From a virus, in IMG/VR virus record IMGVR_UViG_3300020020_000070, positions 1 through 45,340 of that record: a stretch of DNA of 45,340 bases. One strand, 5' to 3'. The notes beneath the pieces were generated by a model, which worked only from the letters and a program-made list of their open reading frames with translations, was not told where the DNA came from and did not search any database. The position numbers and the translations under genes were made by a program. Below, in pieces: positions 1 through 45,340 of the stretch (position 1 is its first letter; each line of letters starts with the position of its first letter).

Positions 1-46
1 GCTTCGCTTTCGAGCGCGCACATTTAAGGACCGGGGGTCGAAAACA

Positions 47-511
47 ATGGATCGCATTTACTTGTCCGAGGCGTCGGACGCTGAACTGATCGCCGAACTG
101 AACGACCGGCTGGCGAACAGCGACAGGCGCGGCGCGTCATCCTTCCCGCGCGGCGTCGTCGTCACCGAGGAACAGGCGCAGCAGGCGCGGGCCATGGTGT
201 CGTTCAAGTCGACCCGCGGCCTTTGGCTGGGCGTCCCGTCGCCGGCCGAGATTCAGATCGGCGGCGATGCCGAGGTCCGCATCAACGGGACCTTCTTCGT
301 CGGCGCGATCTTCGACCAGCTGGGCGACCGCTGGACCGGCGGCTGGTTCCAGGTCCAGGGCCGCGACGACCGCGGCGTCGTGACCCTCCGCAGCGTCGCC
401 CCCCTGCTGACCAAGGCGTTCGACGTCCTGGCGTCCGCGCCGGGCCAGCTGTCGACGCTGCGCGACTGCGGGATGATCCTGCGCGATGCCGAGACGGACA
501 GCGACCGATGA
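47..511 (+). CDS. Conserved-looking phage protein of unknown function
   Basis: I do not recognise this 154-residue soluble protein. It opens with a short acidic helix (MDRIYLSEASDAELIAEL) followed by a mixed region with several glycine/valine-rich strands, and it has no signal peptide or membrane segment. The start is the ATG 13 bases after a GGGGGT stretch that could serve as ribosome binding site. The frame is also open upstream to the first bases of the window, so an N-terminal extension from across the window edge is possible. The last four bases (ATGA) overlap the start of the methyltransferase, so the two are probably translationally coupled and co-transcribed. Confidence 0.7.
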   Translation: MDRIYLSEASDAELIAELNDRLANSDRRGASSFPRGVVVTEEQAQQARAMVSFKSTRGLWLGVPSPAEIQIGGDAEVRINGTFFVGAIFDQLGDRWTGGWFQVQGRDDRGVVTLRSVAPLLTKAFDVLASAPGQLSTLRDCGMILRDAETDSDR

Positions 512-2202
512 CCCGGCCGCACATCACCTTCCGCCCGATCGCCGAACTGGTCCCGTACGCCCGCAACGCGCGGACCCATGGGCCGGAGCAGGTCAAGCAG
601 ATCGCAGGGCTGATCCGAGACTATGGCTGGACCAACGCGATCCTGGTCGACGGCGACGGGCTGGTCGCCGGGCATGGCCGGCTACTGGCCGCCCAGCAGC
701 TGAACGACGCCGGCGTCGAGCTCCGCTTCGTCGACGGGACGCCGATCCCGGCCGGGCATGTCCCGACGATCAGCACCAAGGGCTGGACCGAGCAGCAGCG
801 CCGCGCGTACATCCTGGCGGACAACCAGTCGGCGCTCAATGCCGGCTGGAACCTGGAGGTCCTGGCGCTGGAACTGGACGAAATGCGCGACCTGGGCGTC
901 GACCTGGACGCGATCGGCTTCCCAGCCGCGACGATCGCGGACCTGATCGGGACGGACAAGACGGGGCCGGCGCCGCGCGAGGTCGGCAGCCTGTCGGCGG
1001 CATTCATGGTCCCGCCCTTCTCGATCCTGAATGCGCGCGAGGGCTGGTGGCAGGCGCGGAAGCGCGGCTGGCTGGCGCTGGGCATCAAGTCGGAACTGGG
1101 GCGGGGCGGCGAGAGCCACAGCACGCCGCCGCATGGCCCGACGGTCACGCAGGGCCCGGACGGCAAGCTGCAGTACCGCGGCGCGACGCGTTCCACGTGG
1201 AACAACCGCCAGCCGGACGCGCGGTCCTTCCGTCAGGACCTGATGAAGGGCGAGGGCCGACTGTCGCCGGGCGGCAGTCCCAGGCCGGCGATGAACTACG
1301 CGGACCGCGAGCGCGGGGCGGGCGACGGCCAGCCGCTGACGGCCGAGGGATCAGGGACGTCGATCTTCGATCCGGTCGTCTGCGAGATTGCCTATCGCTG
1401 GTTCTCGCCGCCCGGCGGCGTCGTCCTGGATCCTTTCGCCGGCGGCAGCGTCCGCGGCATCGTCGCCGCGGTCCTGGACCGGGGGTACGTCGGCATCGAC
1501 CTGTCAGCGCGGCAGATCGACGCCAATCGGGCGCAGGCCGAGGCGATCCTGCACGCCGTCACGCGGCCGGCCTGGATCGTCGGCGACAGCCGGAACGCGG
1601 TCCAGCTGCTGGAGGGGACGTCGGTCCTGTCGATGGGCGTCGACATGGTCTTCACATGCCCGCCCTATGCGGACCTGGAGGTCTACAGCGACGATCCGCG
1701 CGACCTGTCGAACATGCACTACAGCGCCTTCCTGGAGGGCTACCGGGAGGCGATCCGCGCCAGCTGCTTCCTGCTCAAGCCGGACCGGTTCGCCTGCGTG
1801 GTCGTCGGCGAGGTCCGGGACAAGACGACGGGGCACTATCGGGACTTCGTCGGCGACACGGTCCAGGCGTTCCGCGACGCCGGCCTGGGCTTCTACAACG
1901 AGGCGATCCTCATCACCGCCGCGGGCAGCCTGCCGATCCGGGCCGGCAAGCAGTTCACCACCAGCCGCAAGCTGGGCAAGACGCACCAGAACATCCTGGT
2001 CTTCGTGAAGGGCGACGCCAAGCGCGCGGTCGCTGCATGCGGTCCGGTCGAGGTCGATCCGTCGCTGCTGGACCTGCCGCCCGAGGAAGGCGTAGACCTG
2101 GGCCAGAACGACGAAGGGCCCCTTTCGGGGCCCAACGAAGGGGTCTTGGAAGACCCGGCGCGGGGAGACGCTGGTATGAGCAGCGACGCGAGTCTATCGT
2201 AG
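508..2202 (+). CDS. ParB-like nuclease domain / DNA methyltransferase fusion
   Basis: This 564-residue protein has two parts. Residues 8 to about 110 resemble the ParB/Srx N-terminal domain found in phage modification proteins (PIAELVPYARNARTHG, then ILVDGDGLVAGHGRLLAA). The C-terminal half is an S-adenosylmethionine-dependent DNA methyltransferase of the N4-cytosine/N6-adenine type. Motif I is DPFAGG at residues 308-313, preceded by a conserved glutamate-rich helix, and the catalytic motif is CPPY at 384-387, with cysteine where DPPY or SPPY is more common. Motif I comes before motif IV. It probably modifies phage DNA against host restriction; base and site cannot be told. The ATG at 508 is chosen because it forms an ATGA overlap with the previous gene. 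The C-terminal 50 codons are overlaid by two DNA hairpins and end 9 bases inside a converging gene. Confidence 0.85.
   Translation: MTRPHITFRPIAELVPYARNARTHGPEQVKQIAGLIRDYGWTNAILVDGDGLVAGHGRLLAAQQLNDAGVELRFVDGTPIPAGHVPTISTKGWTEQQRRAYILADNQSALNAGWNLEVLALELDEMRDLGVDLDAIGFPAATIADLIGTDKTGPAPREVGSLSAAFMVPPFSILNAREGWWQARKRGWLALGIKSELGRGGESHSTPPHGPTVTQGPDGKLQYRGATRSTWNNRQPDARSFRQDLMKGEGRLSPGGSPRPAMNYADRERGAGDGQPLTAEGSGTSIFDPVVCEIAYRWFSPPGGVVLDPFAGGSVRGIVAAVLDRGYVGIDLSARQIDANRAQAEAILHAVTRPAWIVGDSRNAVQLLEGTSVLSMGVDMVFTCPPYADLEVYSDDPRDLSNMHYSAFLEGYREAIRASCFLLKPDRFACVVVGEVRDKTTGHYRDFVGDTVQAFRDAGLGFYNEAILITAAGSLPIRAGKQFTTSRKLGKTHQNILVFVKGDAKRAVAACGPVEVDPSLLDLPPEEGVDLGQNDEGPLSGPNEGVLEDPARGDAGMSSDASLS
2116..2156. 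terminator. Tandem hairpins between converging transcripts
   Basis: There are two perfect hairpins in tandem: a 7-bp stem (GGGCCCC, loop TTTC) at 2116-2133 and a 6-bp stem (GGGTCT, loop TGGA) at 2141-2156. Read leftward, the first stem is followed by TTCGTCGTT, giving a modest T-rich tail. They lie just downstream of the last leftward gene of the small operon and inside the 3' end of the methyltransferase coding sequence. A bidirectional terminator between converging operons is the simplest reading, but the T tract is weak. Confidence 0.5.
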
Positions 2203-2421
2203 CGGGTAGCGCCGCACAAGCGCCGCCTGTCCTGCTGCGATGACCGCTGCCGGGTCCTTGCCCAGCTGCTGCAGGAAGCGCGGGGACTGCACGGCGGTCC
2301 AGGCGTCCAGGATCGCCGCGCGCTCGGTCCCCAGGTCGGGGAAGCGCGCCGCGATCCGCAGCGCGCCGACGACGTCATCGCGCGCGAGCGCGGCCTGGAC
2401 CTGGGACAGCTTGGTCTGCAT
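2194..2421 (-). CDS. Small hypothetical protein, last gene of leftward operon
   Basis: A 75-residue, mostly helical protein (MQTKLSQVQAALARDDVVGA...) with no recognisable domain. The frame is open further upstream, but the residues there are arginine/proline-rich and look like a shadow, so the internal ATG at 2421 is preferred. Its 3' end overlaps the 3' end of the methyltransferase by 9 bases. It is the last of four small genes running leftward from the operator-bearing promoter near 3.22 kb. Confidence 0.55.
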   Translation of the reverse strand: MQTKLSQVQAALARDDVVGALRIAARFPDLGTERAAILDAWTAVQSPRFLQQLGKDPAAVIAAGQAALVRRYPLR

Positions 2422-2432
2422 GGCCGCCCCGA

Positions 2433-2681
2433 TCAGTCGTTGAAGACGGCCAGCTGCAGGTTGCTGCCGGGCTGGACGTAGCGCCATCCCATGAAGTCGC
2501 CTTCGCGGGCGCGCATTTCGTGACTGCGCTGGAAGGGGCGCTCGTTGCCGAGCGTCGTCAGGACCGCATCGGGCCACTGGCCGGGCGGCATGCCCAGTTC
2601 CGAGGCGTCGACGGCCCAGCTATGGCCGCACCATGTCGTGTTGACGCTGGCGGCGATGATCTTGGCGGTGGTGGTCTGCAT
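2433..2681 (-). CDS. Small hypothetical protein
   Basis: An 82-residue protein that begins MQTTTAKIIAASVNTTWCGH and has no signal peptide or membrane segment. I do not recognise a family. The start is set by AGGAG, 8 bases before the ATG. The longer upstream open frame has shadow-like composition. It belongs to the small leftward operon of early-type genes, 11 bases upstream of the next gene. The leader AGGAGCAACGACCATG is nearly the same as that of the gene before it (AGGAGAAACGACCATG). Confidence 0.65.
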   Translation of the reverse strand: MQTTTAKIIAASVNTTWCGHSWAVDASELGMPPGQWPDAVLTTLGNERPFQRSHEMRAREGDFMGWRYVQPGSNLQLAVFND

Positions 2682-2707
2682 GGTCGTTGCTCCTGGTGGT
2701 GGTCGGG

Positions 2708-2920
2708 TTACTGGGCGGGGACGAACATCCGGCAGGGACGGCCCTGGCGGTCGAAGCCGGGCAGCCACCGGCCGCGGTCGTGCATGTCCTGGCGCACCGC
2801 GTCGATCGACAGGCAGATGCGGTCGACGCGGTCCCAGTCGCCGGCGGCGCGCGCCTCCTTCTCGGCGGCGCGCAGGTCGATCAGGAAGTCGCTGTTGGTC
2901 TGGCGGGTCTTGGTGGACAT
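2708..2920 (-). CDS. Small hypothetical protein
   Basis: A 70-residue charged protein (MSTKTRQTNSDFLIDLRAAEKEARAAGD...) with a helical first half rich in Lys, Arg, Asp and Glu. Its C-terminus carries several glycines and one cysteine. No family is recognised. The start is chosen by a strong AGGAG 8 bases upstream. It is the second gene of the four-gene leftward operon, whose promoter carries the phage operator. The position suggests an early accessory function, such as a host-takeover or anti-defence protein, but this is inference from position alone. Confidence 0.65.
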   Translation of the reverse strand: MSTKTRQTNSDFLIDLRAAEKEARAAGDWDRVDRICLSIDAVRQDMHDRGRWLPGFDRQGRPCRMFVPAQ

Positions 2921-2951
2921 GGTCGTTTCTCCTGGGCGGTTGCGGGCTGGA

Positions 2952-3179
2952 TCAGGGGCAGACATGGACGCGGCTGTGACCGTTCGCGCGCGCCCAGCTG
3001 ACCGCGGCGCGGCACGCCTGGGCGAAGGCGCCGTTGAAGGAAAACTGCGCGCTGCGGTCCTGGTTCTCGAACATCCAGTTGCCGAAACCGCGCGGGCTGC
3101 CGTTGCGCTGGGGCTGGCTGCTGCCGACATGGCTGGCGCGCCAGCGGTCAACTTCGACTCTCATCGGGGCATGTGACAT
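2952..3179 (-). CDS. Small hypothetical protein, first gene of leftward operon
   Basis: A 75-residue protein (MSHAPMRVEVDRWRASHVGS...) with a motif-like C-terminal half (AVSWARANGHSRVHVCP). No known domain is evident. An AAAGGA ribosome site lies 9 bases before the ATG, and a second in-frame ATG five codons in is the alternative start. It is the promoter-proximal gene of the small leftward operon, and the predicted operator/promoter lies about 40 bases upstream. Confidence 0.65.
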   Translation of the reverse strand: MSHAPMRVEVDRWRASHVGSSQPQRNGSPRGFGNWMFENQDRSAQFSFNGAFAQACRAAVSWARANGHSRVHVCP

Positions 3180-3217
3180 GATTCGGTTCCTTTGCTGCTA
3201 CGTTGGTGCGAACCTGA

Positions 3218-3245
3218 ATAGTAGCGGTCCGCTACAAAAGCTCAA
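3218..3245 (-). promoter_or_regulatory. Leftward promoter with embedded 15-bp operator
   Basis: Reading leftward there is a -35 TTGAGC (3240-3245), a 16-base spacer and a -10 TACTAT (3218-3223). The spacer and -10 contain a perfect 7-1-7 palindrome GTAGCGGTCCGCTAC (3221-3235, given on the top strand). The same arrangement recurs at 37.1, 38.8, 41.2 and 41.3 kb. It should drive the four small leftward genes, and a repressor bound to the palindrome would block RNA polymerase. Confidence 0.7.
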
Positions 3246-3256
3246 GCGAATTCTTT

Positions 3257-3772
3257 ATGCAACGCGGTCCGAAACCAACCCCGACGGCGCTCAAGCTGGT
3301 CACCGGCAACCCTGGAAAGCGCCCGCCGCTGGTCCCGAACGAGGCGTCCGTCCCGGCCAGCAGGCCGTCGCCGCCCGAGGACCTACCGGACGACGCGAAG
3401 GTCGAGTGGGGCCGCGTCATCGAGCGGCTGTACGAGTGCGGCCTTATGACCGACATCGACCGGGCCGCCCTGGCCGCCTACTGCAACGCCTACGCCACGT
3501 GGCTGTCCGCCGTTCGGACCCTGCGCGACATGGCGCAGCGCGATCCGCAGGGCCGCGGGCTGATGATCCGAACGACCAACGGCAACGTCATCCAGAACCC
3601 GCTGGTCGGGACGATCCGGTGCGCGCAGGCCGACGTCGTGCGCTACGCCGCAGAGTTTGGAATGACGCCATCAGCCCGGAGCCGAATTGATGTTGGAATT
3701 GGAAGCGCCGCCCCGCCCGCCGAAGGCCAAGACCCCGCGCCGAACGGCACGACGCGGCGCGGTTACTTCTGA
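3257..3772 (+). CDS. terS: Terminase small subunit, P27 family
   Basis: This 171-residue protein recognises phage DNA for packaging and recruits the large terminase. The N-terminus MQRGPKPTPTALKLVTGNPG is the hallmark opening of the P27/HK97-type small terminase family. A helical core follows (residues 45-130, with WGRVIERLYECGLMTDIDRAALAAYC broken by short loops), then a disordered Pro/Gly-rich tail. The length is typical of the family. It overlaps the start of the large subunit by 83 bases in another frame, a common arrangement. No convincing rightward promoter was seen in the 77 bases separating it from the divergent leftward operon. Confidence 0.92.
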   Translation: MQRGPKPTPTALKLVTGNPGKRPPLVPNEASVPASRPSPPEDLPDDAKVEWGRVIERLYECGLMTDIDRAALAAYCNAYATWLSAVRTLRDMAQRDPQGRGLMIRTTNGNVIQNPLVGTIRCAQADVVRYAAEFGMTPSARSRIDVGIGSAAPPAEGQDPAPNGTTRRGYF

Positions 3773-5594
3773 CCCGGTCGGCCGCTATGCCGACGCGGTC
3801 CTGGCGGGCCGGATCGTCGCCGGCCCGTTCGTTCGTCTGGCATGCGAGCGTCACTTCCGGGACCGCGCCACAGCAGCGTCGAGGGGGCTGGTGTTCGACG
3901 CCGACGCGGCGGCCCATGCGCTGGGATTCTTCCCGACGATCCTCCGGCTGAACGGCGGCCAGTTCGAAGGCCGGCCCTTCCAGCTGCTGGGCTTCCAGGA
4001 CTTCATCATCGGGTCGCTGATGGGCTGGCGCCGGCGCGACAGCGGCAAGCGGCGCTTCCGCACCGCCTATGTCGAAATCGGCAAGGGGAACGGCAAGTCA
4101 CCGCTGGCCGGCGGCCTGGGCCTGTACGGTCTGACGTCGGACGATGAGGCGCGGGCCGAGGTCTATGCGGCGGCGACCAAGCGCGAGCAGGCGTTGATCC
4201 TGTTCCGCGACGCGGTCGCCATGGTCGACCAGTCGCCGGACCTGAAGGCGCGGATCGTCAAGACGCCGGCCCGGTCTGATACCTGCTGGAATCTGGCCTT
4301 CCCGAAGAACGGCAGCTTCTTCCGCGTCATCGCCAGCGAGGACAAGCAGTCGGGCCCGCGGCCGCACTTCTTCCTGATCGACGAACTGCACGAACATCCG
4401 AACGCGACGGTCGTGTCGATGGCCGCGGCGGGCCAGAAGTGGCGCCGGAGTCCGCTGACCTTCGAAATCACGAACAGCGGCTTCGACCGCACGACCATCT
4501 GCTACCAGCACCATGAGTACAGCGTCGGCATCCTGCAGGGGTCGCGCGAGGACGATGAGTGGTTCGCCTACGTCTGCGCGCTGGACGAGGACGAGGACCC
4601 GCTGGACCCTGCGGTGCTTGATGACCGCGTCGACCTGGGCATCGTCGACGCGCGCGGGCGCCCGCTGACGGCGCCGCGCGTCTGGCTGAAAGCCAACCCG
4701 GGCCTGGGCAGCATCATCACCGAGGACTATCTGCTGACGCAGGTCCGGCAGGCGCAGGGCATGCCGGCCGAGGCGTCGCGGGTCCGCCGGCTGAACTTCT
4801 GCCAGTGGGTCGGCGCCGAGAATCCATGGATTGACCCGGACCTATGGCAGCAGACCGAGAAGGACTTCGACGCCCTGGACGCGCTGCGGGCATGCGATGA
4901 GGTCGTCGGCGGCCTGGACCTGTCGGGGACGCGCGACCTGTCCGCGCTGGCGCTGACCGGGCTGGTTCCCGACATCGTCGGCCTGTCGGGCCAGCGCGTC
5001 GTCGCGCGGGTCGAGCAGTGGACGCCGGCGGACACGATCGTCGAGCGGTCGCGCGCCGACTTGGTCCGATACGACGTATGGGCTGAGCAGGGCCATCTGC
5101 ACGCGGTACCGGGTAAGGCGCTGGACTATGCATGGATCGCCGCCCGCATGGTCGAGCTCCAGGCGCAGCTTCCGCAGTTCAAGCGCGTCGCCTGCGATCC
5201 GTACCGGCTGCATTACCTGGAGGTCGAGCTTGACGCCATCGGCGCCGAGTTCGAACTGGTCAAGCACCCGCAGGGATACTATAAAGCGGCAGCCAAAACG
5301 GACGACGAAGGCCGCGAGTTGCCCACGCTGTGGATGCCCCGATCGATTGAACTGCTGGGCGCTGCCGTCGTCGGCGGGACGATCGACGTCGAGAAGAATC
5401 CCCTGCTGACCCACAATTCAGCGTCCGCGGTCCTGGAGGCCGACCCGAAAAACAACAAGATCTTCACCAAGCGCAAGTCGCGCGGGCGGATCGACGGCCT
5501 TGTCGCCCTGGCTGAATCGGTGGGCCTCCTGCTGCTGGACAAGCAGCCGGTCGAGGACCTGGACGACTTCATCAACAGCCCGGTCATCGCATGA
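3690..5594 (+). CDS. terL: Terminase large subunit (Terminase_1 / HK97 type)
   Basis: The packaging motor ATPase and nuclease, 634 residues. The Walker A-like motif GKGNGKS is at residues 131-137 and the Walker B region FFLIDEL has Asp231-Glu232. The C-terminal RNase H-like nuclease starts at GGLDLSGTRDLSA with Asp410, and a second acidic site lies in RVACDPYRLHY. The length matches the YmfN/Terminase_1 family. The ATG at 3690 is preferred over the TTG one codon earlier. The stop overlaps the portal start by ATGA, so the genes are translationally coupled. Confidence 0.95.
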   Translation: MLELEAPPRPPKAKTPRRTARRGAVTSDPVGRYADAVLAGRIVAGPFVRLACERHFRDRATAASRGLVFDADAAAHALGFFPTILRLNGGQFEGRPFQLLGFQDFIIGSLMGWRRRDSGKRRFRTAYVEIGKGNGKSPLAGGLGLYGLTSDDEARAEVYAAATKREQALILFRDAVAMVDQSPDLKARIVKTPARSDTCWNLAFPKNGSFFRVIASEDKQSGPRPHFFLIDELHEHPNATVVSMAAAGQKWRRSPLTFEITNSGFDRTTICYQHHEYSVGILQGSREDDEWFAYVCALDEDEDPLDPAVLDDRVDLGIVDARGRPLTAPRVWLKANPGLGSIITEDYLLTQVRQAQGMPAEASRVRRLNFCQWVGAENPWIDPDLWQQTEKDFDALDALRACDEVVGGLDLSGTRDLSALALTGLVPDIVGLSGQRVVARVEQWTPADTIVERSRADLVRYDVWAEQGHLHAVPGKALDYAWIAARMVELQAQLPQFKRVACDPYRLHYLEVELDAIGAEFELVKHPQGYYKAAAKTDDEGRELPTLWMPRSIELLGAAVVGGTIDVEKNPLLTHNSASAVLEADPKNNKIFTKRKSRGRIDGLVALAESVGLLLLDKQPVEDLDDFINSPVIA

Positions 5595-6868
5595 GCCTCC
5601 TCACGAATATCGCCAGCTACGTCGCCCGGTTCGGCACACGCGGCGGCGCGCTGGCCGAGCGGACGGGCACGCAGCTGAACCTTCCGTCCGCCCCGCTGAT
5701 CGGCGGGCAGCAGGTCGTCAGCGCCGATGTGGGCCTGCAGCTGGCGGACGTTTGGGCCTGCTGCGACCGGCGGGCCAACGTGATCGCGTCGCTGCCGCTG
5801 CATGTCTACAACGTCGACATGGCAGGGGTCAAGACGCCGGCCCGGACGACGCGGCTGTATCAGCTGCTGCATGAGCGGCCGAACCCGCGCATGACGCCCT
5901 TCCAGTTCTGGCGCGCGATGATGCTGAATCACGACCTGCGCGGGAACGCCTACGCGCGGATCATCCGGGCGCCGGGCGAGGGCGAGCGCGAGGCGTCGGC
6001 GCTTTGGCCGATGCCGGCCGATCAGGTCGAGCAGTTCGTTGCCGACAGCGGCGAGGTCTGGTACCTGTACCGGCTGGGCGATGTCGTCTACGTCTACCCG
6101 GCCGAGGACGTCCTGCATCTGCAGAACCTGGGCAACGGGACGACCGGCTTCGCCAAGATCGAGTTCATGTCGACGACGATCCAGGAGGCGAAGTCCCAGG
6201 CGTCCCAGGCGACCAAGACCTTCGCAGCTGGCGGCAAGCCGACGGCGGTCCTGATGACCGACAAGGTGCTGCGCCCGGATCAGCGCGTCTCGCTGCTCGC
6301 GCGCTTCGGCGAAATGGCGAACGGCAACGATGCCCGGCTGTTCATCCTGGAGGCGGGCCTGCAGTACCAAGCCCTCTCGGCGACCCCGGAACAGCTGCAG
6401 CTGCTGCAGTCCCGGCAGCATACGACCGAGGAAATCTGCCGATGGTTCGACGTCCCGCCGGTCCTGGTCTACCACTCCAACGTCACGGCCTGGGGCAGCG
6501 GGATCGAGCAGATTGTCGAGGGCTGGCACAAGTTCACGATCGGCCCGCTGGTCGAGTCGCTACGGCAGTCGGTCCGCAAGTCGGTCCTGACGACGCGCCA
6601 GCGGGCGAACATGGCGGCCGAGTTCAACCTGGATGCGCTGCTGCGGGCGTCGCCGGCCGCGCGCTTCACGTTGTATGCAACCGCCGTTCAAAATGGAATA
6701 CTCGACCGCGACGAGGTCCGGCAGCTGGAGAACTGGCCTGCGCGGGGCAAGGGCGCTGACGTCCTGACCGCCCAGTCCAATCTGACGACGCTGGACAAGA
6801 TCGGGCAGGACCCCCCTGCAGTCCCTGGAGCATCCAATGCTGGTACGCAAGACCCTGTCGCTCAGTAA
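5591..6868 (+). CDS. Portal protein, HK97 family
   Basis: A 425-residue portal that forms the dodecameric DNA channel at the unique capsid vertex. Family features seen include the VWACCDRRANVIASLPLHVYN block near residue 55 (broken by variable positions), the HERPNPRMTPFQFWRAMM block, DVLHLQN, and the late VPPVLV-type element seen here as FDVPPVLVYH. The C-terminus is short and Pro/Ala-rich. It is coupled to the terminase by an ATGA overlap, and its last 32 bases overlap the protease start. Confidence 0.95.
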   Translation: MSLLTNIASYVARFGTRGGALAERTGTQLNLPSAPLIGGQQVVSADVGLQLADVWACCDRRANVIASLPLHVYNVDMAGVKTPARTTRLYQLLHERPNPRMTPFQFWRAMMLNHDLRGNAYARIIRAPGEGEREASALWPMPADQVEQFVADSGEVWYLYRLGDVVYVYPAEDVLHLQNLGNGTTGFAKIEFMSTTIQEAKSQASQATKTFAAGGKPTAVLMTDKVLRPDQRVSLLARFGEMANGNDARLFILEAGLQYQALSATPEQLQLLQSRQHTTEEICRWFDVPPVLVYHSNVTAWGSGIEQIVEGWHKFTIGPLVESLRQSVRKSVLTTRQRANMAAEFNLDALLRASPAARFTLYATAVQNGILDRDEVRQLENWPARGKGADVLTAQSNLTTLDKIGQDPPAVPGASNAGTQDPVAQ

Positions 6869-7547
6869 CGTCGAGTTCAAGGCCAACGCCGAGAAGGGGA
6901 CGTTCGAAGGCTACGCCGCGCGCTTCGGCCAGAAGACCGTCGACGGATCGGCGATCCTGCTCAAGGGCTGTTTCGAGTACACGCTGCGCAAGTACGGCAA
7001 GCCGAAAATGTTCTTCGGCCACAGCTGGGACATGCCGATTGGCCGCTACACGAAGGCCGCGGAGGACGATGCCGGCCTGTACGTCGCCGGCGAGTTCACG
7101 CCCAACCTGCAGCTGGCGGGCGACGTCCGCGCGGCGATGCTGCATGAGACGCTGGACGGCCTGTCGATCGGCGGCTTCGTGAAGCGCGGCGACTACGCCG
7201 AGGACGAGGACGGCGTGATGACCGTCGAGCGCTGGTCGCGGCTGATCGAGGTCAGCCCGGTCGTGTTCCCGAACCTGGACGGGGCGCGGATCACCAGCGT
7301 GCACGGCGAGCCGATGGAAATCGACGACGTCGTCGAGGGCGTCGAATCGGCGCGAGACTTTGAGCGCCTGCTGCGCGAGGCAGCGGGCATGTCGAGGGGG
7401 CAGGCGGCGGCAGTCGTTGCCCGGGCGAAGAAGCTATTTTCGGCACCGTCGGGCGAGCCGCCGCGGTCGAAGCAGTCAATCGCCGAAGCAGAGGCTATCC
7501 TCAGCCGCCTTGGCCGCATGGCCGGCGTGCTGGACCCGCAAACCTGA
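6837..7547 (+). CDS. HK97-family prohead protease
   Basis: A 236-residue serine protease of the U35/HK97 prohead type that cleaves the capsid protein scaffold domain during maturation. The start segment FEGYAARF matches the family. The catalytic histidine is His62 in MFFGHSW and the catalytic serine is Ser110 in LDGLSIGG. After about residue 165 the protein has a helical, charged tail that may act in targeting to the scaffold. It overlaps the portal gene by 32 bases and sits directly before the major capsid gene, as in HK97-like phages. Confidence 0.95.
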   Translation: MLVRKTLSLSNVEFKANAEKGTFEGYAARFGQKTVDGSAILLKGCFEYTLRKYGKPKMFFGHSWDMPIGRYTKAAEDDAGLYVAGEFTPNLQLAGDVRAAMLHETLDGLSIGGFVKRGDYAEDEDGVMTVERWSRLIEVSPVVFPNLDGARITSVHGEPMEIDDVVEGVESARDFERLLREAAGMSRGQAAAVVARAKKLFSAPSGEPPRSKQSIAEAEAILSRLGRMAGVLDPQT

Positions 7548-7564
7548 AACCGGAGTTCGATCAC

Positions 7565-8878
7565 ATGATCCGCAAGCAATTCAAGTTCTCGCCGACGGCC
7601 ATCGCGGTCGCGGTCCTGTCCGCCCTGTTCGCTGGCCCAGTCGGCCGGTCGGCCCAGTACGGTCGCGTCGACGTCGGCGACGACGAGTCCGGCATCGGGC
7701 GCGCGCTGACGAAGGCAATGGACAAGCTGGAGGACAACCTCAAGACTTGGTCCGAGAAGGCCAACGGCGAATTCCAGACGCTGGGCAAGCAGTCGAAGGA
7801 CACGACGACCGCCCTGGAGACGCTGGGCAAGCAGCAGCTGGAGTTTGCCGAGCGCCTCATCAAGATCGAGCAGGCCGGCACCGCCAAGAAGGACGACCAG
7901 GACCCGGACGCCGCCGAGAAGGCCGCGACCTGGGGCGGCCAGTTCGTCAAGGCGCCGAACTTCAAGGCATGGCAGGAAGGCCAGCTGCAGAAGATCCGTC
8001 TGGAGGTCAAGGACGACGGCCAGTCCCGGCTGTTCAACACCGTCCTGACGTCTGGCGCAGCGATCAACCCGCAGCGCACGGCCTTCGTCCCGGGCCCGTT
8101 CCGCACGCTGCGCGTCGAGGACGCGCTCAACAGCGTCGACACGACCGCCGGCAGCATCGAGTTCGTCCGCGAAAACGTCTTCACCAACGCGGCCGCCGAG
8201 GTCGCCGAGGGCGCGCAGAAGCCTGAGTCCAGCCTGACCTTCACGCTGGTCCAGAAGCCGATCACGACGGTCGCCCACTGGATCAAGATTTCGCGCCAGC
8301 TGTCGAAGGACGAGACGGCCCTGGTCGCGTACATCAACCAGCGCATGCGGTACGGGGTCAACCTGCGGGTCGAGAACCAGCTGATTTCGGGCAACGGCGT
8401 CACGCCGAACCTGGAAGGGCTGCTGATGACCGGCAACTACACCGCGCACGGCTACACGGCGGCGGTCCTGGGCGCGGTCAACACGAAGCTCCGGCTGGTC
8501 CGCAAGGTCATTGCCGACCTGGGCAACACCGACTACCCGGCCGACGTCGTCCTGATGAATCCGCTGGACTGGGCGGACATCGAGCTCATGGTCGACACGC
8601 AGGGCCGCTACCTGATCGGCGACCCGCAGCAGGTCGCCCAGCCGCGCCTGTGGGGCCTGCCGGTCATCATGTCGGCGGCGGTCCCCCTGGACAGCTTCGT
8701 CGTCATGTCGCGCATGGCCGCGACGGTCTACAACCGCGAAGGGGTCGTGGTCGAAATGTCGGACAGCGATGCCGACAACTTCACCAAGAACCTGATCACG
8801 ATCCGGGCCGAGCGCCGGCTGCAGCTGGCGGTCGAGGTCCCGGCGGCGATCCGCGGCGGGGACATCACGCCGGCCTGA
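7565..8878 (+). CDS. Major capsid protein, HK97 fold
   Basis: A 437-residue major capsid precursor. Residues about 35-115 are a charged helical delta (scaffold) domain (ALTKAMDKLEDNLKTW onward). The HK97-fold region begins near residue 125, with family signatures such as FRTLRVEDALNSV, GMEGLL-like NLEGLLMTGN and the C-terminal RAERRLQLAVEVPAA. The N-terminal 30 residues look like a secretion signal (basic start, then AIAVAVLSALFAG), which is unusual but should be lost with the delta domain. The start is fixed by GGAG ahead of the ATG, in a leader identical to that of the gene at 9001. The expected mature subunit is about 310-320 residues. Confidence 0.95.
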   Translation: MIRKQFKFSPTAIAVAVLSALFAGPVGRSAQYGRVDVGDDESGIGRALTKAMDKLEDNLKTWSEKANGEFQTLGKQSKDTTTALETLGKQQLEFAERLIKIEQAGTAKKDDQDPDAAEKAATWGGQFVKAPNFKAWQEGQLQKIRLEVKDDGQSRLFNTVLTSGAAINPQRTAFVPGPFRTLRVEDALNSVDTTAGSIEFVRENVFTNAAAEVAEGAQKPESSLTFTLVQKPITTVAHWIKISRQLSKDETALVAYINQRMRYGVNLRVENQLISGNGVTPNLEGLLMTGNYTAHGYTAAVLGAVNTKLRLVRKVIADLGNTDYPADVVLMNPLDWADIELMVDTQGRYLIGDPQQVAQPRLWGLPVIMSAAVPLDSFVVMSRMAATVYNREGVVVEMSDSDADNFTKNLITIRAERRLQLAVEVPAAIRGGDITPA

Positions 8879-8920
8879 CCCAGCGAGTTCTGGAGCCCAA
8901 CCTTGCAGTTGCCTCCTACC

Positions 8921-8960
8921 GGGCCCCGGGCGCAGTCGATGCGCTGCGGGGCCCTTTCTG
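8921..8960 (+). terminator. Rho-independent-type terminator after capsid gene
   Basis: An 8-bp stem GGGCCCCG (8921-8928) pairs with CGGGGCCC (8947-8954). Inside it is a second perfect 5-bp stem, GCGCA/TGCGC, with loop GTCGA. The hairpin is followed directly by TTTCTGTT. It lies 43 bases after the capsid stop codon in the only gap over 100 bases of the head operon. It probably reduces read-through so that capsid protein is made in excess over downstream products. Confidence 0.75.
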
Positions 8961-9000
8961 TTCCACAATCGCGCGTCTGACGACGCAGGAGTTCGATCAA

Positions 9001-9429
9001 ATGGCTACCGAAAAAGCAACCTCCGGCCGCTTCCTGGTGTTCAAGAAGAACATCATTGCGCCCCTCCACGGGACCTTCAACCCGGGCGACATGGGCGAGA
9101 ACGTCGATGCCGCGTGGGCCGAGGAACTGGTCAAGGCCGACGCCGCCGAGTTCGCCGGGTCGCAGGCCGACGCGAAGAAGCTGGCCGACCAGTTCGCCAC
9201 CGCGGCGGGCCGTCGGGTCAACAACGGGCCGAAGCCGACGGTCTACACGCCGCACACGTTCAGCGCCAGCGACGACAGCGTCCGGGGCGACAGCGTCGGC
9301 GCCGAGGGCACGCAGCAACGCGTCGCCGCGTCGCAGGAGCCGCAGAACAGCGCGGCCCAGTCCAGCGCCCAGCCGCACGCAGCGGCGGCCAAGAGCGCGC
9401 CGGCCAAGTCCGGCGGCCGCGGCAAGTAA
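9001..9429 (+). CDS. Putative head-associated protein of unknown function
   Basis: A 142-residue protein. Residues 1-65 form a compact domain (SGRFLVFKKNIIAPLHGTFNPGDMG is its broken core, and FNPGD looks like a beta turn). Residues 75-142 are a low-complexity Ala/Ser/Gln/Lys tail (AAQSSAQPHAAAAKSAPAKS). An AGGAG ribosome site in the leader GGAGTTCGATCA is shared with the capsid gene. Its place right after the capsid suggests a head completion or decoration role, but no family is recognised. Confidence 0.75.
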   Translation: MATEKATSGRFLVFKKNIIAPLHGTFNPGDMGENVDAAWAEELVKADAAEFAGSQADAKKLADQFATAAGRRVNNGPKPTVYTPHTFSASDDSVRGDSVGAEGTQQRVAASQEPQNSAAQSSAQPHAAAAKSAPAKSGGRGK

Positions 9430-9442
9430 GGGGGGACCGGCC

Positions 9443-10132
9443 GTGCAAAACCACGAACGATCGGCCCTCGGCGCGGCTGCCGCCCTGGCGCTGGTGACGC
9501 TGGGCGCGGCTGCCCAGGCGATGCCGGCGCCCCGCGCGACCTTCCACGCCGTCTGCTACACAGCCCGGGAGGGCATGCAGGCGCAGGTCGAGCAGCGTCA
9601 GGCGCTGATCGCGCAGGCGCGCGCGGACGGCCTGGACGGCGCCGCGGACGCGCTGCACGCCAGCATGATCGCGGACCTGATGGTCGAGCGCTGGTCGGAG
9701 TCGGCGCCCAACCTTGTCACGACGGTCGGCAAGAATGACCTGCTGGACAAGTACCTGGGCGGCAGCGCGTACACGGCCGCATGGTTCTGCGGGCTGATTT
9801 CGTCCGTCAGCTACAGCGCCCTCGCCGCCGGCGACACGATGGCATCGCACGCCGGCTGGACCGAGGCGGGCGGCACCAACGCGCCGGCGTACACGGGCAA
9901 CCGTCCCGCCCTGGCCTTCGCCGCGGCGTCGGCAGGCAGCAAGGCGACGTCGAGCGCGTCGTCCTTCACCTTCACCAGCGCCGGGACGATCAAGGGCATG
10001 TTCGCCAACAGCGTCACGACGAAGGACGGCACGACCGGCATCCTCTACAACGCGGTCCTGTTCACCGGCGGCGATCGGACGGTCGCCATCAGCGACGTCG
10101 TGAACGTCTCCGTCACCTACACGATCACCTGA
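9443..10132 (+). CDS. Putative virion structural protein with signal-like N-terminus
   Basis: A 229-residue protein that starts at a GTG preceded by AAGGGGGG. The first 27 residues resemble a signal peptide (HERSALGAAAALALVTLGAAAQAM). A helical section follows (REGMQAQVEQRQALIAQARADG), then a beta-rich C-terminal domain from about residue 90 (VGKNDLLDKYLGGSAYTAAW...). That C-terminal domain resembles a family of phage proteins of unknown role often found near head or tail-fibre genes, which I recall without an established function. It could be a decoration or fibre-base protein. The second signal-like N-terminus in neighbouring genes is odd. Confidence 0.7.
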   Translation: MQNHERSALGAAAALALVTLGAAAQAMPAPRATFHAVCYTAREGMQAQVEQRQALIAQARADGLDGAADALHASMIADLMVERWSESAPNLVTTVGKNDLLDKYLGGSAYTAAWFCGLISSVSYSALAAGDTMASHAGWTEAGGTNAPAYTGNRPALAFAAASAGSKATSSASSFTFTSAGTIKGMFANSVTTKDGTTGILYNAVLFTGGDRTVAISDVVNVSVTYTIT

Positions 10133-10149
10133 CCTGGAGCGCCCGAAAG

Positions 10150-10491
10150 ATGGCAACCCCCACGAAGCGCATCCCGACGCGGCCCGGCCGCGAGACGGCC
10201 CGGGCTACCCGCCCCGCCCCAGCAGCGCGCGCCGCTGCCGCGCAGGCCGATCAGGCAGGCGAGGCAGCTGACGGCGACGGGGCAGCCGATGAGCAGCCGG
10301 CCGCGGCGGCGTCCAGCGATCCCTGCATCGTCACCGTCCGGGCGAACGCGCCGGTCCGCGTCATCGTCGAGCTAAACGTCGACGGCGGACGCGAGCGCCG
10401 GCCGAACGGCGAGACGCCGCTGGACGCCGACGAGGAAGGCCAGTTCCTGGTGTCTGCGAAGTCGACGCTGCGCGTCGTCCAGGCGTCGTAA
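10150..10491 (+). CDS. Small structural-type protein of unknown function
   Basis: A 113-residue protein with two parts. Residues 1-58 are a disordered Ala/Pro/Arg stretch, and residues 59-113 form a small beta domain (CIVTVRANAPVRVIVELNVD, ending STLRVVQAS). The start codon follows GAAAG. It lies between the putative virion protein and the long repeat protein in the late operon, so a head or fibre role is plausible. No family is recognised. Confidence 0.65.
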   Translation: MATPTKRIPTRPGRETARATRPAPAARAAAAQADQAGEAADGDGAADEQPAAAASSDPCIVTVRANAPVRVIVELNVDGGRERRPNGETPLDADEEGQFLVSAKSTLRVVQAS

Positions 10492-10551
10492 TACCCCCCG
10501 AGAGGGCGGCCCTCGGCGCGTCGGTGATGCGCGTCCGCCCGTGACCTACCT

Positions 10552-10590
10552 CCTGTCCGGCGCGTCGAGGCGCGCCCAATGCCGGACAGG
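10552..10590 (+). promoter_or_regulatory. Hairpin immediately upstream of a start codon
   Basis: CCTGTCCGGC (10552-10561) and GCCGGACAGG (10581-10590) form a perfect 10-bp inverted repeat with a 19-base loop. A competing 6-bp stem, GGCGCG/CGCGCC, overlaps it. The right arm ends two bases before the ATG at 10593 and holds the only ribosome-site-like purines (GGACAGG). The hairpin could therefore hide the ribosome site of the repeat-protein gene, or mark the end of the preceding transcript. No T tract follows. Confidence 0.55.
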
Positions 10591-10592
10591 CG

Positions 10593-13253
10593 ATGACGAC
10601 TGAAACCCTCAACGCTGGGACGACCAGCTGGACGCCGCCTGCGGGCGTGACGTCCGTCACCGTTACCTGCTGGGGCCCGGGCGGCGGCGGATCGACCCGG
10701 TCGACGACCGGCCTGGGCGGCGGCGGCGGCGGCGGCGGCCTGTCGGTCGGGGTCGTCGCGGTCGTCCCTGGCGTCGCCGAGACGGTCCAGATTCCCGCCG
10801 GCGGCGCGCCGGGCACCACTGCCGGGACCTGCTTCTTCCGCGATGCCACGACGGTCATGGCGCGCGCGGGCGTCAGCGTGGCCACGAACGTTGCGACTGG
10901 CGGCGCGGGCGCAGCTGTCGGGGTCGGAACAACGACGCGCAGCGGCGGCGCGGGCGCGTCGCTGGCGTCCGGCACGACCGGGTCCGGCGGCGGATCGTCG
11001 GCGGGCACATCGGCCAACGGCGTCGCGGCGACGACCAGCGCAGGCGCGACCGCCCCGACCGGCGGCGGCAATGGCGGCGCGGGCGGCGCGAACGCGAACG
11101 GCACCAACGGCGCGACCCCTGGCGGCGGCGGCGGCGGCGTGTACCGATCGAACGGCACGCGGACCGGCGGCACCGGCGGCGCTGCAAGGATCCAACTCGA
11201 CTACATCGCGGCGACGATCTACAACGTCGACGCGGCGGACACCGCAGCTGCAGGCGAGTCGGGCGACGCGCAGCACGGCGTCGCGGAGACGGTCAGCGAG
11301 TCGGCGGCGTCCGGCGATGCAGCGACCCAGGCGTCGCCAGCTGGCGGCGGCGCGACCCTGGCGTCCGACAACTTCAACCGATCCGACGGCGCCCTGGGCG
11401 CCCCCTGGTACGACCTGACGTCCAAGGTTGGCGTCGTCGTCGGCAACGAGGCGGCGGGCGCGAACGGCGGCGGCGGCTACACCATCCCGATTTGGGACGT
11501 CGGCGCGACCAGCTACACGGCCAAGATCAAGGTCAAGTACAACGGCTGGATCGGCGGACAGTCTGGACTGGTCTGGCGCGGCCTGACGGACAGCGACTAC
11601 TGGGCGTCCCATATCTGGTTCGGCGAACTCCGAATCAGCAAGTGGGTCAGCAACGCCGAGACGCTGATGTACCAGCACACCAGCGCGAGCCTCGCTACCG
11701 ACGGCTCGGTCCAGTACCAGCTGGAGGTCAGCGTCGACTATGCGACCGACGCGATCGTCTTCAAGCTGGACGGGGTCACGATCTACAGCGTCACAGATGC
11801 GACGCACCGGGCCGGCACCTACGTCGGCTTCCGCAACCTGTCCAGCGACGACAACGCCAGCCGCTACGATGACTTCCTGGTCACTGCCCCGGGCGGCGGC
11901 GCGACGACGTACGACGTCGACGCGGCGCAGTCGGCCGGCGCCAGCGACGCGGCCACGGGCCCGACGGTCCTGCTGGCCGCGGCGGCGCAGTCGGCGGCTG
12001 CCAGCGATCCGGCGACCGGCGTCGCGGTCCGGCCTGCAGCTGCAGCGCAGTCCGCGGCCGCGTCCGACGTCGGGACCGGGCTGGCGGTCAAGCCGGCGCC
12101 GGCGGCGGACAGCGTCGCGGCGACCGATGCCGCCCTGGGCCCTGCGACCCGGCCAGCAGCTGCGGCCGACAGCGCAGCGGCGACGGACAGCAGCGACAGC
12201 GCAGCAGCTGCAGGGGCGGCAGCGGCCGACAGCGCAGCAGCTGCCGACCAGTCGACCCAGCTGGCCGCCCTGCCAGCCGCAGCGGCCCAGGCGGCCGCCC
12301 TGGCTGACGTCGCGGCAGCGCAAGGATCCTTCGGCGCGGTCGCATCCCAGCCGGCGGCGGCGACCGACGCCGCAGCTGGCGCCCTGGCGATCCCGGCCAG
12401 CGGGTCCGACAGCGCAGCAGCGACCGACGCATCGACGCAGGGCGCGGCCGCGGCATCGGTCAGCGCGACCCAGGCGGCGACCGCCGGCGACGCGGCGACG
12501 CAGCTGGCGGTGCTTCCCGCCCTGGCTGCCGACAGCGTCGCGGCCAGCGATGTCGCGTCCGCGGTCTACGCCCTGGCCGCAGCTGCTGCCGACAGCGTCG
12601 CCGCATCGGACGCGGCCGCGCGCGCGGGGACGATGGGCCTGCAGGCGATCGACAGCGCGGCAGCGACGGACGCCGCCGTCTACCTCGCCGCCGGCGACGT
12701 CCTGGCGCAGCAGTCCGCGGGCGCCGGCGACGCTGCAGCGACCATCGGCGCCTTCGGGGCCATCGCGGCCGACCCGGCAGCCGCATCAGACGCCGCCCAG
12801 GCGGCCCGGACGCAGGCGGCAGGGGCGACGGACGCGGCAGCGGCGTCCGACGCGGCCACGGGGCAGGCAGGGGCCGGCCTGATCGCGTCCCAGGCGGCAG
12901 CAGCCGGCGACAGCGCGACCCGGACGTCGTCGCTGCAGCTGGCGGCCGCGCAGGCATGGGCCGCGGGCGACCTGTCGACGACGATCGCCGCCCTGGGCGC
13001 TGCGGCTGCCCAGGCGCTGACGATCGTCGACGCGGGCGCGATCCTGCAGCAGCTGGGGCTGGCGGTCGTCGAGGCGGTCGCGGCGGGCGACATCGCGGCG
13101 GCCGACCTGGACCAGCTGCTGGAGCCCTCGGTGCTTCGGACGCTGCAAATCGCCTTCCAGGTCCGGCGCTGGGCTATAAAGCCCGAGGCCCGCCGGCTGA
13201 CAATCGAGCCGCAGGCGCGCCGCCTGTCCATTCGCCGACCTGCAGCAGCATGA
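10593..13253 (+). CDS. Large repeat protein with glycine-rich head and lectin-like domain
   Basis: This 886-residue protein is probably part of a fibre or surface appendage. Residues 1-205 are a glycine-rich beta domain with poly-Gly runs, like the tips of some phage adhesins. Residues 212-251 hold two copies of a 20-residue repeat. Residues about 252-440 form a concanavalin/LamG-like domain (DNFNRSDGALGAPWYDL to YDDFLVTAP). Residues 442-842 hold 20 further copies of the repeat, with pattern AAAA[QD]SAAASDAATxxxxxx. The last 44 residues are basic (RRLTIEPQARRLSIRRP). The gene has an ATGA overlap with the fibre-tail adaptor. Carbohydrate binding is suggested, not shown. Confidence 0.8.
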   Translation: MTTETLNAGTTSWTPPAGVTSVTVTCWGPGGGGSTRSTTGLGGGGGGGGLSVGVVAVVPGVAETVQIPAGGAPGTTAGTCFFRDATTVMARAGVSVATNVATGGAGAAVGVGTTTRSGGAGASLASGTTGSGGGSSAGTSANGVAATTSAGATAPTGGGNGGAGGANANGTNGATPGGGGGGVYRSNGTRTGGTGGAARIQLDYIAATIYNVDAADTAAAGESGDAQHGVAETVSESAASGDAATQASPAGGGATLASDNFNRSDGALGAPWYDLTSKVGVVVGNEAAGANGGGGYTIPIWDVGATSYTAKIKVKYNGWIGGQSGLVWRGLTDSDYWASHIWFGELRISKWVSNAETLMYQHTSASLATDGSVQYQLEVSVDYATDAIVFKLDGVTIYSVTDATHRAGTYVGFRNLSSDDNASRYDDFLVTAPGGGATTYDVDAAQSAGASDAATGPTVLLAAAAQSAAASDPATGVAVRPAAAAQSAAASDVGTGLAVKPAPAADSVAATDAALGPATRPAAAADSAAATDSSDSAAAAGAAAADSAAAADQSTQLAALPAAAAQAAALADVAAAQGSFGAVASQPAAATDAAAGALAIPASGSDSAAATDASTQGAAAASVSATQAATAGDAATQLAVLPALAADSVAASDVASAVYALAAAAADSVAASDAAARAGTMGLQAIDSAAATDAAVYLAAGDVLAQQSAGAGDAAATIGAFGAIAADPAAASDAAQAARTQAAGATDAAAASDAATGQAGAGLIASQAAAAGDSATRTSSLQLAAAQAWAAGDLSTTIAALGAAAAQALTIVDAGAILQQLGLAVVEAVAAGDIAAADLDQLLEPSVLRTLQIAFQVRRWAIKPEARRLTIEPQARRLSIRRPAAA
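11226..11345 (+). repeat. First two copies of 20-residue (60-bp) repeat
   Basis: Two tandem 60-base units encode VDAADTAAAGESGDAQHGVA and ETVSESAASGDAATQASPAG. They share an acidic residue at position 5 and Asp/Glu at position 11 with the 20 units further downstream. The lectin-like domain separates them from the main array. Confidence 0.75.
11916..13118 (+). repeat. Array of 20 copies of a 20-residue (60-bp) repeat
   Basis: Twenty consecutive units are 20 residues long, with one 21-residue exception. Position 5 is Gln, Asp or Glu, position 6 is usually Ser or Ala, position 11 is almost always Asp, and the rest is Ala-rich. The DNA is diverged between copies while the protein period is kept, which points to selection on the period. 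Late copies become more hydrophobic (AAAAQALTIVDAGAILQQLG). Confidence 0.85.
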
Positions 13254-13549
13254 ACAGCTTCGACACCAGCACCCAGGACCGGCCGACGATCGACAAGTCG
13301 CCCGGGTCGACCCTCAACTACACCTTCGGCTGGTCCGACTGGCTGGAGGACGGGGACAGCGTCAGCGCGGATGCGGTCGTCGTCAGCGCCGGCCTGACGC
13401 TGGTCAGCAAGGCGCGGGCGCCGAACGGCGACGTCACGATCCTGGTCAGCGGCGGGACGCGCGGCGCGCTGGAGTGGGCGCGCTGCACGATCACGACGGC
13501 GGCGGCGCTGATCGAGGCGAAGACGATGTTCTTCCAGGTGGGCCTCTGA
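13250..13549 (+). CDS. Fibre-tail adaptor-like protein
   Basis: A 99-residue beta-rich protein (LNYTFGWSDWLEDGDSV near residue 22, ending in MFFQVGL). The YTFxWSDWL.DGD signature resembles the phage fibre-tail adaptor family that links fibres to the tail. It is coupled by ATGA to the repeat protein upstream, and its stop overlaps the next start. Its position between the adhesion-like repeat protein and fibre genes supports the adaptor role. Confidence 0.65.
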   Translation: MNSFDTSTQDRPTIDKSPGSTLNYTFGWSDWLEDGDSVSADAVVVSAGLTLVSKARAPNGDVTILVSGGTRGALEWARCTITTAAALIEAKTMFFQVGL

Positions 13550-14277
13550 TGGCCGGGCAGGTCGTCCGCGGGCGCGCGGTCCGGGTCGAAATCGCGACTT
13601 CCTTCGGCAGCCCGATCGCGGTCACAGGCGTCTCCCAGGCGGCCAATGCGGTCGTCACGGCGCCCGGCCATGGTCGGCCGGAGTTCGCCGCCGGCTACTT
13701 CATGGACTGCGCCGGCATGATCCAGCTGGAGGGGCAGGCCGTCCAGGTGATGGGCCCGACGACCAACAGCTTCCTGGCCCGCGGCCTGGACACGCGCGAC
13801 TACTCGGCCCTGATGTCCGCGCTGTTCGTCCCGGTCCTGACCTGGATCACGTTCCGCGAGGCGACCAGCTACACGATCAGCGTCGAGGACCCGCGGCCGA
13901 TCGACCGCACGACCGTCGTCGACATCCGGCCGCGCAGCGAGCGCGGGCTGGGCGGCGCGCAGACCCTGGGCTTCCGCCTCCTGGCGATGACCGTTCAGTC
14001 CGACGCGCTGCTGCAGGTCGAGCAGGCGTCGACGTCGCGGACCGGCGTCCTGATGCGGATCATTCACCGCGACGGGGCGGTCCGCATCGCGCGCGGCGTC
14101 CCCAGCTTCCCGGGCGAGGACGTCCAGCAGGGCGCGGTCGGCACCGGTGCGCTGACCGTCTTCGTGGACGGCGCGGTCCTCAAGCTGCCGGGCGATCCGG
14201 TCGTTCCGCTGGGCGCGCAGAATTACGTCGTGCCCGACTACATCGAGGGCGACTACGTCTCGGAGGACTATGCCTAA
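13549..14277 (+). CDS. Second tail-tube-like protein, paralogue in fibre module
   Basis: This 242-residue protein is clearly homologous, over nearly its whole length, to the tail tube protein at 21040. Shared blocks include VRGRAVRVEI/IKGRNVKVEV, DGAVRIARG/DGAVRLAYG and PGEDVQQGAVGTGAL/PGEDVGLGAVGTGSL. It carries an extra C-terminal tail (VPDYIEGDYVSEDYA). The start MAGQVV is chosen because it overlaps the previous stop (TGATG). It sits between the adaptor and the fibres, away from the tail-tube position, so it may form a fibre-attachment ring or collar rather than the tube. The function is inference. Confidence 0.8.
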   Translation: MAGQVVRGRAVRVEIATSFGSPIAVTGVSQAANAVVTAPGHGRPEFAAGYFMDCAGMIQLEGQAVQVMGPTTNSFLARGLDTRDYSALMSALFVPVLTWITFREATSYTISVEDPRPIDRTTVVDIRPRSERGLGGAQTLGFRLLAMTVQSDALLQVEQASTSRTGVLMRIIHRDGAVRIARGVPSFPGEDVQQGAVGTGALTVFVDGAVLKLPGDPVVPLGAQNYVVPDYIEGDYVSEDYA

Positions 14278-14413
14278 GAAGCCGCCCAAGCCGCCGCGTC
14301 CGCCCGAGCCGGCGCCGCCGCCACCGCCGGCACCGCCGCCGCCAGCGCCGCCGCCGCCCTACTGCAAGGATCCTTCCGGGTCCGACTTCTTCGCTGAGGA
14401 TTACGTGCAATGA
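14270..14413 (+). CDS. Proline-rich 47-residue protein
   Basis: A very small protein, overlapping the previous stop by eight bases and the next start by ATGA, so it is held in a tight translational chain. Residues 1-30 are almost pure Lys-Pro then Pro-Ala. The C-terminus (DPSGSDFFAEDYVQ) echoes the end of the preceding protein (EGDYVSEDYA). It could be a flexible linker or assembly peptide. I judge it real because of the start/stop overlaps on both sides; no function is known. Confidence 0.55.
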   Translation: MPKKPPKPPRPPEPAPPPPPAPPPPAPPPPYCKDPSGSDFFAEDYVQ

Positions 14414-15927
14414 CCATCGTCAAGCGCCTTGTCAAAGGCAGCCCTCTCACCAACGCCGAGTTGGACGGCAACTTCACCGACCTGGACGGCCGCGCGTCGA
14501 CCGCCCAGGCGGCGGCGACAGCTGCGGCATCGGCTGCAGCGGCGGCCAGCACGACGGCAGGGACGGCGGCGACCAACGCGGCGACGGCCCTGGCGGCTGC
14601 CAATGCGAAGCCAAGCCTGCAGTCCGGAGCGCTGGCCGCGTCGGCATCCCTGGCGCCCAATGCCACGGCGGTCCAGAACGCGATCAACAGCGCGGTGCAG
14701 GGCGTCGTCGTCGGCAGCACGGACCCGCTGCCGACGCCTTACTCGACGTCGATCCCGCTGGACCTGACGCGCGGGCGCGAGATGGGCGGAAACGTCCTGA
14801 CGGGCAACGTGACGCTGACCATCGCGTCATCGCCGGCGCCGATCATCAACGGCTTTTGCAACGTCACGCTGATCGGCAACGGCAGCGCAATCGCGACATG
14901 GCCGGGCGTCGAGCTATGGGACGAGACGTACGCCTGGAACGCGGCGGACGGCGCGCAGAACGAGCTCACCTTCTTTCGCCGCGCGAACACGACCTACCTG
15001 CTGGGCAAGCGCGGGCCGATCCTGGACACCAGCGCGCCGGCCTTCGTCGCCGCGGTCGTTCAAAACGCGATGCCGACCCATGTCGTGATGCAGTGGTCGC
15101 CGGACATCGACCTTGCAGCGATCAGCGCGCCGGGCCAGTTCACCGTCACCGGCGGGCATAGCGTCACCGCGCATGATCCGACGACGCCGCCCTATTCGTA
15201 CCTCACGATCGTTCCCGGCCTGACGGCTGGCGAGTCGGTCCAGGTTAGCTATGCGGTCCCGTCCACCAACAAGATGAAGGACCTATCGGGCAACTTTGCG
15301 CCGGGCTTTGTGAACCAGCCGGTCGCCAACTATGTCGCGGGCGCCCCCAGCACTACAAAGGTCCGCCTCAATGTGTCCGGCGGGTCCGGCCAGATGGGCG
15401 CGCTGGTCGGCGAGTCGGGCAATGGCACCGACGGATACAACTACTTCAACGAAGAACCGACCAGCTGCTTCCAGTTCGCCGACTACAGCGCGGTCAGCAC
15501 GACGAAGATGCCGGCCAATGCGGCGGCGTCGATCCGCTGGACGATGGCGAACGCCAACCAGGACGTCACGTGGTCGATGTCGTTCAGCCTGAACAGCGAC
15601 CCGACCTACCCGGGGCCGCTGGGATCGAATGGCTATGCCAGCTGCGATGTCACCTACGCGATCGGCAGCAGCGACGGGGTCAATCCGACCTATCGGGACC
15701 TGGGCGCCGGCGCGGACGTCGTCGTCGCGGCGGCCAATGGCGACGTCTGCGAGTTCGTCCGGCAGGCGAACGGGACGGTCACGTTCCGGGTCAGCAAGAA
15801 CGGCGGCAGCAGCTGGACGACGACCGATACGTTCACGACTGACCCGGCCGAGGCGCTGTACTTCCTGGCGCAGTTCGGCATGTGGTCGATCAACAATCTG
15901 ATCGGGACCGGCTTCGTCGCACCATGA
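14410..15927 (+). CDS. Tail fibre protein
   Basis: A 505-residue fibre. The N-terminus MTIVKRLVKGSPLTNAELDG followed by an Ala/Thr-rich helix (residues 30-70) is the standard opening of phage fibre proteins that bind the tail. The middle part (residues 105-290) is beta-rich and has an immunoglobulin-like segment (SAPAFVAAVVQNAMPTHVVM, GLTAGESVQVSYAV). The C-terminal 190 residues form a separate beta domain that may be the receptor-binding tip. It is coupled by ATGA to the next, larger fibre gene. Confidence 0.8.
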   Translation: MTIVKRLVKGSPLTNAELDGNFTDLDGRASTAQAAATAAASAAAAASTTAGTAATNAATALAAANAKPSLQSGALAASASLAPNATAVQNAINSAVQGVVVGSTDPLPTPYSTSIPLDLTRGREMGGNVLTGNVTLTIASSPAPIINGFCNVTLIGNGSAIATWPGVELWDETYAWNAADGAQNELTFFRRANTTYLLGKRGPILDTSAPAFVAAVVQNAMPTHVVMQWSPDIDLAAISAPGQFTVTGGHSVTAHDPTTPPYSYLTIVPGLTAGESVQVSYAVPSTNKMKDLSGNFAPGFVNQPVANYVAGAPSTTKVRLNVSGGSGQMGALVGESGNGTDGYNYFNEEPTSCFQFADYSAVSTTKMPANAAASIRWTMANANQDVTWSMSFSLNSDPTYPGPLGSNGYASCDVTYAIGSSDGVNPTYRDLGAGADVVVAAANGDVCEFVRQANGTVTFRVSKNGGSSWTTTDTFTTDPAEALYFLAQFGMWSINNLIGTGFVAP

Positions 15928-18851
15928 GCGGACTGCACAACATCCTGCTGCGCTCCAAGAAAGGGGGCGCCGCGCCGCCGCCGCCTGGAACGTACCTTTG
16001 GTCCGAGCTATTCGCCAGCGCGACGACCGGCGACAACATCACTATCCCGGTCGACACGACGGTACTTTTCGACCTGACGCAGTCGCCTATCTATCGGGAC
16101 GTCCTGGTGCTTGGGACGATGGACGTCGACGTCAGCAAGAACACCGAATTCCGCGCGGAGTCGCTGGTCTTCGACGGCGGCCGGCATCTGATCGGGCGCG
16201 ACACGGTCCCGCTGCAGGACCCGCTAAAGCATCGAATCACGCTGACCGGCGCCTACAGCCGGGAGACGGCCGAGAACAAGGCCGACATGAAGAACGCGCT
16301 GATGACCAGCATCCGCGGGATTCTGTACATGAACGGCTTTGAGCGCAGCTGGTTCGGTCATGTCCCGGCCGATGTGCACGTGAAGCTGGGCGCGACTGCG
16401 GAGGTCGGCGCCACGACGATCCAGCTGTCGAAGCCGGTCACCTGGAAGGCTGGCAAGACGATCCACTTGGCCACGACGCGCTACTGGGCCGAGGCCGCCG
16501 GCGCGGGCGCCGAGTTCCGCGTCATTGCGGCCGACGTCGTCAACTCGACGACCGTCACGCTGACCCAGCCGCTGACCTATCGGCACTTCGGGCAGCTGCA
16601 GTACATGGTCCCGCCGGCATTCGAGGGCGCGTCCGGCGTCAACCTGTCGCTGACGCCGCGGGTTGTTCAGCCCGGCGACGTCTTCGCGGGCAACGTCCCG
16701 GCGTCGATCGTCCTGAACAACGGCGCGCCGCAGGTCCGCGACACGCGCTGCACGGTCAGCTACGTCGACTTCCCGATCCGCATCAGCAGCCCGGCCGACA
16801 GCGACTACACGACCCACGGCTGGGCCGCAACGATCGGGATGATGGGCTACACAGGGACCTGCCGCGTCCGCGGCGTCACATGGGAGCGCGCGGGCAAGGC
16901 GGGCATGCTGGGCGCCTACCCGGACCACCATCACATGCGATCCGGCGGACGCTTCGGCCAGCCTGACGCCGCGGTCATCTATGGGCCGCTGAACCCGGCG
17001 ACGAACTACCACCGGGGGATCGCGGTCCTGCGGTCGACCAACCGCGGCTTCGTCTTCCATGGGACGCAGGGCGCGTCGCTGGAGGACGCCTTCTTCGACG
17101 ACATCGACACGCACGCGGTCTTCCAGGAGGACGGCGGCGAGGAAGAAATCATCATCCGCCGATGCCATGTGGCGCGCGTCAACCCGATCGGCTACGGCAA
17201 GACGCCGATCAAGGAGTTCGATGCGCGGCAGTACCTGTACCAAGGCCCGGTCGGACCGTCGGGCTTCTGGCTGGTCAATCTGCGGATCACATTCGAGGAC
17301 AACGAGGCCAGCGGCGGCGACATTGGGATTTGGCAGCTGCCGTCGACCAAGTGCTTCGGCCAGTCGCGCATGTGGCCGATCGTGCCGAACCGCCGGCCGG
17401 TCATCAGCTGGGCGCGGAACGAGGCGCACAGCCAGCGCCGAACCTGCATGATCACCGGCAGCGAAATCGTCAACGAGGCCGGCGCCCTGGTCAACCCGGG
17501 CTATGGCAACACATGGCGGATGCCGCCGCAGATCGACCTGCAGACGCTGACCGATGCCGAGTTCGCCCTGGGCCTGATGCTGGGGGCGAATCTCTGGAAG
17601 GGGCACCATCAGTGCTACGTCAACAACGCGATGCCGGTCAATTACGACAGCTGGCAGGTCGGGCCCGCGCGCGCGCCCTTCACGCATGACGGGGTCGGCG
17701 GCGAGGACGGCGACGAGAACCAGATGATCCGCGGCGTGGCTGCCGGCCAGTTCATCCGCTGTCTGTTCACGCCCAAGTCCCTCGACGACGCCTACCCGCT
17801 GCACAAGCCATACATCGCGGTCAGCTACCACGGCGGCGTCTGGTGGAAGAAGTGCAATGTCCTTGCGACGCCGATCAACGGGCTGGTCTATTTCGCGCAC
17901 GGCATCCTGGTCCAGCGCGGCGGGATGATGCGCCTGTCGGACTTCTACGAGGACCCGATCTACACGGGCTTCAAGGAGTGGGACGGCACGGCGATCATCG
18001 GCCAGAACGGCGGGTATCCCGGCTATTTCTCGCCGCCGCTGCAGATGATCGGGCGCTGGCCCAGCGCGGCCCAGTACATGGGGACGCTGCCCGTGTACTG
18101 GAACCAGTCGCAGGTCGGGGCCAAGCGCATCCCGGCCGGCGGCACGTTCTTCAACACGGACGGCGGCTGGTGGGTCCACAACGACCCGTTCTTCCTGTTC
18201 GGCCTGACCGGCTACGTCAACGCGGCGACGCCGCCCGGGACCGATCCGGGGACCAATGGCGTCCTGATGTCAGTCGCCCACGAATGGTATGGGCTGGAGG
18301 CGCCCTACGTCGACTTCGTCGATGTGAAGTACGCCGGCGCCGAGGTCCACTTCGACCGGGTCAACCCGGCGACGGACGCGGTCGTCAGCAGCTGGGACTT
18401 CCCGTACAGCGACCCGAACCAGACGACGTTCCACAACATGCGTCGCTGCAGCATCATCAAGGGCGGCCACTACCGCGTCCGCTGGAACCAGTCGGGGCCG
18501 GCGGCTGTCCCGCTGCCGCTGCGACAGGTCCAGCTGCTGATGTTCGGCGACGCGGATCAGATCACGACGACGGGCGGACATCACTTCTACGTCGAGGTCC
18601 AGTTCAGCGGGGCCAAGACGGTCAGCCGCGTCCTGTTCCCGTACACCGGCGGCGGCGGGACGATTGCGACGCAGCTGGGGTCGAAGCAGGCCGTCCGCGA
18701 CCAGCAGGGCTTCGCATGGTGGCAGGACAAGCCCAACAATCGCGTCGTCGTCTGCGTGGCCTGGGGCCAGTTCGGCCGCGACCTGTCGCACGGCCCGTAC
18801 CATGTCCTTGCTCTCTACAGCCGGCTCCACATGAACATCGAGGCACCCTGA
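15924..18851 (+). CDS. G8-domain beta-helix tail fibre / tailspike-like protein
   Basis: A 975-residue protein. Residues about 38-110 match a G8 domain: a beta-strand pattern ending in LVFDGGRHLIGRDTVPLQDP, where the GGxxxIG turn is typical. A long parallel beta-helix-like region follows. It includes LEDAFFDDIDTHAVFQEDGG and IIIRRCHVARV, in a pattern like that of pectate-lyase-type and CEMIP-type proteins. In animal hyaluronan-binding proteins, G8 domains sit in front of such helices. Here the protein probably binds or cleaves surface polysaccharide; no catalytic residues can be assigned. A Pro-rich linker (residues 16-22) probably separates it from a tail-binding N-terminus. It overlaps the previous gene by ATGA. 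Confidence 0.8.
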   Translation: MSGLHNILLRSKKGGAAPPPPGTYLWSELFASATTGDNITIPVDTTVLFDLTQSPIYRDVLVLGTMDVDVSKNTEFRAESLVFDGGRHLIGRDTVPLQDPLKHRITLTGAYSRETAENKADMKNALMTSIRGILYMNGFERSWFGHVPADVHVKLGATAEVGATTIQLSKPVTWKAGKTIHLATTRYWAEAAGAGAEFRVIAADVVNSTTVTLTQPLTYRHFGQLQYMVPPAFEGASGVNLSLTPRVVQPGDVFAGNVPASIVLNNGAPQVRDTRCTVSYVDFPIRISSPADSDYTTHGWAATIGMMGYTGTCRVRGVTWERAGKAGMLGAYPDHHHMRSGGRFGQPDAAVIYGPLNPATNYHRGIAVLRSTNRGFVFHGTQGASLEDAFFDDIDTHAVFQEDGGEEEIIIRRCHVARVNPIGYGKTPIKEFDARQYLYQGPVGPSGFWLVNLRITFEDNEASGGDIGIWQLPSTKCFGQSRMWPIVPNRRPVISWARNEAHSQRRTCMITGSEIVNEAGALVNPGYGNTWRMPPQIDLQTLTDAEFALGLMLGANLWKGHHQCYVNNAMPVNYDSWQVGPARAPFTHDGVGGEDGDENQMIRGVAAGQFIRCLFTPKSLDDAYPLHKPYIAVSYHGGVWWKKCNVLATPINGLVYFAHGILVQRGGMMRLSDFYEDPIYTGFKEWDGTAIIGQNGGYPGYFSPPLQMIGRWPSAAQYMGTLPVYWNQSQVGAKRIPAGGTFFNTDGGWWVHNDPFFLFGLTGYVNAATPPGTDPGTNGVLMSVAHEWYGLEAPYVDFVDVKYAGAEVHFDRVNPATDAVVSSWDFPYSDPNQTTFHNMRRCSIIKGGHYRVRWNQSGPAAVPLPLRQVQLLMFGDADQITTTGGHHFYVEVQFSGAKTVSRVLFPYTGGGGTIATQLGSKQAVRDQQGFAWWQDKPNNRVVVCVAWGQFGRDLSHGPYHVLALYSRLHMNIEAP

Positions 18852-19213
18852 TGAAACTGTCCGCATCCCTGGCGCTGACGATCGCGCTGCTGGCCCCGGC
18901 TGTCGCGCAGACCGTCCCGCGCGACGCGGCCATCGCAAACCGCGAGGCGTGGTGCGAGTGCGTCATGGTCGGCGGCGAATGCCGGGTCACGAACAGCGAC
19001 CCGAAGCCGGCGGGGACGCGGCTGTTCACGCCCGCCGGCGTCATCAGCGGCGAGGCGTACAACTGGATCAGGGCGCACGGCGCGCTGATGTGCAAGACCG
19101 GGTCGCAGGTCTGCCGCGAGGACTGGACGGGCGAGCGCTGCCGGACCTTCCGCGGCATGTTCCGCGACAGCCCGATGGTCTGCGTGCGCCCTGGCGCGCC
19201 CCGGCAGCAATGA
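18851..19213 (+). CDS. Small exported cysteine-rich protein
   Basis: A 120-residue protein with a clear signal peptide (MKLSASLALTIALLAPAVAQ, cleavage after residue 18-20). Seven cysteines follow at 35, 37, 44, 81, 88, 97 and 111, suggesting a disulphide-bonded periplasmic fold. It starts on the last base of the G8 fibre stop codon (TGATG) and ends in an ATGA overlap with the head-tail connector gene, so it is fully embedded in the late operon. It may protect the infected cell from superinfection or assist fibre folding; both are guesses. Confidence 0.75.
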   Translation: MKLSASLALTIALLAPAVAQTVPRDAAIANREAWCECVMVGGECRVTNSDPKPAGTRLFTPAGVISGEAYNWIRAHGALMCKTGSQVCREDWTGERCRTFRGMFRDSPMVCVRPGAPRQQ

Positions 19214-19773
19214 GCGCCCTGGACGTCGTCACGCCGCCGGCGCTGGAGCCGCTGGACGTCGCCACGGCGAAGGTATGGGCGCGCATCGACACGCCCGCCT
19301 TCGACGCCACGATCCCGATGATGATCACGGCGGCGCGGCAGCACGCCGAGCATGAACTGGGCTCGCGCCTGATCACGCAGACGCTGCGCGCGCAGCTGGA
19401 GGACTGGCCGGCAGCGACCCAGCTGTTCCGCCTGCATCCGGTCCAGTCGATCGCCGTGACCTACTGGAACGGCGCGGCCTGGGTCGCCGGCCCGGCGGTC
19501 GTCGTCGGCCGCGGCGGCCTGGGCGAGAACTACGTCCGGCTGCCGTCGGGCGCCTACTTCCCGGCCTGGACGTCGACGGGCGGCGCGGTCGTCCGGGTCG
19601 ACTTCGTCGTGGGCTACGGCGACACGCCTGAGTCCGTCCCGCAGTCGATCCGGCAGTTCATCGCGGCGCACGTGGCCTACTGGGTGCGCAATCCGGAGGC
19701 GGCGGTCGAAATGCAGATGATCCCCTCGCCCTTCCTGTCGTCGCTGCTGGATCCTTTCAGGACCTACCTGTGA
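19210..19773 (+). CDS. Head-tail connector protein (gp6-like)
   Basis: A 187-residue protein of the phage gp6-like/phiE125 gp8-type connector family, which extends the portal channel. The N-terminal half is helical, with the family pattern of two short helices (LDVATAKVWARIDTPAFDA, MMITAARQHAEHELGS). The YW-containing strand and FVVGYGDTPESVPQSIRQFI near the C-terminus are typical. The order connector, head closure, gp10-like, DUF3168-like, tail tube is the usual one. Confidence 0.85.
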   Translation: MSALDVVTPPALEPLDVATAKVWARIDTPAFDATIPMMITAARQHAEHELGSRLITQTLRAQLEDWPAATQLFRLHPVQSIAVTYWNGAAWVAGPAVVVGRGGLGENYVRLPSGAYFPAWTSTGGAVVRVDFVVGYGDTPESVPQSIRQFIAAHVAYWVRNPEAAVEMQMIPSPFLSSLLDPFRTYL

Positions 19774-20120
19774 CCCGCGCCGCCCCGATCAGCGCCGGCG
19801 AGTTGGATCAGGTCGTCAGCATCGACCGCCGCGTTGGCGCGCCGGACGCTGTCGGGCAGGGGTCGGACGTTTGGGAGCCGGTCGTCGAGGACATCTTCGC
19901 GCGCGCCCGACCGCTGCGCATGAACGAGTTTTTCCGGGCCGGCGCGACCCAGTCGCAGGAGTCGATCGTGTTCGGCATCCGGTACCGCGCCGGCTTCGAT
20001 GCGGCCATGCGCGTCCGCTGGAAGGGCCGCGCGTACGAACTGACGGCCGAGCCGGTCGACGTCGACGGCGGGCGCCACACGCTGGAGCTCTACTGCAAGG
20101 GGGGACGATCCCTTGGCTGA
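19770..20120 (+). CDS. Head-tail adaptor / head closure protein
   Basis: A 116-residue beta-barrel protein of the SPP1 gp16-like head-tail joining family, which seals the head after packaging. Family traits are the N-terminal AGELDQVVSIDRRV strand, the VWEPVVEDIFARARPL segment and a C-terminal VDGGRHTLELYCKG strand. The start is GTG in a GTGA overlap with the connector stop. Confidence 0.85.
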   Translation: MTRAAPISAGELDQVVSIDRRVGAPDAVGQGSDVWEPVVEDIFARARPLRMNEFFRAGATQSQESIVFGIRYRAGFDAAMRVRWKGRAYELTAEPVDVDGGRHTLELYCKGGRSLG

Positions 20121-20595
20121 TGACGGCATCAAGGCGACGTTCCACGGCATCCCGGACTACCGGGCGGCCCTGCTGGGCATCCCGCGGAAGCTGCGCAAGC
20201 GCGCGCTGCTGAACAGTCTGCGCAAGGGCGCGCGGCTGGTCCGGGACGAGGCGCGTCGCGGCGCGCCGGTCTTGCGCAACGAGCTAAAGTCGCCGACGCG
20301 CAAGCCCGGGACGCTGCGCCGGGCCATCGCGGTCCGGTCGTCGCGCATCGCGCGGCAGCGCGGGAACGTCGGTGTCTTCGTCAACGTCCGGCCGGCCAAG
20401 GGCGCCAAGGTCGGGGCCAACTCGCCGGATGATCCGTTCTACTGGCGCTGGATCAACTGGGGCTTCCGGTCGTACCAGGGGCTTGAGTTCCTGGAGGGCG
20501 GGGCGAAGAAGCTGCCCCAGGCGCTGGACGTCATCGGCGACGACCTGGGCAAGCAGATCAACAAGCTGAACCGCAACCCGAAGGACCCCCTCTGA
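20113..20595 (+). CDS. HK97 gp10-like tail completion / neck protein
   Basis: A 160-residue protein of the HK97 gp10 family. It has a positively charged helical N-terminal half (RKLRKRALLNSLRKGARLVRDEA, broken by conserved small residues), the APV-R motif, and the PFYWRWINWGFRSYQGLEFL segment, a strong family signature. The start is TTG, seven bases after an AAGGGGG ribosome site, and it overlaps the previous gene by 8 bases. No better in-frame start exists. Confidence 0.88.
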   Translation: MADDGIKATFHGIPDYRAALLGIPRKLRKRALLNSLRKGARLVRDEARRGAPVLRNELKSPTRKPGTLRRAIAVRSSRIARQRGNVGVFVNVRPAKGAKVGANSPDDPFYWRWINWGFRSYQGLEFLEGGAKKLPQALDVIGDDLGKQINKLNRNPKDPL

Positions 20596-20963
20596 TGGCC
20601 GTCGACATTGACTTCCGCGCGGCGCTGGTCGCCTGGGCCCCGCTGGTCGCGGTCGTCGGGGCCAAGGTGGTCGAGAACGGCATCGTCGAGGGCCAGACGC
20701 CGCCCTATGTCGTCTTCACGACCGACGACCAGCCGCACCAGACGCTGGGCGGCGACGACGCGGGCGGCATCACGACGATCCAAGTCGAGTGCTGGTCGAC
20801 GTCCGCCCTGCTGGCTGCTGCGCTGTCGAAGCATGTCAAGGACGCGCTCAAGGCCAGCCCTGTCGCGGTCGCTGCATGCGCCACGGTCCTGTCCGAATTG
20901 ACCGGCTTCGACCCGGACCTGGGACTGGACGCGGCGATCCTGTCGATCGAATGGTGGCGCTGA
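20595..20963 (+). CDS. Tail completion protein (DUF3168-like)
   Basis: A 122-residue alpha/beta protein at the position of the tail terminator or completion protein. The family-like features are VENGIVEGQTPPYVVFTT, IQVECWS and the final ILSIEWW strand. It probably caps the tail tube during assembly and joins it to the neck. It overlaps the gp10-like gene by one base, and a 76-base gap separates it from the tail tube gene. Confidence 0.8.
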   Translation: MAVDIDFRAALVAWAPLVAVVGAKVVENGIVEGQTPPYVVFTTDDQPHQTLGGDDAGGITTIQVECWSTSALLAAALSKHVKDALKASPVAVAACATVLSELTGFDPDLGLDAAILSIEWWR

Positions 20964-21039
20964 CGGCCCAGCTGATGGAATACTCGGCGCGAACTTCTTT
21001 CCAACCCCGGCCATCGGGCCGCATCACGGAGGCTATCCA

Positions 21040-21693
21040 ATGCCGCTCGCAAACGTCATAAAGGGCCGGAACGTCAAGGTCGAGGTCGGCGCGACCTACC
21101 TGGGCGCCCCGATCAGCGTCACCGCCGTCTCCCAGGCCAATCCAGGGGTCGCCACCGCGACCGCGCACGGGCTGGCGGACGGGGTCGTCGGCTTCTTCCA
21201 GAACGTCCTGGGGATGGTCCAGCTGGACCAGCAGGCAGTCCGCATCGACGCGCCGGCGGCCAACACGTTCTCGCTGCAGGGCCTGAACACGATCGCCTTC
21301 CCGGCGTACAGCGGCGGCCAGCTGGTGACCGTCCTGACATGGCTCACCCTGGCCGAATCGACGGCCTACCGGATCGCCGGCGGCGCGCCCGAGAAGCTGG
21401 ATGTGACGACCCTGATCGACGTCGTGCGGCAGGAGGAAAACGGGCTGCTTGCGGCGTCCGGCCTGGAGTTCGACACGATCGCCACGACGATCCCGACCGC
21501 TGCGCTGCAGCTGATCGAGTCGGCGGCGCAGGCGGGCACGAAGCTGATCTTCCGCATCACGCTGTCGGACGGCGCGGTCCGGCTGGCCTATGGCGAGCCG
21601 GCGCTGCCGGGCGAGGACGTCGGCCTGGGCGCGGTCGGCACGGGTAGCCTGGGCGTCTCGGTCAAGGGCTACATCCTCAAGCTGGCGCCCTGA
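21040..21693 (+). CDS. Major tail tube protein
   Basis: A 217-residue tail tube subunit that polymerises into the hollow tail. It follows ACGGAGG at a good distance from the ATG. The N-terminal VKVEVGATYLGAPISVTAV strand pair and the C-terminal LPGEDVGLGAVGTGSLGVSV block are shared with its paralogue at 13549. The position directly before the frameshifted chaperone pair is the canonical tube position, so this copy is taken as the true tube. Confidence 0.88.
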   Translation: MPLANVIKGRNVKVEVGATYLGAPISVTAVSQANPGVATATAHGLADGVVGFFQNVLGMVQLDQQAVRIDAPAANTFSLQGLNTIAFPAYSGGQLVTVLTWLTLAESTAYRIAGGAPEKLDVTTLIDVVRQEENGLLAASGLEFDTIATTIPTAALQLIESAAQAGTKLIFRITLSDGAVRLAYGEPALPGEDVGLGAVGTGSLGVSVKGYILKLAP

Positions 21694-22079
21694 TGGCCGG
21701 CCCGTCGACGCGAGAGCGCCTTCGCGCGCAGCGCCAGCACTGGCACGAACTGGACGACCCGCCGCGGCGCGCGCTGTTGCTGGAGCGGCCGCAGGTCGTC
21801 ACGATGCTTCCGATCCGCGGCCGGCCGACCTTCGACCAGCTGCGGAAGATCGCGGAGGATCACATCGTCGGCTGGCGGGGCATCACGCAGGCGGACCTTC
21901 TCGGCGCCGCGATCGGCGCGTCGGACCAGGAACCCTTCGACAAGGCGCTGCTCCTGGAATGGCTGGCTGACCATCCCGAGGTCATCACCGAGGCGGCCCG
22001 GACGATGATGGACCTGCTGCGGGTCTACAACCAACGCGAGGACGCCGCCGCAAAAAACTCGCCGACTCCCTCGACGTAG
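21693..22079 (+). CDS. Tail assembly chaperone, short form (gpG-like)
   Basis: A 128-residue protein in the position of lambda gpG, which coats the tape measure during tail assembly. The N-terminal basic segment (GPSTRERLRAQRQHWHELDD) is followed by a helical domain. Translation ends normally at the TAG at 22077, unless ribosomes slip at the A AAA AAC site about 20 bases earlier. It overlaps the tube gene by one base. Confidence 0.88.
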   Translation: MAGPSTRERLRAQRQHWHELDDPPRRALLLERPQVVTMLPIRGRPTFDQLRKIAEDHIVGWRGITQADLLGAAIGASDQEPFDKALLLEWLADHPEVITEAARTMMDLLRVYNQREDAAAKNSPTPST

Positions 22080-22300
22080 CGGCGGGCATCGTTTGGGAAG
22101 GCGAAGCGCCGCCCGAACGCACGCCGCGAACGAGGGAGTCGATGAAGGTCTACGCGATGCTGCAGAACGGCATGGGCGGAATAGACTGGGGCCCGGGCCT
22201 GGACTTGGCCATTGCGCTGTTCCAGATCGAGGACGTCGAGGCCCTGTGCAATGACCTGCTGACGATCAAATGGCACAAGCCAGCCAAGCCGGAAGACTGA
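21693..22300 (+). CDS. Tail assembly chaperone, frameshifted long form (gpGT-like)
   Basis: A predicted 202-residue product of -1 ribosomal frameshifting. The first 121 codons are shared with the short form. Reading then moves back one base at 22052-22058 and continues in the -1 frame through LADSLDVAAGIVWEG and MKVYAMLQNGMGG to the TGA at 22298. The -1 frame is open across the overlap and stops two bases before the tape measure start, exactly as in lambda G/GT. The T part recruits tube subunits while the G part binds the tape measure. A separate start at ATG 22142 is possible but has no good ribosome site. Confidence 0.85.
22052..22058 (+). promoter_or_regulatory. Programmed -1 frameshift slippery site A AAA AAC
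   Basis: The heptamer AAAAAAC is in the right phase for the zero frame (GCA AAA AAC). It is the canonical X XXY YYZ slippery sequence. The zero-frame stop follows about 20 bases later, and the -1 frame then runs to 22300. GC-rich sequence downstream could form a stimulatory structure; I did not define one. Confidence 0.88.
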
Positions 22301-22301
22301 C

Positions 22302-24530
22302 ATGCCCATTGCAACCCTTTCGATCGACCTGGAAGCCCGGCTGGCGAAGCTGGAGCAGGGCATGGACAAGGCGGGCCGGATCGCCGAGCGCAATGCGGCC
22401 CGGATCGAGAAGTCCTTCGCCGGCGTCAACAACACGCTACGGGATGCCAAGCAGCTACTGGGCACGTACGTCAGCGCGCGATTCTTCGAAGGGCTGGTGC
22501 TGGGCGCCATCGACGCCCAGGACAACCTCAAGGATCTTGCGAAGCGCACGCAGACCAGCATCGAGGAAATCGGCGGCATCGGCTTCGCCGGCAAGATGGC
22601 CGGCGCGGACCTGGAGTCGGTCGGGCAGTCGGTCGGCAAGCTGAACCTCGCGCTGGCGAAGGCCGGGCAGGGCGACAAGGCGGTCCTCGACGTCTTCGCC
22701 AAGATGGGCGTCGCCGCCCTGGACGCCAGCGGCAAGGCGCGCAAGGCCGCTGACATCCTGCCGGAGTTGGCCGACAAGTTCCGCAGCTACGAGGACGGGC
22801 CCGAGAAGGCGGCGCTGGGGAACGCGCTGTTCGGCAAGTCCTACCAGACGCTGCTTCCCCTGCTGGACGAGGGCGGGGCGGCGCTGCGCGAGAACAGCGA
22901 GTACTGGAACCGGTACAGCGGCGTCACGACCGAGAGCGCGGAGGCGGCCGACGCCTTCAACGACAAGCTGGAAAAGCTGCGGCTGCATCAGCAGGCGATC
23001 GGGAACGAACTGGCCGGCAAGCTGCTCCCGACGATGGACTCGCTGGTGGACCTGTTCGTCGACGCGCGCGAGAAGGGCACCGGCGTCTCGACGATGACGG
23101 ACGGCATGGCGTCGGCATTCGAGGGACTGATCCAGGTCGGGACCTACGTCGTGACGCAGCTGGCGTCGATCGGCAAGACGATTGGCTACCTCGCCGCGCA
23201 GACGGCGAACTTCCTGGACGCGGCCAACGAGTCGACCAAGAACCTGACCTTCGGGCAGGCGATCACCAACCCGATCGGCAGCCTGATCGACGTCTGGAAG
23301 GCCGGCCGCACCGGATTCAGCGCCACGACGGACGCCTACCTGGAGGACATGGAGCGGCTGCAGAAGGGGTACAACGACGTAATGGCCCGCATCGGGCGGC
23401 CGAAGGGCGGCGTCGACAACCCCTTCGCCAATCCGCTGTTCGACAGCGCCGGCAGCCGCGGCGACGGCCGCGGACGCAAGCGCGCGCCGACGATCGACAA
23501 GGACGCGGGCAAGGCGACGCGCGAGCGGACGACGGACATCGAGCGGCTGATCCAGCGGCTGCAGGATCAGGTCGTTGCCGAGCGCGCGGCGAAGGAAGAA
23601 TGGACCGAGGTCGAGAAGGTCACCGAGAAGCTGGCGACCGATCCGAAGCTCAAGGACATCACGGGCCCGCAGCGCGCGTCGGCCCTGGCCCTGGCGCAGC
23701 AGCTGGACGCGCTGCGGGCCAAGCTGGAGTTCACCGAGACGGCGTTGACCCTGTTCCGCCGCAGCGAAATCGAGGGGACCGAAGCAGTCGCGGAGTCGAT
23801 GCGACAGCTGAAACTGGCCGAGGAAGAACATGCGACGGCCCTGCGACGCGGCGCGCCGGAGCGCGGCCAGCTGGAGGAAACGCGCAAGGACATCCAGATT
23901 CTGACCGACGAGTTCACCGCCGGCCGGCTGGAGGTCGACGAGTACACGCGGGCGGTCCAGGCGCGCCTCGGGACGCTGCCCGAGAACTTCGAAGTCGCGC
24001 TGACGACCATGGAGGAACTGGCGATCAGCGCGGCAGCCGGCATCGACGACGCGCTGGGCGGGACGATCGAGGACCTGATCGGCGGGCACTTCGACAACAT
24101 CGGCGACCGCTGGAAGCATCTGCTGGAGCAGATGGCCGTCCAGGCGCTGCATGCCGAACTGTCCAAGGCGCTGTTCGGCGACATGCGGACCGGCGGCGGC
24201 ATCGGCGGACTGGCTGGGTCGATCTTCCCGGCCCTGCTGGGCCTGGGCGGGCGCGCCGGCGGCGGCAGCATGCGGCCCTATCAGGCGGCGCGGGTCAACG
24301 AGAACGGGCCCGAGGTCGCGTCGGTCGGCGGCCGCGACTACATGCTGAACGGCGGCAGCTGGGCGACGGTCAAGGCGCTGGCAGCTGGCAGCAGCAAGGG
24401 CGACGTCCACGTGCACATCGCGGGCGGCATCAGCCGCAACGAGGTATCGGCCCTGATCCCGCAGATCAAGGCGGCGGTCAAGGCCGAAATGGCGAGCGAC
24501 ATGCGCCGCCCCGGCTTCAACGGGGGTTGA
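22302..24530 (+). CDS. Tail tape measure protein
   Basis: A 742-residue protein that sets tail length and sits in the tail lumen. The N-terminus (ATLSIDLEARLAKLEQGMDK) and the long helical stretches up to residue 250 are typical. A hydrophobic segment lies around residues 275-310 (LIQVGTYVVTQLASIGKTIG). A basic Gly-rich linker near 365-400 is followed by coiled coil to about 590. The C-terminal region (GGSMRPYQAARVNENGPEVA, HVHIAGGIS) is seen in many short tape measures. At about 0.15 nm per residue the tail would be roughly 110 nm. Confidence 0.92.
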   Translation: MPIATLSIDLEARLAKLEQGMDKAGRIAERNAARIEKSFAGVNNTLRDAKQLLGTYVSARFFEGLVLGAIDAQDNLKDLAKRTQTSIEEIGGIGFAGKMAGADLESVGQSVGKLNLALAKAGQGDKAVLDVFAKMGVAALDASGKARKAADILPELADKFRSYEDGPEKAALGNALFGKSYQTLLPLLDEGGAALRENSEYWNRYSGVTTESAEAADAFNDKLEKLRLHQQAIGNELAGKLLPTMDSLVDLFVDAREKGTGVSTMTDGMASAFEGLIQVGTYVVTQLASIGKTIGYLAAQTANFLDAANESTKNLTFGQAITNPIGSLIDVWKAGRTGFSATTDAYLEDMERLQKGYNDVMARIGRPKGGVDNPFANPLFDSAGSRGDGRGRKRAPTIDKDAGKATRERTTDIERLIQRLQDQVVAERAAKEEWTEVEKVTEKLATDPKLKDITGPQRASALALAQQLDALRAKLEFTETALTLFRRSEIEGTEAVAESMRQLKLAEEEHATALRRGAPERGQLEETRKDIQILTDEFTAGRLEVDEYTRAVQARLGTLPENFEVALTTMEELAISAAAGIDDALGGTIEDLIGGHFDNIGDRWKHLLEQMAVQALHAELSKALFGDMRTGGGIGGLAGSIFPALLGLGGRAGGGSMRPYQAARVNENGPEVASVGGRDYMLNGGSWATVKALAAGSSKGDVHVHIAGGISRNEVSALIPQIKAAVKAEMASDMRRPGFNGG

Positions 24531-24534
24531 CGGC

Positions 24535-25119
24535 ATGGCGACCTTCGACTGGCCCGACGCCCTGACGCCGCGCAGCGTCAGCTGGGGAATCCAGAAGGCG
24601 GGCGTTCAGTTCCGATCGCCGATGGCCGGCAGCGTCGAGTCGATCGAGTTCCCTGGGCAGTTCTGGCGCGTCAGCGTCGTCGTGCCCGGCGAGTTGATGA
24701 AGAACGGCAGCAGCGGCGAGGCGTTCTTCGGCCGCATCGCCGGCGGCGTCGATCGCGTCCGCGTCCCATACTGGCAGCGTCTGCGGCCGCTCGGGACCAT
24801 GCGCGGGACGCCAACGCTGCAGATCAGCGCGGCCCGCGGCGACCTGCAGCTGCTGCTGTCGGCGGCCGGGACGCTGCGGCGCGGCGACATGATCGGCGTG
24901 GGTCCGCAGCTGTTCCAGGTCTTCGCCGACTGCGCCGACGTCAGCGGGACGCTGACCGTCCCCCTGGTCAATCGCGTCCGGGGCCCGATCGCGGCCGGCA
25001 TGGCCGTCCTGTGGGACCGGCCGACGATGGTCGCGTTGATCCCGTCGCTGCAGTCCTCGCGCAGCTACGAGCCGGGCGAGGCCCAGCCGCTGCCGGTCGA
25101 CCTGGAAGAAGTGCCGTGA
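24535..25119 (+). CDS. Minor tail protein (distal-tail position)
   Basis: A 194-residue beta-rich protein right after the tape measure, the position of distal tail or gpM-like proteins. FDWPDALTPRSVSWGIQKAG and the RGDLQLLLSAAGTLRRGDMIG block (read here as broken segments) resemble baseplate proteins of GTA- and lambda-like tails. Its stop overlaps the next gene's GTG start. Confidence 0.7.
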   Translation: MATFDWPDALTPRSVSWGIQKAGVQFRSPMAGSVESIEFPGQFWRVSVVVPGELMKNGSSGEAFFGRIAGGVDRVRVPYWQRLRPLGTMRGTPTLQISAARGDLQLLLSAAGTLRRGDMIGVGPQLFQVFADCADVSGTLTVPLVNRVRGPIAAGMAVLWDRPTMVALIPSLQSSRSYEPGEAQPLPVDLEEVP

Positions 25120-25679
25120 GGGCGCTACCGGCGCCGGCGTCCGCTGTCCTGGGCGGCCGCCTGGGCATGACGCAGCTGGTGGAAATGAACCTCGGGTCCG
25201 GCTTCGTCCGCGTCGCGCTATGCCGCGACACGATCGAATGGGACGGCAAGCTGTTCCTGGGCGGCCGACAGGCGTCCATTGATCCGATCCGCGACCAGGG
25301 CGGCCAGATGGTCGCCCAGGCGTTCCAGCTGTCCGGGGTCAACGCCGACATGCTGTCCATTGCGCTCGCCGAGCAGGTCCAGGGCCGGCCGGTCAAGGTC
25401 TGGACCGCGATCCTGGACCCCGACACGCAGCTGCTGCTGGACGTCCGGCAGTCCTGGTCGGGGACGCTGGACCAGATGCCGATCAGCCAGCAGGGGGCGC
25501 AGGCGACGATCACGGTCACGGCCGAGCATCGCGGGATCACCTTCGCGCGGCCGAAGGGCCTGCGCTACACCGACAGCGACCAGCAGGCGCTGTTTCCCGG
25601 CGACCGCGGCCTGGAGTTCATCATCGCGCAGGCGACGCACCAGGATGTGTGGCCCAGCGCCGCCTTCTTCCGACAATGA
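25116..25679 (+). CDS. Minor tail protein (gpL-like position)
   Basis: A 187-residue beta-rich protein starting at GTG in a GTGA overlap, with GGAAG 9 bases upstream. The features EWDGKLFLGG, PIRDQGGQMVAQAFQLSG, QGRPVKVWTAILD and RYTDSDQQALFPGDRGLEFI form a pattern common to baseplate hub-associated proteins upstream of an NlpC-type protein. It probably joins the distal tail ring to the hub. The name gpL-like rests on gene order. Confidence 0.75.
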   Translation: MRALPAPASAVLGGRLGMTQLVEMNLGSGFVRVALCRDTIEWDGKLFLGGRQASIDPIRDQGGQMVAQAFQLSGVNADMLSIALAEQVQGRPVKVWTAILDPDTQLLLDVRQSWSGTLDQMPISQQGAQATITVTAEHRGITFARPKGLRYTDSDQQALFPGDRGLEFIIAQATHQDVWPSAAFFRQ

Positions 25680-26080
25680 CCACACGACACCTCGACTGGC
25701 AGTCCCGCCTCGCCGCCTTCCTGGCCGGCCGCATGGCGACCCCCTTCGCCTGGGGAACGCACGACTGCTGCATCTTCGCCTGCGATGCCGTCCTGGCGCA
25801 GACCGGGCACGACCCGGCGGACGGCCTGCGCGCCCACAGGACGGCCCAGGAGGCCGCGCAGACCCTGGCGGACCATGGCGGGGTCGCGGCGCTGGCAACG
25901 GCGCGCCTGGGGCCCGAAATCCTGCCCACGCTGGCCGCTGTCGGCGACGTCGGACTGGTCCAGGTCGACGGCCGGGACGCGCTGGCCGTCTGCGCCGGAT
26001 CCTTCTGGCTGGCCCCGGGCGCGTCCGGGCTGGCGTCGCTGCCCCACGATCGCGCGCTGCGCGCCTGGAGGGCCGTCTAA
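25676..26080 (+). CDS. NlpC/P60-like tail protein (DUF6950 type)
   Basis: A 134-residue protein with the motif PFAWGTHDCCIFACDAV, in which Cys31 is the expected catalytic cysteine of a papain-fold NlpC/P60-like hydrolase. Such proteins (lambda gpK-like) sit before the hub gene and may trim peptidoglycan during DNA entry or help tail tip assembly. The matching histidine is not clear; HD in ASLPHDRALRAW near the C-terminus is a candidate. The domain is small and might be structural only. It is coupled by ATGA to the gene upstream. Confidence 0.75.
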   Translation: MTTRHLDWQSRLAAFLAGRMATPFAWGTHDCCIFACDAVLAQTGHDPADGLRAHRTAQEAAQTLADHGGVAALATARLGPEILPTLAAVGDVGLVQVDGRDALAVCAGSFWLAPGASGLASLPHDRALRAWRAV

Positions 26081-29000
26081 ATGCCGCAGGTCGTCGCCGC
26101 CGCGGCGTACTACTTCCTCGACATGGCGATTCTGACGGCCCTCGGGACCGCCGGAGTCACAGCCCTGTCCTATGCCGTCACCGTCGGCGCTTACTACGCC
26201 TTCGGGACCTATCAGGCGCGGAAGGCGCGGCGCGCGGCGCAAGCCGAGTTCAACGCCAGCCTGGAGGACCGGCTGGTGATGACCGCGACGACGGACGCCA
26301 TGCGCTCGCGCCTCTACGGTCGGGTCCGCAACGTCGATGGGGTCCTGTTCAAGGCGACCCACGGCGACAAGAAGCAGTTTTACACGTTCGTCGTGGCCGT
26401 CGCCGGGCACAAGGTCGCGGCGATCGAGGCGGCCTTCTTCAACGACGAGCGGCTGACCCTGGACGCGGCTGGGAACGTCACGACGGCGCCCTATGCGACG
26501 ACGTCGGCAGAGTACGGATACGTCCAGCTTGGCCCGCCCAATGGCGCCGGCGGCGGGTCCGTCGTCCTGCCGCACGACCCGCTGGGCGGATCGGTGTCCG
26601 CCGTCCAGGCGATCGGCGAGGGCGATGCGGCGACGTCGGTCACGCCGGCGGTCAGCGTCGTCGGCCGGACTGTCACGTTCACCGGCGCGCAGCAGGGCGT
26701 CGGGGTCGGCATCACCTACCAGCACCAGAACGTCAGCAGCAAGGCGCGCGTCCGCTTCTACCTGGGGACCGACTCGCAGAACCTGTCGACGGACCTGGGC
26801 GCGCTGGGAATCCCGAACATCACGCCGCAGCACCGGTTTAGCGGAATCGCGTGCATGCTGGTCACGCTGACGTACGACCAGGAGGCCTTCACGCAGGGCG
26901 TACCGACCATGTCCGCGATCGTCCGCGGCGCTGAGTGCTTCGACCCGCGCGACGGCGTGACCCGCTGGACGCAGAATCCGGCGCTGATCGCGCGCGACTG
27001 GGCCCTCTACCCCTTCGGCGGCGGCGCGGTCGCGGCGGACCTGGACGACCTGCTGATCGTCTCGTCGGCGAACGCCTGCGACGTCGTCGTGAACTTCCCG
27101 CGCGGGACGCCGGGCGGCGGCATCATCAGCGGCGATCCGCGCTACACCTACCAGTGCGACCTTGTCGCGCCGGGCGGGACCGACCCGACGCAGATACTGA
27201 ACGAGATCGTCTCGTCGATGGCCGGGAAGTACGCCTGGGCGGGCGGCATCCTCAAGATCAAGGCCGGCCACTACACGCCGCCCGTCTGCCCGCCGATTGA
27301 TGAGTCCTGGCTGACCGATCAAAGCGGAATCGAAATCACCGCCGGCGTCGCGCGCATCGACCTTGTGAACGTCTACCGGCCGACGATCGCCGACGGCGCG
27401 CACAACTGGGTCCTGACGCCCACCGAGCCGGTCCGGGCCCAGGCGTACATCGACGCGGACGGGGTCGAGCTACCGCGGGACATCACGCTTGGCGCCGTCA
27501 GCGACGCGATCCACGCGACCCATGTCTGCAGCTGCCTCCTGCGCGACGCGCGGCAGGCGCTGACGGTCCGGCTGCCGCTGAACATGCGGGCCTACCCGCT
27601 GGAACTGTTCGACACCATCCCGCTGACGTTCAGCCGCTTCGGCTGGGTCGCCAAAGAGTTCGAAATCCTGACCTGGGAGTTCAGCCCTGTCGGCGGCGTC
27701 AGCATCGTCGCCAAGGAGACGGCGGCGGCCATCTGGAACCCGAACACGTTCTTCCCGGTCGCCGACCTTGCGCCCAACACGCAGCTGCCCTTCCCCTGGC
27801 TGGTCCCGGCGCCGACGGGGGTCAACGCATCCAGCGGCACGGCGGCGCTGACCGACGGCAGCATCATCACGCGCGTCCGCATCGGCTGGGACGCCTACCC
27901 GCTGGAGGCGGTCCGGCAGTCGGGCCAGATCGAGGTCCAGTGGGCCAAGGCATTCGGCAACCTGGGCGCCGGCAGCTGGCAGTCCGCGACCGTCGACGGC
28001 AGCGCCACCGAGCTTGTCCTGGCCGGCCTGCAGACCAACCTCGCGTACCTGTTCCGCGTCCGCGCGATCAACAGCGTCGGGGTCCGGTCCAGCTGGACGA
28101 TCCAGCTGCTGCATGTCGTCGCCCCGCCGCCGGCGTCCGCCGGGACGTACTCGCAGGAGGACCCGCCGACCAGCCCGACCGATGGGGACCTGTGGGAGCG
28201 GCCCAGCGTCGGGATCATCTACCGCTGGTCAGCGGCCCTCGGCGCCTGGATCGAGTTCGGCATCAGCGGCGGCGACTGGACGGCCATCGGCGGCCGGCCC
28301 AAGACCTTCCGCGTCGTCGCGCGCGGATACCAGGACGCCGGCGCGGCGCATGCCCCGGGCTTCTTCCTGGCTGAGACGGACGTCAGCGCGGTCGTGTCGA
28401 TCAGCACGAACCGCAGCTACAACTTCGCGCGCGTCCGCCGCTCGGACGGGGTCGTGACCTTCGCGCGCCAATATGACCTGTACGCCCCAGGCAGCGGCGA
28501 GGCGGGACCGTACGGGCCGACGGACCTGACCGCGGACCTGAACGCGACCGGCAGCGACAGCCTCGTCGTCGTCTGGTCGCACGATGAGCCGCGGCAGGGG
28601 CGGCTTGCGGGCGGCGTCCCGGCGGCGATGTACCGGCACGGCGCGTCGCGCGCGGTCTTCGGATCGCCGGCCTTCGCGTCGCACAGCGCCTATGCGCTGA
28701 TCGGGATCGGCGCCTGCGGCGAGGGCAATGGATTCGAGGCGTACCAGGGCGGCGTCCCGTCGAACAGCTGGGTCGATGTCGCCTTCATGCTGCTGGCCGG
28801 CAACCTGATCGTGACCGGCAGCGGCGCGACGCCGCGGACCCTGGCCGACTACAGCTACACCGGCAGCCTGGACGCGACGACCGACGTCGCGCTGGTCGCG
28901 CGCGGGTCGGCGGTCGTCGCCGGGAACTACGCGAGCAAGATCAGCGGCGTCAACGCCTGGGACAGCGACGTCTACAGCCGCGACTCGTTCAGGAACGCGG

Positions 29001-29785
29001 GCTATGTGACCTGCCAGATCGTCAGCGCCGGCGATGTCTTCTTCATCGGGCTGAACCTGGACCCGGAGGCGGACCAGAACTTCAGCAGCATCGACCACGC
29101 GATCTACAACGCGGGCGGGACGCTGCAGATTTACCAGTCCGGCGCGCCGATCAACGCCAACGTCGGGGCGGCCGCGGCCAACGACGTCCTGGCGGTCGTG
29201 TACGACGGCAGCCGCGTCCACTTCCAGCGCAACGGGGTCGACCTGATCGCGCCGGTGGCGGCCGCCGGCGGCCTGCGCTTCTTCATGGACAGCAGCCTCT
29301 ACAGCCCGGGCGCGGCGATGCGCAATATTCGCTTCGGCCCGATGTCCGCCAACGACTGGCTGTCGATCGGCGGGGTCGCGGTCACGACCGGCCAGATCGC
29401 GGCCAATGCGGCGACGCGGGTCTACAGCGACAGCTTCGACGGCGCCGGCGCCGCCTATGCGACGGCAACGGTGCGCACGATCGCCATCACGCCGGCGGCC
29501 GACTGCACCGCAGAATTCACGGGCACCTTCGTCGCGGACAATATCTACCCGGACGCGGCAAACTACGGGGGGTGGCGCGTCACGCCGGCGGGCGGCGGGA
29601 CGCCGGTCTACCTGGGCGCGGACCTGAACGCCGGACTGAACAAGCAGCAGTTCACCGTTGCCGACACGGTCACGCTGACCGGCGGCGTTCCCTACAACGT
29701 CGAGCTCTACACGCAGCGCGGCAGCGGCAACCCGTCGATACATATCTGGAAGTCGACGATGCGGGTCACGCTGGTCTATCGGTGA
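26081..29785 (+). CDS. Tail tip / central hub protein (gpJ-like) with ILEI-like domain
   Basis: A 1234-residue host-specificity-type hub. Residues 1-45 are hydrophobic, ending in the basic YQARKARRAAQAEFNASLEDR. Residues 60-560 form the gpJ-type hub core (EDRLVMTATTDAMRSRLYGR; FSRFGWVAKEFEI). Residues about 575-685 are a fibronectin type III-like domain (VQWAKAFG, FRVRAINSVGVRSSW). Residues about 740-890 resemble an ILEI/FAM3-type domain (ARVRRSDGVVTFARQYDLYA, VVVWSHDEP, YALIGIGAC). Residues 1000-1090 look like a LamG/concanavalin fold, and the end is a small beta domain. The ATG follows directly on the previous TAA. It probably contacts the host receptor at the tail tip. Confidence 0.88.
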   Translation: MPQVVAAAAYYFLDMAILTALGTAGVTALSYAVTVGAYYAFGTYQARKARRAAQAEFNASLEDRLVMTATTDAMRSRLYGRVRNVDGVLFKATHGDKKQFYTFVVAVAGHKVAAIEAAFFNDERLTLDAAGNVTTAPYATTSAEYGYVQLGPPNGAGGGSVVLPHDPLGGSVSAVQAIGEGDAATSVTPAVSVVGRTVTFTGAQQGVGVGITYQHQNVSSKARVRFYLGTDSQNLSTDLGALGIPNITPQHRFSGIACMLVTLTYDQEAFTQGVPTMSAIVRGAECFDPRDGVTRWTQNPALIARDWALYPFGGGAVAADLDDLLIVSSANACDVVVNFPRGTPGGGIISGDPRYTYQCDLVAPGGTDPTQILNEIVSSMAGKYAWAGGILKIKAGHYTPPVCPPIDESWLTDQSGIEITAGVARIDLVNVYRPTIADGAHNWVLTPTEPVRAQAYIDADGVELPRDITLGAVSDAIHATHVCSCLLRDARQALTVRLPLNMRAYPLELFDTIPLTFSRFGWVAKEFEILTWEFSPVGGVSIVAKETAAAIWNPNTFFPVADLAPNTQLPFPWLVPAPTGVNASSGTAALTDGSIITRVRIGWDAYPLEAVRQSGQIEVQWAKAFGNLGAGSWQSATVDGSATELVLAGLQTNLAYLFRVRAINSVGVRSSWTIQLLHVVAPPPASAGTYSQEDPPTSPTDGDLWERPSVGIIYRWSAALGAWIEFGISGGDWTAIGGRPKTFRVVARGYQDAGAAHAPGFFLAETDVSAVVSISTNRSYNFARVRRSDGVVTFARQYDLYAPGSGEAGPYGPTDLTADLNATGSDSLVVVWSHDEPRQGRLAGGVPAAMYRHGASRAVFGSPAFASHSAYALIGIGACGEGNGFEAYQGGVPSNSWVDVAFMLLAGNLIVTGSGATPRTLADYSYTGSLDATTDVALVARGSAVVAGNYASKISGVNAWDSDVYSRDSFRNAGYVTCQIVSAGDVFFIGLNLDPEADQNFSSIDHAIYNAGGTLQIYQSGAPINANVGAAAANDVLAVVYDGSRVHFQRNGVDLIAPVAAAGGLRFFMDSSLYSPGAAMRNIRFGPMSANDWLSIGGVAVTTGQIAANAATRVYSDSFDGAGAAYATATVRTIAITPAADCTAEFTGTFVADNIYPDAANYGGWRVTPAGGGTPVYLGADLNAGLNKQQFTVADTVTLTGGVPYNVELYTQRGSGNPSIHIWKSTMRVTLVYR

Positions 29786-29825
29786 CAATCCGCCGCAGCT
29801 GGGCATCCCGACACGCATCGAATGA

Positions 29826-30107
29826 ATGGCAACGCAACCGAAAGACGAAGGCCAGACAGCGGCCGAGGCCGAGGACCTTGTGTCGAAGGCGCTGCAGCAG
29901 CTGCGCTTCCGTCCGACGCCGCTGACCGCTGACGAACTGGCGTCCCTTCGTGACATCATTGCGGACTGGCGCTACCGGCAGCGACGCGAGTCTGAGCGGA
30001 AGCGCAACTGGCCCCTCCTGGCGCTACTGGTGTCCTTCGCAACGACGGCTCTCGGATGGCTCGTTTCCTTCCTGTCGAACCACTGGCCCTTTCCAGGCGG
30101 CAAATGA
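29826..30107 (+). CDS. Small single-pass membrane protein of lysis cassette
   Basis: A 93-residue protein with a charged helical N-terminus, a basic stretch (WRYRQRRESERKR) and one membrane segment at residues 62-83 (LLALLVSFATTALGWLVSFL). The topology, with the basic stretch kept inside, would put the short C-terminus outside. Its position at the head of the lysis genes suggests an accessory holin or lysis regulator. No family is recognised. It is coupled by ATGA to the next gene. Confidence 0.7.
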   Translation: MATQPKDEGQTAAEAEDLVSKALQQLRFRPTPLTADELASLRDIIADWRYRQRRESERKRNWPLLALLVSFATTALGWLVSFLSNHWPFPGGK

Positions 30108-30625
30108 TGGTGCGCCAACTCCGACGCGACCTGTGGTCCAGCCTGCAGGCGTTCACGACGCGCCACCAGCGCGCCGTCGCGCTGTTCACGATCGGATGGC
30201 CGGCGCTGTTCGTCGCCTTCTGCATCATCGACCGCGACCCGCCGGTGCGCACGCATGAAATGCTCGGGCAGATACCCCAGGCGCGCGCGGGCGAGGAAAT
30301 CCGTTTCGAGTACATCGTGGACCGCGACGTCGATCGGAACTGCAGCGTACGCACCCAGCGATACATCATCGACAGCAGCCTTACCCAGCGGGCCTTCGGG
30401 GTCGAGTCGACGCTGACCTGGGCGGGCCTGCGCAAGCGCGAGGAACTGACGCCGGACCGGACGAACCTGACGTTCACGCTGCCGCTGACCCTGGCGCCTG
30501 GACACGCCCGGCTGGTCAGCGAGTCGCGCTACACGTGCCTCCGCAACCCGTCGACGCTGATCCTGCCGATCGACGTCGTGCAGGACTGGCCCTTTGTCGT
30601 TCTGCCAACCGAGAAAAAGCCGTGA
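30104..30625 (+). CDS. Membrane-anchored protein of lysis cassette
   Basis: A 173-residue protein with a basic N-terminus, one membrane segment at about residues 23-43 (AVALFTIGWPALFVAFCII) and a periplasmic-looking beta domain with two cysteines (RNCSVRTQRY and SRYTCLRNPS). I do not recognise the family. The layout could suit a spanin-like or superinfection-exclusion function, but the usual spanin coiled coil or lipobox is missing. Both ends overlap neighbouring genes (ATGA and GTGA). Confidence 0.7.
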   Translation: MMVRQLRRDLWSSLQAFTTRHQRAVALFTIGWPALFVAFCIIDRDPPVRTHEMLGQIPQARAGEEIRFEYIVDRDVDRNCSVRTQRYIIDSSLTQRAFGVESTLTWAGLRKREELTPDRTNLTFTLPLTLAPGHARLVSESRYTCLRNPSTLILPIDVVQDWPFVVLPTEKKP

Positions 30626-30981
30626 CCCTGGTCGAGAAGATCCTTGCCAACCTTCATGTGATGGTCCTCCGGATCAGCAGCGCAATCGCCGCCGGCGCGA
30701 TGACCGCTGCCGGCTGGTGGATTCAGCTGCCCCGGGCGACCCGGACCGCGTATGAGGCCGACTACCCGCTGCTTGTGACCTACGGGCCATGGATCACCCT
30801 GGCGGCCTGGGTCATCGCCAACGCATGGCCGCAGAAGGCGGTCACGCGGGTCGTCCTGGACACGGCGCTCAAGTCCGTCAAGGCGCGGGCCGCCGAGCGC
30901 GCTGCGGTCCAGGCCGCTGACCAGCCGCTGCCGCCGATGGTCCCGGCGCGCAACGGTCCAGACCCGGGCGGCCGGGAATGA
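30622..30981 (+). CDS. Putative holin (two membrane segments)
   Basis: A 119-residue protein starting at GTG. It has two likely membrane segments, residues 13-36 (VMVLRISSAIAAGAMTAAGW) and 48-69 (YPLLVTYGPWITLAAWVIAN), and a hydrophilic C-terminus with a Pro-rich end. Two-segment topology, size and position directly before the endolysin, to which it is joined by an ATGA overlap, fit a holin that lets the endolysin reach the cell wall. The sequence itself is not diagnostic. Confidence 0.7.
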   Translation: MTLVEKILANLHVMVLRISSAIAAGAMTAAGWWIQLPRATRTAYEADYPLLVTYGPWITLAAWVIANAWPQKAVTRVVLDTALKSVKARAAERAAVQAADQPLPPMVPARNGPDPGGRE

Positions 30982-31532
30982 CAGTCGCGCCGCGCGACGT
31001 CGCGTCCGTCATCGACGCGCTGATCACGCGCGAGGGCGGCTACGTCGACCACCCGGCGGACAAGGGCGGCCCGACCTGCTGGGGGATCACCGAATACGTC
31101 GCGCGCGCCTGGGGCTACACGGGCCCGATGGACCAGCTGTCGCGCCGCGCAGCTGCCGCGATCTACTCTGACCGCTACTGGTTCCAGCCGCGCTTCGATC
31201 AGGTCGCTGCCCTGTCGCCGCCGGTCGCCGAGGAACTACTGGACACCGGCGTCAACATGGGGACCGGCACCGCGGCCTGCTTCCTGCAGCGATGCCTCAA
31301 CGTGCTGAACCAGCAGGCGCGGCTGTGGCCGGACCTGATCGTCGATCGCAGCGTCGGCCGCCTGACGCTGCTGGCCCTGCGCGCGTACCTGCAGCACCGC
31401 GGCGGCCTGGGCGAGCAGGTCCTGCTGCGGATGCTGAACGGGCTGCAGTCGGCGCGCTACATCGAGCTTGCGGAGCGCGACGCCTCGCAGGAGGCATTCG
31501 AGTTCGGATGGCAGGACCATCGCATCAGCTGA
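30978..31532 (+). CDS. Endolysin, GH108 N-acetylmuramidase
   Basis: A 184-residue cell-wall hydrolase. The sequence ITREGGYVDHPADKGGPTCWGIT matches the GH108/secretion-activator muramidase signature (read here as EGGYV then the GGPTCWGIT block), with catalytic Glu19. The helical C-terminal region (RSVGRLTLLALRAYLQ) resembles the matching peptidoglycan-binding domain. No signal peptide is present, so export probably depends on the holin. It is coupled to the holin by an ATGA overlap. Confidence 0.92.
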   Translation: MTVAPRDVASVIDALITREGGYVDHPADKGGPTCWGITEYVARAWGYTGPMDQLSRRAAAAIYSDRYWFQPRFDQVAALSPPVAEELLDTGVNMGTGTAACFLQRCLNVLNQQARLWPDLIVDRSVGRLTLLALRAYLQHRGGLGEQVLLRMLNGLQSARYIELAERDASQEAFEFGWQDHRIS

Positions 31533-31542
31533 AAGAGGAAGC

Positions 31543-32319
31543 ATGAACGACAAGGCGATCAACCGCGGCCTGGGCTGGAAGCCGGACCTGCCGGACGTCC
31601 GGGACCGCATCTACCGGCCGCCGCAGATGCTGGGCCTGTTGGCCCCGCAGCTGCCCGCCGTGGTCGATCTTCGGCCCAAGTGCGGGCCCGTCCGCGACCA
31701 GGGCAGCCTCGGCGCCTGCACGGGCTTCGCCATCGCGTCGGCCCTGGCCCATCTGCACCACGACGACGGCGACAAGTTCGCCGCGCACGACCTGTCGCCG
31801 CTGTTCATTTACTACCAGGAGCGCAAGCTGGAGGGGACGATCAGCGAGGACTCGGGCGCCTACATCCGGGACGGGATCAAGGTCGTCGCCAGCGACGGCG
31901 CGCCGCATGAGAAACGCTGGCCCTACATCATCAAGCGGTACCGCTGGAAGCCCAGCGTCGCGGCGTACCGGGACGCGGCCAAGAACCTTGTCGGGACCTA
32001 CATGCGCCTCTCGACGCTGACCGACATGCGCCAGTGCCTCGCCGACGGCTTCCCGTTCGTCTTCGGCTTCACGGTCTACCCCGACCTGTTCAGCAGCGCC
32101 GTCGCGCGGTCCGGCATCCTGCCCCTTCCGAACGGCAGCAACGCGCCGCTGGGCGGGCACGCGGTCCTGGCGGTCGGATACGACGACCAGTCCCAGCGCT
32201 TCCTTGTGCAGAATTCGTGGGGCGACGACTGGGGCCAGCAGGGCTTCTTCCAGATGCCCTACGCCTACCTCGCCAGCCGGTCCCTGTCTGACGACTTCTG
32301 GACCGTCCGGGCCGGCTAA
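31543..32319 (+). CDS. Papain-like cysteine protease (peptidase family C1)
   Basis: A 258-residue C1-type protease with a complete triad. The oxyanion Gln53 and catalytic Cys59 lie in VRDQGSLGACTGFA, His206 in GGHAVLAVGYD, and Asn224 in QNSWGDDWGQQGFF. There is no signal peptide and the N-terminal region is short, so it resembles the short bacterial C1 group rather than cathepsins with a long propeptide. The start follows AAAGAGGAAG. It lies 10 bases after the endolysin and is the last late gene. It may degrade host proteins at lysis or process virion proteins; neither is shown. Confidence 0.88.
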   Translation: MNDKAINRGLGWKPDLPDVRDRIYRPPQMLGLLAPQLPAVVDLRPKCGPVRDQGSLGACTGFAIASALAHLHHDDGDKFAAHDLSPLFIYYQERKLEGTISEDSGAYIRDGIKVVASDGAPHEKRWPYIIKRYRWKPSVAAYRDAAKNLVGTYMRLSTLTDMRQCLADGFPFVFGFTVYPDLFSSAVARSGILPLPNGSNAPLGGHAVLAVGYDDQSQRFLVQNSWGDDWGQQGFFQMPYAYLASRSLSDDFWTVRAG

Positions 32320-32380
32320 ACTAGCGCCTGCTTCCTTGGTGTCGGTGGTGGGTCGCCCCCCGGGGCGTCCCTCGACAGTC

Positions 32381-32414
32381 GGGCCCGTCGCGTCTTGGTC
32401 GTCGCGGCGGGCCC
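32381..32414. terminator. Bidirectional terminator between converging operons
   Basis: GGGCCCGTCGCG (32381-32392) pairs with CGCGGCGGGCCC (32403-32414) through 12 pairs, one of them a T-G wobble, with the 10-base loop TCTTGGTCGT. It lies in the 103-base gap between the end of the late rightward operon and the end of the long leftward operon. A short GC-only hairpin (CGCCCC/GGGGCG) precedes it at 32354-32367. No long T tract is present, so the efficiency is uncertain. Confidence 0.6.
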
Positions 32415-32422
32415 GCGTCGTT

Positions 32423-32542
32423 TCAGTCGGGCGCCAGCACCAGGGCGATCAGGAAGGCGCCGACGCCGACCTCCCACCCCAGGCGCAGACCCAGCAGCGC
32501 GGACCCGACGGCCAGCAGCGCGATGTTCAGCGCGACGGTCAT
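32423..32542 (-). CDS. 39-residue double-hydrophobic membrane peptide
   Basis: A tiny protein (MTVALNIALLAVGSALLGLR then WEVGVGAFLIALVLAPD) made of two hydrophobic stretches joined by a short Arg-containing turn. It overlaps the preceding leftward gene's stop by ATGA, which supports translation. It is the last gene of the long early operon. It could be a membrane toxin, superinfection factor or antiholin-like peptide; no family is recognised. Confidence 0.5.
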   Translation of the reverse strand: MTVALNIALLAVGSALLGLRLGWEVGVGAFLIALVLAPD

Positions 32543-32652
32543 CGGACAGCCATCCAGACCGACCAGCCGAACAGGCAGGCGTAGGCGATCCAGAAGGACG
32601 CCAGCACCCAGTCGATCGGCCGCGGATCGGATCGGCGCCGGCGCGGGATCAT
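32539..32652 (-). CDS. 37-residue single-pass membrane peptide
   Basis: A tiny protein with a basic N-terminus (MIPRRRRSDPRPIDW) and one aromatic-rich membrane segment (VLASFWIAYACLFGWSVWM). It overlaps genes on both sides by ATGA-type junctions, so it belongs to a continuous translational chain. The positive N-terminus should stay in the cytoplasm. Function unknown. Confidence 0.5.
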   Translation of the reverse strand: MIPRRRRSDPRPIDWVLASFWIAYACLFGWSVWMAVR

Positions 32653-32942
32653 CGGTTGCGCTCCAGGTACGTCTCGGCTTCGGAGTTCAGCACGAAATCG
32701 TCGCGCATGCCGACGATGACGCCGCGCCGCTCAAGCGCATTGCCGACGACCTCGATCGTCCGCGTGTAGACCGGGCTGCTACCGGGCCGCCAGTGGATGA
32801 CCGGATCGCGCCCGCCGGGCAGCAGCAGCACGTTCGGGACGACGCAGAAGGCGTCGCCGAACTGATGCAGATCGGCGGCCGCCCACTGCGTTTCACCGTC
32901 GTGGTAGCGCAGCAGCGCGATCCCTGTGATCGCGCAGGTCAT
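32649..32942 (-). CDS. Hypothetical early protein
   Basis: A 97-residue beta-rich protein (MTCAITGIALLRYHDGETQW...) with several hydrophobic strands and a charged C-terminus (DDFVLNSEAETYLERNR). No family is recognised. The ATG at 32942 is chosen by the ATGA overlap with the previous stop; the longer open frame upstream is arginine-rich and shadow-like. It lies downstream of the recombination genes in the leftward operon. Confidence 0.65.
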   Translation of the reverse strand: MTCAITGIALLRYHDGETQWAAADLHQFGDAFCVVPNVLLLPGGRDPVIHWRPGSSPVYTRTIEVVGNALERRGVIVGMRDDFVLNSEAETYLERNR

Positions 32943-33619
32943 GCGGCCTTCGGCGGGTCGTTCTGCCCGTCGTCGTCGTCGTTGGCGCTGCCGTCGCCTG
33001 CCGGCGGATCGCCGCCGTCGCCCAGGTCCAGCGACTGGGTCTGATCGTCGGCCTTGGCCTTGCGGCCGCCGATGATCGACAGGATGTTGGTCGTCTGGTC
33101 GGCCGCCTGCTTCTGCGCCTCGTTCTCTGCCGGCAGGGCGGTTGGCGCGATGACGACCTGGACCGTCTGGCCCAGCAGCCCGGCCAACTCGCCGACCTGA
33201 TCCGGCTGGACGTTGACCTGGACGCGCCACTTGTAGTGGACGCTGCCGCCCTGCATCGGCTCCGCGACAAAGCTGTTCACCGCGCAGGTCGTCAGGTCGA
33301 TGGCATCGCGCGGTTCGAACTCTCCGTACTCGATGCGGACGTTGCGACCCTCGGCCTTGTGGCGCAGCTTGACCGGGTCCAGGACCGGCGCCAGCAGCTG
33401 GGTCCAGGGCTGGGCAAGGTCGCCGATGACGCCCTGGCGATCGTCCGGGCGGACGTACAGCGCATCGCGCAGCGACGGATGGAACATCATCAACGAGTCG
33501 GACGGCAGCGTCGCGTGCATGCTGACATCGGCGGCCAGAACGTCGTCCGGGCCGTGCTTCTCCTGGCGGATGTTGACATGCGCGATCTTGACCGCGGTGG
33601 GGGTCGGAAGCTGGAACAT
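32939..33619 (-). CDS. Early protein with acidic tail, possible ssDNA-binding protein
   Basis: A 226-residue protein. Residues 1-150 form a beta-rich domain (VKIAHVNIRQEKHGPDDVL, YKWRVQVNVQPDQVG). A helical Gln/Ala part follows, and residues about 195-226 are strongly acidic (DLGDGGDPPAGDGSANDDDD). An acidic tail after a beta domain, three genes downstream of an exonuclease and annealing-protein pair, recalls single-stranded DNA-binding proteins, but I cannot match the SSB fold. Starts and stops overlap neighbours by ATGA. The function is inference. Confidence 0.7.
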   Translation of the reverse strand: MFQLPTPTAVKIAHVNIRQEKHGPDDVLAADVSMHATLPSDSLMMFHPSLRDALYVRPDDRQGVIGDLAQPWTQLLAPVLDPVKLRHKAEGRNVRIEYGEFEPRDAIDLTTCAVNSFVAEPMQGGSVHYKWRVQVNVQPDQVGELAGLLGQTVQVVIAPTALPAENEAQKQAADQTTNILSIIGGRKAKADDQTQSLDLGDGGDPPAGDGSANDDDDGQNDPPKAA

Positions 33620-33939
33620 CAGTTGCCTTTCTTGGTGTAGCCCGTGACCGGGCCTTTGGGGGTGAAGATGACGCCTTCCGCCTCGTACTGCTCCAGCAGC
33701 GACGGCCGGCCGGGCCGGATCAGCGCCTCGATTTCGATGACCCGCGCGCGCTCCGACGGCGACACGAACTGCTTGTCCGGCCGGATCAGCTGCGAGAAGG
33801 CGCCGGCGTAGAAGCAGAGGCGCAGGGCGCGCGCCGTCGGATTCGACTGCTGCAGGTCGGGGAACGTGTGGGCGACGAAGCCGGCCCACTCGTCGGCCAG
33901 CGACAGGTCCCTGGGATCGTCGTCGCCGGCGGCGCTCAT
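33619..33939 (-). CDS. Hypothetical early protein
   Basis: A 106-residue protein. An acidic start (MSAAGDDDPRDLSLADEWAG) is followed by a helical core (FVAHTFPDLQQSN, ARALRLCFYAGAFSQLIRP) and a basic C-terminus (TPKGPVTGYTKKGN). The start at 33939 is chosen by the ATGA overlap; an alternative ATG is 11 codons upstream. No family is recognised. It is part of the overlapping early gene chain. Confidence 0.65.
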   Translation of the reverse strand: MSAAGDDDPRDLSLADEWAGFVAHTFPDLQQSNPTARALRLCFYAGAFSQLIRPDKQFVSPSERARVIEIEALIRPGRPSLLEQYEAEGVIFTPKGPVTGYTKKGN

Positions 33940-34136
33940 CCGACCTCCCAGCTGCTGCCCGGGATCGGCCACAGTTCGATTCGCACCGACCTGATCCAGC
34001 GCGGGCCCGGGTCGTTCATCTGCGTGACGTCGACCGACGTCAACGCGACCTCGCGCACCAGGGCGCCGGTCCCGACCTCGATGTCCGACAGGATCGCGGC
34101 AATCGCCTGCTGCGCCTCGTAAATGCTATTTGCCAC
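33936..34136 (-). CDS. Small hypothetical early protein
   Basis: A 66-residue protein starting at GTG, 11 bases inside the previous gene. An amphipathic helix (IYEAQQAIAAILSDIEVG) precedes two beta strands (RSVRIELWPIPGSSWEV). No known domain. It is tightly coupled to both neighbours. Confidence 0.6.
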   Translation of the reverse strand: MANSIYEAQQAIAAILSDIEVGTGALVREVALTSVDVTQMNDPGPRWIRSVRIELWPIPGSSWEVG

Positions 34137-34392
34137 GACCGCCCCCCTTCGGCTTGGCCGGCGGACCGGCGCCGTCGCCGGCGTCGCCCTGGGGCGGGGG
34201 GCGGACGCTGGTCCGCAGCAGCGTGTCGGTCGACACGCTGACCTCCGGACCTGCGATGTGAAAGGACCCGGTCACATGCCGCGGCAGCGGGCCCGGCATG
34301 CCCCGGACCGCCTCGGCGATCCCGCGGCAGGCAATCGCCAGCGTCGGGGCGTTGATCGTCAGGTCCAGATCGAACCGAAAGTCCGGCATCAC
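34126..34392 (-). CDS. Small hypothetical early protein
   Basis: An 88-residue protein. A beta-rich half (FRFDLDLTINAPTLAIACRG, GSFHIAGPEVSVSTDTLL) is followed by a Pro/Gly/Lys-rich basic tail (PPAKPKGGGRGK). A GTG start gives a GTGA overlap with the previous stop; the ATG one codon later is an equal alternative. The basic tail could bind nucleic acid; this is speculation. Confidence 0.6.
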   Translation of the reverse strand: MMPDFRFDLDLTINAPTLAIACRGIAEAVRGMPGPLPRHVTGSFHIAGPEVSVSTDTLLRTSVRPPPQGDAGDGAGPPAKPKGGGRGK

Positions 34393-35561
34393 TTGCCCTC
34401 CCAGTGGCGCTTCCAGACCGCGGACAGGTCCGCCAGCTGGTCGGCCGGCAGCTGGTCGCGCGCGGCGTCCAGGATCAGCGCGGCCGCGTCTGCGTTGGCC
34501 GCCTTCTGCACGTTGTCGGCAAGCTGCGCATACGTCGCCGCGGCCGCCTTCTTTTCCTCGGCCTGAACCTGGGCGTCGATGGCTGGATCAGCCGGCGGCG
34601 CCTCGGTCGCCTTGGGCAGCGGGTCCGGGTCGTCAGCGCCGGCCGCGGGCGGCTTGCGCCGGCTGGCGGCCTTGCGCGCGGCCATCTGCTCGACGGACGT
34701 CTTGGTGCCCTTCTTGCCTTCCTCCGGATCGTCATCGCTGGCGACCTGATCGAACCACTCAGCGGCGACCGCGACGCCATCGCGCAGCGACGCATAAATC
34801 CGCTTCAACGTGACGACCTGCGCCGGCTCGATCGCGGTGAGGCGGCGCTGGATGCGCTTCTCGATCGCCTCCTTGGTGACGCCGAAGCTGGCGAAGGCGC
34901 CGACCATGCGGGCCATTGCCTCCGGGCTGGTGTCGGCGCTGGCCTTGAGGGTCAAGGCGGCCTGATTCATCGCGTTGTCGACGACGTCGCCCGGCAGCTG
35001 GGCGAGGATGCAGGCGCGCTTCCGGCGCTGCGCCTGATTGGCGCAAAGCTCGTAAATGTCGCGTTCCTCCTTCAACGCATACCCGCCGGACCGCGTGTCG
35101 CGCCAGTGCCGGACCACGAAGCTGATCGCCTCGCGGCTGTTGTTCTCGTAGTCGATGCAGTACGCCTCGACCTCGCTGACACCGACGTTGTCGGGGCCCA
35201 TCTGCCGGGAAAGCTCGCGCCAGCCGCTGGACATATTGCCCCACTGCTGCGCCAGCGCCTCGGCCGCCCGGATGGACGGCCCGCTGATGTTGCTGCCGCC
35301 GCGGGCGAACTGGTACTGGCTGGACTCGGCCAGACCGACGCGCGAGAACGCGTTGATGATCCGGTCGCCGGCGCGGACCAGATCGCGCGGGAAACGCTTG
35401 GCGCTCATCACCATCGCCATCACTTCGGTGTTCTCGCGCGCCGCCAGCGCGCGGCTGCCGCCGGTCTGCGCGGCGCCCTGGCGGGCCGGCATGCCGACGG
35501 CGAAGGGGTTGCCCGCCGGCGCGTCGCCGAAGTCGGGCTGGTCGTCATCTTGGTCGTTCAT
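34389..35561 (-). CDS. Candidate single-strand annealing recombination protein
   Basis: A 390-residue protein. The conserved core (residues about 45-250) holds RGGSNISGPSIRAAEALAQQ, GWRELS, VEAYCIDYENN, FVVRHWRDTRSGGY and RDIYELCANQAQRRKRACIL. This pattern is seen in phage proteins encoded next to RecE-like exonucleases and resembles RecT/Erf-type annealing proteins in size and layout. The C-terminal 130 residues are Ala/Pro/Lys-rich with a helical end. The start at 35561 is preferred because AAAGGA lies upstream in a leader like those of other early genes. The frame is open back to an ATG at 35672, which overlaps the exonuclease stop and would add 37 residues. Confidence 0.65.
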   Translation of the reverse strand: MNDQDDDQPDFGDAPAGNPFAVGMPARQGAAQTGGSRALAARENTEVMAMVMSAKRFPRDLVRAGDRIINAFSRVGLAESSQYQFARGGSNISGPSIRAAEALAQQWGNMSSGWRELSRQMGPDNVGVSEVEAYCIDYENNSREAISFVVRHWRDTRSGGYALKEERDIYELCANQAQRRKRACILAQLPGDVVDNAMNQAALTLKASADTSPEAMARMVGAFASFGVTKEAIEKRIQRRLTAIEPAQVVTLKRIYASLRDGVAVAAEWFDQVASDDDPEEGKKGTKTSVEQMAARKAASRRKPPAAGADDPDPLPKATEAPPADPAIDAQVQAEEKKAAAATYAQLADNVQKAANADAAALILDAARDQLPADQLADLSAVWKRHWEGK

Positions 35562-35668
35562 CAAAGGATCCTTTCGGGGTGGTGGGGAAAGTGGTGGAAG
35601 GCCGGCCTGGGCCCGCATCGCAGCGACGGCCTCGTCGCTGGTCAGCATGCCGGCATCGTGCAGGGCCA

Positions 35669-36541
35669 TCATCCAAGGTCGTCGGTCTGCTGCAGGGCCC
35701 AGTCCCGCAGTCCGATCATCTGGACGTCCTCGCTGTAGCCCGGCCAGCTGTCGGCGACCATGCAGTCCGCGTAGCGGTCCAGCGCGGCCCGGTACAGCGC
35801 GCGGCCCTGCTGCCGGCTGGGCTCGTCCAGCGCGAAGACCGCGGCCGCGTACGGCGGCTCAGTCTCGACGACGGCGAACAGGAAGGCGAGGACGTCGACG
35901 CCCAGCGCGGTCTGGACCCCGTCGCTGTAGAAGGCGTCCTGCACTTGGTACCGCTTCTGCTCGACCTGCCGCGTGAAGGCGCTGGCCTTGGCGCGCGAGA
36001 AGGTCTTGGCGTCCAGCAGGACGACCCCGTCGCCGATCGCGGTCAGCGCATCGGGCCGGCAGCGGCACAGCTGATTCGTCTCGGGATCAGTCCAGTAGAC
36101 GGACCCCTCGCGCACGCTGCCGCGCAGCAGCCGGGCGACGTCCGGGATCGCCGCCAGCGATGCGGCCTGCAGCATGGCGACCTCGCGCTGGTCGTCCTGG
36201 ATCGCGGTCTGGCCCGGCTTGAGCGACTCGACGAAGGCGTGCCAGCCCTTCGTGTTCCGGTTGACCGACGGCCCGACGATGTAGCGCGCGTCGAACTCGT
36301 TGGGCTCAAGCAGCGCGGTGTGCAGCATCGACCCCTCCAGCTGGCCCGGCCGCGCCTTCTGCCGGGCCCGCCGCGCCGCGTAGTGCGCCGGCGACAGGGC
36401 GACAAGGTCCAGGCCGGACTTCGACACGCCTGGGCCGGCGTGATAGACGTCGTTGGGCATGCCCTCGACGATGCAGTTGAGCGCCGAGAGGCCGGGACGG
36501 TACGGCACCAGGGTCAGGATCGGATGACCCGGCCCGCTCAT
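35669..36541 (-). CDS. RecE-like exonuclease (PD-(D/E)XK family)
   Basis: A 290-residue 5'-3' exonuclease expected to make single-stranded ends for annealing recombination. The N-terminal VSKSGLDLVALSPAHY is the family signature. His74 lies in SMLHTALLEP, an acidic residue in REGSVYW, Asp164 in CRPDAL, the DxK motif is Asp177-Lys179 in VLLDAKT, and RYQVQDAFY holds the Tyr/Gln region. It lies directly upstream of the candidate annealing protein, the usual RecE/RecT order. It overlaps the preceding gene by ATGA. Confidence 0.85.
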   Translation of the reverse strand: MSGPGHPILTLVPYRPGLSALNCIVEGMPNDVYHAGPGVSKSGLDLVALSPAHYAARRARQKARPGQLEGSMLHTALLEPNEFDARYIVGPSVNRNTKGWHAFVESLKPGQTAIQDDQREVAMLQAASLAAIPDVARLLRGSVREGSVYWTDPETNQLCRCRPDALTAIGDGVVLLDAKTFSRAKASAFTRQVEQKRYQVQDAFYSDGVQTALGVDVLAFLFAVVETEPPYAAAVFALDEPSRQQGRALYRAALDRYADCMVADSWPGYSEDVQMIGLRDWALQQTDDLG

Positions 36542-36777
36542 GGGCGCCCCCTGGACAGGGCGCGGATCAGGACGGCGGTCACGACGCCGGCGACGAAGCC
36601 CAGGGAGGCGATGATGACGGTCCGCAGCTGGTCGGGCGACACGTGGCCCTTCTCGACCAGGATCAGCAGCAGCATCGCCGCCGTGGCGACCGCGCAGGCG
36701 ATGTAGACGGCCCAGTCCTCGGCGCGCATCGGCGGCGGCCCTGGCGGGCGCGTCCGGTCGCTGTACAGGTCATCCAT
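36538..36777 (-). CDS. Small two-pass membrane protein
   Basis: A 79-residue protein. A Pro-rich N-terminus (SDRTRPPGPPPMRAEDW) is followed by membrane segments at about residues 24-42 (VYIACAVATAAMLLLILVE) and 54-72 (TVIIASLGFVAGVVTAVLI), and the end is basic (RALSRGRP). It overlaps the genes on both sides. The two-segment design could suit an early membrane function such as exclusion. It is not placed for lysis. No family is recognised. Confidence 0.65.
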   Translation of the reverse strand: MDDLYSDRTRPPGPPPMRAEDWAVYIACAVATAAMLLLILVEKGHVSPDQLRTVIIASLGFVAGVVTAVLIRALSRGRP

Positions 36778-37078
36778 GGTCGGCCGCCTTGACCTGATGG
36801 TCTGCGGGCGCCGCGGCGTTCCACAGCGCGGCGTCGATGTCCAGGCGGCCCCGCCAGTTGGACAGGTACGCCCGCTCCAGCAGGGTCGTCTTGTCGGTTT
36901 CGGTCCAGCGGTGCAGCGACAGCGCCTTTTCGTAGGCGTCCAGCAGCTGGTCGCGCTGCGCGCTGGGCTTGTCGAAGAAGCGCCGCATGCCGCGCCGCTT
37001 GTCCGCATCGTTCAGGGTGGCGGCGACGTCGTCGGCGACGCGTCGGGCGGCGCTCGCGCGCCGGTCAGGGGTGTTCAT
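36770..37078 (-). CDS. Hypothetical early protein
   Basis: A 102-residue helical, charged protein (MNTPDRRASAARRVADDVAA..., MRRFFDKPSAQRDQLLDAYE...). AGGAGA lies about 10 bases before the ATG. It is the first gene after the operator-type promoter at 37.12-37.15 kb, and its end overlaps the two-pass membrane protein gene by 8 bases. No family is recognised. Confidence 0.65.
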   Translation of the reverse strand: MNTPDRRASAARRVADDVAATLNDADKRRGMRRFFDKPSAQRDQLLDAYEKALSLHRWTETDKTTLLERAYLSNWRGRLDIDAALWNAAAPADHQVKAADHG

Positions 37079-37122
37079 ACTGGTTCTCTCCTTGGGGGGA
37101 TGGAGCGTCAACAGGAAGGGGG

Positions 37123-37151
37123 ACTGTAGCGGACGGCTGCAGGGGATGCAA
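37123..37151 (-). promoter_or_regulatory. Leftward promoter with degenerate operator
   Basis: Leftward -35 TTGCAT (37146-37151), 17-base spacer and -10 TACAGT (37123-37128). A degenerate operator, GTAGCGGACGGCTGC (37126-37140, top strand), covers the spacer and -10 in the same phase as at 3.2 and 41.2 kb. A second half-site, CCGCTAC (37156-37162), lies further upstream. It should supply the exonuclease segment of the leftward operon. Confidence 0.55.
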
Positions 37152-37207
37152 CCGCCCGCTACATCAGCGACGCAGGATGATGTCGACTGTGATCGTTCGC
37201 GGGCCGG

Positions 37208-37600
37208 TCAGCCGCTGGCCGCCGCACCGGCTGGCGACTTTCCCAGGACAAGCTCCAGCTGCCGCGCCTGGATGCGCGCCTCGATGGACGCCAGCCGGCC
37301 TTCCAGCCCGGCGATCAGGTCCTGCAGCTGGTCGATCCGCGTCGCGTGCGCGTCGAAGCGCGCCTGCATCGGCAGTAGCGCCTCGGCCTTGATCGGGGCC
37401 TTGGTCAGATACTGCGCGACCGGCGGATCGCATGCCTCGCGCGCGGCCCGGATCGTGTAGTTGAAGACTGGGAAGCCCAGCTTGTCGGCCGCGTACTTTG
37501 CGAAGTCGGTGTCGTTCTTGTCGCTGGTCGGATACTCGGACGCGACGAGGTTGACGACCTTCGTGCGCTGGCCCAGGTTCAGACGGTTCGGTTGCTTCAT
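37208..37600 (-). CDS. Hypothetical early protein with coiled coil
   Basis: A 130-residue protein. Residues 1-65 form a possible small helical DNA-binding-like domain (QRTKVVNLVASEYPTSDKND, DFAKYAADKLGFPVFNYTIR). Residues about 78-118 form a coiled coil (FDAHATRIDQLQDLIAGLEG...). The combination suggests a dimeric early regulator, but no helix-turn-helix can be firmly assigned. Its leader (CCTTTCCCACACCACTGAAAG) resembles those of the annealing and DUF932 genes in part. Confidence 0.65.
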   Translation of the reverse strand: MKQPNRLNLGQRTKVVNLVASEYPTSDKNDTDFAKYAADKLGFPVFNYTIRAAREACDPPVAQYLTKAPIKAEALLPMQARFDAHATRIDQLQDLIAGLEGRLASIEARIQARQLELVLGKSPAGAAASG

Positions 37601-37635
37601 GGTCGATGGTCTTTCAGTGGTGTGGGAAAGGTGGC

Positions 37636-37660
37636 GGGGCCCGCCGGATCAGCGGGCCCC
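37636..37660 (-). terminator. Terminator-like hairpin after DUF932 gene
   Basis: A perfect 9-bp stem, GGGGCCCGC/GCGGGCCCC, with a 7-base loop lies 6 bases after the leftward DUF932 gene's stop. Read leftward it is followed by GCCACCTTTCCC, a weak T-containing tail. It may lower read-through between the segments of the leftward operon that have their own promoters. Confidence 0.6.
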
Positions 37661-37666
37661 AGGTCA

Positions 37667-38743
37667 TCAGGCGGCTACCGGCAGCGCCTTCGCGTTGCTG
37701 ATCGCGCCCCAGTCGCGCGCCGGCAGTTCGATCAGCTTGTACCCAAGCGTTTCGAGCTCCGTCGCCCGGTCGTACGACAGCAGGTCCTCGGCCGTCCGCG
37801 TGACCGCATTCGCCAGACCGTAGCGCGACAGGTCGCCGCCCTCGATCAGATGACGCAGGACCAGCGACCGCTCGCCCTGCGCCAGACCCAGCGTCGGGCC
37901 CAGCGCCTCGACCGCTGCCGGGACGTCGCCGGCGATCGGCTGCTTCGTGGTGTCGGTCAGCTTGGCGAGGAAGGCTTCGAAGGGCTGCTCGGCGAAGGCA
38001 TGCTTGATGACGTCGCGGACCTTCCGCAGGACGACCTCGTCCTCCAGCCGGCGCGTCGCGTCGGACAGCAGACCTTCAATCGACTGGTCGATCTTCCGGC
38101 CGACATGGGCGGCGCGGAGGCGGCCGTCGCTGCGGACCATCCCGTTCGTGCAGATCAGGAAATGCGCGAACGGCTCGATCGACACGCTGCCCTGGCCCGT
38201 CTCGCTGTTGCGGATGATGACGCCCGCCTCGACCATGTCGCCGACGCCCCGCTTGCTGCCCGGGACCATGCGGCAGAGGGCGTCGCTGACGGCCTTGATG
38301 TACAGGCGCGACTCGGTGACCGCGCAGCTGACGACGCGCAGACCGGGGATCTTCGACAGTTCCTCCAGGACGACGTTGGCGACCGCGTCGTTGTCGATGC
38401 GCTTGTACGAGTCGGACAGCAGGGACCGGGCAAAGCCGTTGAGGGTCCGCAGCATGCGCCGCTCGCCGCCCTTCTGGCCCAGCCAGTGGTTGACGTTGCC
38501 GGCCAGCAGCATCGGGTCGGATGCCCGGACGCGGTCGTAATACTGGGCGGGGATGCCGACGTACTCGGACAGCTGGCGATGACCCAGGTCCGTGACCGGC
38601 AGCGGGGCCGACAGCGTCGGGAGGATCAGCTGGGCATCATCGCCCAGGCGCAGGTCCGACGCGCCCACGACGTAGTCCGCTTTATTGCGGGCGTCATGCT
38701 CGATCCGGGCTGCCAGCTGGGTGAGGGTGAACATTTGTTTCAT
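37667..38743 (-). CDS. DUF932 / TIGR03299-like phage-plasmid protein
   Basis: A 358-residue protein of the DUF932 family, common on phages and plasmids and of unknown biochemical role. Family blocks are the VGIPAQYYDRV region, ARSLLSDSYKRIDNDAV, the central SIEPFAHFLICTNGMVRSD (broken family block), and AAHVGRKIDQSIEGLL. The length is normal. It follows its own operator-type promoter with the leader ACCAACCGAAAGTAGACCATG (21 bases with the start, of which CCGAAAG and ACCATG recur elsewhere). It is probably expressed early, and a role in DNA metabolism is often guessed for the family. Confidence 0.85.
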   Translation of the reverse strand: MKQMFTLTQLAARIEHDARNKADYVVGASDLRLGDDAQLILPTLSAPLPVTDLGHRQLSEYVGIPAQYYDRVRASDPMLLAGNVNHWLGQKGGERRMLRTLNGFARSLLSDSYKRIDNDAVANVVLEELSKIPGLRVVSCAVTESRLYIKAVSDALCRMVPGSKRGVGDMVEAGVIIRNSETGQGSVSIEPFAHFLICTNGMVRSDGRLRAAHVGRKIDQSIEGLLSDATRRLEDEVVLRKVRDVIKHAFAEQPFEAFLAKLTDTTKQPIAGDVPAAVEALGPTLGLAQGERSLVLRHLIEGGDLSRYGLANAVTRTAEDLLSYDRATELETLGYKLIELPARDWGAISNAKALPVAA

Positions 38744-38789
38744 GGTCTACTTTCGGTTGGTGTCGTCGGCGACGGTGCCGACAGGAGGA

Positions 38790-38817
38790 ACTTTAGCGGC
38801 CAGCTACAAAGGCGCAA
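38790..38817 (-). promoter_or_regulatory. Leftward promoter with degenerate operator
   Basis: Leftward -35 TTGCGC (38812-38817), 16-base spacer and -10 TAAAGT (38790-38795). The degenerate operator TTAGCGGCCAGCTAC (38793-38807, top strand) is in the same phase as in the other sites. A further related sequence, CAGCTAC, follows at 38834-38840. It lies 46 bases before the DUF932 start codon. Confidence 0.55.
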
Positions 38818-38842
38818 GCCCCTTTGCAGCCAACAGCTACAT

Positions 38843-39340
38843 TTAAACCAAGATTCTTTTCTGCGATCGCAGCGACAGGCGCTGCACGTAGTCGATCGTC
38901 CTGCCCAGCCGGCCGTCGCTGTACTGGATCATGCCGTCGGCCAGATCGCGGACGACGACTGCGCCCATGGCGACGACGCAGTCGCTGCCGATGCGGACCC
39001 CGTACCGGATGCGCGCGCCGCTGCCGATGATGCAGTTGTCGCCGACGACGATCGCCGCCGTGCTGTCGAACGGCTGCCCGGGATACCGATGCCGCAAGAT
39101 GCGGTCGCCGCCGCTGTGCGTGACGAAGATCGCGTCGCTGACGCTGCAGTTGGCCCCGATGCTGACCAGCTGGGCGTCCATCAGGCAGGCCGCCCGGTTG
39201 ATCGTCGTGCCCGGCCCGATCGTCGCCCCGCGGCGGCGCCACCAGTCGGCGACCTCCAGGTGCGTCGGCTGGGCCATCTGGAAAAGGGGAAGGCCGCGAC
39301 CTGTTCGGATCGCGGCCCAGCGGATCAGTCTGCGGATCAT
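38843..39340 (-). CDS. Left-handed beta-helix (hexapeptide-repeat) acyltransferase
   Basis: A 165-residue protein with the imperfect six-residue repeats of LbH acetyl/acyltransferases (IGPGTTINRAACLMDAQLVS, IVVGDNCIIGSGARIRYGVR, IGSDCVVAMGAVVVRDL). The likely catalytic His is in FVTHSGGD. It starts after AGGAGG, one of the best ribosome sites in the window, so it should be well expressed. Relatives acetylate sugars, amino acids or antibiotics. In phages such enzymes can alter host surface polysaccharide to block other phages, which is inference here. It is coupled to the gene upstream by ATGA. Confidence 0.8.
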   Translation of the reverse strand: MIRRLIRWAAIRTGRGLPLFQMAQPTHLEVADWWRRRGATIGPGTTINRAACLMDAQLVSIGANCSVSDAIFVTHSGGDRILRHRYPGQPFDSTAAIVVGDNCIIGSGARIRYGVRIGSDCVVAMGAVVVRDLADGMIQYSDGRLGRTIDYVQRLSLRSQKRILV

Positions 39341-39567
39341 TTGCGGCCTCCTGGCTGTAGTGGTGGATGCGCGGGCTGGGCCCGCATGGTCGGCGCGGTC
39401 GACAGGGCGCCCAGCGGGGCCGCTGCCGACCCTGGCGGGCCCAGCAGCCACGCCCGCTCGGTCGGCGCGCTGACGGCCTGCCACGCGCCGCCCAGGCGGA
39501 CGCGGGCAGGACCTGGGCCGCCGAGGCTGACCGTCAGGACGACGACGACGGCCCAGTCCGCGCTCAT
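39337..39567 (-). CDS. Small hypothetical early protein
   Basis: A 76-residue protein with a hydrophobic start (MSADWAVVVVLTVSLGGPGP), which might be a short signal or membrane anchor, then a Pro/Ala/Gly-rich region. ATGA overlaps on both sides indicate it is translated. No family is recognised. It lies between an acyltransferase and an exported protein. Confidence 0.5.
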   Translation of the reverse strand: MSADWAVVVVLTVSLGGPGPARVRLGGAWQAVSAPTERAWLLGPPGSAAAPLGALSTAPTMRAQPAHPPLQPGGRK

Positions 39568-40091
39568 TTCGGCTTGTTGCAGAACGGGTGGCAGCCGGAC
39601 GCCGGCATGATCCCGCCGCCGCCGAAGCCCTGGACGACCGGCGGCGGGCTGCCGACGATGCGCGCGACCTGGGCGCCGCCGACGCTGGCCCGCTCGGTGA
39701 TGACCGGCGCCATGTCCGGCCGCGGTCCCTTGTCCGCCGTCGCCTGCTGGTTCTGCGAGACGAGGGCGGCCGCGCCGATGGCAATCGCCCCAGCTGCCGG
39801 CTGCCCAGCTGCGGTGAACGCCGCGCCCAGGCCGGCGCCGATGGCCGTCGCCGCCGCGCCCGGGTTCGCCTTGTAGGGCAGCTGCGAGAGCGTCGGGTAG
39901 GCGTACTGCGTGAAGGTCGCGCCGGTCTGGACCGGCCCGCCCCCTGCGCGGCCCTGGACCCAGGCGGCGCCGGGCGGATGCCCAGCTGGCGGCTGGGCGA
40001 CGACCTGCGCGCTGGTGGTGCCCTGGATGACCAGGGACGCGACCGCGGCCGCGAGAACGGCGATGCTGCCGCTGCGAGTGGAGATCTTCAT
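39564..40091 (-). CDS. Exported Gly/Ala-rich early protein
   Basis: A 175-residue protein with a clear signal peptide (MKISTRSGSIAVLAAAVASL... cleaved near SAQ, residue 29). The mature part has a Gly/Ala hydrophobic stretch (AAATAIGAGLGAAFTAAGQ) that could insert in a membrane and a C-terminal Gly-rich region with two cysteines (GCHPFCNK). The ribosome site is AAGGA. It is probably periplasmic or membrane-associated. Superinfection exclusion is one possible role; no family is recognised. Confidence 0.65.
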   Translation of the reverse strand: MKISTRSGSIAVLAAAVASLVIQGTTSAQVVAQPPAGHPPGAAWVQGRAGGGPVQTGATFTQYAYPTLSQLPYKANPGAAATAIGAGLGAAFTAAGQPAAGAIAIGAAALVSQNQQATADKGPRPDMAPVITERASVGGAQVARIVGSPPPVVQGFGGGGIMPASGCHPFCNKPK

Positions 40092-40306
40092 GGTTTCAGT
40101 CCTTGCGGTGATGACGCGGCGCCGGGGAAGTCCGACACCCGCAGGCCGCCGCTGGCTGGGCGGTCCGCGGCTGTAGACGGTCGGGCCCACCAGGGCGGGA
40201 CATGCGGCTGCACCAGCACGAAGGGCGCGGGCGCCTCCTGGCTGGTGCAGTACATCAGCAGGGCCAGCGCCGCAGCGCCGGCCATCAGTCCGGCGCGTCG
40301 GCTCAC
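40088..40306 (-). CDS. Small membrane-anchored or lipoprotein-like protein
   Basis: A 72-residue protein starting at GTG (GTGA overlap with the previous stop). It has a basic start and a hydrophobic stretch ending in a cysteine (MSRRAGLMAGAAALALLMYC), followed by a Pro-rich soluble part. The LLMYC junction only loosely resembles a lipobox. Together with the next gene it suggests an envelope-directed early function. Confidence 0.55.
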   Translation of the reverse strand: MSRRAGLMAGAAALALLMYCTSQEAPAPFVLVQPHVPPWWARPSTAADRPASGGLRVSDFPGAASSPQGLKP

Positions 40307-41190
40307 TTGGCCGCCTTCACGCTGATCCAGCGGACCTTCGGGCCGCGGCCGGCGACATGGGCCGCGCGGGCCGCTGCGCCTGCGCCGTTGTAGTCGACCG
40401 CGCTGACGCTGTAGACCATTTCCTCGCCGCCGTCGACGACCTTGGCCGTGACGCGGAAGTCGCGCATCGGGCGGTCGCCCTGGGGCGCGGCTGCAGCGCG
40501 CGGCTTGCGGGCCGGCTTCGCCTGGGCGGCGACCGCCTCCAGCTGCTGCTCGACCGTCGGCCAGACGATCCCGTTGTCGCCGGCGCGCAGGGTCGCCAGC
40601 GCCTGCTGCAGTTCGGTCAGCGGCTCGGCATTGACCGGGGCCGCGACGACCGCTGCCGGCGCCTGCTCGGCGGGCGTCACGAAGTCGTTGGCGGACAGGA
40701 CGCCGGCGCCGTCCTGGGTCGTTGCGACGCCGCGCTTCGACAGTTCGGCGACAAGGTCGGCCTCCAGCGTCGCCCAGGTCCCGACGGTCCCGCCCTTGGC
40801 GTCGATGTCCAGCATGGTCAGGCGGGCGTTGGCGAGGTCCTGGACCGTGATGGACTCCGGATCGTCCTGCAGCTGGTTCTCCAGGCCGGCCAGTTCGTAG
40901 CAGCCGGTGCAGAGGCGGGCGTTGACGCTGTCGCCGAAGCCATCATCGCGGGTCGTCCGGCTGCAGCTGCCGCACTTGTAGGCGCCGCTGCCCTTGGTGA
41001 AGGTCGTCGACTTGCGCAGCGACGGCTTCGGGGTCGCTGCCTTGCGGGCGGCTTCCTCGGCGTCCAGGCGGGCGCCGGCTGCTGCGTTGGCGGCTGCCTC
41101 GGCGGCCTTCTTGGCCTTCTGGTCTTCGCGCCACTTGGCGGCGCGGATGGCGGATGCGGACTTGGCGGCGGTCGTGGATGCTGCGTTCAT
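40303..41190 (-). CDS. Early protein with coiled coil and zinc-finger-like motif
   Basis: A 295-residue protein, first gene of the long leftward operon. Residues 10-55 are an Ala/Lys/Glu coiled coil (AAKWREDQKAKKAAEAAANA...). Residues about 73-100 hold a four-cysteine zinc-finger-like motif (YKCGSC ... LCTGCYE). A helical middle and a basic, beta-rich C-terminus (RDFRVTAKVV, VRWISVKAAK) follow. This could be a nucleic-acid-binding early protein, but no family is recognised. The ATG at 41190 follows CCGAAAGGAACCAGACC. Confidence 0.7.
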   Translation of the reverse strand: MNAASTTAAKSASAIRAAKWREDQKAKKAAEAAANAAAGARLDAEEAARKAATPKPSLRKSTTFTKGSGAYKCGSCSRTTRDDGFGDSVNARLCTGCYELAGLENQLQDDPESITVQDLANARLTMLDIDAKGGTVGTWATLEADLVAELSKRGVATTQDGAGVLSANDFVTPAEQAPAAVVAAPVNAEPLTELQQALATLRAGDNGIVWPTVEQQLEAVAAQAKPARKPRAAAAPQGDRPMRDFRVTAKVVDGGEEMVYSVSAVDYNGAGAAARAAHVAGRGPKVRWISVKAAK

Positions 41191-41234
41191 GGTCTGGTTC
41201 CTTTCGGGGTTGGTTCGTCGGGTTGACAGGATGA

Positions 41235-41262
41235 ATAGTAGCGGCCCGCTACAAACCGACAA
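41235..41262 (-). promoter_or_regulatory. Main early leftward promoter with perfect operator
   Basis: Leftward -35 TTGTCG (41257-41262), 16-base spacer and -10 TACTAT (41235-41240). The perfect palindrome GTAGCGGCCCGCTAC (41238-41252) overlaps spacer and -10. The core is nearly base-for-base the same as the 3.2 kb promoter. It lies 45 bases before the first gene of the long leftward operon. Confidence 0.75.
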
Positions 41263-41291
41263 GGGGCTTTCGCAAGATTCTTCGAAGATAT

Positions 41292-41321
41292 TTGACGCTG
41301 TCCGCAGCGGGCCGCTACACT
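41292..41321 (+). promoter_or_regulatory. Regulator promoter with operator; predicted leaderless start
   Basis: Rightward -35 TTGACG (41292-41297), 18-base spacer and -10 TACACT (41316-41321). The operator GCAGCGGGCCGCTAC (41304-41318) is one half-site change away from the consensus. Transcription about 7 bases after the -10 would begin at the A of the regulator's ATG (41328), giving a leaderless message like lambda cI from PRM. There is no ribosome site between the -10 and the ATG. Confidence 0.65.
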
Positions 41322-41327
41322 GGCTGC

Positions 41328-41579
41328 ATGAACCTTACCCAACTCGCAAAGCGGCTGTCCGTAGACAAGCGCCGGGCGCTGGCCGACAAGGCTGGAATCG
41401 CGCCCCGCTACCTCGACCAGCTGATCACGGGATTCCGCAACAACCCCTCGCTGCGCATCATGCAGCAGCTGGCTGCTGCGGATCGTCGTCTGACCGTCCC
41501 GCACATGAGCGCGGACTTTGCGGCGCGCGCCGCTACAAATGCGAAACAGCACTTGCAGGAGCCGCCCGGTGGACCGTAG
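41328..41579 (+). CDS. Cro/CI-like helix-turn-helix regulator
   Basis: An 83-residue DNA-binding protein. A helix-turn-helix is visible at residues about 15-45 (RRALADKAGIAPRYLDQLIT, then GFRNNPSLRIMQQLAAADR), close to the XRE/Cro pattern. There is no C-terminal dimerisation or self-cleavage domain, so it resembles Cro or a short repressor more than lambda CI. It is divergent from the long leftward operon, with two copies of the palindromic operator in between. It probably regulates all five operator-type promoters, including its own. The leaderless start is discussed with its promoter. Confidence 0.75.
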   Translation: MNLTQLAKRLSVDKRRALADKAGIAPRYLDQLITGFRNNPSLRIMQQLAAADRRLTVPHMSADFAARAATNAKQHLQEPPGGP

Positions 41580-41952
41580 GATCGAGGCGTCGACGGGATG
41601 GCGGTCCCTTCGGAACGGAGCGAGGGCTGGACCCTGGCCCGTCCCTGCCTTCAATGGCACGAAGCGCCGCCACGCCTCGGGACGAGACAGGGTCCAGCCC
41701 TTCGCGTTTCGGTTGACCATCCGGTGCTGGTTCCTGCAAGCGACAGCGGCCCGGATGCTGAGCGGTACTGTTGCGTCAGGGGCTGAGAAACCGCACATGC
41801 TGGTGGCGAAGGTAGCGCCAGCGCCCCGAATGGCTGCCGGCTGCAGATGGTCCCATGCGGGGAGCGCTGTTGAAGGTCCAGCTAAGGCTGGACTGCGACC
41901 GGAACCCCGCGGGAAGCTGAAACCCGAACCTCTTGGCGGAGAAACGACAGGC
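41580..41952 (+). other. 373-base non-coding region with strong RNA structure
   Basis: No convincing gene lies here. One frame is open through the whole region but its residues are Arg/Ala/Pro-rich with shadow-like composition. The region holds a long hairpin (see 41623-41701) and a perfect 7-bp hairpin GTCCAGC/GCTGGAC with loop TAAG (41876-41893). Both share the GCTGGAC core, so they could pair with each other. It forms the 5' leader of the replication genes if transcription comes from the regulator promoter. Confidence 0.6.
41623..41701 (+). ncRNA. Candidate structured RNA element (long hairpin)
   Basis: AGGGCTGGACCCTG (41623-41636) and CAGGGTCCAGCCCT (41688-41701) form a perfect 14-bp stem. 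Within it a 6-bp stem, CGTCCC/GGGACG, nests near the base, leaving a branched loop of about 35 bases. Directly after it comes TTCGCGTTTCGG, not a clear T tract. It could be a small regulatory RNA, a cis-acting leader element, or a DNA structure used at an origin. Confidence 0.5.
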
Positions 41953-42315
41953 ATGAAAGCACCACCGATACCCCTTCCAGCATGGATAGAGCGGGAGGCA
42001 TGGGACGGATTCGTCACCATGCGGCTGACGATCAAGAAACCGATGACCGAGCGCGCGCAGCTGCTGCTGCTGCGCAAGCTGTACGCCCTGCACGGGGCCG
42101 GCGAGGACGCCAATCGGGTCCTGGATCAGTCGACCTTCAACAGCTGGACGGACGTCTATCCGGTCCACCAGCAGCAGGCGCGGATCGTGCCGAACGGCAC
42201 CGCGTTCAGCCGCGATCGGGCTGCCCAGGCGTCGGCCTGGATGGGCAGCGCGGCGCCGCAGGCGGACAACGTCATCGACCTGGAGGCCGGCCATGCTCGA
42301 CGCTACGGTCGTTGA
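41953..42315 (+). CDS. Replication-associated protein (C-terminal domain type)
   Basis: A 120-residue protein. The pattern LPAWIEREAWDGFVTMRLTI, KKPMTERAQLLLLRKLYALH and DQSTFNSWTDVYPV matches a domain that is usually the C-terminal part of phage replication initiators (the lambda O/DnaT-like group) or a stand-alone replication protein. The N-terminal DNA-binding part is missing here. The start follows GGCGGAG at 41943. It lies directly before a protein P-like gene and overlaps it by 23 bases, supporting a replication role. Confidence 0.65.
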   Translation: MKAPPIPLPAWIEREAWDGFVTMRLTIKKPMTERAQLLLLRKLYALHGAGEDANRVLDQSTFNSWTDVYPVHQQQARIVPNGTAFSRDRAAQASAWMGSAAPQADNVIDLEAGHARRYGR

Positions 42316-42838
42316 CCGCATCCATACCCGGCTGCTCGCCCGCTACGGGGACCGCTGGCTGAACAAGTGGGCGGGCGTCGACCCGCGGCTGGTGAAGGCC
42401 GACTGGGGCCGCGTCCTGTCCGGCATGTCGAAGAACGCGATCGACTACGCGCTGGAGAACATGCCGGAGGACTGGCCGCCCAGCGCCACGCAGTTCCGGT
42501 CGATCGGCTTCGCCGCGCCGCGTCCGCCGGATGACCTGTCCCTGGAGGGCCCGCCGCGTCGACGCGATCCGGCCCGGCTGGTCGCTGCGCTGCAGCGGTG
42601 GCGCCAGATCGCAGCTGATCGCCGGCCCAAGCAGTGGGCGCTGGACCTGCGCGACAGGGAGCGCGCGGGCGCCAAGCTGCACCCGACGCAGATGGTGGCG
42701 TGGCGTACCGCGCTGCGCGAGGGCATGCCGGCCGAGCAGACCACGGGCGGGCTGTTCCAGGGCATAGACCCGGCCCATCTGCCGCCCGGCATGCGCGACA
42801 GCGACGATCCTGATCCGCGCTACAGGCGGGCAGGATGA
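42293..42838 (+). CDS. Replication protein P-like (helicase loader type)
   Basis: A 181-residue protein. The N-terminal 70 residues follow the family pattern: RIHTRLLARYGDRWLNKWAG, VKADWGRVLSGMSKNAIDYA and PEDWPPSATQFRSIG. Relatives act as or with helicase loaders for phage replication. The C-terminus is Arg/Pro-rich and diverged. It is coupled to the previous gene by a 23-base overlap and to the sigma-like gene by ATGA. Confidence 0.65.
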   Translation: MLDATVVDRIHTRLLARYGDRWLNKWAGVDPRLVKADWGRVLSGMSKNAIDYALENMPEDWPPSATQFRSIGFAAPRPPDDLSLEGPPRRRDPARLVAALQRWRQIAADRRPKQWALDLRDRERAGAKLHPTQMVAWRTALREGMPAEQTTGGLFQGIDPAHLPPGMRDSDDPDPRYRRAG

Positions 42839-43032
42839 CCGGGTCCAGGGCGACGCCCAGCGATCGGACGCGCGCTGCCAATGCGCGCGCGCTGCGCGTC
42901 CTGGCATGGCGTCGGGATGGCGAGACGCTGCAGCAGATCGGCGACCGGCTGGGCCTGACGCGCGAGCGGGTCCGGCAGATCGAGGCGCGGGGCATCAAGC
43001 ACCAGCGGCTGCTGGACGTCCTGGCGCGCTGA
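42835..43032 (+). CDS. Sigma-70 region 4-like small DNA-binding protein
   Basis: A 65-residue protein. The C-terminal half (LQQIGDRLGLTRERVRQIEA) is the helix-turn-helix of sigma region 4, which reads -35 elements. The N-terminal half is a basic helix (RTRAANARALRVLAWRRDG). It is too small to be a sigma factor, but could act as a transcription activator or antagonist, for instance for late genes, which lack a recognisable promoter here. It is coupled by ATGA to the replication gene. Confidence 0.75.
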   Translation: MTGSRATPSDRTRAANARALRVLAWRRDGETLQQIGDRLGLTRERVRQIEARGIKHQRLLDVLAR

Positions 43033-43044
43033 CAATCGGGCCGC

Positions 43045-43242
43045 ATGGATGACCGAAACCAACCCCAGCCGCCGCGCCACTCCTGGCCCAGCGGCGGCAT
43101 CAGTTCTCTTTTCCGCTGCTTCGACTGCAGCGGCGACAAGTCCACCGGCGGGCGCCGACAGGTCCGCCGGCAGGGCTGCAAGGTTTGGGTCTGCGCGTCA
43201 TGCGTCAGGCCGGCCGACACCCAGGAACGACCACCACCATGA
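43045..43242 (+). CDS. Small zinc-ribbon-like protein
   Basis: A 65-residue protein with CFDC and CASC pairs about 25 residues apart (RCFDCSGDKSTGG ... KVWVCASCVRP), forming a likely four-cysteine zinc site. The overlapping frame starting at 43049 is a shadow. Its stop overlaps the next gene's start by ATGA. Similar small ribbons are common in phage replication regions, with unknown function. Confidence 0.65.
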   Translation: MDDRNQPQPPRHSWPSGGISSLFRCFDCSGDKSTGGRRQVRRQGCKVWVCASCVRPADTQERPPP

Positions 43243-43451
43243 ACATCCAGATCGACGTCCAGCCGCACGACGTCCAGCGCGCCGTTGACGAGGTCAGGCG
43301 CGAGCTTGGCCTTCGGTCCCGCGTCTACCCGCTGTGGGTCGCATCCGGTCGGATGACCGAGGCGGCGGCCCGGGCGCACACGACGAGCCTGCAGGACGCC
43401 GAAAGGATCCTCGAAAGCATCCGGTCGGCGCTGTCGCCGCGACTGCTGTGA
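43239..43451 (+). CDS. Small hypothetical protein
   Basis: A 70-residue helical protein (MNIQIDVQPHDVQRAVDEVR..., AHTTSLQDAERILESIRSAL). The start follows AGGAACGACCACCACC. No family is recognised. ATGA and GTGA overlaps link it to the ribbon gene and to the RusA gene. Confidence 0.65.
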   Translation: MNIQIDVQPHDVQRAVDEVRRELGLRSRVYPLWVASGRMTEAAARAHTTSLQDAERILESIRSALSPRLL

Positions 43452-43933
43452 CCAGCGTGTCGCTGGTCCTGCTGGGCCAGCCATGCAGCAAGGCGAACAG
43501 CCGCGAACTGGCGATCGTCGGGCCGGTCGGCGCCAAGCGCATCCTGGTCCGCAAGTCCGACGCCGCGATCAAGTACGAGCAGGACGCGCTGCGGCAGATT
43601 CCCAGCCGCGCGCGCATCCAGCTGCAGGGACCGGTGCGCGTCTGGCTGCGGCTGTACTACATGACGGAGCAGCCGGACCTGGACGAGTCGATCGTCCTGG
43701 ACGTCCTGGCGGACCGCTGGTCGAAGGGCAAGGGCGCCGACCGCAAGCTGGTCCAGGCCGGCGTGTACGGCAACGACCGGCAGGTCCGCGAGAAGCACGT
43801 GTACCACGACATCGACAAGCGCAACCCGCGGGCGGAAATCGTCGTCGAGTCGATGGCCGCCCAGTCCCTGATCCCAATGCCCGCGCCGCGGGCGGACAAC
43901 CCGATCGTCGACCTGACGACGCCACCAACCTGA
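43448..43933 (+). CDS. RusA-type Holliday junction resolvase
   Basis: A 161-residue endodeoxyribonuclease that cuts four-way DNA junctions made during recombination or before packaging. The N-terminal SLVLLGQPCSKANSR, the central QPDLDESIVLDVLAD (Asp77, Asp79) and GVYGNDRQVREKHVYHDIDK (Asp110) match RusA. The lysine usually found about four residues after the DxDN motif (Lys76 in E. coli RusA) is a valine here, though KGKGADRK nearby might substitute. The start is GTG in a GTGA overlap. Confidence 0.85.
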   Translation: MTSVSLVLLGQPCSKANSRELAIVGPVGAKRILVRKSDAAIKYEQDALRQIPSRARIQLQGPVRVWLRLYYMTEQPDLDESIVLDVLADRWSKGKGADRKLVQAGVYGNDRQVREKHVYHDIDKRNPRAEIVVESMAAQSLIPMPAPRADNPIVDLTTPPT

Positions 43934-43945
43934 GAGCCGACCACC

Positions 43946-44152
43946 ATGCAACTGAAAATCGAGGGCGACGACATCATGCTCGCCGTCGCGCGCGTCCAGC
44001 CGGGCGACGTCGTCATCCTGCAGCTGACCAAGCGATTCCTCAACAACGACCAGCGCGACCGGCTGACCGTCGCGCTGTCGCACTACTTCCCGGCCAACAA
44101 GTGCATGGTCCTTGAGGAAGGGCTGGCGCTGGAAATCGTGAGGCCGCAATGA
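43946..44152 (+). CDS. Small hypothetical protein
   Basis: A 68-residue alpha/beta protein (MQLKIEGDDIMLAVARVQPG, DVVILQLTKRF, ending LALEIVRPQ). No family is recognised. It is coupled by ATGA to the next gene, 12 bases after RusA. It is probably an accessory gene of the replication block. Confidence 0.65.
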   Translation: MQLKIEGDDIMLAVARVQPGDVVILQLTKRFLNNDQRDRLTVALSHYFPANKCMVLEEGLALEIVRPQ

Positions 44153-44457
44153 CGACGACGCGCGCGCTACTGCCGGGCGACACGATCGTCGTCCGGGGCG
44201 ATGATGGACTGAGCAGGGCGTACCGGGCGACCCGGGCCTGCGATGTCGTCGAGGGCGATGTGCAGCCGCTGCTGGACATCAATTCGCTGGTCCCGGTCCG
44301 CCTGGACGCCTCGCCGCCTGCGCCGACGCCCGATGACCCGGACGCCGATGCGAAGGCGCTGCAGCGGGGCATCCTGGAGACGCTGGGCCAGCTGGTGACG
44401 CCAGCCCAGGCGGCCGAGATTCTGACGTATCTGGACCTTGCGTCCGCGCACAGATGA
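44149..44457 (+). CDS. Small hypothetical protein
   Basis: A 102-residue protein. A beta-rich N-terminal part (LLPGDTIVVRGDDGLSRAYR) is followed by a Pro/Ala/Asp linker and a helical C-terminus (LQRGILETLGQLVTPAQAAE). No family is recognised. ATGA overlaps join it to both neighbours. Confidence 0.65.
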   Translation: MTTTRALLPGDTIVVRGDDGLSRAYRATRACDVVEGDVQPLLDINSLVPVRLDASPPAPTPDDPDADAKALQRGILETLGQLVTPAQAAEILTYLDLASAHR

Positions 44458-44696
44458 CCTGCCCCCTGTGCGACGCAGCGCGCGCCAATCCGGTCGTCGG
44501 GCGCATCGACCGCAGCTGCCCGGGCTGCTTGATCCGCTGGGCGTCGAACCTGCCGCGGACGCAGCGCGAGGAGCAGGAGCAGGCGATCCGGGACGACAGG
44601 GGCGACGATGCGGCCGACCAGTTCAAGGCCGACGTCCTGGCCGAGTTCAACAGGCGGCAGACCTGGAAGCGCGCGCAGGCGACCTTCGACGGATGA
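44454..44696 (+). CDS. Small zinc-finger-like protein
   Basis: An 80-residue protein with CPLC near the N-terminus and CPGC about 20 residues later (MTCPLCDAARAN ... RSCPGCLIRW), then an acidic helical region (REEQEQAIRDDRGDDAADQF). A four-cysteine zinc site is likely. It is coupled by ATGA to the previous gene. Unknown role in DNA metabolism. Confidence 0.65.
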   Translation: MTCPLCDAARANPVVGRIDRSCPGCLIRWASNLPRTQREEQEQAIRDDRGDDAADQFKADVLAEFNRRQTWKRAQATFDG

Positions 44697-44699
44697 CCG

Positions 44700-44996
44700 A
44701 TGAAGCAGGAGCGGATCACAGGCAGGGCCCTGCAGACGATCATCAGGCGGATCGCGCGCAGGGATCAGGGCCTGTGCCAGAACTGTCTTCCCCAGGGCTT
44801 CGTGATCCCAGGAACGCAGGTCGATCATCGCGTCGCCCTGGACAATGGGGGCACAGAGGACGACGCCAACAGATGGCTGCTGTGTACCGCATGCCATCGC
44901 ATCAAGACCATGGCAGACAAGGGCAACAAGCCCAAGGGCGCAGACCTGGATGGATGGCCGACTGATCCGCGCCACCCATGGAACGCCAAGCGATGA
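44700..44996 (+). CDS. HNH endonuclease
   Basis: A 98-residue HNH nuclease. Zinc-binding Cys26-Cys29 (LCQNC) and Cys62-Cys65 (LCTACH) flank the HNH core with Asp42-His43 (VDHRVAL), Asn58 and His66. Small HNH proteins near phage ends or terminase genes often take part in DNA packaging. If the genome is circular, this gene would lie about 3.6 kb before the small terminase gene. A free-standing homing-type nuclease is the alternative. Confidence 0.85.
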   Translation: MKQERITGRALQTIIRRIARRDQGLCQNCLPQGFVIPGTQVDHRVALDNGGTEDDANRWLLCTACHRIKTMADKGNKPKGADLDGWPTDPRHPWNAKR

Positions 44997-45047
44997 CCAG
45001 AACAAGGCCGTGCGAGTCGGCGCCGAAGATCACCAGGTATTCACACC

Positions 45048-45340
45048 ATGACGACCAAGCGGAAGAAGAAGGAACAGACGCAGCTGGACATGCTGCCCCC
45101 TGTGGCCCAGGTCGGCGACATCGTCAGGGTGCCCCAGCATCATCGCAACAAGGACAGGGCACAGCAGCGCCATTGGTGGGGGCAGGTGGTAGGCATGCGC
45201 GCTGACCTGCATCCGATGCTGTACGACGTACAGCGATGCAATGGCCACGGTTGGTACTACGCTAGGGACGTCCAGCTGGTGCAGCTGGTCGCTACAGGGG
45301 GGAGGGAGGGTAAAAAGTCCACCAGCCCCACATTGGAAAC
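45048..45340 (+). CDS. Hypothetical protein, open at right edge of window
   Basis: 97 codons are seen, with no stop before the window ends. The first 80 residues form a plausible phage domain (VAQVGDIVRVPQHHRNKDRA, HWWGQVVGMRADLHPMLYDV, GHGWYYARDVQLVQ). The last 17 (TGGREGKKSTSPTLE) look less coding. If the ends are joined, the frame passes the junction and reaches the ATG at position 47 in frame, giving a fused frame of 267 residues. A missing cohesive end or a count error in the G run at 45297-45302 could hide a true stop. Confidence 0.6.
   Translation, partial: MTTKRKKKEQTQLDMLPPVAQVGDIVRVPQHHRNKDRAQQRHWWGQVVGMRADLHPMLYDVQRCNGHGWYYARDVQLVQLVATGGREGKKSTSPTLE

Follow-up and report, generated by a model that had tools for sequence, protein, structure and literature searches.

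In phage T4, the Hoc protein displays binding domains on the virion surface, as is proposed below for the protein under study, although Hoc uses Ig domains and not a 20-residue repeat. Another point of comparison is Pseudomonas phage KPP25, whose PDB entries 26la and 44nx contain a chain named 'Structural protein' that is matched by the profile of the PHROG family phrog_8123 (E 4.6e-12) and is identical in sequence to ORF007 of KPP25 and near relatives. KPP25 ORF005 is also present in 26la and 44nx, alongside the phrog_8123 chain, the major capsid protein is found in 26de/44ny, and Hc3 in 26fb; going by the KPP25 proteins that occur together in an entry, 26la and 44nx would show the tail region. 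A literature search on the KPP25 structures found no relevant paper. Moreover, the profile of the family phrog_12240 spans repeat arrays of the type considered here together with the C-terminal domain of ORF005, and repeat stretches followed by an ORF005-type C-terminal domain occur in phages MetMV, Y7, Y11, 8P, and F116, of which MetMV, Y7, and F116 are podophages.

The stretch of DNA analysed here (the window) is the IMG/VR virus record IMGVR_UViG_3300020020_000070, with a length of 45,340 nt. It encodes an 886-residue protein that is probably a long adhesive fibre with a rod in which a 20-residue unit occurs 20 times. The explanation that we favour, and hold with some confidence, is that of a virion fibre, most likely tail-associated, in which a stalk of 20-residue units displays a head and an inserted domain, and for which the phrog_8123 protein is the tail partner.

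Architecture of the Probable Repeat Fibre

The fibre gene, its parts, and its closest neighbours are the following:

9440..10132, + strand: phrog_8123-type gene (phrog_8123, E 5e-14; conserved domain 9695-10129, start codon uncertain)
10593..13253, + strand: repeat-fibre gene, 886 aa (ORF list; intact homologue in locus L002)
10614..11183, + strand: glycine-rich N-terminal head, aa 8-197 (PF21722 Gly_rich_2; phrog_863 tail, E 9e-7)
11232..11351, + strand: two 20-residue units preceding the insert, aa 214-253 (D3/E9 and E3/D9, in register)
11358..11888, + strand: putative lectin (LamG/concanavalin A)-like insert, aa about 256-432 (motif pattern only)
11922..13124, + strand: array of 20 units with 20 residues per unit and one spacing of 21, aa 444-844 (left-out profile; lag-20 identity)
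13125..13250, + strand: C-terminal tail with short Arg-aromatic repeats (RRWAIKPEARRLTIEPQARRLSI) (sequence)
13250..13549, + strand: small 99-aa gene whose start overlaps the fibre stop codon (ATGA) (sequence)

An earlier sequence-only reading of this DNA had described two plus 20 copies of a 20-residue unit around an insert, with a single 21-residue copy, and this layout is borne out by the register of the units in the 886-aa ORF. The homologous protein of L002 (966 aa) exhibits the same order of head, two units, insert, array, and tail, with an array of about 24 units and a best segment with 49% identity to the window protein; over residues 1-100, the two genes differ by 13/11/45 substitutions at codon positions 1/2/3. 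The glycine-rich head noted in that reading matches PF21722 with 29.3 bits, above the gathering cut-off of 24.3. As for the domain that it had called LamG-like, the pattern of motifs makes this name plausible, while the insert has neither a LamG-type match in Pfam (E 0.1) nor a sequence match in the PDB; the head of one relative, L250, contains Laminin_G_3. Short tails resembling that of the window protein are found in L002, L045, L061, and L023. Among the PHROG profiles, phrog_12240 did not match the fibre protein at E 0.1, and no relative emerged from genome contigs when these were searched with the complete protein.

The 20-Residue Unit and Its Distribution

The self-identity of the window array reaches 0.44 at lag 20, with echoes of 0.38 at lag 40 and 0.39 at lag 60, versus a maximum of 0.30 over lags 10 to 40 in 2000 shuffles, and the mean pairwise identity between units is 0.40 versus 0.22 in shuffled sequence. 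Successive units are spaced by 20 residues throughout the 20-unit array with the single exception of 21, and their DNA has diverged, since its mean identity between units is 0.51; the initial claim of an exact period in diverged DNA thus stands. The same applies to the fixed acidic or Gln position (Q in 10 units, D in 9, and E in one) and to the second fixed position, where all 20 units have Asp.

An iterated 20-position profile was built on array ORFs from loci fetched via the upstream gene, and its consensus is [IVLA]-small-E-small-x-small-A-small-D followed by 11 looser residues. When this profile was rebuilt without the window and L002, it scored the window array at 209, versus a shuffled maximum of 35, and placed 20 units in register. 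The unit had been regarded as new-looking; instead, it belongs to a repeat family widespread in phages, of which, as judged from its sequence, it is a high-GC version. The Ala-rich frame that had been taken as its defining feature has to be abandoned as well. Across 40 array ORFs (some from near-identical loci), the Ala fraction of the arrays tracks the GC content of the contig (r=0.83) and the content of V, I, F, L, and Y drops as contig GC rises. The Ala-rich look at the small positions is therefore compositional, and the defining signature, read from the aligned units, pairs E/D/Q at position 3 with D at position 9 among small alternating residues. The earlier description of a fibre-like phage protein with a regular rod of repeats is supported. 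No model of this E3/D9 unit is present in Pfam or NCBIfam, and a literature search on the repeat found no relevant paper.

The distribution of the unit was followed in two ways. Firstly, 80 loci were fetched with the upstream gene and their flanks were inspected for arrays, which revealed that arrays with this period occur in a wide variety of proteins; together with the window and L002 (82 loci), 40 ORFs contain arrays of 5-32 units. Secondly, the DNA of viral contigs was scanned for a pattern of five E..D pairs set 20 codons apart, which involves no selection by neighbour gene. At least 112 viral loci carry true arrays among the 120 matches listed, and in these arrays 95% of the 1372 intervals between units equal exactly 20 residues, with a median of 11 units per array and a maximum of 53. 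E3 is kept at 0.96 and D9 at 0.90 in the scan arrays, values to be read with the fact that the pattern itself demanded five such pairs. Homologues with different repeat numbers, which the earlier reading had proposed to search for, thus exist with about 5-53 units. Two viral matches, L179 and L185, were dropped from the array set.

Applied to genome contigs, the same pattern found at least eight true arrays among the 120 matches listed; 9 of the 17 contigs scoring as arrays were dropped, mostly Ser-rich low-complexity proteins lacking the E/D signature. Three of the genome-contig arrays (L250, L263, and L281) also have phrog_8123 and are apparently proviral. The fibre, low-GC arrays, and phrog_8123 gave no match to named phages by tblastn, a result to which low-complexity masking may contribute; a capsid control matched 1028 records, and diverged queries from KPP25 and Y7 did match named phages. 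The small 99-aa gene (query 13250-13546) had no match among named phages either.

Many short array proteins (L087-L206) begin with MFGxxxFAQxPFASL or GGWGSGTWGQAGWG and end in Trp repeats of about 10 residues (DDTQTANWQNI); these start and end sequences are possible anchor or assembly motifs. Two of the eight genome-contig arrays come from archaeal contigs (L237, 1-4313, and L240, 3-8000), which encode giant proteins with LTESLPLSDTVTTSKQ-type repeats at a spacing of 20 or a mixed 18/20, where the E/D pattern is as in the phage unit and the likeness is one of pattern; the protein of L240 also contains FG-GAP and fn3 domains.

Predicted Fold of the Array

The earlier suggestion of a regular solenoid or rod fares differently in the window protein and in its relatives. 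The AlphaFold2 monomer of the window array and tail, with 24 relatives aligned, gave a pLDDT of 36 and no strands, whereas that of the low-GC array L036 (gapless alignment, 25 segments) reached a pLDDT of 66.6 and a pTM of 0.57 and showed each unit as two strands of 8 residues. Over the first half of the unit, low-GC arrays have hydrophobic or acidic residues at odd positions and mostly S, T, or A at even ones, an alternation that is the pattern expected of beta-strands. A helical rod was ruled out, since low-GC arrays alternate every second residue. In VIA-align, the L036 model aligned with beta-solenoids at Z up to 14.8 and an rmsd of 2.3 A over 159-160 residues, and Foldseek gave a match among viral models at E 3e-5 and nothing below E 0.001 against the PDB. 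Because repetitive solenoids match each other easily and the models are monomers only, the solenoid fold is taken as a lead, and the low-GC array is predicted with moderate confidence to be a beta-solenoid.

The low pLDDT of the window array and the dominance of small residues in its composition would also suit an unfolded, flexible Ala/Ser-rich linker, whose period would be a relic of tandem duplication. However, the near-invariant spacing and the retention of E3 and D9 across the scan arrays, as well as the regular two-strand unit modelled in the low-GC relative, argue against it, and exact spacing of 20 in spite of diverged units points to a fold constrained in length; thus, we consider such a linker improbable.

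A specific surface chemistry of the repeat, either a Thr/Ser face that binds cations, ice, or crystals or a curli-like self-assembly, in place of a passive stalk, is suggested by two structural alignments of the L036 model, one to a Ca-dependent antifreeze solenoid at Z 14.4 and the other to CsgA at Z 13.3, though with an rmsd of 8.6, together with the rows of Thr/Ser at even positions of low-GC arrays. Nevertheless, high-GC phages, the window included, have Ala in place of the Thr face, which therefore is not a conserved function, and neither the window protein nor any of nine relatives matched the Curlin profile of Pfam (PF07012). Such a role for the repeat is very unlikely.

The favoured fibre would thus be organized as follows. 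Each unit, as predicted in relatives, would form two beta-strands of about 8 residues with short turns between them, and stacked units would build a beta-solenoid whose length is set by their number, with the conserved acidic positions 3 and 9 forming ladders along it. This stalk, presumably anchored at one end, would display the Gly-rich head and the lectin-like insert, probably for the binding of surface glycans, and the upstream phrog_8123 protein would be its conserved tail partner.

Genomic Neighbourhood and Probable Location in the Virion

The window exhibits an HK97-type gene order, in which terminase, portal, protease, and capsid genes are followed by the fibre region, the head-tail adaptor, closure, neck, terminator, tail tube, tape measure, distal tail, and J-like protein genes. 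The fibre gene is thereby located between the capsid and head-tail adaptor genes, away from those of the tail tip, which speaks against a tail-associated fibre. Among the at least 112 scan arrays listed, phrog_8123 lies upstream on the same strand in 81 of 112, within 250 bp in 48 of them, and most scan loci without it have little upstream sequence; in L004 and L010, it is found downstream of the array gene.

Several further genes surround the fibre. A second tail-tube-like protein with an odd YVVPDYIEGDYVSEDYA end (13546-14274; phrog_584, E 3e-11) is encoded within the fibre cassette, in addition to the tail tube gene at 21040-21693 (phrog_584, E 4e-20). A 505-aa protein (14410-15927) has KGSPLTNAELDGNF near its start, an Ala-rich coil, and a weak tail collar match (E 0.011), and a 989-aa protein (15882-18851) contains G8 and CEMIP beta-helix domains (PF10162, PF24606); in L002, counterparts of both are present, downstream of the fibre and near it, respectively. 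ORFs with collagen-like GxY repeats occur near the array gene in L064 (6481-7791) and L003 (12698-13336).

In the window and in L012, the gene comes later than that of the major capsid protein and ahead of the head-tail adaptor gene, which is what a Hoc-like head fibre would show, with the repeats as a spacer that presents lectin-like domains outward from the capsid. Array genes also lie between phrog_8123 and the adaptor gene in L011, L061, L064, and L070, and an Ig domain of L023 matches the Hoc-like family phrog_4069 (E 3e-5). Nevertheless, the cassette is not tied to the capsid gene in L004, L010, and L069, the KPP25 entries with the phrog_8123 protein contain no major capsid protein, and in KPP25 and F116 phrog_8123 is preceded by the Hc3 gene, in other podophages by an equivalent structural gene. 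Moreover, the five-unit array protein of L006, where the units are weaker, has a match to a baseplate wedge family (E 7e-68). The KPP25 entries, phrog_12240, and L006 therefore favour a tail appendage; a Hoc-like capsid location for the window fibre is not supported, and we regard it as unlikely. Since the window protein has no KPP25-type C-terminal domain, its own link to the tail runs through the neighbouring gene only. In L005 and L006, the T4-like baseplate-wedge-type protein (phrog_17744) has further unit-like stretches near its N-terminus.

A protein that is not part of the virion, namely a surface adhesin or moron produced in the infected cell, would be in keeping with the giant Nitrososphaeria proteins that hold E/D repeats, one of them with FG-GAP and fn3. 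However, the gene is embedded in the block of virion genes, and array-plus-domain proteins have a domain in common with a solved phage structural protein, so that this origin of the repeat protein is highly improbable.

A broader and more tentative proposal, possible at best, is that the E3/D9 unit is an undescribed beta-solenoid stalk module of adjustable length, employed in tail proteins of sipho-, podo-, and myo-type phages, associated with a conserved phrog_8123 cassette, and related in pattern to the repeats of giant surface proteins of Nitrososphaeria.

Comparison with Known Systems

Repeat stalks set the reach of a phage and what is displayed. The E3/D9 repeat is very common in environmental phages, and its cassette moves between phages with different heads. 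The first reading of the window is corrected in that the repeat is part of an extensive family in phages, in which the partner gene is conserved and some relatives are named and in culture.

The predicted solenoid geometry of the relative L036 resembles that of beta-solenoid adhesins and spikes such as EtpA and tailspike-type beta-helices, although the sequences are unrelated and the likeness stems from a moderate-confidence prediction in a relative. Among PHROG families, phrog_12240 covers the same repeat type in L019, L037, L091, and L146; however, it is a family of unknown function, and the window protein has another head and tail. KPP25 (PDB 26la, 44nx, and 26gp) shares with the window the phrog_8123 homologue ORF007, and the C-terminal domain of its ORF005 comes after this repeat type in other phages, whereas KPP25 itself is a podophage in which the repeat stretch of ORF005 is at most vestigial, with no significant period. 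The F116-type podophages (F116, Pseudomonas phage 8P, and about 37 Pseudomonas phage records) differ from the window in that their units are degenerate, with D as the usual residue at position 3 and a mixed 18/20 spacing, and in having neither a LamG domain nor a Gly-rich head, but they carry D..D units of period 18/20 with phrog_8123 nearby. Together, the solved entries of KPP25 and the cultured F116-type Pseudomonas phages make the fold, the location, and the length-tuning of the stalk testable, and the same links would allow many 'hypothetical' proteins of environmental phages to be annotated.
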